Shown: piece by piece, positions 1-64,000 of the stretch
Layout of the letters: every line of letters begins with the position of its first letter
Position numbering within the stretch: the first letter of the stretch is position 1
Origin: Spirochaetaceae bacterium
GTDB taxonomy: Bacteria > Spirochaetota > Spirochaetia > B11-G9
Direction of reading: 5' to 3'
Assembly (NCBI GenBank): GCA_015493635.1
Contig: WGCU01000066.1
Coordinates: 1-64,000, forward strand
Length of the DNA: 64,000 nucleotides
Notes under the pieces: generated by a model
Seen by the model: the letters and a program-made list of their open reading frames with translations, nothing else
Database searches by the model: none
What the model was told of the DNA's origin: nothing
Position numbers and translations under genes: made by a program

Positions 1-28
1 CCCGGGTGAATATCCCGGGCTTTTTTAT
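1..28 (+). terminator. Rho-independent terminator at window edge
   Basis: A 6-bp CCCGGG stem (1-6 with 14-19) closes a 7-nt loop and is followed by CTTTTTTATG. The 3' arm reads GCCCGGG-complementary outward, so the stem may extend left of the window. It would terminate a + strand gene that lies outside the window. Positions 29-118, between it and the end of the HTH gene, show nothing else I can name. Confidence 0.6.
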
Positions 29-118
29 GCATCAATTTTCCCGCTTTTTATCAGGCACAGAAATAGTGCGGGATTCTTTCCTGTTTTACTCTTTTTCCTA
101 ACAAAAACTCTCCGGGAA

Positions 119-658
119 TTACTCCAAAAATAATGCGGGAATCAACACCTTTAACCACTTATCAATTTCATCTTTATTAAATATCACACGATTTCCCAAT
201 TTGGTCCTGGGAATAGTACCTTTAGAACTCATAGAATAAATTGTACTTATGGCAATCCCTAGATATTCGCTTAACTGCTTAATATTCATATAATCACGGT
301 TTCTACCTTGATACTCTGGAACACTTTCAACTTCATTTTCGTTATTGGTATCTGAAACTATATCCAAATCAGAAGGGTCTGCTTTAACATCCTCAATACC
401 CGATTTAGCAATATCTAGCCATAGCTGAAGCCTTGAAATTGCTACTTCATCTTCTTCAAGACTATACTGTAGTTCTTCAGGATCAGCATTTAATTCACCT
501 TCTTTGAGTAAAATCTTAAACTTTATACGATCTTCCTCTAACTGTTGCTTCCATTCTTTAATAGTAATATCAAGAAAGGAAATACGTTTCTCAACAGATA
601 GTTGCTTAGAATCATTCCTTATTTTCTCAAGTTGAGATTCTAATTCTAGTCGGATAAT
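119..658 (-). CDS. Coiled-coil plus excisionase-like HTH protein, non-AUG start
   Basis: About 179 residues if started at ATT 658, or 178 from ATC 655. The first ~95 residues are charged and helix-prone (many E, K, L, Q), probably a coiled coil. The last ~60 residues form a helix-turn-helix of the MerR/excisionase type (HTH_17): MNIKQLSEYLGI, then ISTIYSMSSKG, then the wing TKLGNRVIFNKDEIDKWL. This family binds DNA and often directs phage or island excision. No ATG, GTG or TTG lies near the 5' end; an in-frame TAA sits at 668-670. A strong AAAGGAGG (661-668) precedes CAC-ATT-ATC, so initiation at ATT (3-nt spacing) or ATC (6-nt spacing) is implied. TTG 365-367 would give only the HTH half and has no SD. 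AT-rich composition and the nearby tRNA fragment suggest mobile origin. Target and role are unknown. Confidence 0.6.
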   Translation of the reverse strand: MIRLELESQLEKIRNDSKQLSVEKRISFLDITIKEWKQQLEEDRIKFKILLKEGELNADPEELQYSLEEDEVAISRLQLWLDIAKSGIEDVKADPSDLDIVSDTNNENEVESVPEYQGRNRDYMNIKQLSEYLGIAISTIYSMSSKGTIPRTKLGNRVIFNKDEIDKWLKVLIPALFLE

Positions 659-684
659 GTGCCTCCTTTATTTATTAACAACAC

Positions 685-714
685 AGTATTATAATACTCC
701 AGTGTAGTATCACT
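685..714. promoter_or_regulatory. Two adjacent palindromes upstream of the HTH gene
   Basis: AGTATTATAATACT (685-698) is a perfect 14-bp palindrome. AGTGTAGTATCACT (701-714) has AGTG/CACT ends and is a second, imperfect dyad 2 bp away. They lie 20-50 bp upstream of the HTH start in an AT-rich intergenic stretch (659-780) that must hold its promoter. Autoregulation by the HTH protein is a reasonable inference but untested. Confidence 0.4.
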
Positions 715-780
715 ATATCATATATAAATAATCTTCGATTAGAAGGAAAGCACAGTTATTTAATTATTTTTCAACAAAGG

Positions 781-1072
781 TCAGGATAATTTTAGCTGAA
801 TACGAATAATTTCTCTGATTTTCTTTGTCCAGGAAAGAACCAATGGTAAATGTTCAGGGCCTACTTTCATTGAACTTCCCGGATATCGGATAACAGTTCC
901 GAATGGTGTCAGGCTTTCACAGATGCCCTGAAGTACATCTAAATCAGTTTGTAATTTTCTACATTCATTATTTAACTTCCCCAGATCAAGGGTTATGAGA
1001 CTTAGACAGTAATATTGCAGCATCATAATCTCTTTCTGCAAATTCTACCCACTCCTTTGTGCCGCTATGCAT
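781..1072 (-). pseudogene. HEPN-domain gene with internal deletion and frame break
   Basis: From ATG 1072 the frame reads a typical HEPN N-terminus (KEWVEFAERDYDAAILL) but stops at TGA 986-988 after 28 residues. In another frame, sequence down to 781 encodes a typical HEPN C-terminal part (LDLGKLNNEC, then IRYPGSS, then a final helix). The central helix, usually containing the AQQAAEKALKALL-like segment and the residues before the HDL motif (roughly 35 residues), is absent. The ATG overlaps the stop of the nucleotidyltransferase gene as TAATG, so the pair was translationally coupled. MNT/HEPN pairs are known toxin-antitoxin modules in which MNT AMPylates the HEPN RNase. Here the HEPN partner appears inactivated. 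The family assignment comes from motif recognition only. Confidence 0.6.
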
Positions 1073-1377
1073 TAGACTGCAATTCCTTCAGATTTAATAG
1101 TATGTTCTAATGTCCAGGGTTCCATGCTTCTCTTTTCAAAATTTGATTCTTCAACAACTATCACATCAAGAGCTCTGTCCAGATATCTACGAATTTCTGT
1201 AGCTAACTCAGCAGCAAGTGCAAATGAATCCTTTTTAATTTCGGGGAAAACCACACAGATATCAATATCACTATCTTTTGCCGCAGAATCACTCGCCTCT
1301 GATCCAAAGATTATAAACTGTGCATCAGGATATATAAGTTTAACAGCATTTATTCCATCAATTATTTTTCGATCCAT
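1072..1377 (-). CDS. Minimal nucleotidyltransferase (MNT-type antitoxin)
   Basis: About 101 residues from ATG 1377; an in-frame TTG at 1404 is an alternative, and neither has a good SD. The protein shows the pol-beta-like nucleotidyltransferase signature GS-x10-D-x-D (FGSEAS followed by DSDIDICVV), so the catalytic Asp pair is intact. A later Asp on a strand (DVIVVEE) fits the third carboxylate. Proteins of this size normally pair with a HEPN protein and silence it by transferring AMP. Its partner follows directly with a TAATG overlap but is broken, leaving an orphan antitoxin. A TTGACA box at 1430-1435 could be its -35 element. It lies in the AT-rich presumed island. Confidence 0.75.
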   Translation of the reverse strand: MDRKIIDGINAVKLIYPDAQFIIFGSEASDSAAKDSDIDICVVFPEIKKDSFALAAELATEIRRYLDRALDVIVVEESNFEKRSMEPWTLEHTIKSEGIAV

Positions 1378-1466
1378 TACATTAAGATATATGAAAATGG
1401 CCAAGTATGCAATAAAAGAAAATGCTTCTTGTCAAACACCTCTCCGTGGATGATTCCCTTATGGTA

Positions 1467-1480
1467 AGTTACCGGTAACT
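1467..1480. promoter_or_regulatory. 14-bp perfect palindrome in the 1378-1739 gap
   Basis: AGTTACCGGTAACT is a perfect palindrome about 90 bp upstream of the nucleotidyltransferase gene and about 210 bp from the tRNA fragment. It could be an operator or a recombinase/excisionase site. The rest of the 1378-1687 gap is AT-rich with no convincing ORF. Confidence 0.3.
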
Positions 1481-1687
1481 ATGTAAATATAAAATATCAA
1501 CAAATCACTGCCAATCACTCATCAAAGTGTCAGAAAGAAAGTGCTAGTAAAAAAGCTAAAATTGTACTAAAATCCGGCAATTGTAGATAAATAGAAATAA
1601 AACAGATCTTTCTGAACCATTACTAACTTGTTGCTTTATAATAACTTATATCAACAGAGATAAAGAGGGATGAAATAAAAACCCATT

Positions 1688-1729
1688 CTCGTAAAGCGTA
1701 GGTCGTGGGTTCGACTCCCACCTCTGGCT
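1688..1729 (+). other. tRNA-Thr(CGT) 3' fragment, probable attachment site
   Basis: The sequence matches tRNA positions 32-73: anticodon loop CTCGTAA (anticodon CGT), 3' anticodon strand AGCGT, variable loop AGGTC, T-arm GTGGG-TTCGACT-CCCAC, acceptor strand CTCTGGC and discriminator T, with no encoded CCA. Upstream, the 5' anticodon strand (CCATT instead of ACGCT), D-arm and the GCCAGAG acceptor strand are all missing. Truncation exactly at the anticodon loop is the classic footprint of a tyrosine integrase that uses the loop-to-3'-end segment as its core. The intact tRNA copy would then be to the left, outside the window, making 1-1687 the right end of the element. An origin from tmRNA is less likely because of the acceptor sequence. 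Confidence 0.7.
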
Positions 1730-1739
1730 CTTGTACCTT

Positions 1740-4700
1740 TCATTCCTTTCCAGGCAGATCCCTGTAAACTACTTTGTTCCGGCCGCCGGCCTTTGCCTTA
1801 TAGAGTGCTTTATCTGCCGTTTTTATAAATAATTCCGCATCTTCTTTTTTACCAGGGATACCTGAGGTTATTCCTATACTGAGGGTAACGATACCTCCAA
1901 GACCTGTTTCCTTGTGCTCTATTCTTTTTTTCTGTACAGCACGCTTTATTTTTTCTCCTATGTCCAGGGCTGTTTCAGATGCACAATCCGGTATAATGAT
2001 ACAAAACTCTTCTCCTCCGTACCGTGCAATAAAATCTGAGTCCCTGACCAGACATTTTCTGAATATGTTAGCAATGGCAACAAGGCATACATCCCCTTCC
2101 ACATGGCCATACCGGTCATTGAAGTCTTTAAAAAAATCTATGTCTGCCATAAATACAGAAAGCGGTTCTTTAAAACGCCGTGCCCTGTTTACCTCTATTT
2201 CTATTCTCTCATTCAACTCTCTGCGGTTATAGAGCCCGGTAAGAGCATCTTTTACTGACATTTTTTTTAACATTCTGTTTGATTCAAGGAGCTCGTTCCG
2301 TAAGGACTCAAGTTCAGCAACCTTTTTCTTCAGCTTGTAATGATGTCGTATCTTTATAAGTGCATAGAAGAGCATAACCAGAAGCAGATCATATATAATC
2401 TGTGCCCACCAGGAACGCCAAAAAGGAGGCTCAATGTGTATTTTAACAGAAGCAGTCTTATGTAACCAGGTTTCATTATTCACCGAAGCCTTTACGTAAA
2501 AGGTATATGTCCCTGCAGGAAGGCCGGCATACAATGCTGAAGTACGGCCTCCCGCATCTCTCCAGGAATCGTCAAATCCTTCAAGAAAGTACTTGTACCT
2601 GTTCCTTGAAGGATCAGAATAATCTAGACAGATATAGTGGAACGTTACTGAGTTCTGCTTGTATGATAAGGTACGTATCTTTGAATCCGCTTTAATAGGA
2701 ATTGTATTGAGTATTTCCCCCATGGTTTCAATATCTGTTACATAAAGGGGAGGATCGTACATGCGGGGAATATAGGTATCTGCCTGAAACCTCGCTATAC
2801 CTTTTCTGCTGCTGAAATACAGATATCCATCTCTCCCTTTTAATACACCGTAGTTAAGACTGCTGTCAGGAAGGCCATCACTCTCATCAAGAATAACTAT
2901 TTTTCCGGAGTCAGGAGAGAGAATACTGATTCCTTCGTTTGTAGCACACCAGATGTTTCCTGAATTATCTTCAAGGATTCCCTGAACCCTGTTCCCAGAT
3001 AAACCGTTTTGCTTAAGATAATGGGAAAAACCATTGGTTCGTTTATTATAGAGATCCAGACCTCCCCCCTCAGTTGCTATCCACATTCTCTCTTTAGAAT
3101 CGAGGAACAACATCCTGATAGAATTACCGCTGATGGATTTCACATTATCAGGATCAAGATAGTAATGAATAAATACTTTTTTGTCTGGAATGAAATTATT
3201 CAGTCCATTGTTTGTTCCAATCCATATTCCCTGATCTGTTTCAATAAAAGAGGTTACAAGATTATCACTGAGAGATCCTTCATCATGTATACTGTGGAGA
3301 TAATGATTTATTTCTCCTGTTTTTCTGTTAATCCGGTAACATCCATTATCGTACGTTCCTACCCAGAGATTCTGAAAAGAATCTTCAAAAAGTGCATAAA
3401 CTCTTTCTTTTGCAAAAGATATATCAGTACCGGAAGAAGATGTAAGGGGAGTAAAGGTCCGGGAAGTATTATTAAAAACAAAAATTCCCTTTAATGTTCC
3501 CGCTATAAGCTCCCCTGCAGAATCCTGAATAATATCTGTTACGGTATTTTCCGTAAGACCGCTTCCATTTTCTTTCTTAAAATGTTCAATTGTTCCGGTT
3601 TTTTTGTTCCATCTATCAAGTCCATGATCAGTTCCGATCCAGATGAATCCCTTTGTATCTTCATATAACGAATAAACGTTCCCATCCGTCAGGGAAGAAG
3701 GATCCTTCTTGTCATGGTACAGAACGATAGGGTTTCGTTTATGCAGATTAATTTTATTGATTCCTCCTCCCTTTGTACCAATCCAGAAAAGATCCTGTGA
3801 ATCTCTCATTATTGAATACACTATATTGTTGCTTAAACTCTGGGCATTTCCCGGTTCATAAATGTATTTTGCCACCTTTTTGGAGGGAATGTTCAAAATA
3901 AATAATCCCCCGCCCCAGGTTCCGGCCCATACAGTGTCTTTTTCATCAGTATTAACGGTGTATACCCTGTTATCAGCCAGTGAATAGGAGATGACTGCAC
4001 GGGTAACAGTATTAAAGGAGGATATTCCTCCACCCCAGGTTCCAAGCCATAAAAGATTTCCTTCTCCGCCACTGATGGACATGACATACTTACTGGGAAG
4101 ACGGAATCCTTTCTCTCCGGTAAGGCCGAAATGAAGGAAATGCCCCGTCTTCCGGTTATAGCAGTCGAGGCCGTTGTATGTACCGATCCATATTTTCCCC
4201 CGTTTATCTCTGTAGAGAGACCGGATTACATCGTTGCCTATACTTGAAGAGTCCTGTTCATCGTGAAAAAATACTTCACATTTCCCCGTCGAAGGGTCAA
4301 GGAGGTTAAGTCCTTGCAGGGTTCCTATCCAGATTTTCCCGTTATTGTCAGGAAGAATGGAAACAACGACACTGTTCGATAAACTACTGCTGTCTCCGGG
4401 AATCTTACTGAAATTTTTGAACGTTCCCGTATCAATATCAAAAATGCTTAATCCATTGTATGTCCCGATAAGAATGGAATGCTTATAAGCCACCATGGTC
4501 TGTATTTTATTGTGGGGAAGAGACGCTCTGTTGTACGGATCATATTCAAAAAGGATAATTTTTACACCATCGTAGCGTACAAGCCCGTTCAACGTTCCAA
4601 ACCAGATATAACCGCGGTAATCCTGCACAATGGAAGAGATAGATGAATCGGACAGAGCACCTGCCACCGCAGGATGCTGAAAGAAGAAACGGTTTCCTGA

Positions 4701-4766
4701 CTCTGACGCCGAAAGAAGAGAGCCCATAAAAATAACAAAGCATATAATAAAAGTACCTATTTTCAC
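1740..4766 (-). CDS. Periplasmic propeller-sensor diguanylate cyclase (GGEEF)
   Basis: 1008 residues. An N-terminal signal/anchor (residues 1-20) is followed by many two-component-regulator propeller repeats (recurring IWIGT..GLN..D units, to about residue 690). Next come a Y_Y_Y-type Ig-like domain, one membrane helix (about 788-806), a short coiled coil and a GGDEF domain (about 838-1003). The active motif is GGEEF (917-921), and RDSD five residues before it is an intact inhibitory I-site, so it should make c-di-GMP with product inhibition. The layout resembles Bacteroidetes hybrid two-component sensors with the kinase replaced by a cyclase, so it is probably a one-protein receptor for an extracellular ligand, perhaps a saccharide. 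The start is GTG with no SD; a near-consensus promoter ends 8 nt upstream. It stands alone between the tRNA fragment and topB. Confidence 0.85.
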   Translation of the reverse strand: MKIGTFIICFVIFMGSLLSASESGNRFFFQHPAVAGALSDSSISSIVQDYRGYIWFGTLNGLVRYDGVKIILFEYDPYNRASLPHNKIQTMVAYKHSILIGTYNGLSIFDIDTGTFKNFSKIPGDSSSLSNSVVVSILPDNNGKIWIGTLQGLNLLDPSTGKCEVFFHDEQDSSSIGNDVIRSLYRDKRGKIWIGTYNGLDCYNRKTGHFLHFGLTGEKGFRLPSKYVMSISGGEGNLLWLGTWGGGISSFNTVTRAVISYSLADNRVYTVNTDEKDTVWAGTWGGGLFILNIPSKKVAKYIYEPGNAQSLSNNIVYSIMRDSQDLFWIGTKGGGINKINLHKRNPIVLYHDKKDPSSLTDGNVYSLYEDTKGFIWIGTDHGLDRWNKKTGTIEHFKKENGSGLTENTVTDIIQDSAGELIAGTLKGIFVFNNTSRTFTPLTSSSGTDISFAKERVYALFEDSFQNLWVGTYDNGCYRINRKTGEINHYLHSIHDEGSLSDNLVTSFIETDQGIWIGTNNGLNNFIPDKKVFIHYYLDPDNVKSISGNSIRMLFLDSKERMWIATEGGGLDLYNKRTNGFSHYLKQNGLSGNRVQGILEDNSGNIWCATNEGISILSPDSGKIVILDESDGLPDSSLNYGVLKGRDGYLYFSSRKGIARFQADTYIPRMYDPPLYVTDIETMGEILNTIPIKADSKIRTLSYKQNSVTFHYICLDYSDPSRNRYKYFLEGFDDSWRDAGGRTSALYAGLPAGTYTFYVKASVNNETWLHKTASVKIHIEPPFWRSWWAQIIYDLLLVMLFYALIKIRHHYKLKKKVAELESLRNELLESNRMLKKMSVKDALTGLYNRRELNERIEIEVNRARRFKEPLSVFMADIDFFKDFNDRYGHVEGDVCLVAIANIFRKCLVRDSDFIARYGGEEFCIIIPDCASETALDIGEKIKRAVQKKRIEHKETGLGGIVTLSIGITSGIPGKKEDAELFIKTADKALYKAKAGGRNKVVYRDLPGKE

Positions 4767-4774
4767 GAGTTTTC

Positions 4775-4803
4775 ATTATATTGATAATAGGTATTATATG
4801 CAA
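4775..4803 (-). promoter_or_regulatory. Promoter of the GGEEF gene, leaderless spacing
   Basis: On the minus strand: TTGCAT (4798-4803), 17-bp spacer, TATAAT (4775-4780), then 8 nt to GTG 4766. The expected transcription start falls at the start codon, and no SD is present. Seen directly; the leaderless reading is inference. Confidence 0.6.
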
Positions 4804-4883
4804 TAAGGTTCTTCTCAAACGAGTGAGTGGAGAGGGACAACTTGCTGGTTCCTGCCCTAAGCGAGTGCAGAGAACGAAAGATA

Positions 4884-4957
4884 TCAATACCCCGCGGCTT
4901 GCCGCGGAATAAGCCGCGATAGCGGCTTAAGGGGAAGGTTTTACCCTGGGGTATTGA
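4884..4957. repeat. 74-nt nested palindrome with cloverleaf layout
   Basis: An outer 10-bp inverted repeat, TCAATACCCC (4884-4893) and GGGGTATTGA (4948-4957), encloses three consecutive hairpins: GCGGC-tt-GCCGC (4894-4905), TAAGCCGC-gata-GCGGCTTA (4910-4929) and AGGG-n10-CCCT (4930-4947). Together they can fold as a four-way cloverleaf on either strand. It lies just downstream of the topB stop, in an otherwise non-coding 197-bp gap. Open frames through it look spurious. A REP- or MITE-like dispersed element is the likeliest explanation, and it could also act as a processing or termination signal. Confidence 0.6.
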
Positions 4958-4963
4958 CACCTT

Positions 4964-7039
4964 TCATTTCTTTTTCCGCTTTTCTGCAGCTTTAACAAGA
5001 TCACCGAAAGAAGAAGTACTTTCTGAATGATCACTGTACCGGGATATGAGCTTTCGATTCAGTGCCTTTTCCTTTCTTCCGGGAGGCCGTGAGAAACCGC
5101 TGCCAGTATCAACAGGTTCCTCATAACCGCAGGAAAGCGCGAAACATGCAAAAACTGCCCGGCCGTGTTTATCTTTTCTCTCCAGCATAGGCTGTCCGCA
5201 GAGAGGACACTTTTTCCCTCTGGATAGAACAGGGGTATATTTTTTTGTACTTTCCCTTATCTCCCGAACGAGGTGTACCGTCTTATCCCGTATTTCACTT
5301 AAAAAAAGGGAAGATTTTTCTGAACCTTCAGCAATACGGGCAAGCCTCTGCTCCCACCTGGCAGTAAGAACAGGTAAAGTTAGTTCTTCAGGGACAAGGG
5401 CCAAGAGCTCCATTCCCCGGGAAGTGGGACGGAGTGTTTTACCTTCCCGCTCAATATAGTTATTGGAAAGGATTTTTTCAATAATATCAGCCCTCGTAGC
5501 CGGAGTACCAAGACCTCCCGAAGCTATTGACGCACGTAAGGCGGTGTTGGAAATAAACCTAGCAGGATTCTCCATAACGCCGAGCAGTGTTCCTTCCGTA
5601 TAACGTGAAGGAGGTTTGGTTATTTCCTCATGGACTTTTATCTCAATCACTTTCACATGGCTGCCCTCAGGAGGAAACGTTGTCATCTGATACGGAATAT
5701 CTTCGATATCTTCCCCATCTGAATCCTGTTCCCCTTCTCCCGAAATACTACTCCATCCTCTCTTGATAACCCGTTCTCCTCTGGCAGTAAAGGTTTCATT
5801 CCTTACTTTTATCCGGATAACGGACTGCTCTTTTACAAGGGGTGAAGAAAGAACCTCCAAAAAACGCTGTATAACAAGATTCATCAGCTTTCTCTCATCG
5901 CTGTCCAGATTTTCCGGCAGAACAGGATCTCCCGTTGGAATAACCGCATGGTGCTCCGTTACTTTAGCATCATTTACAAAACGTTTTCCGGGGACAAGGG
6001 GCTGAGTGAGCAGTTTCTGAGCAGCCGGCCAAAAAGAGGTATGTTTCAAAGACGTAAGCCGTCCGGGAAGCGTCGGAACCATATCCGCCGTTATATACCG
6101 GGAATCGGTGCGGGGATACGTTGCGATTTTGTGCCGTTCATAAAGACTCTGAAGGGTAGAGAGTGTTTTTTTCGCTGAGAATCCCAGTCGGATGTTTGCT
6201 TCCCGCTGTAAGGCAGTAAGATCATAAGCAAGCGGGGGCGGGATATTCTTTACCGTTTTTTTAAGCCCTGTTACAAATCCTTCACCGTTGGAAGCAGCTT
6301 CTGCAACCTTGACTGCTTCTTCCCTGCTGAATAAGCGCGCTGCACCTTCCGGACTCCGCCACACTCCGTAAAACTTACCGAAAAGACCTTTCACCGTCCA
6401 GTATTTTTTCCCGGTAAAATTTTCTCTCTCTTTTTCCCTCTGCGCTATCATAGCCAGCGTAGGTGTCTGAACCCTGCCAGCGGACAGCCGTACATCGTAT
6501 TTACAGCTGAGAGCCCTCGTCACATTAAGACCGACAATCCAGTCAGCTGCTCCCCGGCACAGGGCAGCTTCGTAGAGCCCATCGTAGGCATGCCCATCCT
6601 TGAGACTGCCGAATCCCTCTTTGATGGCTTTACTTGTCTGCGAGCTTATCCACAACCGTTTAAAGGGACCTTTCCATGATGCAAGCTTCATGATAAGACG
6701 CGCAACCAGTTCACCCTCCCTGCCGGCATCCGTTGCAATAATGAGCAGACCAATATCAGAACGTTTCATAAGGGACTTTATCAGGTAAAACTGCCTTGAA
6801 GTCCGTTTTATGACTTTAAATTTCATCTTTTTCGGCAGTATAGGGAGGTCTTCAAGTTTCCAGGTTTTATACCGGGAATCATAGGTTCCGGGATCTGCCA
6901 ATTCAACGAGGTGTCCCATAGCCCAGGTTACAACATACTCCGGACCCTCAAGATACCCTCGCCCGCCTCTCCGGCAGCCGAGAACCCGGGCAAGATCTTT
7001 TCCTACAGAAGGCTTTTCAGCAAGTACCAAAGATTTCAT
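4964..7039 (-). CDS. topB: DNA topoisomerase III (type IA)
   Basis: 691 residues. The TOPRIM domain at the N-terminus starts with LVLAEKPSVGK and has TDAGREGE (103-110) for metal binding. The catalytic tyrosine is Y308 in ATYPRTDSRY. RVQTPTLAMI (about 189-198) is the conserved active-site arginine region. A single four-cysteine zinc ribbon (CPLC, then CFALSC) lies near residue 630, followed by a basic tail. It relaxes and decatenates DNA with negative supercoils, and TopB-type enzymes resolve recombination or replication intermediates. It follows tauE by 16 nt. The SD AAGGAG is about 12 nt from the ATG, which is long but usable. Length fits the family. The tail with zinc ribbon makes it closer to bacterial TopB variants outside enterics. 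Whether it serves the chromosome or was acquired with a plasmid is not visible. Confidence 0.93.
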   Translation of the reverse strand: MKSLVLAEKPSVGKDLARVLGCRRGGRGYLEGPEYVVTWAMGHLVELADPGTYDSRYKTWKLEDLPILPKKMKFKVIKRTSRQFYLIKSLMKRSDIGLLIIATDAGREGELVARLIMKLASWKGPFKRLWISSQTSKAIKEGFGSLKDGHAYDGLYEAALCRGAADWIVGLNVTRALSCKYDVRLSAGRVQTPTLAMIAQREKERENFTGKKYWTVKGLFGKFYGVWRSPEGAARLFSREEAVKVAEAASNGEGFVTGLKKTVKNIPPPLAYDLTALQREANIRLGFSAKKTLSTLQSLYERHKIATYPRTDSRYITADMVPTLPGRLTSLKHTSFWPAAQKLLTQPLVPGKRFVNDAKVTEHHAVIPTGDPVLPENLDSDERKLMNLVIQRFLEVLSSPLVKEQSVIRIKVRNETFTARGERVIKRGWSSISGEGEQDSDGEDIEDIPYQMTTFPPEGSHVKVIEIKVHEEITKPPSRYTEGTLLGVMENPARFISNTALRASIASGGLGTPATRADIIEKILSNNYIEREGKTLRPTSRGMELLALVPEELTLPVLTARWEQRLARIAEGSEKSSLFLSEIRDKTVHLVREIRESTKKYTPVLSRGKKCPLCGQPMLERKDKHGRAVFACFALSCGYEEPVDTGSGFSRPPGRKEKALNRKLISRYSDHSESTSSFGDLVKAAEKRKKK

Positions 7040-7055
7040 CTCGGATGGGCGCTCC

Positions 7056-7952
7056 TTAAAAAAGTACTTTTATGAAAACCATTACTGCTGCTGCAAAAGC
7101 AATCAGTGAAAAATAACGTTTTAACTTGTCACCATGGACTTTTCTGGCTAAAGCCATCCCCACCTTTACTCCCAGAGTACCTGCAACAAGAAGCGAAACA
7201 GCTACAGGAAGGCTCACTTTACCTGATCCGGAAAGCCCCTTCTTAATAACTGCGGTAGTAGAGGCAATAAACACAATCGTAAGACTTGTTCCCACTGCAA
7301 GATGAGGAAGAAGACCAATTCCGACAACAAGGATGGGAAGATAGAGAACTCCACCACTCACTCCCATGAGACCGGGAAGGAGCCCCCCTCCAAGACCTAT
7401 GAGGAAAAGGCCCGCTATACTTATTCCTTCGATACCAGATTGGCTGAGAGTAGTAACAGGCCCGAAATGTATTTTCAGAAGAAAGGGAATTCCGCTCCCG
7501 GCAGTTTCCGTCTTCCGGTACATACTCCACCCCACAACCAAAAGCAGTAATACAAAAATACTCTGCATGATTTTGTTGAACAGAATATCATTCCCTCCGG
7601 CTATAAAATATTTAAGGAAATCCTGCAGATAATCACCACTAACCGCCCCGAATATTGAACCGAAAGCTATGTAGAAAGCGGCTTTCATTTCTATATTGTT
7701 GTTTTTCCAATGCTTAAGGACACCGCTTGAACTGGTACCAATAATATAGCAGGTGGTACTTCCCGCTGCTACATCAACAGGAATTCCAATAAGCACGTTC
7801 ATAAGGGGAACAAGAAGAAATCCGCCCCCAACCCCAAAAAGGCCCGTGATAATTCCTACAAAAAAGCCCATTCCCGAGAGAATGAGGAATAAAAGGTATC
7901 CTGAATAATACGCATTGATAGGTGGTGCAACCATAGCCAGTAGTTCTTTCAT
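7056..7952 (-). CDS. Sulfite exporter TauE/SafE family membrane protein
   Basis: 298 residues with about eight membrane helices in two repeated halves. Each half carries the family motif: GLFGVGGGFLLVPLM near residue 40 and GLMGVSGGVLYLPIL near residue 195. TauE/SafE proteins are thought to export sulfite, sulfoacetate or related anions. The start codon overlaps the stop of the tiny upstream gene by one base, so translation is coupled, and topB follows 16 nt later. An extra loop between helices 3 and 4 (around FIAGGNDILFNKIMQSIF) is longer than in short homologues. Substrate cannot be read from the sequence; no sulfonate or cysteate genes lie nearby. Confidence 0.85.
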   Translation of the reverse strand: MKELLAMVAPPINAYYSGYLLFLILSGMGFFVGIITGLFGVGGGFLLVPLMNVLIGIPVDVAAGSTTCYIIGTSSSGVLKHWKNNNIEMKAAFYIAFGSIFGAVSGDYLQDFLKYFIAGGNDILFNKIMQSIFVLLLLVVGWSMYRKTETAGSGIPFLLKIHFGPVTTLSQSGIEGISIAGLFLIGLGGGLLPGLMGVSGGVLYLPILVVGIGLLPHLAVGTSLTIVFIASTTAVIKKGLSGSGKVSLPVAVSLLVAGTLGVKVGMALARKVHGDKLKRYFSLIAFAAAVMVFIKVLF

Positions 7953-8086
7953 TACTCTTCGCCCTTCTGTGTAAACAGTTTCAGAACGGCAGACAGCTTT
8001 TTAATAAGCATATCAAAACCAGGCCCCATGAGAATACCAATGACAAGGGGTGTTACAACAAGAACACACACAGAAAATAACTTCAT
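7952..8086 (-). CDS. Small single-span membrane protein before tauE
   Basis: 44 residues from ATG 8086: one hydrophobic helix (LFSVCVLVVTPLVIGILM) then a basic amphipathic tail. GGAGG at 8091-8095 is 4 nt from this ATG and only 1 nt from the ATG at 8089, which decides the start; a longer upstream reading frame has no SD. It is coupled to the TauE-type gene by a one-base overlap. A conserved position before an exporter suggests an accessory or stabilising subunit, but I do not recognise a family. Confidence 0.55.
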   Translation of the reverse strand: MKLFSVCVLVVTPLVIGILMGPGFDMLIKKLSAVLKLFTQKGEE

Positions 8087-8167
8087 CATACCTCCACGGA
8101 AAACAGCATATACGAAGTATTTATTAATGGGAAGCCTCTTTATTTTTGACTCAAACACATCAATTTC

Positions 8168-8196
8168 TTGCTCAATAGATTTTTTTTTGATATAAA
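8168..8196 (+). promoter_or_regulatory. Promoter of the glutamine amidotransferase gene
   Basis: TTGCTC (8168-8173), 17-bp spacer with a T tract, TATAAA (8191-8196), then AAGGAG and ATG at 8215. This is a conventional sigma70-like promoter with a normal leader. Confidence 0.55.
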
Positions 8197-8214
8197 GAAT
8201 CAAGGAGATGCTGT

Positions 8215-9084
8215 ATGAAAACTATTCCCACGTTCATTATCCCGGACTGTTACACCAGAGAGAGTAGAGCCAAGTTTGATCATCATGGAGTTGTCTACGC
8301 GGGAGAACTTTACGCACGTCTTTTAAAATTATACATGCCGGAAGCAGATTACAGAATTTTCTTCTCCAGCGATCATGGGGTTATTCTTCCTGAAGGGGCT
8401 GAAATTGCCGGTTATGCTGGAGTGATCTGGCCGGGATGTAATCTTACCGTATATCATAACGACGATGAAAGAGTACAAAAACTTGTTCAGCTTTCAAAGG
8501 ATGCCTATGAATACGGTATACCCCAGTTCGGAAGCTGCTGGGCAATCCAGATGGCTGCGTATGCTGCAGGCGGCAAAGTAGGTGCAAATCCTAAAGGCCG
8601 GGAGATGGGAATGGCCCGTAAAATTCATCTTACTGATGCAGGGAAAACCCACCCCATGCTCACAGGAAAACCCCTTGTCTACGACGGATTTGTCAGCCAC
8701 GATGACATTGTCACAGAGATGCCCCCGGGCGGAACTATCCTTGCATCCAACAATTTTTCTCCGGTACAGGCAGCCGAAGTGCGGTACAAGAAAGGAATAT
8801 TCTGGGCTACCCAGTATCACCCGGAATATGACCTTGACGTCATGGCCCACCTGATCCCCGCCCGGGAAGAAAAATTGATACGCCAGGGATATTTCAAGAG
8901 TCACGAGAATATGCTTTCATATACCAGTGATCTGAAAATAATTTACCGAGACCCTTCCCGGAAAGATCTCATGTGGAAATATGATATTGATGAAACAATA
9001 CTTTCAGATAAAATACGACAGCAGGAATTCCATAACTGGATTAATAAACTGGTAATCCCGATACTACGGGGTACTTTCAAATAA
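8215..9084 (+). CDS. Class I glutamine amidotransferase domain protein
   Basis: 289 residues. The first ~215 form a GATase-1 domain: nucleophile C108 in the elbow FGSCWAIQ, and H202/E204 in QYHPEYD, so the triad is complete. The closest general match is the stand-alone GMP-synthase-like group (YfeJ type). The ~75-residue C-terminal extension is unusual and charged, and could bind a synthetase partner or DNA-independent acceptor. The SD AAGGAG is 7 nt before the ATG. No synthase partner is next to it. Its 3' end overlaps the convergent msrAB gene by 21 bp. The acceptor substrate is unknown. Confidence 0.75.
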
Positions 9085-10167
9085 CGGGAGATATTCCCCA
9101 TATCCTTCTTTCTCGAGATCTTCAACAGGGATAAACCGCAAGGCTGCCGAGTTTATACAGTACAGGAGCCCCCCCGGCGAAGGCCCGTCATTAAAAACAT
9201 GCCCGAGGTGGGATTCAGCATCCTTACTCAGCACTTCTGTCCGTGTTGTAAAAAAAGAAGAATCTTCTCTTTCCTCAATATGTGAAGTATCAAGAGGTTT
9301 CGTGAAGCTCGGCCAGCCAGAATGGGAATCGTACTTATCAAGAGAGCTGAAGAGAGGCTCCCCCGAAACGATATCCACATAGATACCTGCCTGCTTGTTA
9401 TCCCAGTACGTATTGTCAAAGGCAGGTTCAGTACCCGCTTTCTGGGTTACCTGATACTGCAGAGAGGTAAGCTTTTTTTTTAAAATACTATCCGAAGGTT
9501 TCGTGTAAATTCCTTTACTGGCATGCCCCCAGGTTCTTTCAATAAAAGCATCCCTTCCTGAAAAAAGTTTATATTGACGGTAGCGTGTCGGATTCTTTCT
9601 ACTGAAATCCTGATGATACAATTCAGCTTTGTAAAAGGTTGTATACGGTATTATTTCAGTTACCACCGGGTTTTTGAATATTCCAGATGCCTCCAGTTCT
9701 TTTTTTGACTGTTCTGCTGTTACCCGCTGTTTATCATTGCTGTAGAATATTGCAGACCGGTACTGGCTTCCCCGGTCTACGAATGAACCACCGTCATCGG
9801 TAGGATCAATTTGCCGCCAGAAAAAATTAAGCAGCTCCTCATAAGAAACTTTTTCGGGATCAAAGGTAATCTGAATTGATTCTACATGTCCCGTTGTTCC
9901 TGAGGAGACTTCTTCGTAGGTAGGATTTTTTACTGTTCCTCCCGTATACCCTGATATAACGGATATGACACCATCCATCTGCTCAAAAGCTGCTTCCATA
10001 CACCAGAAGCATCCGCCGGCAAAAGTTGCTGTTTCTAATCCTTCCGTATTTACCATAACCACATCCTTTTTCTGTGTCTGTCCCTGTTGATCAGAAGCAC
10101 CCAAACTGTACCCCGGCATTCCAGCTGCAGACAAGATAACAATAATTATTATTTTCAGTATATTCAT
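9064..10167 (-). CDS. msrAB: Exported bifunctional methionine sulfoxide reductase MsrA-MsrB
   Basis: 367 residues. A signal peptide (about 1-23, ending SLGA) is followed by MsrA with catalytic C53 in GGCFWC, then MsrB with [17 protein letters not shown] and the catalytic C337 in [11 protein letters not shown]. MsrA reduces Met-S-sulfoxide and MsrB the R form, so both isomers are repaired outside the cytoplasm. The MsrB half lacks the two CxxC zinc pairs, as in many fused forms. Electron delivery to the periplasmic enzyme (e.g. a CcdA or thioredoxin-like partner) is not encoded nearby. No SD is visible; TATATT ends 6 nt before the ATG, a leaderless arrangement. Confidence 0.9.
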
Positions 10168-10306
10168 ATTCTTAATATACTCATTTATGACTAAATAAAA
10201 CAGGTTTTTATTTGTTTTTATAACACTTTTTTTGTAACAAATTCCTGCTACAGTAGTTTATTACATAGAACGCGTTAATCAAAAAAATTGAGGAGAAACA
10301 GACTTC

Positions 10307-11233
10307 ATGGTACGTATCAAAGAACTCACACGGTACTACGGACAGACTTGTGCTGTTGATAATCTGGTTGTTGAAATACCAAAGGGACAGATTGTCGGGC
10401 TTCTCGGGCCCAACGGTGCCGGAAAAACGACGACCCTGCGTATATTGACAGGGTATTTGCAGCCTACATCAGGTACAATTATCGTGAACGGTATTGATGT
10501 CAGGGAAAATCCTCTAGAGGTAAAAAAGAGCATAGGATACCTTCCTGAATCTTCCCCCATCTACCCTGACATGATCGTTTTCGACTATCTGCTTTATATC
10601 GCTGAAATGAGGGGGATAGAAAAGAAAAGGCAGCTCGAACGAATAAAAGAACTCGCAAAGATCTGCAGTATAACAGAGATTATGCATAAAACAGTTTCCA
10701 ATCTTTCCAAGGGGTATAAACAACGGGTTGGACTTGCCCTCGCCTTGATGAGCGATCCTGAAATACTTGTTCTTGATGAACCGACAAGCGGTTTGGATCC
10801 GAATCAGATTGTAGAGATTCGTACCATTATCAAGGAAATCGGCAAAACAAAAACGATTATTTTTTCAACCCACATTCTCAGTGAAGCTGAAGCTACCTGT
10901 GACAGGGTTCTCATTATTAATAAAGGGAAACTGGCCGCTGATGGTTCAGCAGACATGCTGAAGGCAAATACAAGTAAAAGTCAGTATATTAGTATGATAC
11001 TTCAGAATGCAGAAATGAATGCTGTCAAAAAGGTACTCGGATCTCTTGAAGCAGTACAAAAAGTTGACACCACTGAGAATTCCGGTATTCTAACCATCAC
11101 TCTTTCCTGCAGCAAAGATGCAAGAGCCGATGTTTATAACGCAGTAAAAAAACAGGATTGGGTTCTTCTTGAATTGAAACAGGAAAAACAATCCCTTGAA
11201 CATATTTTTAGAGAACTTACAAAGGAAAATTAA
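10307..11233 (+). CDS. gldA: ABC transporter ATP-binding protein, GldA-like
   Basis: 308 residues. Walker A GPNGAGKTT (34-42), signature LSKGYKQR, Walker B LVLDEPTSG, and the switch His in FSTHILSEAE are all present. The C-terminal ~85 residues are the regulatory extension common in ABC-2 exporters. GAGGAG lies 11 nt before the ATG. It heads a four-gene operon with a permease, a GldG-like protein and a DUF4340 protein. This set matches the GldA/F/G exporter known from gliding Bacteroidetes and found widely in non-gliding spirochaetes, where its cargo is unsettled. The symbol is by similarity of the set. Confidence 0.88.
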   Translation: MVRIKELTRYYGQTCAVDNLVVEIPKGQIVGLLGPNGAGKTTTLRILTGYLQPTSGTIIVNGIDVRENPLEVKKSIGYLPESSPIYPDMIVFDYLLYIAEMRGIEKKRQLERIKELAKICSITEIMHKTVSNLSKGYKQRVGLALALMSDPEILVLDEPTSGLDPNQIVEIRTIIKEIGKTKTIIFSTHILSEAEATCDRVLIINKGKLAADGSADMLKANTSKSQYISMILQNAEMNAVKKVLGSLEAVQKVDTTENSGILTITLSCSKDARADVYNAVKKQDWVLLELKQEKQSLEHIFRELTKEN

Positions 11234-11234
11234 A

Positions 11235-11945
11235 ATGTCAGCTAAATCTATTTCAATTATTTACAAAAGGGAATTTAAAACATTCTTTACTTCACCGGGA
11301 GCATATATCATTATTTCTCTTTTTCTTATTATTATTGGTTGGTTCTTTTTTTCAACCTTTTTTCTTTCTGGGAACGCGGATATGCGTAATTTTTTTAATC
11401 TGCTTCCCATTATCTTTGCATTCAGTGTCCCGGCTCTGTCAATGCGCCTCTTTTCTGAAGAATATAAAAGCGGATCCTTTGAAATTTTAAAAACACTTCC
11501 CGTTACAGATATCGATATAATTGGCGGCAAGTATCTAGCGTCCCTGTTTTTTACACTGATCATGCTGGCTCCGACGATTTTTTATCCCATTTTTATCAGC
11601 TTTTTAGGAGATCTTGACTGGGGTCCCGTTATAGGCGGATACCTTGGAGCAGTATTCCTTGCAGGAGCTTTTTCGGGAATCAGCATTCTCGCCTCTTCGC
11701 TGACCAAAAATCAGGTAGTTGCATTTATCATCAGTGCCGCAGCTTGTTTCTTTTTAACGGTTATAAATAAATCCCTGATCTTTCTTCCTTCGTTTCTTAC
11801 AGGGTTTCTGCAGTATCTGAGTACAGATTACCACTTTAACAACATCGCCAAGGGTATAATTGATTCACGGGATATAATTTATTTTTTGACACTGATCTTT
11901 TTAACCCTCTATGGCACATACATAGTGAATAAAGAAAGAAGTTAG
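11235..11945 (+). CDS. gldF: ABC-2 type permease, GldF-like
   Basis: 236 residues from ATG 11235, one base after the gldA stop, with an AAGGA SD at about 11222-11226. Six membrane helices are visible. Shortly after the first comes the ABC-2 segment LPIIFAFSVPALSMRLFSEEYKSGSFEILKTLPVTD, typical of GldF/CcmB-like permeases. It should form the membrane channel driven by the upstream ATPase. GldG (next gene) normally forms the second membrane partner. Substrate is unknown. Confidence 0.85.
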   Translation: MSAKSISIIYKREFKTFFTSPGAYIIISLFLIIIGWFFFSTFFLSGNADMRNFFNLLPIIFAFSVPALSMRLFSEEYKSGSFEILKTLPVTDIDIIGGKYLASLFFTLIMLAPTIFYPIFISFLGDLDWGPVIGGYLGAVFLAGAFSGISILASSLTKNQVVAFIISAAACFFLTVINKSLIFLPSFLTGFLQYLSTDYHFNNIAKGIIDSRDIIYFLTLIFLTLYGTYIVNKERS

Positions 11946-11954
11946 GAGGGAATA

Positions 11955-14090
11955 ATGAAAAAATCACTTTGGTTTAAATTTGGTCTCTATGTTCTCGCGG
12001 CTGTTCTTATTAATCTGGTATCTCTTACCCTTTTCTTCCGTATTGATCTTACCGCAAACAAGGTATATTCCCTTTCTAAAGCAAGCAAAATCGCCGTTTC
12101 TTCTCTCCAGGAACCTCTGACTATTCGGGCATTCTTTTCCGATAACCTGCCGCAGCCCTACAATAACCTGCCGCAGGAAATTCTTGATATGCTTGAAGAA
12201 TACAGTCTTACCGGGGGGAAAAACTTTAACTATCAGATCTATACCATCAACAAGGATGGCACAACCACCGATAAAAGCGGCCGCAATATAAAAGATCTGG
12301 CAGAAAGCTATTCCATTTACCCTGTACAGATTCAGAATATTCAGAGCGATGAAGTTAAACTTCAGAATGCCTATATGGGGATTGTTCTCCAGTACGGCAA
12401 CATGAGTGAAACAATCGGATCTCTTGCTACGGTAAAAAATCTTGAATATCAGCTCACTACCAGTATCTATAAAATTACTGACAAAATCAGTGCACTTCTC
12501 GCACTTAAAAACCCAATAAAAATCAGCCTTTACCTTTCCTCATCCCTTTTTGGTATGAGCAGTGATTTAGCTGCCTATCCAGCTGCGGTAAAGTCGATAG
12601 TTACTGACCTGAATAAAAAGAATTACAACAAGCTTGTCTTTGAAAATATTGACCCTGACAAGAGTCCGCTCACAGAAAAAGCAGAGAAAAATCTTTCCCC
12701 TTTTAATTTAAAGGATGCTTCCGGTGCCATCAAAAAGGTGTATGCAGCAGTTGCTGTTGAGAATAATAATACTTTTTATGCGCTTAATCTGCTGAATAAA
12801 AGTCTTTTCGGATATACTCTCATTGAAAAAAGTAAACTTAAAGACTCTGTTGACAGCATGATTGAAAGCTCTCTCGGTATAAGCAAAGAGATAGGATACG
12901 TTGTTGATTACGGCACCCTCCCGCTCTATCAAAATCCCTATGCTCAAAATCCGCAGGGCCAGGTGTCGCTTAATAATCTTCACAGAATCCTTGCCGACAC
13001 CTATACGGTAAAGGGTATTGACATTACAAAGAACGGTATACCGAAAGGATTAAAAACGCTCCTCATTGTCGGTCCGAAAGAAAAGTTTTCCCAGTGGGAT
13101 CTCTACCAGATCGACCAATTTATAATGGCAGGAAACTCTGTTGCCTTTCTTGTGGATACACACAACGCGGTAACTCCTCCAAATCAAAATCCTTACTATC
13201 CTCAGCCTCCAACGTACGTACCGATAAAATCCGGGCTTGATGACCTGCTGAAACACTATGGTGTTGATGTAGAGAGTTCATACATCATGGATGAAAACTG
13301 CTACGTTAATAAAGGACAGACCGCAAACGGTGGATACAAGGAAACACCTATTTATTTTGCTCCGAAAATTCAATCTGAAAATATCAATAAAAACCTTCCA
13401 TTTATCCGAAATATCAAGGGGCTTATAACCCTTAATAATTCTCCTATCAGTATAGAAAAAGATGCTGCAAAGAAAGTACAGGTGCTGTTTTCTTCTTCTG
13501 TGAAAAGCTGGGAAATGAAAAATAATATAAATCTTTACAATCCGGAGATGATAACCCCTCCAGGACCGGACAAGGAGAAAAAATATCCCCTCGCTGTTCT
13601 TGTTGAAGGTTCTCTTACCAGCTATTTTACTGGAAAACCCATACCAAAAAGACCGGTAGCTAAAGAAAATCCAAAGGAGAGTCAGGATAAGAAGGAGATA
13701 AAAATTAAAACAGATAAAATTCTGGAAAATAAAGTATTTATTCCCAAAACCGATCATGGTAAAATTTTTGTAATTGGAACTTCTACTATTGTAACCGATA
13801 ATCTGCTTGACAAAAACGGAGCTTCTCCGAATGCAGTTTTTGTAGCAAATCTGATGGATCACCTTAACGGAAGGGACGATTTTGCTGTGATGCGCAGTAA
13901 AGGACAGATATACAATCCGCTTGTTCAGACAACACCCCGTTTCCGATCTTTTGTGAAAAGCTTTAATATAATTGTTCTTCCGGTACTTGTCATCATAACG
14001 GGAATTCTCGTATGGCTTTTCTGGATATCACGGCGTAAAAAAATTGAAAAACTCTTTAACGAAGAAGGAGAGTTTACTAATGAAGATTAA
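11955..14090 (+). CDS. gldG: GldG-like auxiliary protein of ABC exporter
   Basis: 711 residues. An N-terminal membrane helix (about 8-28) is followed by the conserved RIDLTANKVYSLSKASK entry, a long extracytoplasmic ABC_transp_aux domain, and a C-terminal helix (IIVLPVLVIITGILVWLFW) with a basic tail. A low-complexity linker (PVAKENPKES..KKEIKIK, about 570-590) precedes the last domain. The gene starts 9 nt after gldF with GGAGG, and its end overlaps the DUF4340 gene by 11 bp. In Flavobacterium GldG acts with GldA and GldF, but its biochemical role is not known. Length is longer than classical GldG, as usual in spirochaetes. Confidence 0.8.
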   Translation: MKKSLWFKFGLYVLAAVLINLVSLTLFFRIDLTANKVYSLSKASKIAVSSLQEPLTIRAFFSDNLPQPYNNLPQEILDMLEEYSLTGGKNFNYQIYTINKDGTTTDKSGRNIKDLAESYSIYPVQIQNIQSDEVKLQNAYMGIVLQYGNMSETIGSLATVKNLEYQLTTSIYKITDKISALLALKNPIKISLYLSSSLFGMSSDLAAYPAAVKSIVTDLNKKNYNKLVFENIDPDKSPLTEKAEKNLSPFNLKDASGAIKKVYAAVAVENNNTFYALNLLNKSLFGYTLIEKSKLKDSVDSMIESSLGISKEIGYVVDYGTLPLYQNPYAQNPQGQVSLNNLHRILADTYTVKGIDITKNGIPKGLKTLLIVGPKEKFSQWDLYQIDQFIMAGNSVAFLVDTHNAVTPPNQNPYYPQPPTYVPIKSGLDDLLKHYGVDVESSYIMDENCYVNKGQTANGGYKETPIYFAPKIQSENINKNLPFIRNIKGLITLNNSPISIEKDAAKKVQVLFSSSVKSWEMKNNINLYNPEMITPPGPDKEKKYPLAVLVEGSLTSYFTGKPIPKRPVAKENPKESQDKKEIKIKTDKILENKVFIPKTDHGKIFVIGTSTIVTDNLLDKNGASPNAVFVANLMDHLNGRDDFAVMRSKGQIYNPLVQTTPRFRSFVKSFNIIVLPVLVIITGILVWLFWISRRKKIEKLFNEEGEFTNED

Positions 14091-14985
14091 AAAAGAATAC
14101 TATATCCTTTCCGGACTGGTTGTACTGTTGTCTCTTTACCTTGTATTTCATTCAACCGGTAAAATTAATTATACGCTGCCTGTTATAAAAACAATCAAGA
14201 GCAGTACTATCTCTCACATTACCATAACGAACGATAAACAAGAAATACGATTAAACAAGGGCAAACTCCGGTGGCGGATTGCACCGGATAATTACCGCGT
14301 AGATAAAACCCTTATGGATTCTCTTATAAACAATCTTACATCTATTGATCTTGTCGATATGGTTTCCAGATCAGGCAGCTATGTGGCGTACGGTCTTGAT
14401 AAAGATAAGGGGATTCACGTTGTAGCTGAAGATCCAAACGGAAAAGTTCTCCGTGATTTTATAATAGGCAACCAGACCACAGGAGGAAATTTTACCTACA
14501 TAAAATTGAATAAGGATAAAAACGTCTACACGATTAAAGGAAGGGTCAGAAATCATTTTGAAACAACGGCAGAAAGCCTGATGGACAAAAAGGTACTTTC
14601 TTTTATTCCCGGAGATATTCAAAAAATCAGTATTAAAAAAGAAGGCAGGGATATAACGTTCATCAAGGAAAAAAAGGATAAAACTTTTACCTGGAAAACT
14701 TCGAAGGGGAAAAAGGTTGACACAAAAAAAATCACTGATTACCTTGCTCAGCTTTCCAGATTGAATTTCACGGCATATTCTAAAACAATACCTTCAAGTG
14801 CTGCTGTTACCATAACGTTATCAGACGACAAAGGGCTCCATTCACTTACTCTTTCGGGGAAAACTAACACAGGATACCCGGGGACATCTTCGTATACTGA
14901 GAAACCTTTCATTATAGACGGAGGGACAGGGGATCTCATCATGAAGAACATAGACGGCCTTGAAAAGGAACTTTCCGCTAAATGA
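14080..14985 (+). CDS. DUF4340 domain protein, membrane-anchored
   Basis: 301 residues from ATG 14080, which overlaps the gldG stop by 11 bp; GGAG at 14067-14070 sets this start. One N-terminal helix (YYILSGLVVLLSLYLVF) anchors a soluble domain made of repeated beta-rich segments (ISHITITNDKQEIRLNKGKLRWRI near the start, then a second similar unit). DUF4340 proteins regularly sit last in GldA/F/G-type operons, suggesting a substrate-handling or lipid/anion-related role, but none is established. The operon ends with a strong terminator directly downstream. Confidence 0.75.
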   Translation: MKIKKEYYILSGLVVLLSLYLVFHSTGKINYTLPVIKTIKSSTISHITITNDKQEIRLNKGKLRWRIAPDNYRVDKTLMDSLINNLTSIDLVDMVSRSGSYVAYGLDKDKGIHVVAEDPNGKVLRDFIIGNQTTGGNFTYIKLNKDKNVYTIKGRVRNHFETTAESLMDKKVLSFIPGDIQKISIKKEGRDITFIKEKKDKTFTWKTSKGKKVDTKKITDYLAQLSRLNFTAYSKTIPSSAAVTITLSDDKGLHSLTLSGKTNTGYPGTSSYTEKPFIIDGGTGDLIMKNIDGLEKELSAK

Positions 14986-14992
14986 AATTCAT

Positions 14993-15018
14993 GAGGGAGC
15001 ATTCGTGCTCCCTCTTTT
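14993..15018 (+). terminator. Terminator of the Gld-like ABC operon
   Basis: A perfect 9-bp stem GAGGGAGCA/TGCTCCCTC with a TTCG tetraloop is followed by TTTT. It sits 8 nt after the DUF4340 stop and faces the convergent AraC gene. Confidence 0.85.
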
Positions 15019-15042
15019 AAAATGCTGCCCATACTTCTTGTC

Positions 15043-15870
15043 TTAGAATTTAAGGGCCATGCAGTTCTTTCTGAACTGCCCCGGAGGATACCCGTAAACA
15101 TCTTTGAAGGTATGGCAGAAATGGCTGAAATTATTGTATCCACAGGAGAATGCGATATCAAGAATCGGTTCATCTGTCGTAGCCAACAATTCACCGGCCT
15201 TCTGGCATCGCACATCATTTACGTATTTTATGAAGGTTGTACCTGTTTCATTTTTAAAAAGAGCGTGAAAGTGGCTCCTGCTCAGAGGACAGAATTGCAA
15301 AATATCATCAATATTCATTTCATTCATGTAATTTGTATGTATGTACATAATAACATCCTGAATATGACTGTTGGACAGCGGTTTAGCAACATCACCCCGT
15401 ATAGGAATAACAAACTCTCTATCCCTGATTACGGAAACAAGGAGTTCAATTAGCTTCAACCGTATTGTCCAGGAATATCCATGGTATCTGTTTTTAAATT
15501 CCCACTGCATACTTTCAAACAACTTACCGACTCGATCAGACCCTATTTTTGAGAGATGTATCCGATTCCCCCGTTTTAAATACAGCTTTATCTGGCCGAG
15601 TACAAAAAGAGCCTCTTTATCCATATTAACTGAATTGGAAAAAAGGTCTTCAGAAAAATAAATCTGCCATATCTTAATTTCACTGCCGTCATCAATACGG
15701 ACAGCATGACTGCTTCCCGCCGGATAAAACAACAAATCCCCTTTCTTAATAGTATGGGAGAAACCGTCAAAACAATAGACAAGTTCATGTTCTTTATGAG
15801 TATGCAGGTGAAAATCACCTTTATTATTTCTATTCAGCTCCGTTTCCCGGATAAAAAAAAGTAATTTCAT
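15043..15870 (-). CDS. AraC-family transcriptional regulator
   Basis: 275 residues from ATG 15870; an in-frame TTG at 15906 is the alternative. The N-terminal half is a cupin-like sensor (HLHTHKEHELVYCF, then GDLLFYPAGSSHAV). The C-terminal ~100 residues carry two HTH motifs, the second with the family signature ILDIAFSCGYNNFSHFCHTFK followed by GYPPGQFRK. Such proteins usually respond to a small sugar-like or aromatic ligand. It is divergent from fabF, with a 145-bp shared region, but a link to lipid synthesis is not evident. TTGTTA-17 bp-TAAAAT ends 7 nt before the ATG with no clear SD, so it may be leaderless. Confidence 0.85.
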   Translation of the reverse strand: MKLLFFIRETELNRNNKGDFHLHTHKEHELVYCFDGFSHTIKKGDLLFYPAGSSHAVRIDDGSEIKIWQIYFSEDLFSNSVNMDKEALFVLGQIKLYLKRGNRIHLSKIGSDRVGKLFESMQWEFKNRYHGYSWTIRLKLIELLVSVIRDREFVIPIRGDVAKPLSNSHIQDVIMYIHTNYMNEMNIDDILQFCPLSRSHFHALFKNETGTTFIKYVNDVRCQKAGELLATTDEPILDIAFSCGYNNFSHFCHTFKDVYGYPPGQFRKNCMALKF

Positions 15871-16015
15871 ATTCCGGATTTTACTCTTATTCCCGGGGAA
15901 TAACAACTATCTATAACAATCAGACAATTGCACAATTTTATGAGATAATTTCAGAAGAAATATCTACGAGCAGATGGTATATTAAGATAAACTAAAATAA
16001 AGGGAAGGTATGAAC

Positions 16016-17257
16016 ATGAAAAGAGTTGTAGTTACGGGAATGGGAACAGTAAACCCGCTGGGGAATAATGTAAAGGACACATGGGACAGTGTTGTTGCAG
16101 AAAAATCAGGGATAGGCCCCATTACCAAGTTTGACGCGTCCCATCTTAAAACACAGATAGCCGGAGAAGTTAGGAACTTTGATTACAAGCAGTATTACGA
16201 TGAATCTGAGGTCAAAGCTGCAAAGCGGATGGATCTTTTCTGCCACTACGCGGTTGCTGCCATGAAAGAAGCAGTTGCTGATTCAGGACTTGATACAAAA
16301 ATTACTCCGAACAGGATGGGAGTTCTTCTCGGAAGCGGAATCGGAGGTCTGAATGTTTCCTATGCCAATTCTATTGCTCTCCATGATAAAGGAGTCAGGA
16401 GAATAAGTCCGTTCTATATTCCTCTCTCAATTGGTAATATTGCATCAGGCTACGTTGCGAAACTGTACGGAATAAAAGGTCCCAACTTCAGTATACAGTC
16501 CGCATGTGCTACATCAAATCATTCTCTCGCCGTTGCCGCGCTGCTCATAAAATCAGGAATGGCTGATGTAATGTTTGCAGGAGGCTCTGAAGGGGTTATC
16601 AATGAACTTGCTGTGGGAGGATTTTCCAACATGCGTGCTATTTCAACAAGAAACGATGAACCGGAAAAGGCTTCCCGTCCCTTCGACAAGGACAGAGATG
16701 GTTTCATTATGAGTGAGGGAGCTGCTGTTCTCGTTCTTGAAGAGTATGAACACGCAAAGAAACGGGGAGCCCATATTCTCTGTGAACTTGCGGCTTCAGG
16801 AATGTCGGGAGACGCATACGATCTTGTTGCACCGGATCCTGAAGGGCGTGGCGCGCTTATCTCCATGGAAATGGCTCTTGACCAGGCAGGTATTTCCAGT
16901 GAAGATATTGACTATATCAATACCCACGGGACGTCTACTCCTGTTGGTGATATTGCAGAAACAAAAGCTATAGCAAAACTTCTCAACGGAAAGGAAGATA
17001 GGGTTTTGGTGGGATCAACAAAATCCTACCATGGACATCTCCTTGGAGCAACTGCAGCTCTCGAGTCAATTATAACCATCAAGGCAATGGAAAACAGTTA
17101 TGTTCCGGCTAATCTGAATCTTGAAAATCAGGATCCTGAGATTACTCTTGGTTGCATAAACAAGAAAGCTGTAAAGAAAGATATCAAGGTCGCACTTTCA
17201 AACTCATTCGGGTTTGGCGGTCATAATTCTACACTGGTATTTAAAAAGATACAGTAA
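16016..17257 (+). CDS. fabF: Beta-ketoacyl-ACP synthase II
   Basis: 413 residues from ATG 16016; GGAAGG lies 7-8 nt upstream, whereas the ATG at 16010 is too close to it. The Cys-His-His triad is complete: C164 in SACATSNHS, H304 in NTHGTSTP and H339 in SYHGHLLG. It condenses malonyl-ACP with acyl-ACP in fatty acid elongation. It is not beside other fab genes or an acyl carrier protein; it ends with its own terminator, so it is probably monocistronic. Length and motifs are those of housekeeping FabF rather than a polyketide synthase KS. Confidence 0.93.
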   Translation: MKRVVVTGMGTVNPLGNNVKDTWDSVVAEKSGIGPITKFDASHLKTQIAGEVRNFDYKQYYDESEVKAAKRMDLFCHYAVAAMKEAVADSGLDTKITPNRMGVLLGSGIGGLNVSYANSIALHDKGVRRISPFYIPLSIGNIASGYVAKLYGIKGPNFSIQSACATSNHSLAVAALLIKSGMADVMFAGGSEGVINELAVGGFSNMRAISTRNDEPEKASRPFDKDRDGFIMSEGAAVLVLEEYEHAKKRGAHILCELAASGMSGDAYDLVAPDPEGRGALISMEMALDQAGISSEDIDYINTHGTSTPVGDIAETKAIAKLLNGKEDRVLVGSTKSYHGHLLGATAALESIITIKAMENSYVPANLNLENQDPEITLGCINKKAVKKDIKVALSNSFGFGGHNSTLVFKKIQ

Positions 17258-17280
17258 CGTCTTTTGAAACGGCATGAAGC

Positions 17281-17310
17281 AAAGCTGTCCCCGTAGGGAC
17301 AGCTTTTTTA
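17281..17310 (+). terminator. Terminator after fabF
   Basis: An 11-bp perfect stem AAAGCTGTCCC/GGGACAGCTTT with loop CGTA, then TTTTA. It lies between the convergent fabF and tldE genes and may work weakly in both directions. Confidence 0.88.
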
Positions 17311-17316
17311 GTACCA

Positions 17317-18633
17317 TCACCGGGCATGATTATCTTTGCCAATACCCGTAATATTTACACCGGTAAGATAAAGGAATTCCGGTCCGCAGTACTTTCCGTC
17401 AGTTACAATTTTTTCAGACATACGAAACGTATCGAGAATATCTTCAATTTTTCCTGTGACAGAACCGCCGGTAACAGGAACTCTTGTTTTACCATCATAG
17501 TAGTAGGCAAGACGTATTTCTCCACCGAAATCACCCGTTATTTTATCAACAGTAAAATCTGAGAACTCTACTGCTTCAAGATAGGGAGTCTGTTCATAAT
17601 CCGAAGTAATCATGTTCCCCGGTTGTACCGTGATATTACTACTGATACCGGTAATCTCCTGTTCAAGGTAGGTACCGAACTGAATATCAGATAGAATATC
17701 TCTAACCGTGTTGTTTTCTACTATGATAACTTCCCGGGGAACAATCCCGTCTGCGTCGATAACAACATTGTCAGGACTCCTTTCCAGGTACGGAACAATC
17801 GAAATAGTTATCATTTCATCCTTATTCTTCCTTATAATTTCTCCTTTCTTAAAAGAACTTACCCCCTGAAATACAGCTTTCGCCGTCAGCTGATATCTGA
17901 AATAGTCAAAAAACTCCGGAACAGCTGCCCGTCCGAGGAGAACAGGGGTATCAGTCAGCACAGGAAGGGGTTTACTTTCAGCTCTGTCCAGTGCTGAATT
18001 AATTTGGGTTTCTATTTTTTTATCGAGCCACGAGGGAGAATAATCACTGAAACGAAATATATCAAAAAGCTCCACCGCGCCTTCAGCTCCCCGTACCGTT
18101 GTAACCAGTTCCACCATACCTGAATATTCATCCCAGGAATATGTAATCCCTTCTGAATTTTTGAACCAATACGTATTCCGGGAGAGAAATATCTCTGTTG
18201 CATTAAAATCAACACGCTCCCTTTTATGCCGCACAACATCTTCAGCAAGAACAGAAATCCAGTCCAGTACATTATGTTCACCGAATCTGGAAACAGGGCC
18301 GGTATGCAAAGTACCCGCTGTTGACGTGGAGGGAAGCGGATACCATCTGTTTTTTACCGCAGATGCTCCTGCAACAGCACGGTTTATTTTAACGGTCATC
18401 TCTTCATCAGTCATAGTGGGAAAAAGTTGGATAGACATTGAACCCCGGTACTTCGTGGCGTCTTCTTCAAAATCCTTATACACGGTAAGTGTTATCTCCG
18501 TTATCTTCTGCCCACGCATCATCTCCAGCCGGTTTAAAATAAAGTATCCCTGAGCCCCGTCAGTTTCTTTTATGGTCAGTTTCCAGCCAGAACAGCTGCT
18601 ATTTTCAAGCAGCTCTGTTATTCGATCTATCAT
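17317..18633 (-). CDS. tldE: TldE/PmbA-type metalloprotease subunit
   Basis: 438 residues, matching the TldE/PmbA half of the TldD/TldE family: family-typical YYYDGKTRVPVTGGSVTGKIEDIL near the C-terminus, and no HExxxH in the middle, consistent with the non-metal-binding partner. In E. coli TldD/TldE forms a heterodimeric protease that degrades unfolded peptides and matures microcin B17, with the active site in TldD. The start overlaps the tldD stop by one base. No peptide precursor gene was seen next to the pair. Confidence 0.82.
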   Translation of the reverse strand: MIDRITELLENSSCSGWKLTIKETDGAQGYFILNRLEMMRGQKITEITLTVYKDFEEDATKYRGSMSIQLFPTMTDEEMTVKINRAVAGASAVKNRWYPLPSTSTAGTLHTGPVSRFGEHNVLDWISVLAEDVVRHKRERVDFNATEIFLSRNTYWFKNSEGITYSWDEYSGMVELVTTVRGAEGAVELFDIFRFSDYSPSWLDKKIETQINSALDRAESKPLPVLTDTPVLLGRAAVPEFFDYFRYQLTAKAVFQGVSSFKKGEIIRKNKDEMITISIVPYLERSPDNVVIDADGIVPREVIIVENNTVRDILSDIQFGTYLEQEITGISSNITVQPGNMITSDYEQTPYLEAVEFSDFTVDKITGDFGGEIRLAYYYDGKTRVPVTGGSVTGKIEDILDTFRMSEKIVTDGKYCGPEFLYLTGVNITGIGKDNHAR

Positions 18634-20048
18634 TATCCCAACCTCATTTTAGTTTTAATATACGGCCCGCCGGAGGAAACCTTGACAAATTCTTTCCATC
18701 CTTTTCCGCAATATCCGGAGCCCGAAAGCTCAACGTCTCCACTGATCATGGTAATATTTTTTAGAATATCCGGAACGTATCCGGTCATAACAACCGGTGA
18801 AACTATCTTTCCGGTAAATGCTCCGTTCCGTATCTCCCTGCCGAGGAATGCTATTGCCTGAAGCCCCCAATTTTTTGGATCTTCCATTCCGCTCTGAGTA
18901 TAATCGATAAGGTACCCGTGGGATATTGATGCAATCATCTCATCAAGGCTGTCGCTTCCTGATTCAAAATAGGTATTTGTCATCCGCGCGTAGGTTTTAT
19001 TTTTGTAGGATTGTCTTCTGCCGTTCCCCGTCGGCTGTTCCCGGAGAAATGAAGCGGAGAGCTGGTCCGATAAACCACCCTTTAACATGCCCCTGTCAAT
19101 AATGAGAGTACTGCCGGCAAGATTACCTTCATCATCAAACCGGAAACTCCCTGCGTGCCGTACTGGATACGCAGTATCCCTCATGCTCACAATGGTATTT
19201 GCAACCTGCTTACCGATATAGTACTTTCCAAGAGCCCTGTTTTTTACAAACATATCCATTTCAACGCCGTGGCCAAATGCTTCATGAGCTATTAGACCTG
19301 AGATATCAGGTGAGCAAAGTACCTCGTATTCTCCGGGAACAATACTTTCAGCTGAAAGAAGAAGCACTGCATCATGGACAGTTTGTGGAATTTTGTGCTC
19401 CATTTTATCAATAAGTTCTTCTCCATCAAAACCCGAAACAGCAGCATAGAGAAGTTTTACCTTCCCGCTCTCCCTCACCATGGGTACAACGTACCCCTGA
19501 CTCCACATATAATTCTGTTCAAGATCCCTTTTCGAAGATAAAAATATTTTTGATACTTTTACCCATTCGTATACGATTCTGGCATCAAAAACATGGGGAT
19601 CTTCTTCCACTGCCCTGGTAAAAAGGGACTGCAGTTTCCCAAAAATACGTTCAGGATCACCTTCTGATGGATCTGTTTTTACATCCTCACTGAATGAAAA
19701 CACGAGAGGGGTCTCATTTGGAACGGGGTAAAGCCGGTAATTCCCCTGCAGTGCTTTTTCGGCAAAGAGGTGTATTTCATTGTACTGTTTTTCCGCATCA
19801 CCAACTGAAAAATTGTTAAATGAATATTCAACAACTTTTCCCGCTTTATAGAGCCTGACAACAAAACCCCTGTCCGTCCACATACTTTCTTCCAAGGAAG
19901 AATTTTTCGCCGAATATTCATATTTAAAGCCGTTGGTATCAACACCGAGGATCGATGCATATTCAAAAGACGGCGTTAAGAGCTCCAGCAATTTTTGTAA
20001 TTCGCCCTTAACTGATTTTAGAAAAAGAGAACTTTCAACTTTAATCAT
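18633..20048 (-). CDS. tldD: TldD-type zinc metalloprotease
   Basis: 471 residues with the HExxxH zinc motif at H255-E256-H260 (LIAHEAFGHGVEMD) and the conserved C-terminal Cys in SGSGYCGKGWKEF that supplies a further ligand in E. coli TldD. GGAG six nt before ATG 20048. With TldE it should form a peptidase that threads unstructured peptides. The pair is divergent from an MFS transporter 63 bp away; whether they share a substrate cannot be said. Confidence 0.9.
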   Translation of the reverse strand: MIKVESSLFLKSVKGELQKLLELLTPSFEYASILGVDTNGFKYEYSAKNSSLEESMWTDRGFVVRLYKAGKVVEYSFNNFSVGDAEKQYNEIHLFAEKALQGNYRLYPVPNETPLVFSFSEDVKTDPSEGDPERIFGKLQSLFTRAVEEDPHVFDARIVYEWVKVSKIFLSSKRDLEQNYMWSQGYVVPMVRESGKVKLLYAAVSGFDGEELIDKMEHKIPQTVHDAVLLLSAESIVPGEYEVLCSPDISGLIAHEAFGHGVEMDMFVKNRALGKYYIGKQVANTIVSMRDTAYPVRHAGSFRFDDEGNLAGSTLIIDRGMLKGGLSDQLSASFLREQPTGNGRRQSYKNKTYARMTNTYFESGSDSLDEMIASISHGYLIDYTQSGMEDPKNWGLQAIAFLGREIRNGAFTGKIVSPVVMTGYVPDILKNITMISGDVELSGSGYCGKGWKEFVKVSSGGPYIKTKMRLG

Positions 20049-20050
20049 TC

Positions 20051-20079
20051 TTTACTCCATATCCTATTGCGGCTATACT
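20051..20079 (+). promoter_or_regulatory. Promoter of the MFS gene at 20112
   Basis: TTTACT (20051-20056), 17-bp spacer, TATACT (20074-20079). The -35 box overlaps the tldD ribosome-binding region on the other strand, so the two divergent genes may interfere. Confidence 0.5.
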
Positions 20080-20111
20080 CTACCAATATTTTGCTCAGGA
20101 GTAAACATACT

Positions 20112-21335
20112 GTGATAAAAATACCGCTTAAAAAACCTCTCCGTACGGAATCCTTCATGTTCTTCCTTGCCGGACTATTTTTTGCCGGTATTATTTCAAC
20201 CGCACTGCAGGGAACGTTTCAGAACTATCTTAATGATATCTTCGGAATTGGCGCGCAGGCACGGGGAGCGCTGGAATTCCCCCGGGAACTTCCGGGACTG
20301 CTGATAACCTTCATCATCAGTTCTATTCTTTTTATTGGTGAAATAAATATTCTCAGTATTTCCGTTGTTATAGCCGGCTTTGGTCTCCTCGGCCTTGGAT
20401 TTTTTTCCCACACCTACGAAACCATGATCATTTTTATGATGATCTGGTCCCTGGGAACACACCTGCATATGACAATTATTGAGCCGGTCGCATTGACCTA
20501 TGCCCATAAAGGAAACCGCGGTTTTGTACTCGGCAGGATGAACAGTGTCCGGTCTATCGGTATCATAGCAGGCACCTTTTTTATCTGGCTCTTTATGGGG
20601 AAATTACATGTTCAGTACCGTACCTTGTATCTGGGAGCATTCATAACTTCTATCATAGGCGGTATTTCATACGCGCTTCAAAAAAGAAAAACGATAAAGG
20701 CTCCTGTTCTTAAATTTAAATTCATCTTTAGAAAAAAATATACCCGTTTTTATGTCCTTGCCGCCCTCTTCGGAGTGCGGAAACAGCTTTTTCTTGTATT
20801 CGGGCCATGGCTCCTCATTAAAATGTATCACAGGGAAGCTGCTGATCTCGCGCTGCTGCTTTTTATAGCAGCGGTTATCGGTGTATTCTTTAAACCGTAC
20901 CTTGGAACATTGATAGACCGGTTTGGTGAGAGAAAGATTCTTATGGCGGATGCCGTGCTCATTATCATTCTTTCATCTGTCTACGCGGTTTCCCCGCTGA
21001 TTTTTAGCCCGTCCATAGCCCTGCCGGTACTTTCAGCTTGTTTTATTACCGATGAGCTGCTCTTTTCACTTCGTACCGCACGGACAACGTACATCTCAAA
21101 AAATCTGAAAAAGGAATCAGACCTTACCCCGACCCTTGCCATGGGTATTTCCATCGAACACGTTATTTCTATGACCGCTCCGTTAGGAGCGGGTTTTTTG
21201 TGGGCACAGTACGGTTACTACTGGGTGTTTATCATAGCTGCATTCGTTGCGGTGTTTTCCGGAATAACCGCTTCAGGGATCAAGGAGCATGGGAGACTCT
21301 CCGAGCAGCATCGATCCCCCGAGGGCAAGAACTGA
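20112..21335 (+). CDS. MFS transporter
   Basis: 407 residues from GTG 20112, chosen because AGGAG lies 10 nt upstream and a promoter TATACT is at 20074. About twelve hydrophobic segments are visible. The loop after TM2-TM3 is less conserved than typical MFS motif A; a GTLIDRFGERK motif between TM8 and TM9 fits the second half of a major facilitator. It probably exports or imports a small solute, but nothing identifies it. The last 63 bp overlap the convergent MFS gene. Confidence 0.75.
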   Translation: MIKIPLKKPLRTESFMFFLAGLFFAGIISTALQGTFQNYLNDIFGIGAQARGALEFPRELPGLLITFIISSILFIGEINILSISVVIAGFGLLGLGFFSHTYETMIIFMMIWSLGTHLHMTIIEPVALTYAHKGNRGFVLGRMNSVRSIGIIAGTFFIWLFMGKLHVQYRTLYLGAFITSIIGGISYALQKRKTIKAPVLKFKFIFRKKYTRFYVLAALFGVRKQLFLVFGPWLLIKMYHREAADLALLLFIAAVIGVFFKPYLGTLIDRFGERKILMADAVLIIILSSVYAVSPLIFSPSIALPVLSACFITDELLFSLRTARTTYISKNLKKESDLTPTLAMGISIEHVISMTAPLGAGFLWAQYGYYWVFIIAAFVAVFSGITASGIKEHGRLSEQHRSPEGKN

Positions 21336-22505
21336 AAAACCGATAAAAAGATACATAAATATGTTCAGCCCCTCCGGAGTTCCCATACCGGCAACAAAAA
21401 TCAATCCGGAGATCTGTCCCGCCAAGAGAATAATACCCTGGGAAGTAGACTCCGGAGTCGGAAAGCTCACCTCTGCTGCATACTGAAACCCTATGGGTCC
21501 GGCACTCATAACAAAGAATCCGAGAAAAAAAGAACTTATAAGCGCACCGGTATAACCAGCCGAAAGGTGCAGCCCCGTAATCCCCGGAATCATTCCAATC
21601 ATGCAGATAACAAGGAATATCTTTCTTTTTCTCAGCTTGTCAGAGAGAATAGGAAGAATCACCGCACCGATGACTCCGCCTATGAGCATAATACCGCCGA
21701 CCATACCGCTCTGTCCGACATTCAGCCCTTTGGAAAGGCAGATTGAATCTATCATGGTACTTATCGCGTTAAACATACCGAGACCGAGAAAGAAAAGAAT
21801 AATCAGGATAACCATGTTCCGCTGTTTAAAGAGATGGATCATTCCTTTTATAAACGAATGGCGCTGTATCGTTTCAATTTCCGGAGGAAGCGGAGGCTTG
21901 TCCCGAATGAGAATAAGGCTTAAAACAGCGGAGAAAAGCGTTACAAAACCATAGATAAACAGCATTGTTCCAATGCCTGATACTTCGGTTATCACCTTTC
22001 CCGCATAGTGCACCTGTATCATCATGGGTGTCAGAATCATAACAGCTATAATACCGATATACTGGGAAAGAGCTGCAAACCCGGCGGCCATGGCCCGTTC
22101 TTTCAAAGGGAACCACCTGCTTGAAAGAGCCGTAACTGCATTGAGAATAAACGGCTGCGATGCCGCCAGACCTATCTGCCCAATAACAACAACGGTAAAA
22201 ACATCCGCGTATACTCCCTTCAGGACTGCAGAAAGCCCCGCCAGGACTGCTCCGAGTCCAAGACCGACTCTGATTCCGTACGTATCTATAATGTACGAAG
22301 CCGGGATACTTAATACAAGAAATACAAACATGTAGCTCATTGAAAGGAAATCTATCCACTGACCGGAAACACCGTAATAGACAACCGCCGCCGAACGGAT
22401 AGGCGCAAATGTCAGCCACTGGATCTGTATAGTCATGTTGATAAACATGTACGCGCCGAGGACAACCCACCGATAGGGGTATACCTTAACGTTAGCTCTT
22501 TCCAT
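21273..22505 (-). CDS. MFS transporter, FLVCR/DIRC2-like
   Basis: 410 residues from ATG 22505; AAAGGAG six nt upstream selects it over ATGs at 22511 and 22529. Twelve membrane segments. YRWVVLGAYM at the start, IIDTYGIRVGLGLGA (motif A region) and SSRWFPLKERAMAAGF resemble the eukaryotic-like FLVCR group of MFS, whose members move haem, choline or other metabolites. The substrate here is unknown. It is convergent with and overlaps the neighbouring MFS gene; the two are not close paralogues by eye. Confidence 0.75.
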   Translation of the reverse strand: MERANVKVYPYRWVVLGAYMFINMTIQIQWLTFAPIRSAAVVYYGVSGQWIDFLSMSYMFVFLVLSIPASYIIDTYGIRVGLGLGAVLAGLSAVLKGVYADVFTVVVIGQIGLAASQPFILNAVTALSSRWFPLKERAMAAGFAALSQYIGIIAVMILTPMMIQVHYAGKVITEVSGIGTMLFIYGFVTLFSAVLSLILIRDKPPLPPEIETIQRHSFIKGMIHLFKQRNMVILIILFFLGLGMFNAISTMIDSICLSKGLNVGQSGMVGGIMLIGGVIGAVILPILSDKLRKRKIFLVICMIGMIPGITGLHLSAGYTGALISSFFLGFFVMSAGPIGFQYAAEVSFPTPESTSQGIILLAGQISGLIFVAGMGTPEGLNIFMYLFIGFSVLALGGSMLLGESPMLLDP

Positions 22506-22577
22506 CCCCATCTCCTTTCTCTTCTTCAAGTTTTACTTTTTTATATCTGCAATTTTCTGCTTCCGCATATCAGAACA

Positions 22578-24272
22578 TCAACTATCCTCCAGTGTTTTTG
22601 CCTTCATCTGCAGCTGGGCAATTCTTCGGGAAAAGAGCTGCTGTAAACCCCTGTTTTCAATCATACCGAGGACCCGCCCCTCTTTATCAACCATGGGCAT
22701 GGACTGGATATCAAATCTTTTAAGATCGTTTCGAATTTCTGTTGCTTCTGTATCCGGAGTGCAGGTGCAGATGACCGGTTCCATAATATCATACGCCAGA
22801 AGATAGTCTGAAAGTTCAGAGGCTATAAAGGTATCTTTCAGATGATCTATGGAAACAATACCGACCAGTTTTTCATCTTTATCAACAACAGGATAGTAAA
22901 AATTATCCCTTTCACTGAAAAGATTCAGGATTTTGGTAATATTGTCAGTTTCCCTGATATGGGGAATACTTCTGTCTGCGATATCATCCGCTTTACTCTT
23001 TTTAATGAGGTCTTCTTCGGTAATATTAAGGCCAACCTCTCCGGCCTTTGTAACAGCATACTTGACAAAGGGAGGTCCCGCAATCTGCACTACGAAGGTT
23101 GTTGTTGTTACAACCATAATGATAACATCACCTACAGATCCCTTGAAGGTCTGCCCCGCTACAATAGATAATCCAATGGCAACCCCCGCCTGGCTCAAGA
23201 GGCAGAAGGGCAGATATTTCCGTACTCCCAGGGGTGCCTTTGAAAGAGATGCACCAAGCGTTGCGCCCAGTGCTTTCCCGAGGAGTCGCCCAAAAAGAAA
23301 TACAACCGCGAGAATCCCCACTATAATTGAAATATTTGCAATATTGAGTTTTGCGCCGACAAGTACAAAAAACAGGACATAAATGGGAGGAGTAAACTTC
23401 CCCACAAGGTTGAAGGTTTCCTCACTCCGTTTAGGAGCATAGTTGGATATGTAAAAGCCCATACTCATGGCACCAAGAATCATATCCACCTCCAAAACCT
23501 GAGCAAGCCCAATGAGCAGCAGCAGCGCTCCCAGGGAAAAAGCGAGAATTTTGTCTTCATCATTAAAATTACGGATAATCTTATTCAAAATAAACCCGAT
23601 CAAAACACCGAGCAGAACGGCAACACCTATTTCATATACCAGCCGCAGAATACTTAACACGACACCTGCATCGGTTTTACCAAGCAGACTTGACGCAATA
23701 CTCGAAGCAAAGGCAAACAAAAGGAGAGCAACGCCGTCGTCCATGGCAACAATTCCAAGAACCGTTGTAGTAAGCGGTCCCTTTGTCTTATTTTCCCAAA
23801 GGACATCGGTTGTGGCAGCCGGTGCTGTTGCAGAAGCTATGGCACCCATCAGGAGACCGAGGGAAACAGCAAACGGTAAATTTCCGTACAGGATATACCC
23901 AAGAATAGAGATAAAAAGACTTACAAAAAAGAAAGCCCCCAGGGATTCCATAAGCAGTATATAGGTAAACTGTTTACCAAACTTGCGGAGGGTACTAATT
24001 TCCAGTTCACCCCCGATCATAAACCCGATTAATCCAAGGGCAAAGGCATTAAACGGCTGCAGCGCATTGAGTATGGAAAGGTTGATAAATCGGATACCTG
24101 ACAAACCGAGAATGATACCTACCGTTATATAACCAACCACCTGAGGAATTTTCAGAACCTGGAACAGCCGTCCGCCAAAGGTACCAAAGAAAACAATAAT
24201 TCCCAATAATAGTATAACGTTGAGATCCGCCTGATTAAGAATATGCATAACCTCTGTGATAAATCGGCTCAC
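22578..24272 (-). CDS. CPA2-family cation/proton antiporter with CBS pair
   Basis: 564 residues: about twelve membrane helices in the first ~400 (GGRLFQVLKIPQVVGYITVGIILG near the start; FMIGGELE; VAMDDGVALLLFAF with an acidic pair in the translocation helix), then a soluble tail with two CBS motifs (about 430-550). It should exchange Na+ or K+ for H+. The CBS pair, in place of the more common TrkA_N/C domains, may bind adenine nucleotides; c-di-AMP is possible because cdaA is in this genome, but that is speculation. ATG overlaps the stop of the EIIA-like gene (ATGA), so the two are coupled. Confidence 0.85.
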   Translation of the reverse strand: MSRFITEVMHILNQADLNVILLLGIIVFFGTFGGRLFQVLKIPQVVGYITVGIILGLSGIRFINLSILNALQPFNAFALGLIGFMIGGELEISTLRKFGKQFTYILLMESLGAFFFVSLFISILGYILYGNLPFAVSLGLLMGAIASATAPAATTDVLWENKTKGPLTTTVLGIVAMDDGVALLLFAFASSIASSLLGKTDAGVVLSILRLVYEIGVAVLLGVLIGFILNKIIRNFNDEDKILAFSLGALLLLIGLAQVLEVDMILGAMSMGFYISNYAPKRSEETFNLVGKFTPPIYVLFFVLVGAKLNIANISIIVGILAVVFLFGRLLGKALGATLGASLSKAPLGVRKYLPFCLLSQAGVAIGLSIVAGQTFKGSVGDVIIMVVTTTTFVVQIAGPPFVKYAVTKAGEVGLNITEEDLIKKSKADDIADRSIPHIRETDNITKILNLFSERDNFYYPVVDKDEKLVGIVSIDHLKDTFIASELSDYLLAYDIMEPVICTCTPDTEATEIRNDLKRFDIQSMPMVDKEGRVLGMIENRGLQQLFSRRIAQLQMKAKTLEDS

Positions 24273-24727
24273 CGTGTCTCTCCATCAGATAACAGGCGTG
24301 CAATTTCGCTGCTTTCTTCTGTTTTTATAAGTATATTCCGGAAATTTTCATCTTTAACCCTGGAAGATATAAGAGAGAGAAGACGCAGATATTCTTTATG
24401 CTGTTCTTTTCCAACGATAAACAGGAAAACAATGTTGACAGGTTTTTCATCCATGGATCCATAGTCAGCAATACCCTCAGGGCTTATCCCGACAAGAATA
24501 ACGGGATGCTGAACACCCTCAAACCGCACATGAGGAATACCAATCCCCTGGCCTATACCTGTACTCATAAGTTGTTCCCTGAAAAATATTTCTTTTTTCA
24601 AGTCTTCGATATCGGATATTTCTCCCCCGGACTTTACCAAATCAATAAGTTCAAGAAGTGCTTCTGTTTTTGTCCTGCTCGTAAGGATTATGCAATGCTC
24701 AGGTTTAATGATATCTTTCAAATTCAT
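24269..24727 (-). CDS. PTS EIIA (PtsN-type) protein coupled to antiporter
   Basis: 152 residues from ATG 24727, selected by GGAG 6 nt upstream; ATG 24730 and GTG 24739 are less well placed. Fold motifs of the mannitol/fructose EIIA (PtsN) family: LVKSGGEISDIEDLKKEIFFRE, then the phosphorylatable His in GIGIPHVRF. No EIIB or EIIC is adjacent; instead it is coupled by ATGA to a cation/proton antiporter. EIIA-Ntr controls K+ transport in E. coli through TrkA and KdpD, so regulation of this antiporter by phosphorylation state is a good inference. A second EIIA-like gene is at 53585. Confidence 0.82.
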   Translation of the reverse strand: MNLKDIIKPEHCIILTSRTKTEALLELIDLVKSGGEISDIEDLKKEIFFREQLMSTGIGQGIGIPHVRFEGVQHPVILVGISPEGIADYGSMDEKPVNIVFLFIVGKEQHKEYLRLLSLISSRVKDENFRNILIKTEESSEIARLLSDGETR

Positions 24728-24852
24728 CATGGTCTCCACTCGTTTAATTCTCGTATATTAAACTTTTTATCTTCTGCCTGCAAGAGATATTTATACTTTG
24801 ATGATAGCAGCCGCCATGGTAACTATTTATAAAAAAGGGTATACTCTTGCCC

Positions 24853-25821
24853 ATGATACATATAATTGACTATTCATCAAATACTGTTGAAGAGACAGAT
24901 GTTTCTACCGTTGAGGAATGCATCCCGTACAAGGACAAATCATCGGTAACGTGGATTGATATCCAGAGTATCGAAGATGAAAAGGTTATTGACAGTATCG
25001 GTTCCCTTTTCAACATTCACCCGCTTATTATTGAAGATATCAAACGGATAGGGCAGCGTCCGAAAATGGAAGAATTCGATACCTACAGCTACTTCGTTCT
25101 CAGAATGTTTTCTTTCCAGAATGACAAGATACAAACTGAACAGGTCAGTATAGTTATGGGAGGATCGTACATCATCACCTTTCAGGAAAAACCGGGAGAT
25201 GTTTTTGACCCCCTGCGGGAGAGGATACGTGCAAAGAAGTTCCGGATTAATACTCGGGGATCAGATTTTCTGGCTTACAGTCTTATGGATGTCATTATTG
25301 ACAACTATTTTGTTATTCTTGAAACCCTTGGTGAAGAAGTTGAACATCTTGAGGATGTTCTCCTTTTGAATCCTACTAAAGCAGCACTCCACAAAATCCA
25401 TTCCCTGAAACGGAAAGTCCTCTCTCTCCGCCGTTCCGTCTGGCCGCTGCGTGAGCTGCTTACAAACTTTGAACGCTCAGAATCTCCGCTCATTCAACGG
25501 TCAACCCATGAATACATCCGGGATGTCTATGATCATGCAATACAGATTATTGATACCGTTGAAACCTACAGAGATTCCCTCTCTAGTATGCTTGATATCT
25601 ATCTCTCCAGTGTCAGTAACCGCATGAATGAAATCATGAAAGTTCTTACCGTTATTTCTACATTTTTTATCCCCCTCACCTTTATTACCGGACTGTACGG
25701 AATGAATTTTAAGTATATGCCGGAGCTTTCCCTTAGATGGGGATATCCCGCGGTTCTCATTATCATGATTATTACTGTTGCCGGACTTGTTGTATATTTC
25801 AAAAAGAAAAAGTGGCTATAA
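24853..25821 (+). CDS. corA: CorA-family magnesium/cobalt channel
   Basis: 322 residues from ATG 24853 (TTG 24847 is a weak alternative). A soluble N-terminal domain with a long helical stalk leads to two C-terminal membrane helices joined by the GMN motif (GLYGMNF), and a lysine-rich tail KKKKWL. It should be a pentameric Mg2+ channel of the inner membrane. No SD is present; TATACT (24840-24845) ends 7 nt before the ATG, with TGGTAA 17 bp further up, so the mRNA is probably leaderless. It is a single-gene unit. Confidence 0.9.
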   Translation: MIHIIDYSSNTVEETDVSTVEECIPYKDKSSVTWIDIQSIEDEKVIDSIGSLFNIHPLIIEDIKRIGQRPKMEEFDTYSYFVLRMFSFQNDKIQTEQVSIVMGGSYIITFQEKPGDVFDPLRERIRAKKFRINTRGSDFLAYSLMDVIIDNYFVILETLGEEVEHLEDVLLLNPTKAALHKIHSLKRKVLSLRRSVWPLRELLTNFERSESPLIQRSTHEYIRDVYDHAIQIIDTVETYRDSLSSMLDIYLSSVSNRMNEIMKVLTVISTFFIPLTFITGLYGMNFKYMPELSLRWGYPAVLIIMIITVAGLVVYFKKKKWL

Positions 25822-25849
25822 CGTGTAAAACTGTGCATATTACTGAAAG

Positions 25850-25895
25850 CACTAAATAATTGTTATTTTTTTATTGTAATTCATAATATTTAGTG
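25850..25895. promoter_or_regulatory. Spaced inverted repeat upstream of amt
   Basis: CACTAAATA (25850-25858) and TATTTAGTG (25887-25895) form a perfect 9-bp inverted repeat, 28 bp apart, within the 127-bp gap before amt. It could be a regulator site for nitrogen control or a weak terminator for corA; no sigma54-type -24/-12 pair is apparent. Confidence 0.35.
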
Positions 25896-25948
25896 ATAGA
25901 ATGCCGGAATCATAAAAAATTATTAAACTAATTTTATTTGGAGGTCAC

Positions 25949-27151
25949 ATGTTTGATACAGGTTCAACAGGATTCATGCTGCTTGCTACCAGTCTCGTTA
26001 TGCTCATGACTCCCGCTCTCGCATTTTTTTACGGTGGTCTGGCCACCCGGAAAAACATACTCGGAATCATGATTCAGAGTTTTGTTTCTCTCGGTATAAC
26101 GACAGTACTCTGGTTTATTGCGGGATACTCCCTCTGTTTCAGCGGTACGGGAGCCATAATAGGTAATCTGGATAAAGCGTTTTTTCTGGGAATAAATGCT
26201 GCAACGCCATTCGGGAACGGCAAAATCCCCGAGTATGTTTTTATAGCATACCAGATGATGTTTGCAATTATTACTCCGGCTCTTATAACAGGAGCGTTTA
26301 CCGGACGGGTTACCTTTAAAGCGTATCTCATTTTTCTCGTTCTCTGGCAGCTCCTTGTCTACTACCCCTTTGTCCACATGATCTGGGGCGGCGGAATTCT
26401 GCAGCAGTGGGGTATTCTTGATTTTGCCGGAGGTATTGTTGTACATATCTCAGCAGGATTTGCTGCTCTTGCATCTGTGTTTTATGTCGGAAGCCGGAAA
26501 GACAGAAAGATGCAGCCGAACAACATCCCCCTCGTTGCCATTGGAACCGGTCTTCTCTGGTTTGGATGGTACGGGTTCAACGCAGGAAGCGAATTAAGGG
26601 TTGATCATATTACTGTTACTGCTTTTTTAAATACCGATATAGCGGCTTCCTTTGCGACAGTAACCTGGCTTATTATTGAAAAAATTAAAACAGGAAAACC
26701 GAAGTTTATCGGTCTCATGACAGGCGCTGTTGCCGGACTTGCTACCATAACCCCTGCAGCGGGGTTTGTTCCCGTGTGGGCAGCGGCCTTAATAGGGATT
26801 ATTGCTTCCACCGTCAGTTTCTTTGCTGTTGAGCTGAAAAACAAGCATGGCTGGGATGACGCTCTTGATGTATGGGGTGTTCACGGAGTCGGCGGTTTTA
26901 CCGGTACTGTTCTCCTCGGTATATTTGCCAGTAAGGCATTAAACAGTGCAGGTGCCAATGGACTCATCTTCGGAGGAACCTCATTTTTCCTCAAGCAGCT
27001 GCTTATTGCTTCTCTTGCCGCAGTGTACGCGTTTCTCTTTACGTACATTATGCTCTGGCTTATCAACAAGATTACCCATGTCCGTGTAACAGAAGAGGAA
27101 GAAAGACTTGGACTCGACCAGTCCATTCATGATGAAGAAGCATACACATAG
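25949..27151 (+). CDS. amt: Ammonium transporter
   Basis: 400 residues with eleven hydrophobic segments and the two pore histidines expected of Amt/Rh channels: one in VVHISAGFAALAS (about 170) and one in VWGVHGVGGFTG (about 310). GGLATRKN early in the protein is the usual Amt N-terminal motif. A GGAGG box lies 6 nt before the ATG. No GlnK/PII gene follows, unlike the usual amt-glnK pair. It ends with a terminator. Confidence 0.92.
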   Translation: MFDTGSTGFMLLATSLVMLMTPALAFFYGGLATRKNILGIMIQSFVSLGITTVLWFIAGYSLCFSGTGAIIGNLDKAFFLGINAATPFGNGKIPEYVFIAYQMMFAIITPALITGAFTGRVTFKAYLIFLVLWQLLVYYPFVHMIWGGGILQQWGILDFAGGIVVHISAGFAALASVFYVGSRKDRKMQPNNIPLVAIGTGLLWFGWYGFNAGSELRVDHITVTAFLNTDIAASFATVTWLIIEKIKTGKPKFIGLMTGAVAGLATITPAAGFVPVWAAALIGIIASTVSFFAVELKNKHGWDDALDVWGVHGVGGFTGTVLLGIFASKALNSAGANGLIFGGTSFFLKQLLIASLAAVYAFLFTYIMLWLINKITHVRVTEEEERLGLDQSIHDEEAYT

Positions 27152-27168
27152 TACGTTTTCTTTTATGG

Positions 27169-27200
27169 AAAGCTGTCTCCTCCCGGAGGCAGCTTTTTTA
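27169..27200 (+). terminator. Terminator after amt
   Basis: Stem AAAGCTG-T-CTCC paired with GGAG-GCAGCTTT around a TCCC loop, with one bulge, then TTTTTTA. It isolates amt from the gene at 27229. Confidence 0.8.
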
Positions 27201-27228
27201 TGAAATTTTCTTATGAAAGGACAATCTG

Positions 27229-27903
27229 ATGAACCTTTCCTGTCCCTCATACATAATCCCCGGAACCTGGTGGAAAAATATTACGTACATCGATACACAT
27301 TTTCCGGAAATAAAAAATGTTGAACTTCTTTTTTTTATCTACGATGAGGAAACAAAGAAACTGCTTGCTCCTGAAGAAGAACAGATTCTTTCCTGCAAAG
27401 GACGGCTCACCTATACGGTACATCTGCCTGATCCGTTGCTTCCGAAACACGAAGAGCTTATTGAAAAATTTTCTCAACATGCGCTGCACTGGATAGTTCA
27501 TCCGCCGGAACAAGGAAAAGAACATTCCTTTTCAGCATTGATAAACTCATGGAGAGAAAAGTACGGAGACAGATTTCTCATTGAAAATTTGATAGGGAGA
27601 AATCATCCCTGGTTTCTTAAAAATACAGACCTCCCCCTCTGTCTTGACACCGGCCACGCATTACTCCGCGGTCATTCTCCAGCAAGATATTTAACCAGAT
27701 TTTACGACAGGATTGGTGAAATACACCTGCACGACTGCGTACAGGGCAAAGATCACTCAAAACTCTCCGCAACAAGCAAATGGCTTACCAAGTTTATACC
27801 TTTACTAAACAGCTTTTCCGGTCTGGTAAACATTGAACTTTTTAATACAGCCGATATTGCTGCCTCCATCTCCCGTATTACTGATGCAGATGCAGGGAGA
27901 TAA
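27229..27903 (+). CDS. TIM-barrel (AP endonuclease 2-like) protein, possible CbiR
   Basis: 224 residues. The barrel shows the usual metal-site motifs: AHxx-like VHLPDPLLPKHEEL, then IVHPPE, LLEN-like FLIENLIG, LCLDTGHALLRG and EIHLHDC. That combination, especially VHLPDPLLPKHEEL and DTGH, resembles CbiR, the cobamide-remodelling phosphodiesterase, but I cannot verify it here. If so, the enzyme cleaves cobamides for lower-ligand exchange and the bacterium is a corrinoid salvager. AAAGGA 8 nt before the ATG. Its end overlaps the convergent FmdE-like gene by 26 bp. The safe call is a xylose-isomerase-like TIM barrel of unknown substrate. Confidence 0.6.
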   Translation: MNLSCPSYIIPGTWWKNITYIDTHFPEIKNVELLFFIYDEETKKLLAPEEEQILSCKGRLTYTVHLPDPLLPKHEELIEKFSQHALHWIVHPPEQGKEHSFSALINSWREKYGDRFLIENLIGRNHPWFLKNTDLPLCLDTGHALLRGHSPARYLTRFYDRIGEIHLHDCVQGKDHSKLSATSKWLTKFIPLLNSFSGLVNIELFNTADIAASISRITDADAGR

Positions 27904-28480
27904 CTTCATCAGCTCTGCTGAAAATGTTCCGCACCCGGTCCTGCCAGAGAGTACCAAACAGTTTTTTCTCCTCTACAGAAGCCTTACCCTGTAAAACGAC
28001 AGGCATCAGCTGCTGAATACGGGGATCTCCCGGTACTTTCTCAGGAGTATAGTACACATCTACACTGTTGCCGTTATCATTCCGAATCAGACGGAGACTT
28101 GAATCGATCGGAACATGAAAACGCATAAGGGAATGACGGATAAATTTTCCACCGATCCCTTTGAAGCCCCTTACAGCCGTAGCACCGGTAATATTTTCAA
28201 CCGCATTTGCTATAACACCGGTAACCTCGGTCTCTTCGGAGTCACGGAATTCAACGCTGACACCGCCCCGAGAGGGGATATCCTTTCCGTACAGAGCTTT
28301 CAGCCCCTTCAATGTCATGAGGTATGCTCCTGCAATAGTCGGACAGCTATGTCCGGCACTTTTTACGATGTCAAGATAAGAGATCTCCATTATTCCATCT
28401 TCAAAAACACCAAGAAAATCTGAAAGTTCATCCTTCAAAAGTATCTTTTCCACCTGGTCAAAAAAATCAGGATACGTCAT
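27878..28480 (-). CDS. FmdE-like protein
   Basis: 200 residues. The N-terminal half has AGHSCPTIAGAYLMTLKGL, matching the FmdE family metal/cofactor-binding motif GHxCPGLAxG, and the rest fits that alpha/beta fold. FmdE-family proteins occur with molybdenum enzymes and also alone; the molecular role is mostly unknown. SD AAGGGGG immediately before ATG 28480. It overlaps the end of the TIM-barrel gene (26 bp, opposite strands), and a functional link is not shown. Confidence 0.65.
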   Translation of the reverse strand: MTYPDFFDQVEKILLKDELSDFLGVFEDGIMEISYLDIVKSAGHSCPTIAGAYLMTLKGLKALYGKDIPSRGGVSVEFRDSEETEVTGVIANAVENITGATAVRGFKGIGGKFIRHSLMRFHVPIDSSLRLIRNDNGNSVDVYYTPEKVPGDPRIQQLMPVVLQGKASVEEKKLFGTLWQDRVRNIFSRADEVISLHLHQ

Positions 28481-28538
28481 TGTTCCCCCTTACTTTACAT
28501 TACCAATATAATAATAATTTTTTCAAAATACAAGATTT

Positions 28539-30776
28539 TCAGGAAAAGAGATGATCCAGAATACTTTTTAACGAATCAAGGGTAAATGGTTTCACCAAAC
28601 AACCGCTGAACCCGTAGTCTGTAAAATGTGCCATAACGGGGTCACTGGAGTATCCGCTAGTAACAACTGCCTTTACACCGGGGTCAAGAGCGATAAGCTT
28701 TTCCATGGTTTCTTTCCCCCCCATACCTCCGGGAATGGTAAGATCCATAAATACGAGATCGTACGGTTTTTGATCTTTCAGTGCTTTATGGTACTTTTTA
28801 ATTGCTTCCGCACCGTTTGAAACACAATCAGCACTACAGCCGAGAGCTTTAATCAACGAAGACATGACAGAGCGGACCATCTCTTCATCATCCATCACCA
28901 GCATATGTTTATTCCCTATGGAAAAACCAACCTCTGTTTCATTCTTCTGAACTAAAACACTATCCGTTTTAACTGCCGGCAGGCGGATGGTAAAGACAGT
29001 GCCCTTTTCTGGACCTGATACAACATGTATATGCCCGTTGTGCTTATTGATAATACTGTAAACTGTTGTCAGCCCCAGTCCGCTCCCTGTCTGTTTTGTA
29101 CTGAAGTAGGGATCAAAAATTTTGTTAATGTATTCTTCCGGTATTCCGGTTCCTTCATCTCTTACAAGAATTTCGACATATCCGTCAGGAACATTCCGGG
29201 CTTCAATCTGTAACATCCCGCCTTCAGGCATTGCCTGTTTTGCATTTATCGTGAGGTTGCTGAATACTTGCTCTATCTGCCCCCTGTCCGCTTTTATCTT
29301 GAGAAGAGCATCCGGCAGGTTAAAAACTGCCTTAACATTACTTCCGCTGAGATTAAACGAAACTGTTTCTTCCACAAGTTTCTTAAGATCAACAATACCA
29401 AGAACAGGTTCCCCCCCCCTTGCAAACGTCAACAGCTGCTTTGTCAACCCGGTAGCCCTGTGAAGCCCTCTTTGAGCCCGCTCAAGGTACTTGTACGCTG
29501 TATGATCTGTTTCAAATTCCAGTTTTGCCAGTTCTATATTGCCGAGGACGCTGGTGAGAATATTATTAAAATCATGAGCAATACCACCGGCAAGGAGCCC
29601 TACAGATTCGAGTTTTCTATACTTCAGCTGTTCCTGCTCTCTCAGTTTTTTTTCGGTAACATCCCGTATAATTGACAAGACCCTGTCTTCTCCAAAAGGA
29701 ATAATCCGGGCTTCGTAGTGTTTTGTCTGATTTCTAACCAGCAGCGTGTAATCGTACAACTCGACTCCGCCGGTTCTAAAAGCTTTTTCAGCATGAAGCA
29801 GGAACTGTTTTACTCTGTCTCCTGGTAATACATCCTCCATTCTCTTACCGAGAAACCGGTCGGGGGGAACGTACAGATTTTCTTTATTGCTCGTATAGTA
29901 ATCCAGGTAGGTACCATCTTTCTTCTGAATAAATATTAGATCCGGCTGTAAATTAAGTATAGCCCTGTTTTTTGATTCACTTTCTTTCAGGTCATCTTCT
30001 GTTTTCTTGAGATCTGTTATATCCCGCGATATTTTAACATAGTTGGTAATCTTTCCCCCTTCATCCTTCAAGGGAAATACAACTGAATCGAGATAGAAAG
30101 TTGATCCGTCTTTTTTATGAAACGTATTCTGCCCCCGCCATATACCCTTCTCATCCAGAACTTTTTTAAGATATGCAAAGGGCTCTTTCCTGTCTGTTTT
30201 AATGATGAATGTTGGCAAATTATATTTCTTGGCGTCTTCAAGGGAATATCCGGTAATTTCCTCAAAAGCGGAATTAACGTATTCAATTTCTCCGGAAGGA
30301 TCGGTTATTGCTATTGCCTCAGCAGACTGATCAACAATCTGGGTCATACGGAGAAGGTTCCGGAACATCGTTTTGCCGGAAGTAACATCCCGGTTAACAA
30401 TCCACCATCCTGCGGGGAACTGATGCTGATCGAAAGCACGCTGGAACCTCTGTTCAATCCAACGCATAGAACCATCTTTATGTATAATTCTAAACTCTAT
30501 TGGCTGGTTCTTTTTATCTGAATATTCAAAGGAAAAAATTTCAGGATAGTTCTCTCCATCCCGGGGATCCAGTATCTGTTTCAGTAAATTATTTTTATAA
30601 AGAAACTCTTCTGGAGTGTATCCTGTAATATCTGTTACACCGGAAGAAATATATACTATTTCACCCTCGTTATCTATCCACATGAACCAGTCAGCGGAAA
30701 ACTCCATAATCTTTATGACAGTGTCAAAATCCATAGTATGTACCACTATATCAGAATAAGATTTACATGTTAACAT
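28539..30776 (-). CDS. PAS hybrid sensor histidine kinase with receiver
   Basis: 745 residues. Three PAS domains (starting near residues 20, 140 and 270) are followed by a HisKA dimerisation helix with the phospho-acceptor in GGIAHDFNN, an HATPase domain (IVDLKKL, N box LTINAKQAMP, GTGIPEE, GSGLGLTTVY), and a C-terminal receiver with the acidic MDDEE and the phospho-Asp in VFMDLTIPGG, then SGYSS and KPF. There is no membrane helix, so it senses in the cytoplasm. AGGGA lies 3-4 nt before ATG 30776. It is divergent from the CoA transferase with a shared -10 region. It is a clear paralogue of the split kinase at 40147-43339. No output regulator is adjacent. Confidence 0.88.
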   Translation of the reverse strand: MLTCKSYSDIVVHTMDFDTVIKIMEFSADWFMWIDNEGEIVYISSGVTDITGYTPEEFLYKNNLLKQILDPRDGENYPEIFSFEYSDKKNQPIEFRIIHKDGSMRWIEQRFQRAFDQHQFPAGWWIVNRDVTSGKTMFRNLLRMTQIVDQSAEAIAITDPSGEIEYVNSAFEEITGYSLEDAKKYNLPTFIIKTDRKEPFAYLKKVLDEKGIWRGQNTFHKKDGSTFYLDSVVFPLKDEGGKITNYVKISRDITDLKKTEDDLKESESKNRAILNLQPDLIFIQKKDGTYLDYYTSNKENLYVPPDRFLGKRMEDVLPGDRVKQFLLHAEKAFRTGGVELYDYTLLVRNQTKHYEARIIPFGEDRVLSIIRDVTEKKLREQEQLKYRKLESVGLLAGGIAHDFNNILTSVLGNIELAKLEFETDHTAYKYLERAQRGLHRATGLTKQLLTFARGGEPVLGIVDLKKLVEETVSFNLSGSNVKAVFNLPDALLKIKADRGQIEQVFSNLTINAKQAMPEGGMLQIEARNVPDGYVEILVRDEGTGIPEEYINKIFDPYFSTKQTGSGLGLTTVYSIINKHNGHIHVVSGPEKGTVFTIRLPAVKTDSVLVQKNETEVGFSIGNKHMLVMDDEEMVRSVMSSLIKALGCSADCVSNGAEAIKKYHKALKDQKPYDLVFMDLTIPGGMGGKETMEKLIALDPGVKAVVTSGYSSDPVMAHFTDYGFSGCLVKPFTLDSLKSILDHLFS

Positions 30777-30801
30777 TCCCTATCCATTTCTTAACCGTTG
30801 G

Positions 30802-30809
30802 ATTATACT
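30802..30809. promoter_or_regulatory. Overlapping divergent -10 boxes
   Basis: The segment reads TATACT on the + strand (30804-30809), 6 nt before the CoA-transferase ATG, and TATAAT on the minus strand (30802-30807), about 26 nt before the kinase start, which has an SD. The two directions may share one bidirectional promoter, with a leaderless product on one side only. Confidence 0.45.
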
Positions 30810-30815
30810 TTCCGC

Positions 30816-32309
30816 ATGGGATTAAAAATTATTTCGAAAGATGAAGCAGCTTCATATATCAATAACGGAGATATTCTCGGTTTCAGCGGTTTTACACCAG
30901 CAGGTGCAGCCAAAGCAATTCCGGGAGCTCTTGCCGCACGGGCACGAAAAGAACATCAGGCAGGAAAACCTTTTAAAGTGGGTATTATTACCGGAGCCTC
31001 CACAGGAGATGCGCTTGACGGTGAACTTGCACGGGCACGGGCGGTACTGTTCCGCACTCCGTACCAGTCAAACAGAGAGCTGAGGGATCTCATAAACAAT
31101 GGAGAAGTTGATTTTTTTGACATCCATCTTTCCAGTGTAGCTCAATCCATACGGTATGGTTTCTTTGGAAAAATAAATTTTGCAATTATTGAGGCGGCTG
31201 ATGTAACAGAAAAAGGGGAGATCACTCTCACATCTTCAGTCGGCATTTCTCCGACCATCTGTGCATCAGCTCAGAACGTTCTTATTGAGCTTAATAAAAG
31301 TCATCCGGCAGCTCTCAGGGGAATACATGATATCTATGAACCTGAGGATCCTCCGCACAGAAAAGAGATTCCTGTTTTTGCACCTGAAGATAGAGCGGGG
31401 TCTCCGGTTATAACCATAGACCCTGATAAAATTCTGGGAATTGTGGAAACAGATATTCCAGATGAAACTTCTCCATTTAAGGAATCTGATGATAAAACAG
31501 AAACAATTGGTAGAAATGTCGCATCATTCCTTTTGTCAGAATTGGAAAGAGGAACAATACCCGCGGGATTTTTACCAGTGCAGTCAGGTGTCGGTAATAT
31601 CGCCAACGCGGTTCTTTCCTCGTTGGGAGGAACTGTTCCTCAGTTCAGGATGTACACTGAAGTTATTCAGGATTCCGTTATTACCCTGATGAAGAATAAT
31701 GCCGTTTCTTTCGCAAGCGGGTGCAGCCTTACGGTTTCAAAGCCCGTTCTTAAAAACATCTACGGCAACCTTCCCTTTTTTAAAAAACGGATTCTTCTCC
31801 GGCCCCAGGAAATTTCAAATAATCCTGAAATTATTAGAAGGCTCGGACTCATTACCATCAATACTGCACTGGAAGCAGATCTTTTCAGGAACATCAACAG
31901 CACGAATGTTCTTGGTTCAAGAATGATGAACGGCATAGGGGGGGCGGGAGATTTTACCCGTAACGCCTATCTCTCAATTTTCACCTGCCCTTCCACAGCT
32001 AAAAATGGTACTATTAGCACGATTGTTCCGATGGTAACCCATGCTGATCATTCGGAGCATTCGGTTCAGGTACTTATTACTGAACAGGGGATTGCTGATC
32101 TCCGGGCAAAATCGCCTAAAGGGAAAATGGAAGAGATTCTTAACAACTGTGTTCATCCTGATTACAGAGAACAACTGAGAGAATATGCACGTCTCGGCGG
32201 ACATACCCATACCCCCCAGACACTCTGTGCTGCCTTTGGTATGCATCAGCACTATCTAAAAACCGGCACCATGAAAGGAATAGACTGGGGAACGTATATC
32301 TGCCGTTAA
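30816..32309 (+). CDS. Acetyl-CoA hydrolase/transferase family (succinyl-CoA:acetate type)
   Basis: 497 residues from ATG 30816; TTG 30798 is an alternative without SD. Family features are the N-terminal GFTPAGAAKAIPGAL, the PVQSGVGNIANAVLSSLG segment, the catalytic Glu in MYTEVIQDS, and the oxyanion/CoA segment GSRMMNGIGGAGDFTRNAYLSIF. These class I CoA transferases move CoA between acetate and succinate or hydrolyse acetyl-CoA, so it may serve acetate excretion or propionate metabolism. Only 3 nt separate its stop from the end of nifU on the other strand. TATACT ends 6 nt before the ATG, suggesting a leaderless mRNA. Confidence 0.88.
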   Translation: MGLKIISKDEAASYINNGDILGFSGFTPAGAAKAIPGALAARARKEHQAGKPFKVGIITGASTGDALDGELARARAVLFRTPYQSNRELRDLINNGEVDFFDIHLSSVAQSIRYGFFGKINFAIIEAADVTEKGEITLTSSVGISPTICASAQNVLIELNKSHPAALRGIHDIYEPEDPPHRKEIPVFAPEDRAGSPVITIDPDKILGIVETDIPDETSPFKESDDKTETIGRNVASFLLSELERGTIPAGFLPVQSGVGNIANAVLSSLGGTVPQFRMYTEVIQDSVITLMKNNAVSFASGCSLTVSKPVLKNIYGNLPFFKKRILLRPQEISNNPEIIRRLGLITINTALEADLFRNINSTNVLGSRMMNGIGGAGDFTRNAYLSIFTCPSTAKNGTISTIVPMVTHADHSEHSVQVLITEQGIADLRAKSPKGKMEEILNNCVHPDYREQLREYARLGGHTHTPQTLCAAFGMHQHYLKTGTMKGIDWGTYICR

Positions 32310-32312
32310 TTT

Positions 32313-33278
32313 CTACAACAGATAAACAATGATGGAGGTATCAACTTTCTGCTTTAAGGTATCACTGATAACCTCGTAGGTTCCTGTACTGCTGGCCGCA
32401 CATCCCTGGCAGGCGCCCTGATAACGGATATAGACAGCAGTCGAACCTTCTTCTTCCTTCATGTCCACTACTTCAACACTTCCTCCGTCTGCATTAAGAA
32501 TAGGAAGAATAAACTGCTCAATAACCTTTTCCACCGCTTTGTGTTTCTGGATAAGTGTTAACTCTGAAAATGTCTTTTCTTCAGGAGGCGTATTAAGTTT
32601 TTCATGTTCCATTTCGGCCCGGGTATCTGCAAGAATATCAACAAGGTAGAACTTCCTTTTTTCGTGACCGCCTGGCCGGATACATGATTTACAGAATGCA
32701 CCTGCTTTTGTGTACTGGGTTATTTCTTCAACAGTTTTAAGATCGTTTAAACGGATAACGTCCTTAATAGTACTGAGAGAAACCTGGGCGCATTCACAGA
32801 CAATTTCCTCATCCTCAAAAACCGACATATCAACATTTTTATAAAGAGATGCCGCTTTTTTTATAACATCATATGCCATAACCGAGCAGTGCATCTTCTG
32901 GGGGGGAACCGCCGGTCTATCAGGTGAATCCCGCAGAGCACGTTCTACATCAAGATTGGTAATTTTTACCGCTTCATCAACAGTAAGACCGATACACATT
33001 TCGGCCATAACATCACTGGAGGCAATGGCAGTACCGCATCCAAAGCTTTTATACTTTGCATCGAGTATTTTTCCCGATTCCGGATCAACCAGCCAGTAGA
33101 GCCGGACAGCATCTCCGCAGGAGTCTGCACCGTAATCAGCAACAACCAGTTTTGCTCCTTTCTCTGCCGCATCTTCTTCCGTTAACTCTCCCATGAAAGA
33201 AGGATTATTCATCCTCTTTGTTACTTTATCTGAATACTGCTCCCAGAGGGAACCGCCTATCAAACTATCCTTACTCAT
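32313..33278 (-). CDS. nifU: NifU, three-domain Fe-S cluster scaffold
   Basis: 321 residues in three modules. First is an IscU-like scaffold with cluster ligands C54 (DSCGD), C81 (FGCGT) and C131 (HCSVM). Next comes a BFD-like [2Fe-2S] domain with C161, C163, C196 and C199. Last is an Nfu domain with C290 and C293 (CQGC). Such full-length NifU is not limited to nitrogen fixers; with NifS it is the general assembly system in several spirochaetes and Helicobacter. It begins right after the nifS stop (AAGGA SD inside nifS). No nitrogenase gene is in the window. Confidence 0.94.
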   Translation of the reverse strand: MSKDSLIGGSLWEQYSDKVTKRMNNPSFMGELTEEDAAEKGAKLVVADYGADSCGDAVRLYWLVDPESGKILDAKYKSFGCGTAIASSDVMAEMCIGLTVDEAVKITNLDVERALRDSPDRPAVPPQKMHCSVMAYDVIKKAASLYKNVDMSVFEDEEIVCECAQVSLSTIKDVIRLNDLKTVEEITQYTKAGAFCKSCIRPGGHEKRKFYLVDILADTRAEMEHEKLNTPPEEKTFSELTLIQKHKAVEKVIEQFILPILNADGGSVEVVDMKEEEGSTAVYIRYQGACQGCAASSTGTYEVISDTLKQKVDTSIIVYLL

Positions 33279-34463
<1,185 letters not shown>

Positions 34464-34468
34464 TTAGA

Positions 34469-34497
34469 AGTATAGTCATATTTGGATACTATGACAA
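34469..34497 (-). promoter_or_regulatory. nifS promoter with leaderless spacing
   Basis: TTGTCA (34492-34497), 17-bp spacer, TATACT (34469-34474), 8 nt to ATG 34460. Near-consensus boxes; lies in the 41-bp gap after the HAD gene. Confidence 0.65.
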
Positions 34498-34501
34498 CTA
34501 C

Positions 34502-35170
34502 TTAGGACGTGTTAAGTATCCAATGCAGTGCTTTTTCTGTCGATGGAAACGTACGGTATACTCCGCTTAGTACGTTATGGTCAAACGTCCCCTCTATGCC
34601 GAGGGTTACACATCCGGCGCCCAGAGCGGATGCAACCCCTGACGGGGAATCATCAAGAGCTAAACAATCTTCAGACCGCAGCCCGGTCTTTTCAGCAGCC
34701 TTCCGGTAACTTTCAGGATCAGGCTTCGGTCTGCTGACATCCTCTATGCAGACTCCAGGATGAAACAGATCAATGATACCGGTTTTTCGGAACATAAGCT
34801 CAATATTATCTCCCGGACTTGAGGTAGCCCAGGTAAGAGGAATTTTTTGAGATACTCTTTCCAGCAGAGAACGTAACTTTTCATCAAAAAATGTTTCAGA
34901 TAACAGCAGTTGATGAAAGAGCTCTTCTTTTACCGTAAGGAGATTATTCCCTGTACAGGAACCCCCGTTCCTTTTTGAAAGAAAATCAGCAAGATCGCTG
35001 CAGGGCTTCCCTACCCAGGGCACAAGGTCTCCTTCAGTCAGTTCAAACCCGATTTTTCCGGCGGTTTGAAGCCATGCCTTTGCATGCAGGGGGTCAGTGT
35101 CAAAAAGGACCCCGTCGACATCAAAGATTATCCCTGATATCGATGGACAACTCTTCGAGCTGCTCATCAT
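34502..35170 (-). CDS. HAD hydrolase, beta-phosphoglucomutase-like
   Basis: 222 residues from ATG 35170 (ATG 35167 or TTG 35173 also possible). Motif I DVDGVLFDTD holds the nucleophile and acid/base Asp pair; a helical cap follows; motif II is in WATSSP, motif III the Lys in RPKPDP, and motif IV LALDDSPSGV. This is the phosphoglycolate phosphatase/beta-PGM-like subfamily; the substrate cannot be named. The 5' end overlaps aspS by about 50 bp in another frame, so it is translated as the last gene of the gatCAB-aspS operon, probably by coupling. Confidence 0.85.
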   Translation of the reverse strand: MMSSSKSCPSISGIIFDVDGVLFDTDPLHAKAWLQTAGKIGFELTEGDLVPWVGKPCSDLADFLSKRNGGSCTGNNLLTVKEELFHQLLLSETFFDEKLRSLLERVSQKIPLTWATSSPGDNIELMFRKTGIIDLFHPGVCIEDVSRPKPDPESYRKAAEKTGLRSEDCLALDDSPSGVASALGAGCVTLGIEGTFDHNVLSGVYRTFPSTEKALHWILNTS

Positions 35171-36890
35171 CAACTACTCCCGGTGCATCAGTCATGAGAC
35201 AGGTTGCCTTCTGTGTTTTAGGAAACGCAATAACATCACGAATGGATTCAGTGTTAAGAAAAAGCATAATAAGGCGGTCAAGACCAAGCGCCAGTCCTCC
35301 GTGAGGGGGAGCACCGTACTGGAGCGCATCAAGAAGAAACCCGAATTTTTCTTTTGCCTGCTCCTCATCTATACCAAGTATTGAGAAAATTTTCCTCTGC
35401 ATCGCGTTATCATGTATCCTGATACTGCCGCCGCCGGCTTCTGTACCATTAATAACAATATCGTAGGCATTCGACTTGACAGAAAAAACATCTGTATCAA
35501 GTCTATCAGCATCTTCCGGCTTCGGTGATGTAAAGGGGTGATGGGTCGGGGTCGGATTACCATCCTGATCTTTTTCAAACATCGGAAAATCCACTACCCA
35601 CGACAGATTCAGTTCGTTTTCATCAATAAGGCCTAGCTTTTTACCGAAAAACTCCCTCAGCGCTCCAAGACTCTGGCAGACAACCGGCTCTTTATCCGCA
35701 ACAAAGATCAGGACATCACCTGTTTCCGCATTGGTCTTTTCAAAGAGTGCCTTTACCTCACCTTCCTTGAAAAACTTCACTATGGGAGACTGGGGGCCAG
35801 ATTCATTCATCTTTATCCATGCCACTCCTTTTGCACGAAAAACCTTTACAAACGGCGTCATGTCATCAAGATCCTTCCGAGAAAGGCTGGAAGCAGCATT
35901 TTTTAGATTGATGGCACGTACACAGCCTCCATCCTTGACGGCATTGGCAAATACTCCAAATCCGGAATCGTTAAATACATCACTCAACTCAACAATCTTC
36001 AAACCGAACCTTAAATCAGGAGCATCCTTACCGTATTCAAGCATCGCCTGGTCATAGGTCATCCGGGGAAGAGGAAGTTTCAATTCACGGTTAAAAAACT
36101 CTTTTAAGAGACGGGCAAAAAGTTTCTCGACAACGGCCATAACGTCTTCCTGGTCAACAAATGACATTTCAAGATCAACCTGGGTAAACTCGGGCTGTCT
36201 GTCTGCCCGGAGATCTTCATCCCTGAAGCATTTTGCAATCTGGAAGTATTTATCAAACCCGGAAATCATCAAGGCCTGCTTAAAAAGCTGCGGACTCTGA
36301 GGAAGCGCATAGAACTTGCCGCTGTTTACCCGGCTGGGGACAAGATAATCCCGTGCTCCTTCAGGGGTTGCTTTTGTAAGAACGGGAGTTTCAACTTCGA
36401 TAAAACCATTATCAACAAGAAAATTACGGATACTGTTGGTAACCTTGCTTCTAAAAATAAGGTTATTTCTCAGCTCAGGGTTCCGCAGCTCCAGGTACCG
36501 GTATTTCAGCCGCATTTCCTGATTTACATTTTCCGCATGGTTTACATCAAAAGGAGGGGTTTTTGATTTGTTAAGAAGTTCAAAGTCGGTAACGTAAACC
36601 TCAACTTCTCCGGTAGCCATATTGGGATTGGCCATGCCGTCAGGACGCGGCCGCACATTCCCCTTGATTGAAATAACATCCTGACTGCGGAGATGCTGAG
36701 CCAGTTCATGTGCCTTTCTTGAAATTTCAGGATCGAATACAATCTGTGTCATTCCCCACCGGTCGTTCAGATCGATAAATTCAACACCGCCGTGGTCCCG
36801 GTAATTCTCTACCCATCCGCTTAATACTACAGTCTTTCCAGTGTGAGCTTTTGTCAGCTCCCCGCATGTGTGTGTTCGTTTAAATTTCAA
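35121..36890 (-). CDS. aspS: Aspartyl-tRNA synthetase, probably non-discriminating
   Basis: 589 residues from TTG 36890; AGGGA lies 7 nt upstream and the gatB stop is 4 nt away. Bacterial-type AspRS: OB-fold anticodon domain, class II motifs (FRDEDLRADRQPEFTQVD; C-terminal GLALGLDRL) and the GAD insertion. In the anticodon domain H33 (YRDHGGV) and G85 (RPDGMANPN) correspond to the His and Gly found in non-discriminating enzymes such as that of Pseudomonas aeruginosa; discriminating E. coli AspRS has Leu and Lys there. Together with gatCAB in the same operon, it should charge both tRNA-Asp and tRNA-Asn. Confidence 0.94.
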   Translation of the reverse strand: MKFKRTHTCGELTKAHTGKTVVLSGWVENYRDHGGVEFIDLNDRWGMTQIVFDPEISRKAHELAQHLRSQDVISIKGNVRPRPDGMANPNMATGEVEVYVTDFELLNKSKTPPFDVNHAENVNQEMRLKYRYLELRNPELRNNLIFRSKVTNSIRNFLVDNGFIEVETPVLTKATPEGARDYLVPSRVNSGKFYALPQSPQLFKQALMISGFDKYFQIAKCFRDEDLRADRQPEFTQVDLEMSFVDQEDVMAVVEKLFARLLKEFFNRELKLPLPRMTYDQAMLEYGKDAPDLRFGLKIVELSDVFNDSGFGVFANAVKDGGCVRAINLKNAASSLSRKDLDDMTPFVKVFRAKGVAWIKMNESGPQSPIVKFFKEGEVKALFEKTNAETGDVLIFVADKEPVVCQSLGALREFFGKKLGLIDENELNLSWVVDFPMFEKDQDGNPTPTHHPFTSPKPEDADRLDTDVFSVKSNAYDIVINGTEAGGGSIRIHDNAMQRKIFSILGIDEEQAKEKFGFLLDALQYGAPPHGGLALGLDRLIMLFLNTESIRDVIAFPKTQKATCLMTDAPGVVDDEQLEELSIDIRDNL

Positions 36891-36894
36891 CTCT

Positions 36895-38322
36895 TTATCC
36901 CTGTTTAAATATATTATTTTTTATTAATTGCTGAGCTATTTTCGGATTAGCCTTACCGGCCGTTGCTTTCATCACCTGACCCATAAGAAAACCAATCTGC
37001 TTATCAGCACCGTTGCGTATAGCTTCGGCTACTTTTTCATGGGCATTCACAATTTCAGAAACAACCTTTTCAAGGTCCTCTTTATTTGATACCTGTTCCA
37101 GACCAAGGTCCTTAACAAGTTTCTCAGGTTCCTCGTTTTCGGTAAAAATTGCAGCCAAAACCTTCTTTGCAGCATCCCGGCTTATCTTTCCATCTTCCAC
37201 CATGACAAGGAGCCGGGAAAGCCGTTCGGGTGTCAGTGCTGATGCTTTGAGACTTTCTCCGGAAAGGTTAAGCTGTTTCTGAACATCACCGCTCAACCAA
37301 CGTGCCGCAGTCTGAGGGGCTACTCCATGCTGTACCATTTTCTCAAAGAAATCAGCAATCTCCTTTTCCCCTGTAACAAACGCGGCAGAAGACTCTGAAA
37401 GAGCATATTCTGACATAAACCGCCCCTTTCTTGCCAGGGGAAGTTCCACGAGAGATTCCCGTACCTCCTGAAGGAAATCCTTATCCGGAAGGTACGGAGG
37501 AAGATCAGGCTCAGGGAAATACCGGTAATCGTTGGAAGATTCCTTGGTCCTCATTGAACGGGTTACATTCCGGTCTTCGTCCCACAACCGGGTTTCCTGA
37601 ATGATGGTTCCCCCTGCTGAAATAACTTTTGTGTGCCGTTTTATCTCATATTCAAGAGCCTTATTGACAAACCTGCTGGAGTTCAGGTTCTTGACTTCAG
37701 TTTTTATCCCAAGGCCTTTCCCCTGTTCATTGATGGATACATTAGCATCGCAGCGCATACTGCCCTCTTCCATATTACCATCAGTAACACCCAGATAACG
37801 GACCATCTGCCTAAACTGCTGCAGGAAAATCTCCGCTTCTTCTCCGGATGCAAGATCGGGTTCAGTTACTATTTCCAGAAGAGGTGTCCCTGCTCTATTG
37901 TAATCCAGGAAAGATACACCACCAGAATGGATCATTTTCCCCGCATCTTCCTCCAGATGAACATCATGAATACGTATCCTTTTTACCGTTCCCCCGCCAA
38001 GATCTATATCAAAGAATCCATTAATACCAAAAGGAAAAGCAAATTGGCTTATCTGATAATTCTTGGGCATATCAGGATAGAAATAGTTTTTCCGTTCAAA
38101 AATTGCTGTCTCGTTCAACGTACAGTCAAGAGCCATACATACCTGATATGATTTTCGGACAGCTTCCGCGTTGAGAGACGGCAGAACTCCGGGATACCCC
38201 ATACAGACAGGACAGATGTTTGTGTTCGGCTCAGCACCGAACTCATTCCTGCAGGAACAGAATACCTTTGAATTGGTTATAAGGTGGATATGTATTTCAA
38301 GTCCGATAAAGGTCTGGTACAC
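36895..38322 (-). CDS. gatB: Aspartyl/glutamyl-tRNA amidotransferase subunit B
   Basis: 475 residues from GTG 38322 with GGAG 8 nt upstream. The N-terminal TFIGLEIHIHL and CPVCMGYPGVLPSLN with CSC/CxxC zinc ligands form the kinase-like cradle. EKKNYFYPDMPKNYQISQ-like and EDAGKM segments bind ATP and the misacylated tRNA. The C-terminal YqeY-like tail (from about 370) grips the tRNA elbow. It phosphorylates and amidates Asp- or Glu-tRNA with ammonia from GatA. Four bases separate it from gatA, and aspS follows. Confidence 0.95.
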   Translation of the reverse strand: MYQTFIGLEIHIHLITNSKVFCSCRNEFGAEPNTNICPVCMGYPGVLPSLNAEAVRKSYQVCMALDCTLNETAIFERKNYFYPDMPKNYQISQFAFPFGINGFFDIDLGGGTVKRIRIHDVHLEEDAGKMIHSGGVSFLDYNRAGTPLLEIVTEPDLASGEEAEIFLQQFRQMVRYLGVTDGNMEEGSMRCDANVSINEQGKGLGIKTEVKNLNSSRFVNKALEYEIKRHTKVISAGGTIIQETRLWDEDRNVTRSMRTKESSNDYRYFPEPDLPPYLPDKDFLQEVRESLVELPLARKGRFMSEYALSESSAAFVTGEKEIADFFEKMVQHGVAPQTAARWLSGDVQKQLNLSGESLKASALTPERLSRLLVMVEDGKISRDAAKKVLAAIFTENEEPEKLVKDLGLEQVSNKEDLEKVVSEIVNAHEKVAEAIRNGADKQIGFLMGQVMKATAGKANPKIAQQLIKNNIFKQG

Positions 38323-38325
38323 TGA

Positions 38326-39714
38326 TTAACTCCAACTCGTTTTATACAATGGGGAATCCGGAGACGGGAAATCCTTTTCGCATACTCGTGCGACAGCAAA
38401 AAGCCGTTCCTCTTCAAAAGGGGGAGCAATTAGCTGAACACCGACAGGAAGACCGTTTTCAACACTGGACGGTATGGATATTGCAGGGAAACCTGTCAAA
38501 TTTGCCGCACAGGTGTATTTATCTGCAACTTTCTGCTGGAAGGGTGTTAACTCTGAATCTCCATGCTTAAAGGGAGGCGTTGGAAAAACAGGCATTAAGA
38601 TAACATCCACCTCATTAAATAAACGGCTGAATTCATTTCGAATTGCCGTCCGGATTTTCTGTGCCCGGTGATAGTACTGATCCTGAAATCCTGAACGCAA
38701 GACATACGTACCAAGCAGTATCCGCAGCTTTATTTCATCTCCAAAGCCTTCATTCCGCGATTCCTCCATCAGATCGGAAGACGATTTAGCATCTTGTGCA
38801 GCATATCCATACCGGATACCAGTATACCTTGCAAGGTTTGCGCTTGCCTCCGCTGTCGCTATGGTATAATACACAGGAACCACATATTTCATGGTCTCTA
38901 TATCTATTTCCCGGGTGGTGTATCCGTTCTGCTGTAAACGGCCGACTGCCTCAGCGTATGATTTTTCAACGTCAGGGTGAAGAACTCCCTTTTGTGCCGT
39001 AAGGACACCAATCCTTTTTACGGCCCCGCCGTTTGAAGAACCGGGATGCATAATTGAAGTATTATCCCTTTCATCCTGACCTTTCATAAGGTTAAAAACA
39101 ATTCTGCTTTGATCCACTGTCTTGGAAAGGACTCCTACAACATCAAGGGACGATGCATAGGCAGTGAGACCGTACCGCGAAACTACACCGTATGTGGGTT
39201 TCAGACCATAAATTCCACAGAAAGAGGCTGGTTGACGAACAGAACCTCCGGTATCTGTACCGAGGGCAAAGGGAACGAGTCCCGCTGCAACGGCAGCAGC
39301 ACTTCCCCCGCTTGAGCCGCCTGCAACCCTTTCCGTGTCCCAGGGATTATTTGTTTTCTTAAAAGCGGAAGTATCGGTAGAAGATCCCATACCAAACTGA
39401 TCGAGGTTTGTTTTCCCTACAACAACAGCACCGTTATCAATCAGCTTCTGAACAGCTGTAGCTGTATAAGGTGAGGTAAAACCCGATAAAATTTTTGAAC
39501 CGCAGGTTAACTGATAAGAATCAACAGCAAGATTATCTTTTACACCGAAAGGGATACCGGCAAGACTACCATTAGTATGCTGCAGGGCTATTCCTCTCTC
39601 AGGATCAAATTGCAGAAAGCTTTCTACCGTTTCATCCTGCCTCATAACAAATTGTGTATACTCTTTTTTATCCGCAGAAAGAGCAGTGCTCCATCTTTTT
39701 TCAAAAATATGCAT
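38326..39714 (-). CDS. gatA: Aspartyl/glutamyl-tRNA amidotransferase subunit A
   Basis: 462 residues. The amidase Lys-Ser-Ser triad is complete: K59 in FGVKDN, S134 in AGGSSGGS and S158 in DTGGSVRQP (spacing 75 and 24, as in structural models). It releases ammonia from glutamine for GatB. AAAGG is 7 nt before the ATG. The gene order C-A-B followed by aspS is a coherent transamidation operon. Confidence 0.95.
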   Translation of the reverse strand: MHIFEKRWSTALSADKKEYTQFVMRQDETVESFLQFDPERGIALQHTNGSLAGIPFGVKDNLAVDSYQLTCGSKILSGFTSPYTATAVQKLIDNGAVVVGKTNLDQFGMGSSTDTSAFKKTNNPWDTERVAGGSSGGSAAAVAAGLVPFALGTDTGGSVRQPASFCGIYGLKPTYGVVSRYGLTAYASSLDVVGVLSKTVDQSRIVFNLMKGQDERDNTSIMHPGSSNGGAVKRIGVLTAQKGVLHPDVEKSYAEAVGRLQQNGYTTREIDIETMKYVVPVYYTIATAEASANLARYTGIRYGYAAQDAKSSSDLMEESRNEGFGDEIKLRILLGTYVLRSGFQDQYYHRAQKIRTAIRNEFSRLFNEVDVILMPVFPTPPFKHGDSELTPFQQKVADKYTCAANLTGFPAISIPSSVENGLPVGVQLIAPPFEEERLFAVARVCEKDFPSPDSPLYKTSWS

Positions 39715-39723
39715 GGTAAACCT

Positions 39724-40005
39724 TTACAGTACATTTGGGATGACGATAAACCGGTCTTCCCTCCGGGGGGCATTTCCGAGTATTTTGTCAGGGATATCAC
39801 TTTCATTCTTCTCGGAATCAATACGGGTTCGGTTTTCTTTCTGTAAAACATAGTTTGTCGGTTCAAGATGTGTTACATCCACTTCCGACATGGAAGAAAA
39901 ATATTCAAGCATCCTTGCCACTTCCTCAGAAAGCTTTGCAGTTTCTTCCTCCGTCAATGCAAGTTTTGCCAATTCAGCTGTTATCTTTAAATCCATTACA
40001 TCCAT
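39724..40005 (-). CDS. gatC: Aspartyl/glutamyl-tRNA amidotransferase subunit C
   Basis: 93 residues from ATG 40005 (ATG 39996 also in frame); AGGGG lies about 5 nt upstream. ITAELAKLALTEEETAKLSEEVARMLEYF and the HLEPT motif define GatC, which belts GatA to GatB. The start is only 17 nt after the 3' end of the tRNA-Ala gene, so the mRNA must be cut from the tRNA by 3' processing. Confidence 0.92.
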   Translation of the reverse strand: MDVMDLKITAELAKLALTEEETAKLSEEVARMLEYFSSMSEVDVTHLEPTNYVLQKENRTRIDSEKNESDIPDKILGNAPRREDRFIVIPNVL

Positions 40006-40022
40006 AATGCCCCTAACACAAT

Positions 40023-40096
40023 TGGAGGATATGGGAGTCGAACCCACGACCTATAGATTGCGAACCTATCGCTCTAGCCAGCTGAGCTAATCCCCC
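40023..40096 (-). tRNA. tRNA-Ala(CGC)
   Basis: A complete cloverleaf. The acceptor stem is GGGGGAT/ATCCTCC with the G3:U70 wobble pair that identifies alanine tRNA. D-stem GCTC/GAGC, anticodon stem ATAGG/TCTAT with loop TTCGCAA (anticodon CGC), T-arm GTGGG-TTCGACT-CCCAT, discriminator A. CCA is not encoded. TACTAT at 40101-40106 fits a -10 box for transcription starting at or near the 5' end. It opens the gatCAB-aspS operon. Confidence 0.96.
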
Positions 40097-40146
40097 GCAG
40101 ATAGTAATCTAACAAAAAAGAATATTTAATACAAGTCATCCCGCCG

Positions 40147-41418
40147 TTATAATTGCAGTACACGTGCGAGCTCCTCCGCCAGTTCTTCAAGCCGAAACGG
40201 TTTCGATAGTATCCCTGCAAATCCATAATCTCTATAGTTTTCCAGAATAGACCCTCCGGAATATCCGCTTGAGACAAGAACTCGGGCAGCAGGGTTAATC
40301 TGGAGAATGTTTTTTACCGTCTCCCTGCCTCCCATCCCCTGAGGAACAGTGAGATCGAGAATAACAGCTATATATCCTTCGCCGGCACTATTCGCCCTGA
40401 CGAATTTCTCTACTGCTTCTTCACCGTTAAAAGCCAAATCCGCATGATACCCCAGGGATTCCAGCATGGCGGAAACAATATCACGAATCATCTCCTCATC
40501 ATCCATAACAAGAATCTTTCCGGCATAGACTTTTTTATCCTGCCGTGGTGGTTCAGGCATAACAGATTCCGGTACCGGCAGGGATTTACCAGGAGGAAGA
40601 CAAACAGTGAAAGAAGCACCTTTTCCTGCTGTTGAATCCACCGTTATACGGCCGCCGTGTTTTTCTACAATACTGAATACGGTTGCCAGCCCCAGCCCGT
40701 TTCCTGTTACTTTCGTGGTAAAGAAAGGATCGAATATTTTCTGCATCAGTTCCGGGGGAATCCCCTCCCCTTCATCTTCAATACGGAGCCGTATAAAATC
40801 GCCGTCAGGGTTTACGGTATTATCCAGGGTAATGAAAAGGTTACCACCGTCAGGCATAGCCTGTTTCGCATTAAGAACAAGATTGGTTATTACTTGCTCA
40901 AGCTGCCCTTTATCAGCTCTAACAGGTCTCAAGTCCTCTGCTATACTGAAATGTACTTTAATGTTGCTTCCGCTTAAAGTGAACTCTGCAATTCCCCGGG
41001 TAACAGCCGCAAAATCTACTTCCTCAAAAACGGGTTCTCCGCCCCGGGAAAAAGTAAGGAGCTGTTTAGTAAGCCTCGTTGCTCTTTCTATGGCAGTACG
41101 GGCTCTTGCAAGATACCGGAACGAAGAGTGATTATCAGGCAAATCCATCTGAGCCAGTTCAAGATTCCCGAATAAACCTGTTAAAATATTATTAAAATCA
41201 TGAGCAATACCCCCTGCAAGGACACCGAGAGATTCCAGCTTGCTTAGTTTTATGTGTTCTTCCTCTATCTTTTTCCGTTCAGTAATATCACGGATTGCGG
41301 TTACCCGAAAGTCTTCATTTTTACTTTCAATATTCCGTGATTCAATTTCAATGGGAATCAACGACCCGTCTTTTTTCTTTCCCAATATCTCATAGGGCTT
41401 TACAACATTTTTTAACAT
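40147..41418 (-). CDS. Hybrid histidine kinase, C-terminal part of a split gene
   Basis: 423 residues if read alone. It starts in the middle of a PAS domain (KPYEILGKKKDGSLIPIEIESRN), then PAC, HisKA with GGIAHDFNN, HATPase (NLVLNAKQAMP, DEGEGIPPE, GNGLGLATV) and a receiver (MDDEEM; phospho-Asp in AVILDLTVPQ; SGYS; KPF). The PAS half missing at its N-terminus is at the end of the upstream frame, so the two are one protein separated by a +1 shift at a 10-bp tandem duplication (41409-41428). The ATG at 41418 lies within the second repeat; an independent product would lack the sensor. It is about half identical by eye to the kinase at 28539. Confidence 0.8.
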   Translation of the reverse strand: MLKNVVKPYEILGKKKDGSLIPIEIESRNIESKNEDFRVTAIRDITERKKIEEEHIKLSKLESLGVLAGGIAHDFNNILTGLFGNLELAQMDLPDNHSSFRYLARARTAIERATRLTKQLLTFSRGGEPVFEEVDFAAVTRGIAEFTLSGSNIKVHFSIAEDLRPVRADKGQLEQVITNLVLNAKQAMPDGGNLFITLDNTVNPDGDFIRLRIEDEGEGIPPELMQKIFDPFFTTKVTGNGLGLATVFSIVEKHGGRITVDSTAGKGASFTVCLPPGKSLPVPESVMPEPPRQDKKVYAGKILVMDDEEMIRDIVSAMLESLGYHADLAFNGEEAVEKFVRANSAGEGYIAVILDLTVPQGMGGRETVKNILQINPAARVLVSSGYSGGSILENYRDYGFAGILSKPFRLEELAEELARVLQL

Positions 41419-43339
41419 TTTTTAACATTTCTTCCTGTATTTTTTCATGGTACTCTTCAGGAACGAACATCTCAATAACATTCTTTCCGATAAGTTCTTC
41501 CCGTGAATAACCGCTTATCTTCAGGAGTGAATCGTTTACATCCAGGACAATACCTTTACTATGAATAAGTATTCCCTCAAATGTAAGACTTGCAAGTTTC
41601 TCAAAACGTTCCCGGTTTTCTTCAAGTTCATTCTGAGTTCTTTTAAGTTCCGTTACATCGATGACATAGGCCGCAAGACCGATAATATTTCTGTCTCCAT
41701 CATAAATAGGGCTGTATCTGTTCTCGAAGGTTGTTACCAGCGGGGGATTATCACTGTACTCTTCATAAAAGATAAAACTTTCCCCCTTCAGCGCACGGTC
41801 AAAATAGGCTTTTCGTCCCATTCGTTCCTTTTCATCATGAATATAGGAAAGCTTGTTTCCTCCCAGTTCTATTTCCACCCCCTTAAACTTTTTCATCATC
41901 TCCTTGTGGAGTTGTGTAAAATCAATGTAGCGGTAGTTCGTATCAAGCGCATACACAATGATACCCTGTGCACTCTCTAGAATCGCATTTTTCAGACGTG
42001 AGAGTTCCCGGTAGTTTTTCTCACTCCTGACAAGGCTTTTAACCGCTGCAATTTTTTCAGCGAGCATGGTATTTGCATTTTCAGCCAGTTTCTTAAACTC
42101 GTCAAACCTTATTTCACGTATGTCAATCGGTTTATCAGAGGTTGCTGCGCGGTTAAAAAAAGAAATAAACTGGGAAATATCTTTTTTTAACTGTCTGCTG
42201 AAACGATGGATAAGAAAAGATATAAGGAATACTGTTCCCAGAATAATGAATATACCAATAAGAAGCTTTTCTATCGTCTGCTTAAGGAGCATTTTTTTGA
42301 CTAGTGCAATATCCTTCTCTACATCATCAAGATAGACCCCCGCACCGACAATGAAAGAGTGGTCAGCTGTCAGTTTAAAATAACTTAATTTAGGAACCGG
42401 CTTATCAGTATCAAGTTTTTTATACTGGTACCGTACAAACACTTCCCCCCTGTCACGCAGCCCTTTGAGCATCTCTTTTCGAAAAGCTTTTCCAGCTGCA
42501 TCTCTGTAATTGTCTGAGAGGTACTTTCCCACCAGATCGGGACGATTGGGGTTCGCAAACATTATTGCAAATCTGCTGCCGCCGTTTATATTGATAAGTT
42601 TATAGATAAAGGCATATCCGCTTTCCTGATTTCCAAACCGCTGAGTATTGGCAAAATCTTTTATAAACCTCTTCAGTTCATCTGATATGTCATCGAAATA
42701 CATTCCTGTACCGATAATCCATCCGTAGGGTTTAAACAGTTTTATAAAGGAGAGCTTGTTATAATTGCTTCCCTGAGCGTTTGGCTTCATCCACCGGTAA
42801 GTATAGAATCCTTCTCCCTTTGTTTCGGCAATATGTATCATATCACGTACAACAGACTTTCCCCGGGTGTCCTTTATGTCCAGCATGTCGGTGCCTTCCA
42901 ATTCCGGCTTTTCAGCATAGAGTATTTCTGTTCCATTAAGATCAGTGATAAAGAAATAGCCATCGCCGTCTGAAAATCGAAGAGGACGGAGCGTGTTGAT
43001 GATCATGGCTTTTATTTCCGCTGCACTTTTAGTATTTCTGTTTTTTTTGTAGATACTTTCCGCCAGCGAATATGCTGTGGAAACCTGATCTTTTACAAGA
43101 TCCCCTGTCTGTTTTGCCCGGCTTGAATATTCATAATCAATAAGATTTACCACAGAAGCAACCTCTGTTTTTATCATCTGCCGCTGCCGTGCAACGTATT
43201 CCTGTCTCAAAGCACGTTCCTGTCTTTTCATACCGCTGAAGGTATAAAAAGCGTCAAGAATGACTATAACAACAAAAAACAGAACAAGAAAAGAAACGCC
43301 CCATTTCCGTATATACTGTATTAATTCACCGCCGCTCAT
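41390..43339 (-). CDS. Cache-PAS sensor, N-terminal part of the split kinase
   Basis: About 649 residues from ATG 43339 (ATG 43348 is too close to the -10 box). A membrane helix (about 10-35) and a long extracytoplasmic region with two Cache-type folds (GYFFITDLNGTEILYAE; GYAFIYKLININGG) are followed by a second helix (LLIGIFIILGTVFLISFLIH), a HAMP-like linker, a first PAS domain and the first half of a second. It then runs into ELIGKN..EEYHEKIQEEMLKNV and stops after CCKAL because of the frame shift. Without the duplication, reading continues into the kinase. As it stands this half can bind a ligand but cannot phosphorylate. Confidence 0.8.
   Translation of the reverse strand: MSGGELIQYIRKWGVSFLVLFFVVIVILDAFYTFSGMKRQERALRQEYVARQRQMIKTEVASVVNLIDYEYSSRAKQTGDLVKDQVSTAYSLAESIYKKNRNTKSAAEIKAMIINTLRPLRFSDGDGYFFITDLNGTEILYAEKPELEGTDMLDIKDTRGKSVVRDMIHIAETKGEGFYTYRWMKPNAQGSNYNKLSFIKLFKPYGWIIGTGMYFDDISDELKRFIKDFANTQRFGNQESGYAFIYKLININGGSRFAIMFANPNRPDLVGKYLSDNYRDAAGKAFRKEMLKGLRDRGEVFVRYQYKKLDTDKPVPKLSYFKLTADHSFIVGAGVYLDDVEKDIALVKKMLLKQTIEKLLIGIFIILGTVFLISFLIHRFSRQLKKDISQFISFFNRAATSDKPIDIREIRFDEFKKLAENANTMLAEKIAAVKSLVRSEKNYRELSRLKNAILESAQGIIVYALDTNYRYIDFTQLHKEMMKKFKGVEIELGGNKLSYIHDEKERMGRKAYFDRALKGESFIFYEEYSDNPPLVTTFENRYSPIYDGDRNIIGLAAYVIDVTELKRTQNELEENRERFEKLASLTFEGILIHSKGIVLDVNDSLLKISGYSREELIGKNVIEMFVPEEYHEKIQEEMLKNVKKCCKAL
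41409..41428 (-). repeat. 10-bp tandem duplication that shifts the kinase frame
   Basis: ATGTTAAAAA occurs twice in a row (41428-41419 and 41418-41409), followed by a partial third copy ATGTT. One copy would keep the PAS domain in frame (EEMLKNVVKPYE); two copies shift it by +1. Each copy ends in a run of six A with the next unit, a possible slippage site. Confidence 0.9.
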
Positions 43340-43348
43340 CCATTTCAT

Positions 43349-43377
43349 AGTATAATCTTTCTATCTTTGCAATACAA
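43349..43377 (-). promoter_or_regulatory. Promoter of the split sensor kinase
   Basis: TTGTAT (43372-43377), 17-bp spacer, TATACT (43349-43354), 9 nt to ATG 43339. Another gene with no SD and a start at the predicted transcript end. Confidence 0.6.
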
Positions 43378-43393
43378 GTTAATACAAGCCTCT

Positions 43394-45340
43394 TTAGAGC
43401 ATGCTCAACGGATCAACATCAATTTCCATGTAAACAGAGGATTTGGGCATTACTTTACGAAGGTTCTCTATCATTCCGTGGGTTCCGGTAAAATGAATTG
43501 TTCTGATAATAATCTGGTACCGGTAGTTACGGGCTATTCTGCTGACGGGGCACTCGGAAGGACCAAGGATCTCTGCTCCCTCCATTTTTCCGCTTTTCAA
43601 TGTTGCGGCAACCCGTAAGGCAAACTGCTCCACATCCTTCTCATTTTTACCCCGGAAGACGAGGCGGAACAGCCGTACATAGGGCGGAAACCGAAGCATC
43701 TTTCTCATTTCAAGTTCCTGCAGATAAAATGCTTCCTGACTATTTTCCACTGCCGCTTTAATTGCAGGATTTTCCGGATCGTACGTTTGAATGATAACTT
43801 TACCATCATCGGAAAACCGCCCCGCTCTGCCTGCAACCTGGGTGATAAGTGAAAACGTACGTTCTCCTGCCCGAAAATCAGGAACATGAAGCGTTGTATC
43901 CGCAAGAATAATTCCGACAAGATTTACTCCGGGAAAGTTGAGTCCCTTTGCTACCATCTGGGTTCCCAGAAGGATCTGAATTTTTCCTGCATAAAAATCT
44001 TTGAGAATATTTTTTAATACATCTTTTTTTCTTACTGAGTCAGAATCCACCCTGCTGACAACTGCATCGGGGAAAAAACGAACGATCTCTTCTTCGACAA
44101 GCTCGGTCCCAAACCCTGAATATCCGACATCGAGAGATCCGCAGGAGGGACAGACCGTCATAGGTTTTTCACTATGGCCGCAGTAATGACAAATCATCCT
44201 ATTGCGGTCTTTGTGAAGGGTCAAAGGGACCGAACAATGACTGCATTTCATTTCATAACCGCAGGAACGGCAGTGGAAAAAGTATGAAAACCCTCTCCTG
44301 TTAAGAAAAAGGATTATCTGTTTCCCCTGCTGCAGAGACTTTTTCATTTCAGATACAAGAACCCGGGACAGCGGAGATGTTTCACCCTCCATGGATACAA
44401 GCACATTATCGGGGATTCGCCCGCCGGAAAGTCTCTTTGACAGGACAAGTTTCCTTATAATACCTTCCTGCATAAGATGGAAAGCTTCCAACGAAGGGGT
44501 CGCGCTCCCCATAACAACGGTAGCCCCTGCTCTTTGTGCACGTCTCATTGCAACCTGACGGGCGTGATACCGGGGTGTCGAACCGGATTTGTATGATCCT
44601 TCATGCTCTTCATCAATTATTATCAGTCCCAGATTTTTTACCGGAGCAAAAACTGCACTCCGGGCACCAATAACAAGATGAACATCTCCATTTCTTATTT
44701 TCATCCATTCTTTAAAACGCTGAGAAGGAGTGAGCGAAGAATGAAGAAGAGCAATACCCGATGGGAACCGATGCTTTAACTCCTTTGCCAGCTGATGAGT
44801 AAGCGAAATTTCAGGAACAAGGTAGATAATACTTTTACCCCTGGCAATGAGGTTTTCAGCAGCCTGGAGAAATACCTCTGTTTTACCAGAACCGGTTATT
44901 CCATAGAGATAGAGCAGTGTGTTTTCCGAAGAAAGAATAGCAGATACAGCTTTTTTCTGCTCTTCGGATAGATCTTTTGGCTCTCTGCTCACTGGATCTT
45001 CTGCATCAAATGAAGGAAGCCGACTCTCCCGTTTTCCTCCCGGAAGCATAGTCCCGAGTGCTTCACCAAGAGAACAGAAGTAAATTTTCGCGACCCACCG
45101 CGCCAGTTCTATTTCTTCTGAACCAAATAGTGCCGCTCTATCAAGCACCTTCAAGACCTGCTTGATTTCAAAGGCTGCTTCCGGTTTCTGTTCTGAAATC
45201 CCAATAACATACCCGGTCAGGCTTCGTCTTCCAAACGTTACTTTAACTCTGAATCCTACACCGCAGGGAACATCTTCCGATAGGCTGTAGGTAAATGACG
45301 ATGCTACCGGAAGGTTAAAAACAACATCGAGATATTTCAC
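43394..45340 (-). CDS. priA: Primosomal replication-restart helicase PriA
   Basis: 648 residues from GTG 45340, overlapping the udg stop as GTGA. An N-terminal 3'-end-binding domain, Walker A (GITGSGKTE), DEEH helicase box (IIDEEHEGSY), eight zinc-ligand cysteines (CRSCGYEMKC, CSVPL, CHYCG, CPSCG) inserted between helicase lobes, and QVAGRAGR motif VI. It reloads DnaB at stalled forks. Shorter than the E. coli protein (732), in line with other compact PriA. Last gene of a nine-gene run from cls. Confidence 0.94.
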   Translation of the reverse strand: MKYLDVVFNLPVASSFTYSLSEDVPCGVGFRVKVTFGRRSLTGYVIGISEQKPEAAFEIKQVLKVLDRAALFGSEEIELARWVAKIYFCSLGEALGTMLPGGKRESRLPSFDAEDPVSREPKDLSEEQKKAVSAILSSENTLLYLYGITGSGKTEVFLQAAENLIARGKSIIYLVPEISLTHQLAKELKHRFPSGIALLHSSLTPSQRFKEWMKIRNGDVHLVIGARSAVFAPVKNLGLIIIDEEHEGSYKSGSTPRYHARQVAMRRAQRAGATVVMGSATPSLEAFHLMQEGIIRKLVLSKRLSGGRIPDNVLVSMEGETSPLSRVLVSEMKKSLQQGKQIILFLNRRGFSYFFHCRSCGYEMKCSHCSVPLTLHKDRNRMICHYCGHSEKPMTVCPSCGSLDVGYSGFGTELVEEEIVRFFPDAVVSRVDSDSVRKKDVLKNILKDFYAGKIQILLGTQMVAKGLNFPGVNLVGIILADTTLHVPDFRAGERTFSLITQVAGRAGRFSDDGKVIIQTYDPENPAIKAAVENSQEAFYLQELEMRKMLRFPPYVRLFRLVFRGKNEKDVEQFALRVAATLKSGKMEGAEILGPSECPVSRIARNYRYQIIIRTIHFTGTHGMIENLRKVMPKSSVYMEIDVDPLSML

Positions 45341-45990
45341 CTGTTTTCACTCAAAAATTTTTTAACTGCTTTCAGATCTTCCCATACCGGTTTTCTGTAG
45401 GAGTCCGGGTTACGGAGTACACCGCTGGGATGATACGTGGGGATAAGAGGAATACCGCAGTACTCATACATACGTCCTCTCAGTCTGCCGATACCCAGGG
45501 TGCTGCCGGTTAAAAACTGGCTGGCAATTCTCCCTACAGAAAGAATAAGCTTCGGTTTTATAAGTTGTATCTGACGTTCTAAATATCCTTTGCAGGCTTC
45601 TATTTCATCAGGGAAGGGATCTCTGTTTTGAGGAGGTCTGCATTTTACAATATTTCCAATATAAAGATCCTTGTCACGGTCAAGATTAATAGCATCCATC
45701 CATTTATCCATATACTGACCGGCCCTTCCGACAAAAGGGATACCGCTCCTGTCCTCATCAGCACCCGGTGCCTCACCAATTATCATTACTTCCGGATTAA
45801 GGACACCTTTCCCCGGTACACATTTTGTCCGGGTTTCGTACAGTCTGCATTTTTTACAACCTTCAATTTCTTCCTCTATCTTCGTTAAAGAATCACTCTC
45901 ATCAGAATGATTGCGTTTGAACCCTTCAGATAGATAATCTCCTGCAAGATCAAGAAGTTCCTTAAAACTGTTATGTATACCGTTGTTCAT
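45337..45990 (-). CDS. udg: Uracil-DNA glycosylase, family 4 (Fe-S)
   Basis: 217 residues from ATG 45990, 20 bp inside truA; AAGG is 6 nt upstream. The family 4 motifs are GEAPGADED (motif 1) and HPSGVLRN (motif 2). The four cluster cysteines fit CKKC, CRPP and the following C of EIEACKGY. It removes uracil from DNA, and the [4Fe-4S] cluster is structural. Coupled to priA by a GTGA overlap, so repair and replication restart are co-translated. Confidence 0.9.
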   Translation of the reverse strand: MNNGIHNSFKELLDLAGDYLSEGFKRNHSDESDSLTKIEEEIEGCKKCRLYETRTKCVPGKGVLNPEVMIIGEAPGADEDRSGIPFVGRAGQYMDKWMDAINLDRDKDLYIGNIVKCRPPQNRDPFPDEIEACKGYLERQIQLIKPKLILSVGRIASQFLTGSTLGIGRLRGRMYEYCGIPLIPTYHPSGVLRNPDSYRKPVWEDLKAVKKFLSENR

Positions 45991-46720
45991 ACTCCACCTT
46001 AAAAAAAAATAATCCCTTAGCCGGCGCGGTTGTACCTGCCTTTCTACGATCTCTGGAATCAAGAATCTCTTTCATACGCACAGCCGGAGACGGCAGCATT
46101 GCCGTTTCAAGCATTGTCCCTACAAGAGACCTCACCATCTTCCATAAAAAGGCAGTCCCCTCTATTTTGTAAATCATGTAGCCCCGCTCCATGTGGAACG
46201 ATGAAGAAAATATATCCCTGACTTTCGAAGGGCTCATATCTCCAGCAGCGGTAAAAGAAGTAAAATCATGAACACCGACAATCTGCCGTGCGCAGGCATT
46301 AAGCGCCGGCAGAGAGGGAATGTTCCTTGACTTGTAACAGAGGTTCCTGTCAAAGGGCAGAAAGAGCCCGGCTGTACCTATATAGTAATGATAGGTACGT
46401 TTTAACGCGCTGAACCGGGCATGAAAGGTTTTTTCGACTTCCCTGCTTGTAATAACTCTTACATCCGGGGGAAGAAGAGAGTTCAGAGCCTCTTTAAACC
46501 GCTGTCCGGGAACAGATGAATCTGTATCGAAATGACAGACCTGACCGTACGCGTGAACACCGGCATCTGTCCGTCCTGCAGCGACTACTCCAACAGGCTT
46601 TTTATGGAGTACAGCAAGGGCTTTCTCAACCTCTCCCTGTACCGTCCGATCCTCTTTCTGTCTCTGCCACCCTGAAAACCCGGTACCTTCATACGAAAGT
46701 AAAAGCTTAATCCTTCTCAT
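45971..46720 (-). CDS. truA: tRNA pseudouridine(38-40) synthase
   Basis: 249 residues. Catalytic D52 in AAGRTDAGVHAYGQ, RTYHYYIG, and HDFTSF later, as expected of TruA. It modifies positions 38-40 of the anticodon stem. ATG 46720 overlaps the upstream stop as TAATG. Confidence 0.93.
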   Translation of the reverse strand: MRRIKLLLSYEGTGFSGWQRQKEDRTVQGEVEKALAVLHKKPVGVVAAGRTDAGVHAYGQVCHFDTDSSVPGQRFKEALNSLLPPDVRVITSREVEKTFHARFSALKRTYHYYIGTAGLFLPFDRNLCYKSRNIPSLPALNACARQIVGVHDFTSFTAAGDMSPSKVRDIFSSSFHMERGYMIYKIEGTAFLWKMVRSLVGTMLETAMLPSPAVRMKEILDSRDRRKAGTTAPAKGLFFFKVEYEQRYT

Positions 46721-47580
46721 TACTCTGACGTCCGGCGCTTTAGCTCCTCACTAATGGAAGCATGTAATTCCTTTGCCTTCTCTAGAAGGCTTCCCGGTTT
46801 TTCCCTGGAAGCTTTTCCCATTCCGAAAATCCTCGCGACGGTAGTTTTAGCCTGCTGAAGGGCCTTTATCCTTTTCGCTTCATCGTTATCAGGTCCATAA
46901 TAATATTCCAGGAGGGCGGAAATATAAAGAACACCATCATATCCGTAGTTTTTATCCAGATCAGGGCCAAGATTACCCACTTCGGTTAACGACTGTTTCC
47001 CCGATCCGTCATACTCAACGGCAAGAGAATAGAAAAAACTTGCTTTCCGATACAATAGTTTTGCAAGATAATCATAGTTTTCTCCGGGAAATTTTTCATG
47101 AAGGTTGTTAAAAAGCCAGGCCCCCCGGAGAGCAGAAAGCCCCTGCTTAAAAACAGGGCTTCTTTCAGGAGGAAAATAATCATAACACATCGTTGCAAGA
47201 AGGTAGGAAGCCGCTCCTTCCTTCAATCGTCTGGGATTTCCAAAATCAATGTCCCCAAAAGCGGCTGCTACTATTTCCTTCCGTTTGTCCGATCCGGAAG
47301 CAGCCTCCTTCGTTTTTTCAGCAGGAAGCTCTTGGAAATCTGACTGATAACTGCTGTATAGACACTCAGGGCACACAACAACAGGATAAAGGAGAGGATA
47401 TACCTCACCGTATTTTTTGGATGGCTGATATAATCTTCTCAATTCTTCAGTCAGATCCCCTGCATTGAGACGCCCCCTGCCCGTCCGCAGCTCCTCCTGG
47501 TAGAATTTACTCTCACACACAGGACAGACAACCGGTTCTTTTGAAAAAAACGTGATTGAATTTTCAGTTTTATGCTCCAT
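46720..47580 (-). CDS. DUF2225 zinc-ribbon/TPR-like protein
   Basis: 286 residues from ATG 47580, overlapping acpS by 11 bp; GAGG 6 nt upstream. Two CxxC pairs (CPVCESKF; CPECLYSSY) form a zinc site near the N-terminus, followed by helical repeats (ALRGAWLFNNLHEKFPGENYDYLAKLLYRKASFFYSLAVEY) of TPR character. DUF2225 proteins are common in spirochaetes and firmicutes, with no established function. Its fixed place between acpS and truA does not reveal one. Confidence 0.8.
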   Translation of the reverse strand: MEHKTENSITFFSKEPVVCPVCESKFYQEELRTGRGRLNAGDLTEELRRLYQPSKKYGEVYPLLYPVVVCPECLYSSYQSDFQELPAEKTKEAASGSDKRKEIVAAAFGDIDFGNPRRLKEGAASYLLATMCYDYFPPERSPVFKQGLSALRGAWLFNNLHEKFPGENYDYLAKLLYRKASFFYSLAVEYDGSGKQSLTEVGNLGPDLDKNYGYDGVLYISALLEYYYGPDNDEAKRIKALQQAKTTVARIFGMGKASREKPGSLLEKAKELHASISEELKRRTSE

Positions 47581-47953
47581 TGAGATCCTCAATTATTACA
47601 ACCGCGACAGCGGCTTCTTTTTCGTGGGTCAGTGAAAGATGGATGATCCCTCCCCCACGATCATTGAAAGCCTTAAGAGCAGTCCCGTGGAGTATAATAT
47701 CAGGCTTTCCATTATAGTTATTTAACACCTCTATATCTGTTAGCTTCAGTCCCTTTAATCCAGTACCAAGAGCCTTACCGAAAGCTTCTTTTGCAGCAAA
47801 CCGTGCAGCAAGAGAAAGCACGTACGAATGGCCCCTTGCTTTCGCTGACCGGATCTCTGCAGGATTAAAAAATCTTTTAATAATACCATTCACCTGGGGC
47901 CAGTGTTTCATCCGGTGTACATTTACAATATCTATGCCAAGGCCTTTAATCAC
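47570..47953 (-). CDS. acpS: Holo-[acyl-carrier-protein] synthase
   Basis: 127 residues from GTG 47953, with GGGGG about 6 nt upstream and an 8-bp overlap with cdaR. GLGIDIVNV (metal-binding Asp), RFAAKEAFGKALGTGL (Glu/Lys of the active site) and SLTHEKEAAVAVVI are the AcpS signature. It attaches phosphopantetheine to ACP. Confidence 0.93.
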   Translation of the reverse strand: MIKGLGIDIVNVHRMKHWPQVNGIIKRFFNPAEIRSAKARGHSYVLSLAARFAAKEAFGKALGTGLKGLKLTDIEVLNNYNGKPDIILHGTALKAFNDRGGGIIHLSLTHEKEAAVAVVIIEDLNGA

Positions 47954-48908
47954 GGGATCCCCCCTGTGCTGCATTTCTCACCTTGACTTCTATCACCTTG
48001 GGACTGTAGTCGAGAACAAGCATATGCGCAGGAACATCAGGAACCACTTTAAGCTTGTACGTTCCCGGCTTGTTAATACCGGAACAGTCTACGGTAAATC
48101 TAAAATCATCAGGAGTGTACTTTTCCAGCTCAAGCTGCTTCCCTCTGATCTGAAGAGTGTTCTCTTTACTGATTCCGTTCAGTTCAAAACGACTGTCAAG
48201 ATCAAATGCAATAAGGTCGAGACCTGTTAACGTCCGTACCAGATATGCCTCGGTTATTGTTGCCGTAAACTCGACAACGTTACCACCGGGAAAAACGACA
48301 TTCGGAGCCGGTTTCCGCAAACGGATCCTTGATGTAAAACTACTTTTTCTCGATGAAACATCCACATCTTCGGTCTGAATATAATCCAGATCCTTAACAA
48401 TGCTCTCCGCACCTTCTACTTCTACCGATGTTGGTGTAATAAAAAACTGGGAGAGATCGTATCCTTTCTCAGGAAAACCAATTATTGAAGGTTTTACGGT
48501 AAGACTCTTTATCATCTTCTTTTCAAGAGACAGCGTAATTTCAAGGGGTTCAACCCGTATCTCTATAGGTGTTATATTCAACGCCGCTCCCTTCCGGGAG
48601 ATTTTTACCGGCTGTGTATACGTCCCTTCCTTTCGGAACGGGGAAAAATCAACCGAAGCTGTTATGTCATCATCAAGAATAAGCAGAATGTCATCTGCCC
48701 TGCCGCGGATAGTAACCCTGACTGTTTTAGGATATTCTCCAGTAGCTATGAGCCGGTCGCTGATATGTATTTTTAAGGGAACCGTAAAAAACCTTTCTTC
48801 CAGACTTGATATACGGTAAAACCCGAAAAGCAGCAATGCCGCTGCCAGGGAAACAATTTTAATCGGCCAGTTATGGAGTATCCGCTCCAGATATTTATCA
48901 GCTTTCAA
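47946..48908 (-). CDS. cdaR: YbbR-domain regulator CdaR
   Basis: 320 residues if started at TTG 48908, which has GAGGAG 7 nt upstream and overlaps cdaA by 11 bp; an in-frame ATG 48947 is further into cdaA and lacks an SD. One membrane helix (WPIKIVSLAAALLLFGF) followed by about four YbbR repeats outside the membrane. CdaR binds and controls the diadenylate cyclase CdaA in firmicutes; adjacency supports the same here. Confidence 0.85.
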   Translation of the reverse strand: MKADKYLERILHNWPIKIVSLAAALLLFGFYRISSLEERFFTVPLKIHISDRLIATGEYPKTVRVTIRGRADDILLILDDDITASVDFSPFRKEGTYTQPVKISRKGAALNITPIEIRVEPLEITLSLEKKMIKSLTVKPSIIGFPEKGYDLSQFFITPTSVEVEGAESIVKDLDYIQTEDVDVSSRKSSFTSRIRLRKPAPNVVFPGGNVVEFTATITEAYLVRTLTGLDLIAFDLDSRFELNGISKENTLQIRGKQLELEKYTPDDFRFTVDCSGINKPGTYKLKVVPDVPAHMLVLDYSPKVIEVKVRNAAQGGSRD

Positions 48909-49710
48909 GAATATGCTCCTCTTCTTCCCACTCTTCTTCTGTTTCATCCTGATAGTTCAAAAGAGCATTAAGTATACGGCTTATCTTTCCCGGGGACAGA
49001 TCGTAGTATAAATTAGCATCATAGGAAAGAGAGAGCGCGCCCGTTTCTTCTGACACTACGAGGGTTACCGCATCGGTATCCTCTGAAACTCCCAGAGCAG
49101 CTCTGTGCCGTGTTCCAAAACTTCTACGGATATCCACCTGTTCACTCAAAGGAAGAAAACAGCCGGCAGCTATTATCTTTCCGTTCTGAATGATAACAGC
49201 TCCATCGTGCAGAGGAGTATCGTGACCGAAGATGGTAAGAATAAGACTGGATGATAAATCAGCATTTAGTTTTGTACCTGATTCCATAATATTTTTTATT
49301 CCCACTCTCCGGGGAAAAACAATTAATGCCCCACGTTTTCTGCTGGAAAGCACCTCCACCGCGTTAATAACGGTGTCAACCTGAAAAGGATGTGCGGCAT
49401 GGGACATACGCAGCCATTCTCCCCGGCCTATACGTGAAAATATATTTCTTAATTCGGGCTGAAAAATAATAGCCACGATGATAACAATAACCGTTGCCAG
49501 TCCGTTCATGATCCAGAGAAGTGTCTGAAGTTTAAAGATGAAAGCAACAAGATACAGCAGACCGATGAGAAAGGTTCCGCGGATCAGTTGGACTGCTCGT
49601 GTCTGTACCAGTATCTTGTATACCTGATAAATGAGAAAAGCAAGAATGGAAATATCAAGCACAGGCCGGACAACATGGGTTATGAGCCAAATGTTATCAA
49701 AAAGATTCAT
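48898..49710 (-). CDS. cdaA: Diadenylate cyclase CdaA
   Basis: 270 residues: three N-terminal membrane helices (to about residue 82), then a DisA_N domain with DGA (169-171) and RHR (201-203), the ATP-binding motifs of c-di-AMP synthases. c-di-AMP usually governs K+ and turgor; targets might include the CPA2 antiporter in this window. TATAAT ends 6 nt before the ATG, with TTGCTA at 17 bp and no SD, so it has its own leaderless-type promoter inside the 43-bp gap after the DUF4015 gene. Confidence 0.93.
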   Translation of the reverse strand: MNLFDNIWLITHVVRPVLDISILAFLIYQVYKILVQTRAVQLIRGTFLIGLLYLVAFIFKLQTLLWIMNGLATVIVIIVAIIFQPELRNIFSRIGRGEWLRMSHAAHPFQVDTVINAVEVLSSRKRGALIVFPRRVGIKNIMESGTKLNADLSSSLILTIFGHDTPLHDGAVIIQNGKIIAAGCFLPLSEQVDIRRSFGTRHRAALGVSEDTDAVTLVVSEETGALSLSYDANLYYDLSPGKISRILNALLNYQDETEEEWEEEEHILES

Positions 49711-49716
49711 GTCTTC

Positions 49717-49745
49717 ATTATAAAGGTGATAAGGACCTTTAGCAA
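49717..49745 (-). promoter_or_regulatory. cdaA promoter
   Basis: TTGCTA (49740-49745), 17-bp spacer, TATAAT (49717-49722), 6 nt to ATG 49710. Confidence 0.65.
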
Positions 49746-49753
49746 TAACGAAA

Positions 49754-51565
49754 TTACTTCAGCATATAGTACCTGTTTGAGTTATTCCATAGGGTGAATC
49801 CGCTTGCTCCCCCCTCTTTTGCCCCTTTAAGTTCCTGCTGCAGATACGCTGTATACTCTTCTTTTTCCATGGCAAGTTCCCTTCCCATAAGAAAAGCCTG
49901 CACATAGGGTCGAATAATAACACGATTACGGGTAATGATACGTGCACGCTCCGTCCCGGTACGGTACAGCATCTCAGCCCAGGCGATATAGTCATCATCG
50001 GGTTTAAACCCCGCAGGGAAGTGCGAAGGGTAGAACATGGGAGATATAACATCGACATAACGGGAAAGCATCTCGATATTCTGACCTATCCAGTTTCCCA
50101 TGCGGTACCATGAGTTAAAACCGTAAAGATCAGTACTCACCGGTATGGTAATAACCTGCCTTATTTTCCGGGCAAAAGATTCAAGGGCGTCTATTCTGCT
50201 CATACCGGATTTCCTGAAACGGTATGTAATTTTATCTACATTTCCATCAGACGGGAACCGGATATAATCAAACTGTATTTCATCAACACCCCGTATTTGC
50301 AGTTCTTCGGCAATATCCCTGTTATAGTCCTGAACAAACGAAGAGAATGGATCTACCCAAAATTCTGTCTGAACGAGTTTATCGTCGCCGGTCTCACTGT
50401 TTTTCCGTTTTACAAAATGTCCCCATGGTTTATCCCCCTTTTTATTCCAGAGAGCATACGCATTGTTTTTATAGCTGAAAAGTACCGGATCCTGGAAGGT
50501 AACAATTCTGCCTATCAGGTAGAGCCCTTCCTCATGTGCTTTTTCCACAAGCTTACCCAGATCAAACCGTACCCGTACCGCGCCGGCTTCACGGGGGAGC
50601 GGCAGATTCGTATTATACGTTACTCTTCCCTCATCATCCTTCATATCCACAACCAACGAATTGAAACCATGAGACTTTATGGTCTTAATAAGTTTATCCA
50701 GCGCATCTCCTGAAGCATGAAAGGAGTTTATATAAATTCCCCGCCGGTTTTCCGCAAGACTCCTCCTTGCCAATTCAGCTTGAGTGGTCTGCTCCGGCTT
50801 AAAAGGAAATGGGAGGAATTCCCTTGTCCAGACAGTTCCATCGTACCGATATATGTTTTTATCGGTAAAAAGAACCAGGTTCGCTGATTCCCACTCGAGA
50901 GAACCAATATATTCATTCCTGAGAGACGGGACCTTCACGGATACAGGCGTTTTGTTTCCTGTACTTACGAAAAGCGTTCCGTCGAGGCCGCAGGCAATTG
51001 CCAGAGCCGAATCATCTTTATTCAATGCAAGAGCTGTAATTTCCTCATAAAAATGTGCTCCCCGGTAAAAAGGCTTCATATCCATGGGTAATCTACGCCA
51101 GGTTTCACCCGAGTCCAGGGACTCAAATATACCGTTAAAGGATGTTCCTATAACAATCCGGCGGAAATTAATAGAAGAGAGTGCAACAGAAGTAATATAA
51201 TTTGATTTTTTTACTATTCCGCCCAGGGGTACCTGTGTCCACAGCTCTCCACCATTTTCTGACAGGAAGATACCGGAAGAGCCGGTTACCGCAATTCTGC
51301 GGGGATGGAGAGGATCGACATAAACAGAGGTAATTGGTCTTAGTTCAGTCCTGTTAAAGGGATATACATTTTTCTTCGGCAGCCCCTTATTCAAAGGGAT
51401 CAAGTTTACACCGTCACTAATTACAGAAAGGAGCCCCCTGCTGTTTGTAGCAAGGTACACTGTTCCGTCCGGCATAACAATTTCTTTACATACCGATAGG
51501 GGGCCTGCCGCTGTGAACAAAAGCACACAGAACAGGAAAAGGAGCAGAAAAATTATCTTTCTCAT
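49754..51565 (-). CDS. Secreted DUF4015 putative glycoside hydrolase with BNR repeats
   Basis: 603 residues. A signal peptide (about 1-20), BNR-type propeller units (SSGIFLSENGGELWTQ; FESLDSGETWRR) in the first ~250 residues, then a TIM-barrel region with RGIYINSFHASGD, SLVVDMKDDEGRV, DEIQFDYIRFPSDG and DVISPMFYPSHF. That is the DUF4015/GHL10-like class of predicted polysaccharide hydrolases; no activity is established for this form. It may trim envelope or matrix polysaccharide. GGGA about 9 nt before the ATG. It is 21 nt downstream of cls. Confidence 0.82.
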   Translation of the reverse strand: MRKIIFLLLFLFCVLLFTAAGPLSVCKEIVMPDGTVYLATNSRGLLSVISDGVNLIPLNKGLPKKNVYPFNRTELRPITSVYVDPLHPRRIAVTGSSGIFLSENGGELWTQVPLGGIVKKSNYITSVALSSINFRRIVIGTSFNGIFESLDSGETWRRLPMDMKPFYRGAHFYEEITALALNKDDSALAIACGLDGTLFVSTGNKTPVSVKVPSLRNEYIGSLEWESANLVLFTDKNIYRYDGTVWTREFLPFPFKPEQTTQAELARRSLAENRRGIYINSFHASGDALDKLIKTIKSHGFNSLVVDMKDDEGRVTYNTNLPLPREAGAVRVRFDLGKLVEKAHEEGLYLIGRIVTFQDPVLFSYKNNAYALWNKKGDKPWGHFVKRKNSETGDDKLVQTEFWVDPFSSFVQDYNRDIAEELQIRGVDEIQFDYIRFPSDGNVDKITYRFRKSGMSRIDALESFARKIRQVITIPVSTDLYGFNSWYRMGNWIGQNIEMLSRYVDVISPMFYPSHFPAGFKPDDDYIAWAEMLYRTGTERARIITRNRVIIRPYVQAFLMGRELAMEKEEYTAYLQQELKGAKEGGASGFTLWNNSNRYYMLK

Positions 51566-51586
51566 ATATCAAATCCCGTTACATAT

Positions 51587-53041
51587 CTAGAGTATTGGTG
51601 CAATAATCCTGAAAAGGGAATTCCTCAGCCGTGTTAAAAAACTCTGCTTTTTCATATCCTTTTCAGTTAACTGCCGGCACTGTTTTAAATCCAGAAAAAA
51701 CTGGTCTTTAAGGGTTTTTGTAATAACGTCATCATAATATATTACATTCACTTCATAATCCAGATGAAAACTCCGTATATCCATATTACAGGTACCGACC
51801 GTAGCCATTTTGTCATCAACAATAACCGTTTTCGCATGGAGGAACCCCTTTTCATAAAGATAGATATGCACTCCCGCGGCAAACAGGGTACTCATGTATG
51901 TCTGGGCTACCCAGAAAGGAATCCGTTTATCAGGTATGCCTGTAATCATGAGATTGATCCTGACACCGCTTAAGGCCGCTGTCTCCATGGCATTCTGTAT
52001 ACTGCTTGAAGGAATGAAATAGGGAGACTGAATGTAGACATCACGATCCGCATTACTTATCATGTTGAAATACAGTTTTTCAAGGGAGTACCAGTCAGAA
52101 TCCGGTCCGCTTACCAAGACCTGCATGGGAACAATTCTGTTATAGGTTGCGGCAAGTCTGGGGAAATATTTTTGGTCATGAAGCGGTGCTCCTCCACTGT
52201 TCTCCCAGTCGGAAAGAAACACTGTCTGGAGTATGTGGACAACTTCCCCCTCAAGCCGCATATGAGTATCTCGCCAGGAATTAAAGCGGACTCCCCCGGT
52301 AATGTACTCATCTCCGATATTCATACCTCCGGTATATCCAATTTCACCGTCTATAACGACGATCTTCCGGTGGTTGCAGTAGTTAAGAAGACGTCCGGAA
52401 ATGACATTCATCGGATCCAGAAAGTATTTGGTTTTTACACCGGCTTTTACAAAATTTCTTTTAAACTTCCACGACATCCGGTTAAAACAGCCGACTCCGT
52501 CAAAGATAATACGGACTTCAACCCCTTCCTGTACTTTCCGTTTTAAAATTTCAGCAATCTTTTTCCCCGTTGCATCCTCTTTATAGATAAAATATTCCAT
52601 ATGTATGGATTCCCGGGCATTTTCAAGGTCCTTAAGAAGGGAAGAAAATTTATGCTCTCCATTAAAAAAAAGGTTAACATTGTTATTGATGGTAAGTACC
52701 GAATTACCGCTCTGCAGGGACAAGGTCATTGTTTTTAAGATATCGGTATCTATTTCTTTAGTAAGGGTGGAGGTAAATGCCTTCTGTTGTTCCAGAATGG
52801 GACCAAGCTCATTTTTAAAACGTTTTTCAGGAAGATGTTTTAGAATTTTTTTCTGTTTCCAGTTTACTCCTCCCAGAAGATACAAAACGACCCCCAGGAA
52901 GGGGAGAAAAAAAAGGGCAAGAAACCATCCTACCGTAGCCTCAGGGGATTTGTTATCAAGGAGAAGGCGTATCATTGTTATCAATACAAAAAGAATATAA
53001 AAAAAATAAAAAATCTTTACCGGTGAAAAAATAAAACTCAT
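51587..53041 (-). CDS. cls: Cardiolipin synthase (PLD superfamily)
   Basis: 484 residues from ATG 53041, the usual size for Cls; a longer reading frame would run over the divergent gene. Two N-terminal membrane helices (SPVKIFYFFYILFVLI; TVGWFLALFFLPFLGVVLYLL) and two HxKx4D motifs (HRKIVVID; HAKTVIVD). It makes cardiolipin from phosphatidylglycerol. An extended -10 box (TGgTAGTAT) ends 7 nt before the ATG; no SD. First gene of the run that contains cdaA and priA. Confidence 0.9.
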   Translation of the reverse strand: MSFIFSPVKIFYFFYILFVLITMIRLLLDNKSPEATVGWFLALFFLPFLGVVLYLLGGVNWKQKKILKHLPEKRFKNELGPILEQQKAFTSTLTKEIDTDILKTMTLSLQSGNSVLTINNNVNLFFNGEHKFSSLLKDLENARESIHMEYFIYKEDATGKKIAEILKRKVQEGVEVRIIFDGVGCFNRMSWKFKRNFVKAGVKTKYFLDPMNVISGRLLNYCNHRKIVVIDGEIGYTGGMNIGDEYITGGVRFNSWRDTHMRLEGEVVHILQTVFLSDWENSGGAPLHDQKYFPRLAATYNRIVPMQVLVSGPDSDWYSLEKLYFNMISNADRDVYIQSPYFIPSSSIQNAMETAALSGVRINLMITGIPDKRIPFWVAQTYMSTLFAAGVHIYLYEKGFLHAKTVIVDDKMATVGTCNMDIRSFHLDYEVNVIYYDDVITKTLKDQFFLDLKQCRQLTEKDMKKQSFLTRLRNSLFRIIAPIL

Positions 53042-53048
53042 GGTCAAG

Positions 53049-53081
53049 ATACTACCATAATTATCTTTTCTGCGATAGTAT
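53049..53081. promoter_or_regulatory. Divergent leaderless promoter pair cls / 5-FTHF cyclo-ligase
   Basis: TAGTAT on the minus strand (53049-53054) is 7 nt from ATG 53041; TAGTAT on the + strand (53076-53081) is 6 nt from ATG 53088. Both genes lack SDs, and only 46 bp separate the two start codons, so their -10 regions lie back to back and their -35 regions overlap. Confidence 0.55.
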
Positions 53082-53087
53082 TCCGTT

Positions 53088-53675
53088 ATGAAAACTATTG
53101 ACTCAAAAAATGATCTACGTTCTTTTCTCAGAAAAAAAATTATTGAAATTCCTGCCGCTGGAAAGATACAAGAAAGCAGCAAAATTGCCGACCGGCTTTT
53201 CGCTCTCCCGGAATGGAAAAACAACAACCTTGTCTTTGCTTTTTTATCTATGGAACAGGAGGTACAAACAGAAGTAATTCTCAAAAAGATCCAGGAAGAG
53301 GGGAAAACACTTGCCCTGCCGAGAATGCACGGTGAAACAATAGCATTTCACATGGTTTCATCTCTCGATACATCTATACTTGATATGCATCCCTTTGGAG
53401 TACAGGAACCGAAAGCATCTCTGCCGGTGGCCATTCCTTCAGAAGCGAACCATGCTCTTATCGTAACTCCCGGTCTGGGGTTTACCTCTGACGGCCGCAG
53501 AATAGGCCGGGGAAAGGGTTATTACGACCGCTATATTGGAAAATACAGGAAATATCTGGATATAGTAGCCGTTGCGTTTGATTGTCAGATGGTACAATCC
53601 ATTCCCACGGAGATATTTGACGAACCGGTTCCTGTCCTCATTACTCCCTCCCGTGTATTCCGGATAAACTCCTGA
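53088..53675 (+). CDS. 5-formyltetrahydrofolate cyclo-ligase
   Basis: 195 residues. The family nucleotide-binding segment is RRIGRGKGYYDRYI (around 140-153), and TPGLGFTSDGRR precedes it. It converts 5-formyl-THF to 5,10-methenyl-THF using ATP. No SD; TAGTAT ends 6 nt before the ATG. Its last 91 bp overlap the convergent EIIA-like gene. Confidence 0.92.
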   Translation: MKTIDSKNDLRSFLRKKIIEIPAAGKIQESSKIADRLFALPEWKNNNLVFAFLSMEQEVQTEVILKKIQEEGKTLALPRMHGETIAFHMVSSLDTSILDMHPFGVQEPKASLPVAIPSEANHALIVTPGLGFTSDGRRIGRGKGYYDRYIGKYRKYLDIVAVAFDCQMVQSIPTEIFDEPVPVLITPSRVFRINS

Positions 53676-54154
53676 GAAGACAGCATTGAGAAGAATGAGC
53701 GGTACGTATCATCAGCATGAGTTCCGGGATACAGGAGATTTTTAAGGTACCTACGGAAAGAGGTATTTCTCATATACCGCATAAGAGTGCTCATTGAAGA
53801 AAGATACTCACTCTGCCTGTCTGGAGAACTGCCGATAACAAACAGCAGATAGACAGGCTTACCGTCTACCGATTCAAAGGGGATTCCTTCCCGAGAAATG
53901 CCGAGTCCTATCGTAACGTTAGTGATGGAAGGCAGCTTACCATGGGCAACAGCCACTGAATGGCCAATCCCCGTACTTTCAAGAAATTCCCGTTTAAAAA
54001 CCGCATCGGTAAAAGCGGCCCTGGAATGGAGCCTATCAAAAACAGAACAGGAGTCTATAACCTCTTTAATGGCATCGAATTTATCTGTACTCTTGATAAA
54101 ACAGAGAGCAGAAGCCATATTCATCTTCTCGTTTACCTCTTCCAGATGCAGCAT
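53585..54154 (-). CDS. PTS EIIA-like (PtsN-type) orphan
   Basis: 189 residues from ATG 54154 with GGAGG 9 nt upstream. EIIA fold with the phosphorylatable His in SVAVAHGKLP, preceded by FKREFLESTGIG. About 30 residues longer than usual at the C-terminus, the extra part being encoded opposite the end of the folate gene. No EIIB/EIIC partner. It is divergent from the LacI-type regulator, so a regulatory role is more likely than sugar uptake. Distinct from the EIIA at 24269. Confidence 0.75.
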   Translation of the reverse strand: MLHLEEVNEKMNMASALCFIKSTDKFDAIKEVIDSCSVFDRLHSRAAFTDAVFKREFLESTGIGHSVAVAHGKLPSITNVTIGLGISREGIPFESVDGKPVYLLFVIGSSPDRQSEYLSSMSTLMRYMRNTSFRRYLKNLLYPGTHADDTYRSFFSMLSSQEFIRNTREGVMRTGTGSSNISVGMDCTI

Positions 54155-54268
54155 GTTTCCATCCTCCGTTAAAACACAAGGCAGATTGTAACAGAGGAAA
54201 GTCTTTTTCCTCAAGGAGGGAGTACTCTTTTCCACTGAACTATCTCTGATAAATATTAAATTTCATAA

Positions 54269-55381
<1,113 letters not shown>

Positions 55382-55393
55382 TTTTTATCAACT

Positions 55394-55407
55394 TGATCGA
55401 TAGATCA
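55394..55407 (+). promoter_or_regulatory. Inverted repeat before the sugar-binding gene
   Basis: TGATC-GATA-GATCA (55394-55407) lies 42-55 bp before the ATG. It could be an operator for the upstream regulator, but it does not match the palindrome at 54327. Confidence 0.3.
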
Positions 55408-55448
55408 TTTATTAATAACCTTCCGGAAAGGGAGGAAAGGAGAATCTT

Positions 55449-56714
55449 ATGAAAAGAATATTAGCTGTAGCCATTATCATGGTTGCTCTCATTGGCAGCG
55501 TCTTTGCTACCGGAAACAAAGAAAAGGCTCCTGCAAAGGGGGTTACCATTACCCTTATGCAGAATAAACCTGAAATCGACGGCATGCTTAAGACGTATGC
55601 AAAAGTCTGGAATTCGGAAACAGGTAACACTGTTATTATTAAATCAATTGGAGGTAGTTCATCCGTAACTCTTGGACAGCAGCTTAAAGCTGATTATGCA
55701 GCAGGATCCATGCCTGACATTTTTGTCATTGCCGGTAAACAGGACTATAAGGAATGGGCAGGAATTATTCTTGACCTTTCAGGTGAAAAATGGGTAAAAG
55801 ACACCTCTGTTGCATTTAAAAATAATGGGAAAGTGTACGGATTCCCTGTAGCAATTGAAGGATGGGGTCTTGCTTATAATGCAGATCTGCTTAAAAAAGC
55901 CGGAATTGATCCCGCAACTTTGAACAACTACGAAGCATATAAAGCAGCCTTTGCAAAACTTGATTCAATGAAGACACAACTGGGCATAGATTCTGTTGTA
56001 TCCATGGCTGCTGGACCTCAGATGGGATGGGTTACCGCTGATCATAACTTCAACTCACTCCTGGCCAACGGACTTCCATACGGGGATATGACTGTTGTAA
56101 ACCAGCTTCTAAACGGACAGGTTGATAAGAAACGGCTCAGTGAATATGCAGACTGGGTTGGCCTGCTTTTCAAGTATGCCGATAAAAAAATACTCACAAC
56201 CGGAAACTATGATGCCCAGGTTGGAGCATTCGCATCACAGAAAGCAGTTTTCCTCCATCAAGGCAACTGGGTTGATCCGAACCTTAAAGCGGCAAAGGCG
56301 ACATTTAAAATGGGATTCGCTCCCCATGGATCAATGCACACAACAACTGACGGTATCTTCGTTGCTGCACCTTCATACTATGTAATCAATTCCAAATCAA
56401 AAAATATTGCAGCAGCAAAACAATTTCTTAACGATATGGTTTATACTTCCCAGGGACAGGACTTTATGGTTACCAAAGCCGATATGATTCCGGCATTTTC
56501 CAACATAAAACTCAATCCCTCAGGGCAGTTGTCAAAATCTGTTCAGAAGTGGTCCAAAGAAGGGAAAATTTACTCCTGGGATCAATATTACTTTACCGGG
56601 GACTTCCGGAGTCTGACACTTGCTCCCATATACAACCAGTTTGCAAACGGATCTATTAATGAGGCAAAATTTATTGAACTCATGACCAAAGCATTCGAAA
56701 GTTTAAAGAAGTAA
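55449..56714 (+). CDS. Sugar ABC transporter substrate-binding protein
   Basis: 421 residues. Signal peptide ending VFATGNKEK, without a lipobox Cys, so cleaved by signal peptidase I or anchored otherwise. Family 1 extracellular solute-binding features follow (GSSSVTLGQQLKADYAAGSMPDIFV near 70; KAVFLHQGNWVDP near 260). AAGGAG 7 nt before the ATG. Ligand unknown; family 1 proteins usually bind oligosaccharides. A terminator after it should cut read-through to the permeases. Confidence 0.9.
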   Translation: MKRILAVAIIMVALIGSVFATGNKEKAPAKGVTITLMQNKPEIDGMLKTYAKVWNSETGNTVIIKSIGGSSSVTLGQQLKADYAAGSMPDIFVIAGKQDYKEWAGIILDLSGEKWVKDTSVAFKNNGKVYGFPVAIEGWGLAYNADLLKKAGIDPATLNNYEAYKAAFAKLDSMKTQLGIDSVVSMAAGPQMGWVTADHNFNSLLANGLPYGDMTVVNQLLNGQVDKKRLSEYADWVGLLFKYADKKILTTGNYDAQVGAFASQKAVFLHQGNWVDPNLKAAKATFKMGFAPHGSMHTTTDGIFVAAPSYYVINSKSKNIAAAKQFLNDMVYTSQGQDFMVTKADMIPAFSNIKLNPSGQLSKSVQKWSKEGKIYSWDQYYFTGDFRSLTLAPIYNQFANGSINEAKFIELMTKAFESLKK

Positions 56715-56724
56715 ATATACAGCC

Positions 56725-56763
56725 AAACAACGGGCAGTTTATGCTGCCCTGTTGTTTTTTTTT
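56725..56763 (+). terminator. Terminator between binding protein and permease genes
   Basis: Stem AAACAAC-GGGCAG with CTGCCC-t-GTTGTTT around loop TTTATG (one bulge), followed by a run of T. It sits inside the operon, 10 nt after the binding-protein stop and 40 nt before the permease start, so it probably acts as a partial attenuator or protects the upstream mRNA. Confidence 0.82.
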
Positions 56764-56802
56764 ACCGGAAAAGAGTATTATGAGGAAATGGAGGAAGAGC
56801 AG

Positions 56803-57723
56803 ATGAAGAGACGTAAACAAAATACATTTATTTTCTGGCTGTTTCTTTCACCAGTGTTGTTTGCATTTGTCGTTGTTATTGTTATTCCATTTTTTTTAGG
56901 TATTTTCTATTCTTTCACAAATTGGAGTTCTTCCGCAAGAGCTGACTCTGTATTAACATTTATAGGTCTTAAGAATTTTTACCGTATTTTTAGAGACCCT
57001 TCGTTCCTGTATTCTTTTTTAATAACAATCATCTATACTTTTTTAAATGTTATTTCAATTAATGTTGTGGCTCTTGTCCTCGCTGTTGTTGTAACAACGA
57101 AACTTAAGTTGAGAAATCTCTATCGTGTCGGCTTTTTCATACCAAATCTTATAGGAGGCCTTGTCCTTGGGTACGTCTGGCAGTTTATATTCAACAATGC
57201 CATTCCTGCTATCGGAAAAGCAATACCGCTTTTGGCAGGCTTTGCAAATGCAAATAATCTCATCCTCGGTAAAGTCGATTCTTCGATAGTTGCCCTTGTT
57301 CTTGTAGGCACATGGCAATACGCTGGATATATAATGATGATTTACATCGCCGCCATAGAAGGGGTACCTGAATCACTTATTGAAGCCGCAACAATTGACG
57401 GTGCAAACAGTTTTCAAAGATTCACAAGTATTACCATACCTATGGTAGCTCAGGCATTTACCATAACAACATTCCTTACTCTCGTTCAATCATTCAAACA
57501 GTTTGATATCAATGTCTCGTTAACTGCTGGGGGACCGTCAACCATGTTCATGGGAAAACCCATTTTTGGAACTGAATTGCTCTCGCTTAATATATACAAC
57601 ACTGCTTTTGTAGCAAACAACCTTGCGGAAGGACAGGCTAAAGCAGTTATCTTTTTTATTGTACTTGTTATTGTTTCAATTATTCAGGTGACTGTAAACA
57701 AAAAGAAAGAGGTGGAAATGTGA
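56803..57723 (+). CDS. Sugar ABC transporter permease, MalF-like
   Basis: 306 residues from ATG 56803; GGAGG 8 nt upstream decides it against earlier in-frame codons. Six membrane helices and the EAA loop (LIEAATIDGANSFQRFTSITIPM). Its stop overlaps the second permease start (GTGA). Confidence 0.9.
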   Translation: MKRRKQNTFIFWLFLSPVLFAFVVVIVIPFFLGIFYSFTNWSSSARADSVLTFIGLKNFYRIFRDPSFLYSFLITIIYTFLNVISINVVALVLAVVVTTKLKLRNLYRVGFFIPNLIGGLVLGYVWQFIFNNAIPAIGKAIPLLAGFANANNLILGKVDSSIVALVLVGTWQYAGYIMMIYIAAIEGVPESLIEAATIDGANSFQRFTSITIPMVAQAFTITTFLTLVQSFKQFDINVSLTAGGPSTMFMGKPIFGTELLSLNIYNTAFVANNLAEGQAKAVIFFIVLVIVSIIQVTVNKKKEVEM

Positions 57724-58580
57724 TTCTTAAAAAGCAAAATCTGATTGTTTTGGAAATTCTTACCATGGTTCTCTTCCTGTTGTTTTTGTTTCCTTTTGTC
57801 ATTCTCTTGATCAACTCTGCAAAAAACTCATTTTTAGTTACACAACGTCCTATGGCACTTCCCAACCACTGGGGGATGATACTCACCAATATAAAAACTA
57901 TTTGGACGAATCCTAATATTGCCTACCCCTCTTCATTTATGACGAGTATCATCGTTACTGCTTCTTCTATTATAGTTATTAATATTTTCTCATCTCAGGC
58001 AGCATGGGTCCTGGTAAGAAATAACTCCAGAACTTCAAAAATTATTTTTATCATATTTGTTGCTGCCATGGTTATACCATTCCAGATAGTTATGTTCCCG
58101 CTTCTTTCATGGTATCGGAAAATTTATGAAATTACCGGCATCCGATTGCTGCGAACGCATATCGGCCTCATTTTTACCTATCTTGGCTTTGGTATGTCCC
58201 TCTCAATATTCATGTTCCACGGATTTATTAAAAGCATCCCCTATGAGCTTGAAGAAGCCGCAACCATCGACGGGTGCCGAAAAGATCAGATATTTTACAA
58301 GATACTATCTCCCCTTCTGACACCGATCCACGCAACGGTAATGATACTCAACGGTATATGGATATGGAACGACTACCTTCTCCCTCTGCTCATTCTGGGT
58401 AAAGGGAACAAGGTTCAGACCATTCCCCTTGCAGTGTCCAACTTTGCAGGGGCTTATGTTGTACAATGGAACCTTATTCTTACCGCAATACTAATGGCAA
58501 TAGTACCTATAATTATTTTCTTTCTCGCAGCGCAGAAATACATTATCAGCGGCATGGTTGCCGGATCCATTAAATCTTAA
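57720..58580 (+). CDS. Sugar ABC transporter permease, MalG-like
   Basis: 286 residues from GTG 57720, overlapping the previous stop by 4 bp. Six helices, EAA loop ([23 protein letters not shown]). Together with the MalF-like gene it forms the channel. No ATPase gene follows, so a shared MsmK-like ATPase elsewhere is likely. Its stop overlaps the leuB stop by 4 bp (TTAA). Confidence 0.9.
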
Positions 58581-59641
58581 CTGATGGCTGCAGCTACCGC
58601 ATCTCCCATTGCTGAAGTAGAAACCGCATGACCCTTTCCACCGGCAAGGTCGGCTGTCCGAAGGCCCGAAGCAATAACCTTTTCAACAGCAGCATATATG
58701 TCGTTCGCCGATTTCAGATCTTTAAATGAAAATTCAAGCATCATTGCCGCTGAAAGAATCTGTGCAATGGGATTTGCTATCCCCTTTCCCGCGATATCCG
58801 GTGCGGAACCTCCGGACGGTTCAAACAGGTTTATCTCCGCTCCAAGAGAGGCGGAAGGAAGCATGCCAAGAGAACCGGCAAGAGCTGCGGATTCGTCGGA
58901 CAGTATATCCCCGAACAGGTTTCCCGTAAGAATAACATCAAACTGGGAAGGATCAAGAATAAGCTGCATAGCCGCATTATCAACATACATGTGATTAACC
59001 GAAACTTCGGGATACTCTTTCGCTACCTTTTCTACTGTTCTTCGCCACAGAATGGAAGTATGAAGAACGTTGGCCTTATCTACCGATGTAAGCTTCTTCC
59101 GCCGGTTCATGGCAGCTTCAAATCCGACACGGGCGATTTTCTCAACTTCTTCAGCAGAATATATCATCGTATCCATACCGGTGTGACTGTCCACTTTCTT
59201 CGGCTTTCCGAAATAGATACCTCCGGAAAGCTCCCGTACCGTAAGGATGTCTATACCACGTGCCACCTGTGAAGGAGCAAGCGGGCAGAGATCCTTTACT
59301 TCCTTGTATATTTTTACCGGGCGTATATTTGCGAAAAGCTTCAACGATTTCCGTATCGCAAGAAGGCCGCCAAGTTCAGGCCGTTCCTCCGGCGGAAGTG
59401 AATCCCATTTCGGTCCTCCTATACTGCCCAAGAGTACCGCATCTGAGTCCCTGCAAAGCGAAAGTGTTTCTTCTGGGAGTGCGGTATCATGGGTATCAAT
59501 AGCTATTCCTCCGATAAGCCCCTCTTTAAAATCAAAATCAAGCATCCGCTTTTTCCCGACAGCCCGTAAAACTTTCAAAGCTTCCGCCATAACTTCGGGA
59601 CCGATCCCGTCGCCTGATAAAACTACTACTTTATACTGCAT
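58577..59641 (-). CDS. leuB: 3-isopropylmalate dehydrogenase
   Basis: 354 residues. [19 protein letters not shown] at the start, [10 protein letters not shown], the catalytic Tyr/Lys area ([16 protein letters not shown]) and the metal Asp loop ([14 protein letters not shown]) identify LeuB. It oxidises and decarboxylates 3-isopropylmalate in leucine synthesis. AAAGGATGG 8 nt before the ATG. Last gene of ilvB-ilvN-ilvD-leuB. Confidence 0.95.
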
Positions 59642-59660
59642 GTTACCATCCTTTTAAAGT

Positions 59661-61334
59661 TCATTTTTCGCCCGGTTTACGTAAAACAGCGCCGGTATTT
59701 GCTGACTGCACATAGTGTGCGTACCTTCCAAGAAAGCCATACCCCAGATCTTTCTCTTTTATTTCAAGGGACTCATAGCGTTTCTTGATTTCTTCCGCAT
59801 CGACAAGAAGTTCAAGCTTCCTGTTCTTAAGGTCAAAACGGATAGTATCCCCGTTTTTAACAACAGCAATCAGTCCGCCGTCGGCAGCTTCAGGAGAAAC
59901 ATGCCCTATAACTGCTCCTGTCGAACCTCCGGAAAATCTGCCGTCAGTTATAAGGACAACATCGTTTATCAGACCGACACCAACAAGAGCTGAGGTTGGG
60001 GAAAGCATTTCCCTCATTCCAGGTCCTCCTTTCGGCCCTTCGTACCGAATGACAACGACATCTCCACGTTTAATTTTACCAGAAAGGATATCCTCCGAGG
60101 CACGTTCACCATCTTCATACACAACAGCAGGACCTTCATGTTTCTGCAGGCTTTCCGGTACACCGGATTGTTTTACAATTGAACCATGCTCAGCTAGATT
60201 ACCATAGAGAACCGCAAGCCCTCCCTCTTTATGATAAGGATTTGAAAGCGGCCTTATTATATCTTCATTAAAGGGTTTAACTGATCCGGCAATTTCTCCG
60301 GCAGATTTCATGCTGACGGTAAGCGCGTTTTCTTTAAGTACACCCAGTTCCTGAAGCCTGTTAAAGATGGCAGAAACTCCCCCTGCTTCATCTAGATCCT
60401 CAATATGCTGGTTCCCAACGGGAGACAAATGACAGAGGTGTGGTATCTTCCTTGAGAGCTCATCAAACAGATCAATAGAAAAGGGGATCCCGAAACTATC
60501 CGCAACTGCCGGCAGATGCAGTGTCGTATTTGTCGATCCACCAAGAGCTACATCTACAGCTACCGCATTGTAAAAAGAGTCAGGAGTAACGATATCCCGA
60601 GGTTTAATATCCCTTTCAACCAGCTTCATAACCTGCATACCGACCTCTTTGGCCAGTCGAATACGTCCTGAATCAACTGCGGGAATCGTTCCATTTCCCG
60701 GCAAGGCAACACCAAGAGCTTCACTTAAAGAATTCATGGAATTAGCCGTAAAAAGACCCGCACACGAACCGGCTCCCGGACATGCCCTGTTCTCTATCTC
60801 TTTAAACTCTTTGTCATCTATTTTTCCTACGGACAGACTGCCCACCGCTTCAAAAACAGAAACAAGATCAATTGACTTTCCCTGATAACATCCTGCCATC
60901 ATGGGACCGCCGCTAATTATAATCGATGGAATGTTAAGACGCCCCATGGCCATAAGCATTCCCGGAGTTATCTTGTCACAGTTTGAGACAAAAACAAGAC
61001 CGTCAAAAGGTGCACCTTTTGCAACAATTTCAACAGAATCTGCTATTAAATCCCGGGACGGAAGAGAATAGTACATCCCTTCATGATCCATCGCAATACC
61101 ATCACAGATACCTATTGTTGAAAACTGCATAGGCGTTCCTCCGGCCATACGAACACCGGCCTTTACCGCTTCCTCAATTGTTTTTAAATGCATATGACCC
61201 GGAATAATTTCATTCGCTGAAGACGCAATACCTATTATCGGCTGGTAGATTTCCTTATCTGTCAGCCCGAGAGCCTTCATAAGTGATCTGTGGGGTGCCC
61301 TGTTTACACCTTTCTTCATTCTGTCGCTTCTCAT
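59661..61334 (-). CDS. ilvD: Dihydroxy-acid dehydratase
   Basis: 557 residues. Fe-S ligands in [41 protein letters not shown] and near the N-terminal GICDGIAM region. It dehydrates dihydroxyacids in valine and isoleucine synthesis. AAGGAG 8 nt before the ATG. It needs a cluster that the NifS/NifU system can supply. Confidence 0.95.
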
Positions 61335-61357
61335 TATATTCTCCTTACCCTACTATG

Positions 61358-61861
61358 TTATTTTTTATCCCATCTGTTCATGGCTACTATACCGCTTCTT
61401 GCAACCTCTACAATCTGGTGATGTTCAAAAAGGCTTAAAAAAGAATCGATTTTTTCTGTTGTACCGGTTATTTCCACAATAAACCCTTCGGGTCCCGCAT
61501 CAAGAACCGACGCCTTAAATACGTTGATCATCTGTAGAATTTCGTTCCGCTGTCCATGGGGAATACGGATCTTTATCAGGCCGATCTCCCTATCCAGCTT
61601 GGATTCGTTCGTAATAGTCCACACCTTAACAACATCTATAATTTTATAAAGCTGCTTTTGAATCTGCTCAATACTCCGGTCATCTCCTTTGACGACAATG
61701 GTCAGACGAAACATATCACTCTGCTTGGTATTGCCTGCTGATATGCCGTCAATATTGAAGCCCCTCCGGGTAATCAAACTTGTAACCTTGGAGAGCACTC
61801 CCGGATGATTATTTACGAGAACCGATACAATATGATCTGACAGCTGCTGGTTTTCTCCCAT
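61358..61861 (-). CDS. ilvN: Acetolactate synthase small (regulatory) subunit
   Basis: 167 residues from ATG 61861, chosen for the GGTGG about 8 nt upstream; GTG 61873 is poorly spaced. An N-terminal ACT domain (VLVNNHPGVLSKVTSLITRRGFNIDGIS) binds valine for feedback, followed by the C-terminal IlvN domain. Confidence 0.93.
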   Translation of the reverse strand: MGENQQLSDHIVSVLVNNHPGVLSKVTSLITRRGFNIDGISAGNTKQSDMFRLTIVVKGDDRSIEQIQKQLYKIIDVVKVWTITNESKLDREIGLIKIRIPHGQRNEILQMINVFKASVLDAGPEGFIVEITGTTEKIDSFLSLFEHHQIVEVARSGIVAMNRWDKK

Positions 61862-61874
61862 AATTTTTACCACC

Positions 61875-63542
61875 TTAGAATTTTGTTATTACTTTATCGA
61901 GGGGCTTCCCGGCAGGAACCATGGGAAGAACATTCTGCTTTGGATCTACAACAGCATGTACAAGCATGCTTGTTTGACACTCCGCTAGCTCACGAATAAT
62001 CTCTTCGGCATGGGCAGCATCTTCGAGACGAACCGCTTTTATACCAAAAACCTCCGCAAGCTTTAGAAAATCAGGATTGTCATTCATATCCGTTCCGGAA
62101 TAACGTTTATCAAAGAGAAGCTCCTGCCACTGCCGCACCATTCCGAGATAACTGTTATCCATGATAATCATTTTTACTTTCAATTTATACTTGCGGATCG
62201 TATTCAGCTCCTGCATATTCATCTGGAAACCACCGTCTCCCGAAAACATAAGCACTTCTCTGTCAGGATTTCCCACTGCTGCTCCTATGGCGGCGGGAAG
62301 ACCGAATCCCATAGTACCAAGCCCCCCGGAGGTAAGGAACGTCCGGGGATACCGAAAACGGTAATACTGACCAACCCACATCTGGTTCTGTCCCACATCA
62401 GTTGCTACAATTGTATTGTCCGGGAATATCCTCGATGCAAGTTCTACAAGATACTGGGGTTTTAAAAGTCCCTCTTTATCATACGTCAGGGGATTCTTCC
62501 TGCGGTATTCATCGATTTCATCTACCCAGTGCGAATAATTACCATGAATATCTGATGCATTCAACTCTTTTAAAACAGACGTGGCTGGACCGACGATAGG
62601 CAGATCAACAGGAATATTTTTTCCAATTTCGGCAGGGTCAATATCAACATGAATAAGTTTGGCATTTTTTGCAAATACCGATGTATCACCGGTTATCCTG
62701 TCGGAGAAGCGTACTCCGATTGCAATAATGAGATCAGCATTCTGAATCGCATAGTTGGCGTAAAGGGTACCATGCATTCCCATAAAACCGCAGTAAAGCC
62801 GTTCATCCTCAGGATTGATCCCATGACCCATCAGTGTTGTTGCCACGGGAATTCCCGATTTATTAAGGAACTTGTTAAGCTCATCATTCGCTTCAGAAAG
62901 ATTGATACCTCCCCCCGCCAATATAAGCGGCTTTTTTGCTTTTTCAAGCATTTTTACCGTTGTTCTTATCTGTTTCGGATGTCCTGTTGTTTTGGGACGG
63001 TAATTTGGCAGCTGAGGATCATCAGGATATCTAAAAGGATAATCCTGCCGCTGAACATTTCCGGGGATATCAACAACGACGGGTCCGGGGCGGCCGGTAC
63101 CAGCAAGGTAGAAGGCACGTTTTATGGTAAGGGCAAGATCCTTTATATCTTTGACAAGAAAATTTGCCTTGGTTATGGGAAGGGTGATTCCGGTAACATC
63201 CGCTTCCTGAAAAGCATCTGTTCCAATTTTATCAGTGGAAACCTGTCCTGTTATAACAACGAGGGGAATGGAATCCATGTAAGCCGTTGCAATACCCGTA
63301 ATGGTGTTGGTAGCTCCCGGACCGGATGTAACAAGAACAACCCCTGTTTTTCCCGTTGATCGGGCATACCCGTCCGCAGCGTGTGTTCCCCCCTGCTCAT
63401 GACGAGGCTGAATAAGCCGTAAACCTTCACCATGTTTATGGAGTTCATCGAAAATTGAAATAACTGCACCGCCTGTATAGCAAAAAAGGGTATCAACACC
63501 CTCCTTTTTCAGACTTTCAATAACAATTCTTGCACCATTCAT
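61875..63542 (-). CDS. ilvB: Acetolactate synthase large subunit
   Basis: 555 residues from ATG 63542 with GGAGG 6-7 nt upstream. ThDP enzyme: the catalytic Glu in RHEQGGTHAADGYAR (about 50-60), FAD-binding middle domain, and the ThDP motif GDGGFQMNMQEL to NN-type MDNSYLG near 430-460. It makes acetolactate and acetohydroxybutyrate. First identified gene of the branched-chain operon; no attenuator is visible in the 55-bp gap upstream. Confidence 0.95.
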   Translation of the reverse strand: MNGARIVIESLKKEGVDTLFCYTGGAVISIFDELHKHGEGLRLIQPRHEQGGTHAADGYARSTGKTGVVLVTSGPGATNTITGIATAYMDSIPLVVITGQVSTDKIGTDAFQEADVTGITLPITKANFLVKDIKDLALTIKRAFYLAGTGRPGPVVVDIPGNVQRQDYPFRYPDDPQLPNYRPKTTGHPKQIRTTVKMLEKAKKPLILAGGGINLSEANDELNKFLNKSGIPVATTLMGHGINPEDERLYCGFMGMHGTLYANYAIQNADLIIAIGVRFSDRITGDTSVFAKNAKLIHVDIDPAEIGKNIPVDLPIVGPATSVLKELNASDIHGNYSHWVDEIDEYRRKNPLTYDKEGLLKPQYLVELASRIFPDNTIVATDVGQNQMWVGQYYRFRYPRTFLTSGGLGTMGFGLPAAIGAAVGNPDREVLMFSGDGGFQMNMQELNTIRKYKLKVKMIIMDNSYLGMVRQWQELLFDKRYSGTDMNDNPDFLKLAEVFGIKAVRLEDAAHAEEIIRELAECQTSMLVHAVVDPKQNVLPMVPAGKPLDKVITKF

Positions 63543-63597
63543 TCCGTCCTCCTGTAAAAAAACTACCACTAAAGTGATTTAAATGCAAGAGAGATGT

Positions 63598-64000
63598 TTA
63601 TAAATACTTCAGATAATTCAGTATTAGTAAAGTACCGTTAAACATAAGAAAAGGGATCATGAACATCCAGTATCTTTTATTTCCCGGATACCTGTTCTGT
63701 CTGACGGATAGTGTTCTCTCTTCAGACAGATTATCTGAGAGGAAGAGAATATCATCCAGATACTTTGTAAAGGCATTGATGAGCGATACCCGGCCTTTCT
63801 TTTCCCATATGTTACCATATCTGATTTCGGTTATTCTCTCAAAATAAAAGAAAACAGATCCCAGCAGCTGCCCGCCTCTACCGGGAAGAAGAAGACGGGA
63901 TGATATAGAAATCCTTGAAACATAAACGAGCCCTATAAGAAGTAGAGACCTTGAGACACCTGACACGAGAGCATCCTTTGTTATAGGCATCCCGAATACT
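63598..64000 (-). CDS. Membrane protein, truncated by window end
   Basis: The reading frame is open to the window edge; ATG 63990 is internal or a possible start. At least two hydrophobic segments (ALVSGVSRSLLLIGLVYVSRI; MFMIPFLMFNGTLLILNYL), with LLLPGRGGQLLGSVFFYFERI between them, a sequence reminiscent of the C-terminus of small cofactor-transport membrane proteins. I do not recognise it firmly. It precedes ilvB by 55 nt on the same strand. Confidence 0.5.
   Translation of the reverse strand, partial: VFGMPITKDALVSGVSRSLLLIGLVYVSRISISSRLLLPGRGGQLLGSVFFYFERITEIRYGNIWEKKGRVSLINAFTKYLDDILFLSDNLSEERTLSVRQNRYPGNKRYWMFMIPFLMFNGTLLILNYLKYL

Follow-up and report, generated by a model that had tools for sequence, protein, structure and literature searches.

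Introduction

Insertion 3' of a short motif is characteristic of the IS200/IS605 elements IS608 and ISDra2, for which the motifs are TTAC and TTGAT. The palindrome-associated transposable elements (PATEs) of Haloquadratum have the same ends as the IS605-type transposons of their hosts, as described in the parts of the source drawn on here (PMC3119063). REPs are 20–40 bp long with a GT[AG]G foot, and the structures associated with TnpA-Y1 classes 2.6 and 3 are atypical and lack GT[AG]G (PMC3733652, PMC6006769). The window analysed here is a stretch of 64,000 nt from a Spirochaetaceae genome. We read positions 4809–4968, with a probability of roughly two in three, as one instance of a mobile DNA element, short and non-autonomous, that is moved in trans by a Y1 HUH transposase. 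On this reading, a bacterial class would gain a non-autonomous element family of the single-strand type whose empty sites are exact, whose target motif can be measured and whose covariation is strong; no prior description of such a family in the class was found in the literature searched.

Structure of the element in the window

The complete element spans 160 nt including the target pentanucleotide (4809–4968, + strand, as are all its parts) and consists of a left-end domain and a right-end domain with a four-way junction. The window copy aligns with 31 other copies from its own genome at a mean column identity of 89%; the boundaries of these copies are sharp and their flanks unrelated, and the 32-copy consensus structure backs both domains. 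The target pentanucleotide at the left junction (4809–4813) reads TTCTT here and TNATT in nearly all copies. The left-end domain (4812–4874) is closed by the outer stem TTCTC/GAGAA (4812–4816 with 4870–4874; TTCYC/GRGAA in the consensus) around an inner hairpin (4834–4838 with 4848–4852). The assignment rests on the 32-copy consensus, on covariation in helices 1–3 and on the covariance model R1, the single-sequence fold of the window copy showing this domain only in part. The right-end domain (4876–4965) is closed by a stem pairing 4876–4880 with 4961–4965 and 4884–4893 with 4948–4957 (helix 4, 95% of alignment cells paired) around three hairpins. Hairpin 1 (4894–4905) reads GCGG-CTTG-CCGC, with both-side changes in three of the six pairs of its helix 5. 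Hairpin 2 (4910–4929) is TAAGCCGC-GATA-GCGGCTTA, and six of the seven pairs of helix 6 show such changes. Hairpin 3 (4930–4947, helix 7) has the arms AGGG..CCCT and reads CCAGGG-TTTA-CCCTGG in many other copies. The right tip CTTTCATT (4961–4968), assigned from motif counts, is the element's own TCATT end.

The earlier note had singled out 4884–4957 as a 10-bp stem enclosing three tandem hairpins in 74 nt, which would form a four-way junction. Fold prediction gives exactly this arrangement, with the outer stem TCAATACCCC/GGGGTATTGA around 4894–4905, 4910–4929 and 4930–4947. The minimum free energy of 4870–4970 is −46 kcal/mol as against −25.6 ± 3.3 kcal/mol for shuffles (z −6.19, 0 of 200 shuffles), and the whole 160-nt element folded as single-stranded DNA gives z −4.5 for the + strand and z −6.1 for the − strand. 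The cloverleaf of the window copy is real and lies far above chance. Its extent had been drawn too narrowly: the stem goes on outward (GAAAG../..CTTTC), and about 75 nt more belong to the element at the left, an extension that runs through a second folded domain in most of the first 30 copies.

Copies in the host genome

The host assembly comprises 3.27 Mb in 101 contigs; a search for a 16S gene in these contigs gave none. The 74-nt query has at least 40 matches in it (79–94% identity among the matches listed, self excluded), as does a query with the left half only. Joining three own-genome searches by hand gives about 50 separate places as a lower bound, complete and truncated copies together; with these copies and with homologues in other families, the case that the earlier note had named as refuting, a single copy without conservation, does not apply. 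Most copies continue for about 75 nt further left to a sharp start at TTATTCTC and have a sharp right end at CTTTCATT. Over the copies of this and other genomes, the length ranges from about 92 to 319 nt and is mostly 158–161 nt. Truncated copies exist, the truncation lying at either side and not at the 5' side only. Compact versions that are simple palindromes also occur (L045, TCAATACCCCAGGGCTCTGCCCTGGGGTATTGA; L041; L077). The earlier note had seen in the cloverleaf a palindrome into which extra hairpins were inserted. Such growth holds in principle, as compact forms exist and genome G055 adds modules; since the three-hairpin form is common to several families, however, deletion is the likelier origin of the simple palindromes of the own genome (L045, L041).

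Insertion site and target

At the left end, positions 1–5 of 70 copies show T in 68; T, G or C in 51, 11 and 8; A in 66; T in 67; and T in 68. The last six positions (TTCATT) each carry the stated letter in 64–70 of 71 copies, and the consensus ends are TNATTCYC (left) and TTTCATT (right). There are no terminal inverted repeats (TNATTCYC.. vs ..CTTTCATT); foldback domains are located at both ends. Empty sites are available from two sources. In G055, some copies of a dispersed 1-kb repeat contain the element and others do not, the empty site reading ..TCTCTCATTTCAAG.. and the filled one ..TCTCTCATT / CCCAAAC...CTTTCATT / TCAAG.. (junctions at the slashes). The copies of this repeat (L137, L138, L139, L099, L105, L150) are roughly 70–98% identical to each other; the repeat sometimes carries the element, and one of its copies has an array of short direct repeats after it. 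In G393, compared with its sister genomes, three copies have clean empty counterparts at TGATT, TCATT and TCATT, with no bases gained or lost; two more empty counterparts are slightly diverged, and one site is also filled in a sister genome. Filled sites keep one TNATT at the left and bring TTTCATT at the right, and nothing is lost. As the right tip still reads TCATT where the target was TGATT (G393), the target is not duplicated. The ATT common to target and tip means that the empty sites do not fix the exact cut within TNATT. In a head-to-tail tandem in G206, the TCATT of the first copy is the target of the second.

The element is thus dispersed and has two fixed ends, and its insertion 3' of TNATT is precise and leaves the target unduplicated. 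The suggestion of a mobile-element end in the earlier note was well founded, the 74 nt being the right-end domain of this element. A MITE with terminal inverted repeats was considered and rejected, as such repeats are absent and the empty sites show no target duplication.

Mobility of this kind might also be brought about by a machine other than a Y1 enzyme, for instance if a structured RNA were retrotransposed or if a recombinase used folded single-strand sites. The truncated copies would fit this, although they are truncated at both sides and not only at the 5' side. Several copy-rich genomes give no Y1 match, and the stems of the element strand show a modest excess of G-U over A-C (55:23 and 57:32 cells), which is expected if that strand folds as RNA or as single-stranded DNA. 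The missing target duplication, the absence of cassette arrays and the insertion 3' of a motif like the element's own right end, which is the IS200/IS605 pattern, argue against such a machine, and we regard it as unlikely.

Distribution, covariation and modularity

A DNA search of 59 genomes including the own one found the element in six, from its own family and other families of the class. A covariance model of the left domain detected it in 28 of the 395 class genomes sampled, in 13 genera, often with at least 10 copies per element-bearing genome (up to 12 candidates were scored per genome). In a sample spanning the phylum, the left-domain model matched nothing outside the class, and plasmid, phage and viral collections gave no match either, one viral scan being for one exact pattern.

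Covariation was measured in an alignment (A3) of 21 copies from several families with 54 pairs and 1101 cells. Paired cells make up 92.9%, compared with 85.7 ± 0.5% in shuffled alignments and at most 50.4% when the partners are slid. Both sides change with pairing kept in 23 of the 54 pairs, a number reached by 0 of 500 shuffles. The base-paired two-domain architecture is kept across bacterial families while the sequence varies. Hairpin 2 illustrates this: its arms are GGCCGC/GCGGCC in the own genome and GGAGGC/GCCTCC, GAGTCGCC/GGCGACTC or AGAACCGC/GCGGTTCT elsewhere, so that in other families the sequence is different and still pairs. An arm-swap test of the hairpins is cruder than the alignment covariation test, and we place no weight on its result.

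Hairpins also vary in number. In G055, copies are 158–319 nt long, with hairpins added at the junction and before it, among them tandem CAGTACTCTGCGGC units in L148. In the minimal forms of about 92–97 nt (L188, L187, L204), the left domain is joined by just one right hairpin. With the same two ends and a varying number of hairpins, the series from about 92 to 319 nt makes the recognition of folded DNA by HUH enzymes, as well as the growth of palindromes, open to experiment. It is conceivable, though doubtful, that the lineage is defined by its shape, a cloverleaf of single-stranded DNA (or RNA) that accretes and swaps hairpin modules while its tips stay fixed and is mobilised by a single-strand enzyme other than an IS200-like TnpA. 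Genome G098 holds near-identical repeats (L236–L242) in which a related left domain (TTATTTCCGAATGAAGCGAG..) is embedded in a conserved unit that is longer and lacks the CTTTCATT end. These repeats are a larger composite, related in the left domain alone, and perhaps form a second element family.

Gene context

Many copies lie directly at gene ends, in all orientations, and some directly after terminator-like T-runs. The strands of the left and right neighbour genes are −/− in 9, −/+ in 8, +/+ in 7 and +/− in 6 cases, which shows no orientation bias on crude ORF calls. In the window, the neighbour outside the element is a topoisomerase IA/III-like gene on the − strand (4964–7039; Pfam Topoisom_bac, 1e-108), the TGA stop of which (4964–4966) is contained in the right tip. 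Searching genome contigs with this gene turned up distant relatives only. An identical −4 overlap with the end of a minus-strand gene is seen in L033, L058 and L027. In G393, an AraC-like gene appears, when read by eye, to end in the TGA of a TGATT target. As the element supplies a new TGA, landing on a stop codon may do no harm, which may explain how a position at gene ends is tolerated.

Genes for IS110-family transposases lie within the element or beside it in L139 (− strand, about 1219–2745), L107 (1437–2567) and L140 (495–1199). In L139 and L107, the gene lies within the loop of hairpin 1, and the L107 product matches Pfam Transposase_20 and DEDD_Tnp_IS110. Insertion of IS110-type elements into palindromes is a known pattern. 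Two candidates for larger autonomous copies, the 1.8-kb one in L139 and that of G035 in L107, were rejected; each is an ordinary element that has taken up an IS110-family insertion in a hairpin loop.

The gene-end positions, including those after terminator T-runs, together with the strong fold (z −6.19) and the covariation across families, would also suit a functional small RNA or an mRNA element (a stabiliser, terminator or regulatory RNA) for which dispersal is secondary. Searches of Rfam gave no match, at the gathering score or at relaxed E-values, and a tRNA model search found none, so the structure is not a tRNA. With no orientation bias to the neighbouring genes, a sporadic occurrence between sister species and exact empty sites also against it, we consider an RNA function of this kind improbable.

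Candidate enzyme and proposed mechanism

Returning to the Y1 reading, the lack of target duplication and of inverted ends, the similarity of the short 5' target motif to the 3' end of the element and the folded ends together point to transposition of the IS200/IS605 type. It is from this signature that we infer an enzyme. The element would move as single-stranded DNA, its left domain and right cloverleaf folding and being recognised in trans by a Y1 HUH transposase of IS200/IS605 or RAYT type. Cleavage would take place after TNATT at the left and after TCATT at the right, and the excised strand would go in 3' of a new TNATT in single-stranded DNA. Internal hairpins would be tolerated as long as they are folded; their exchange, loss or accretion would probably stem from errors made when palindromes are copied.

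In G003, G055, G287, G341 and G387, seven Y1 genes or their remnants are located no more than about 2 kb from a copy, where about one would be expected by a rough estimate from guessed copy numbers. RAYT-like Y1 genes near copies, for which the earlier note had proposed to look, are therefore commoner than expected, and the link is suggestive only. All seven are single neighbours; no RAYT gene in these five genomes has copies on both sides. Over 395 genomes, Y1 genes weakly co-occur with the element (16/28 vs 142/367, Fisher p = 0.07). Copy-rich G174, G204, G222, G071 and G098, all but G098 incomplete drafts, gave no Y1 match; in G098, the repeats share with the element no more than a related left domain. 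In the own genome, there is no Y1 gene within about 2 kb of copies; its IS200-type genes were considered as the autonomous partner and rejected, as they do not have these ends. Around the Y1 genes of the draft genomes G055, G003 and G009, no partner with the same ends was found. In G393, a single contig in which copies are recent, the one Y1 match is a protein of about 276 aa next to dprA.

Such a Y1_Tnp protein of about 276 aa directly adjoins dprA in several genera (L176, 1450–2289; L220; L226; L229), a conserved pairing of what are predicted to be two single-strand-DNA proteins. In G055, two tandem RAYT-like genes (L180, 1348–2633) have an element copy 0.3 kb upstream; the HxH motif of the upstream gene is seemingly lost (SSIQLL), and the other gene keeps NHVHIEV.

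Comparison with known systems

As regards integron attC sites, the element is present as single dispersed copies with unrelated flanks, and no cassette array was seen; core sites were not seen by eye in the consensus. With REPs, REPINs and BIMEs it shares dispersed, mostly intergenic palindromes, a possible Y1 transposase acting in trans and the hosting of IS110-family insertions. A classical REP/BIME of a RAYT system would accordingly account for the dispersed palindromes, for the RAYT-like genes in several of the genomes and for the IS110-family insertion in a hairpin loop. The element, however, is 160 nt long with two domains and two distinct ends, as compared to 20–40 bp with a GT[AG]G foot; the missing foot largely refutes this explanation, for which, in addition, no RAYT gene with copies at both sides was seen and which we hold to be very improbable. 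The term REP-type in the earlier note does not apply in its classical sense.

The ends of IS200/IS605 elements (IS608, ISDra2) are alike in the insertion 3' of a short motif, a cleavage motif of their own at the right end, subterminal hairpins and the lack of duplication. The element here has no transposase gene inside and a much larger right-end structure, and IS608-type guide sequences were not identified in it. Fungal mitochondrial double-hairpin elements and GC clusters (e.g. PMC4478555) are short mobile hairpins too, a resemblance only, and in other genomes.

The PATEs come closest. As far as the parts of their description used here extend (PMC3119063), both they and the element lack terminal inverted repeats and target duplication, have palindromes near their ends, are too short for a transposase, reach high copy numbers and show precise, strain-specific insertions. 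A four-way junction and stepwise accretion of hairpins across families are not described for PATEs in those parts of the source, and the search for an IS605-type partner that shares its ends, as PATEs have, found none for the element. Since it behaves like a Y1 element, fails the REP features and is closest to PATEs as there described, we place it, a partner with the same ends not having been found, as a PATE-like non-autonomous family.
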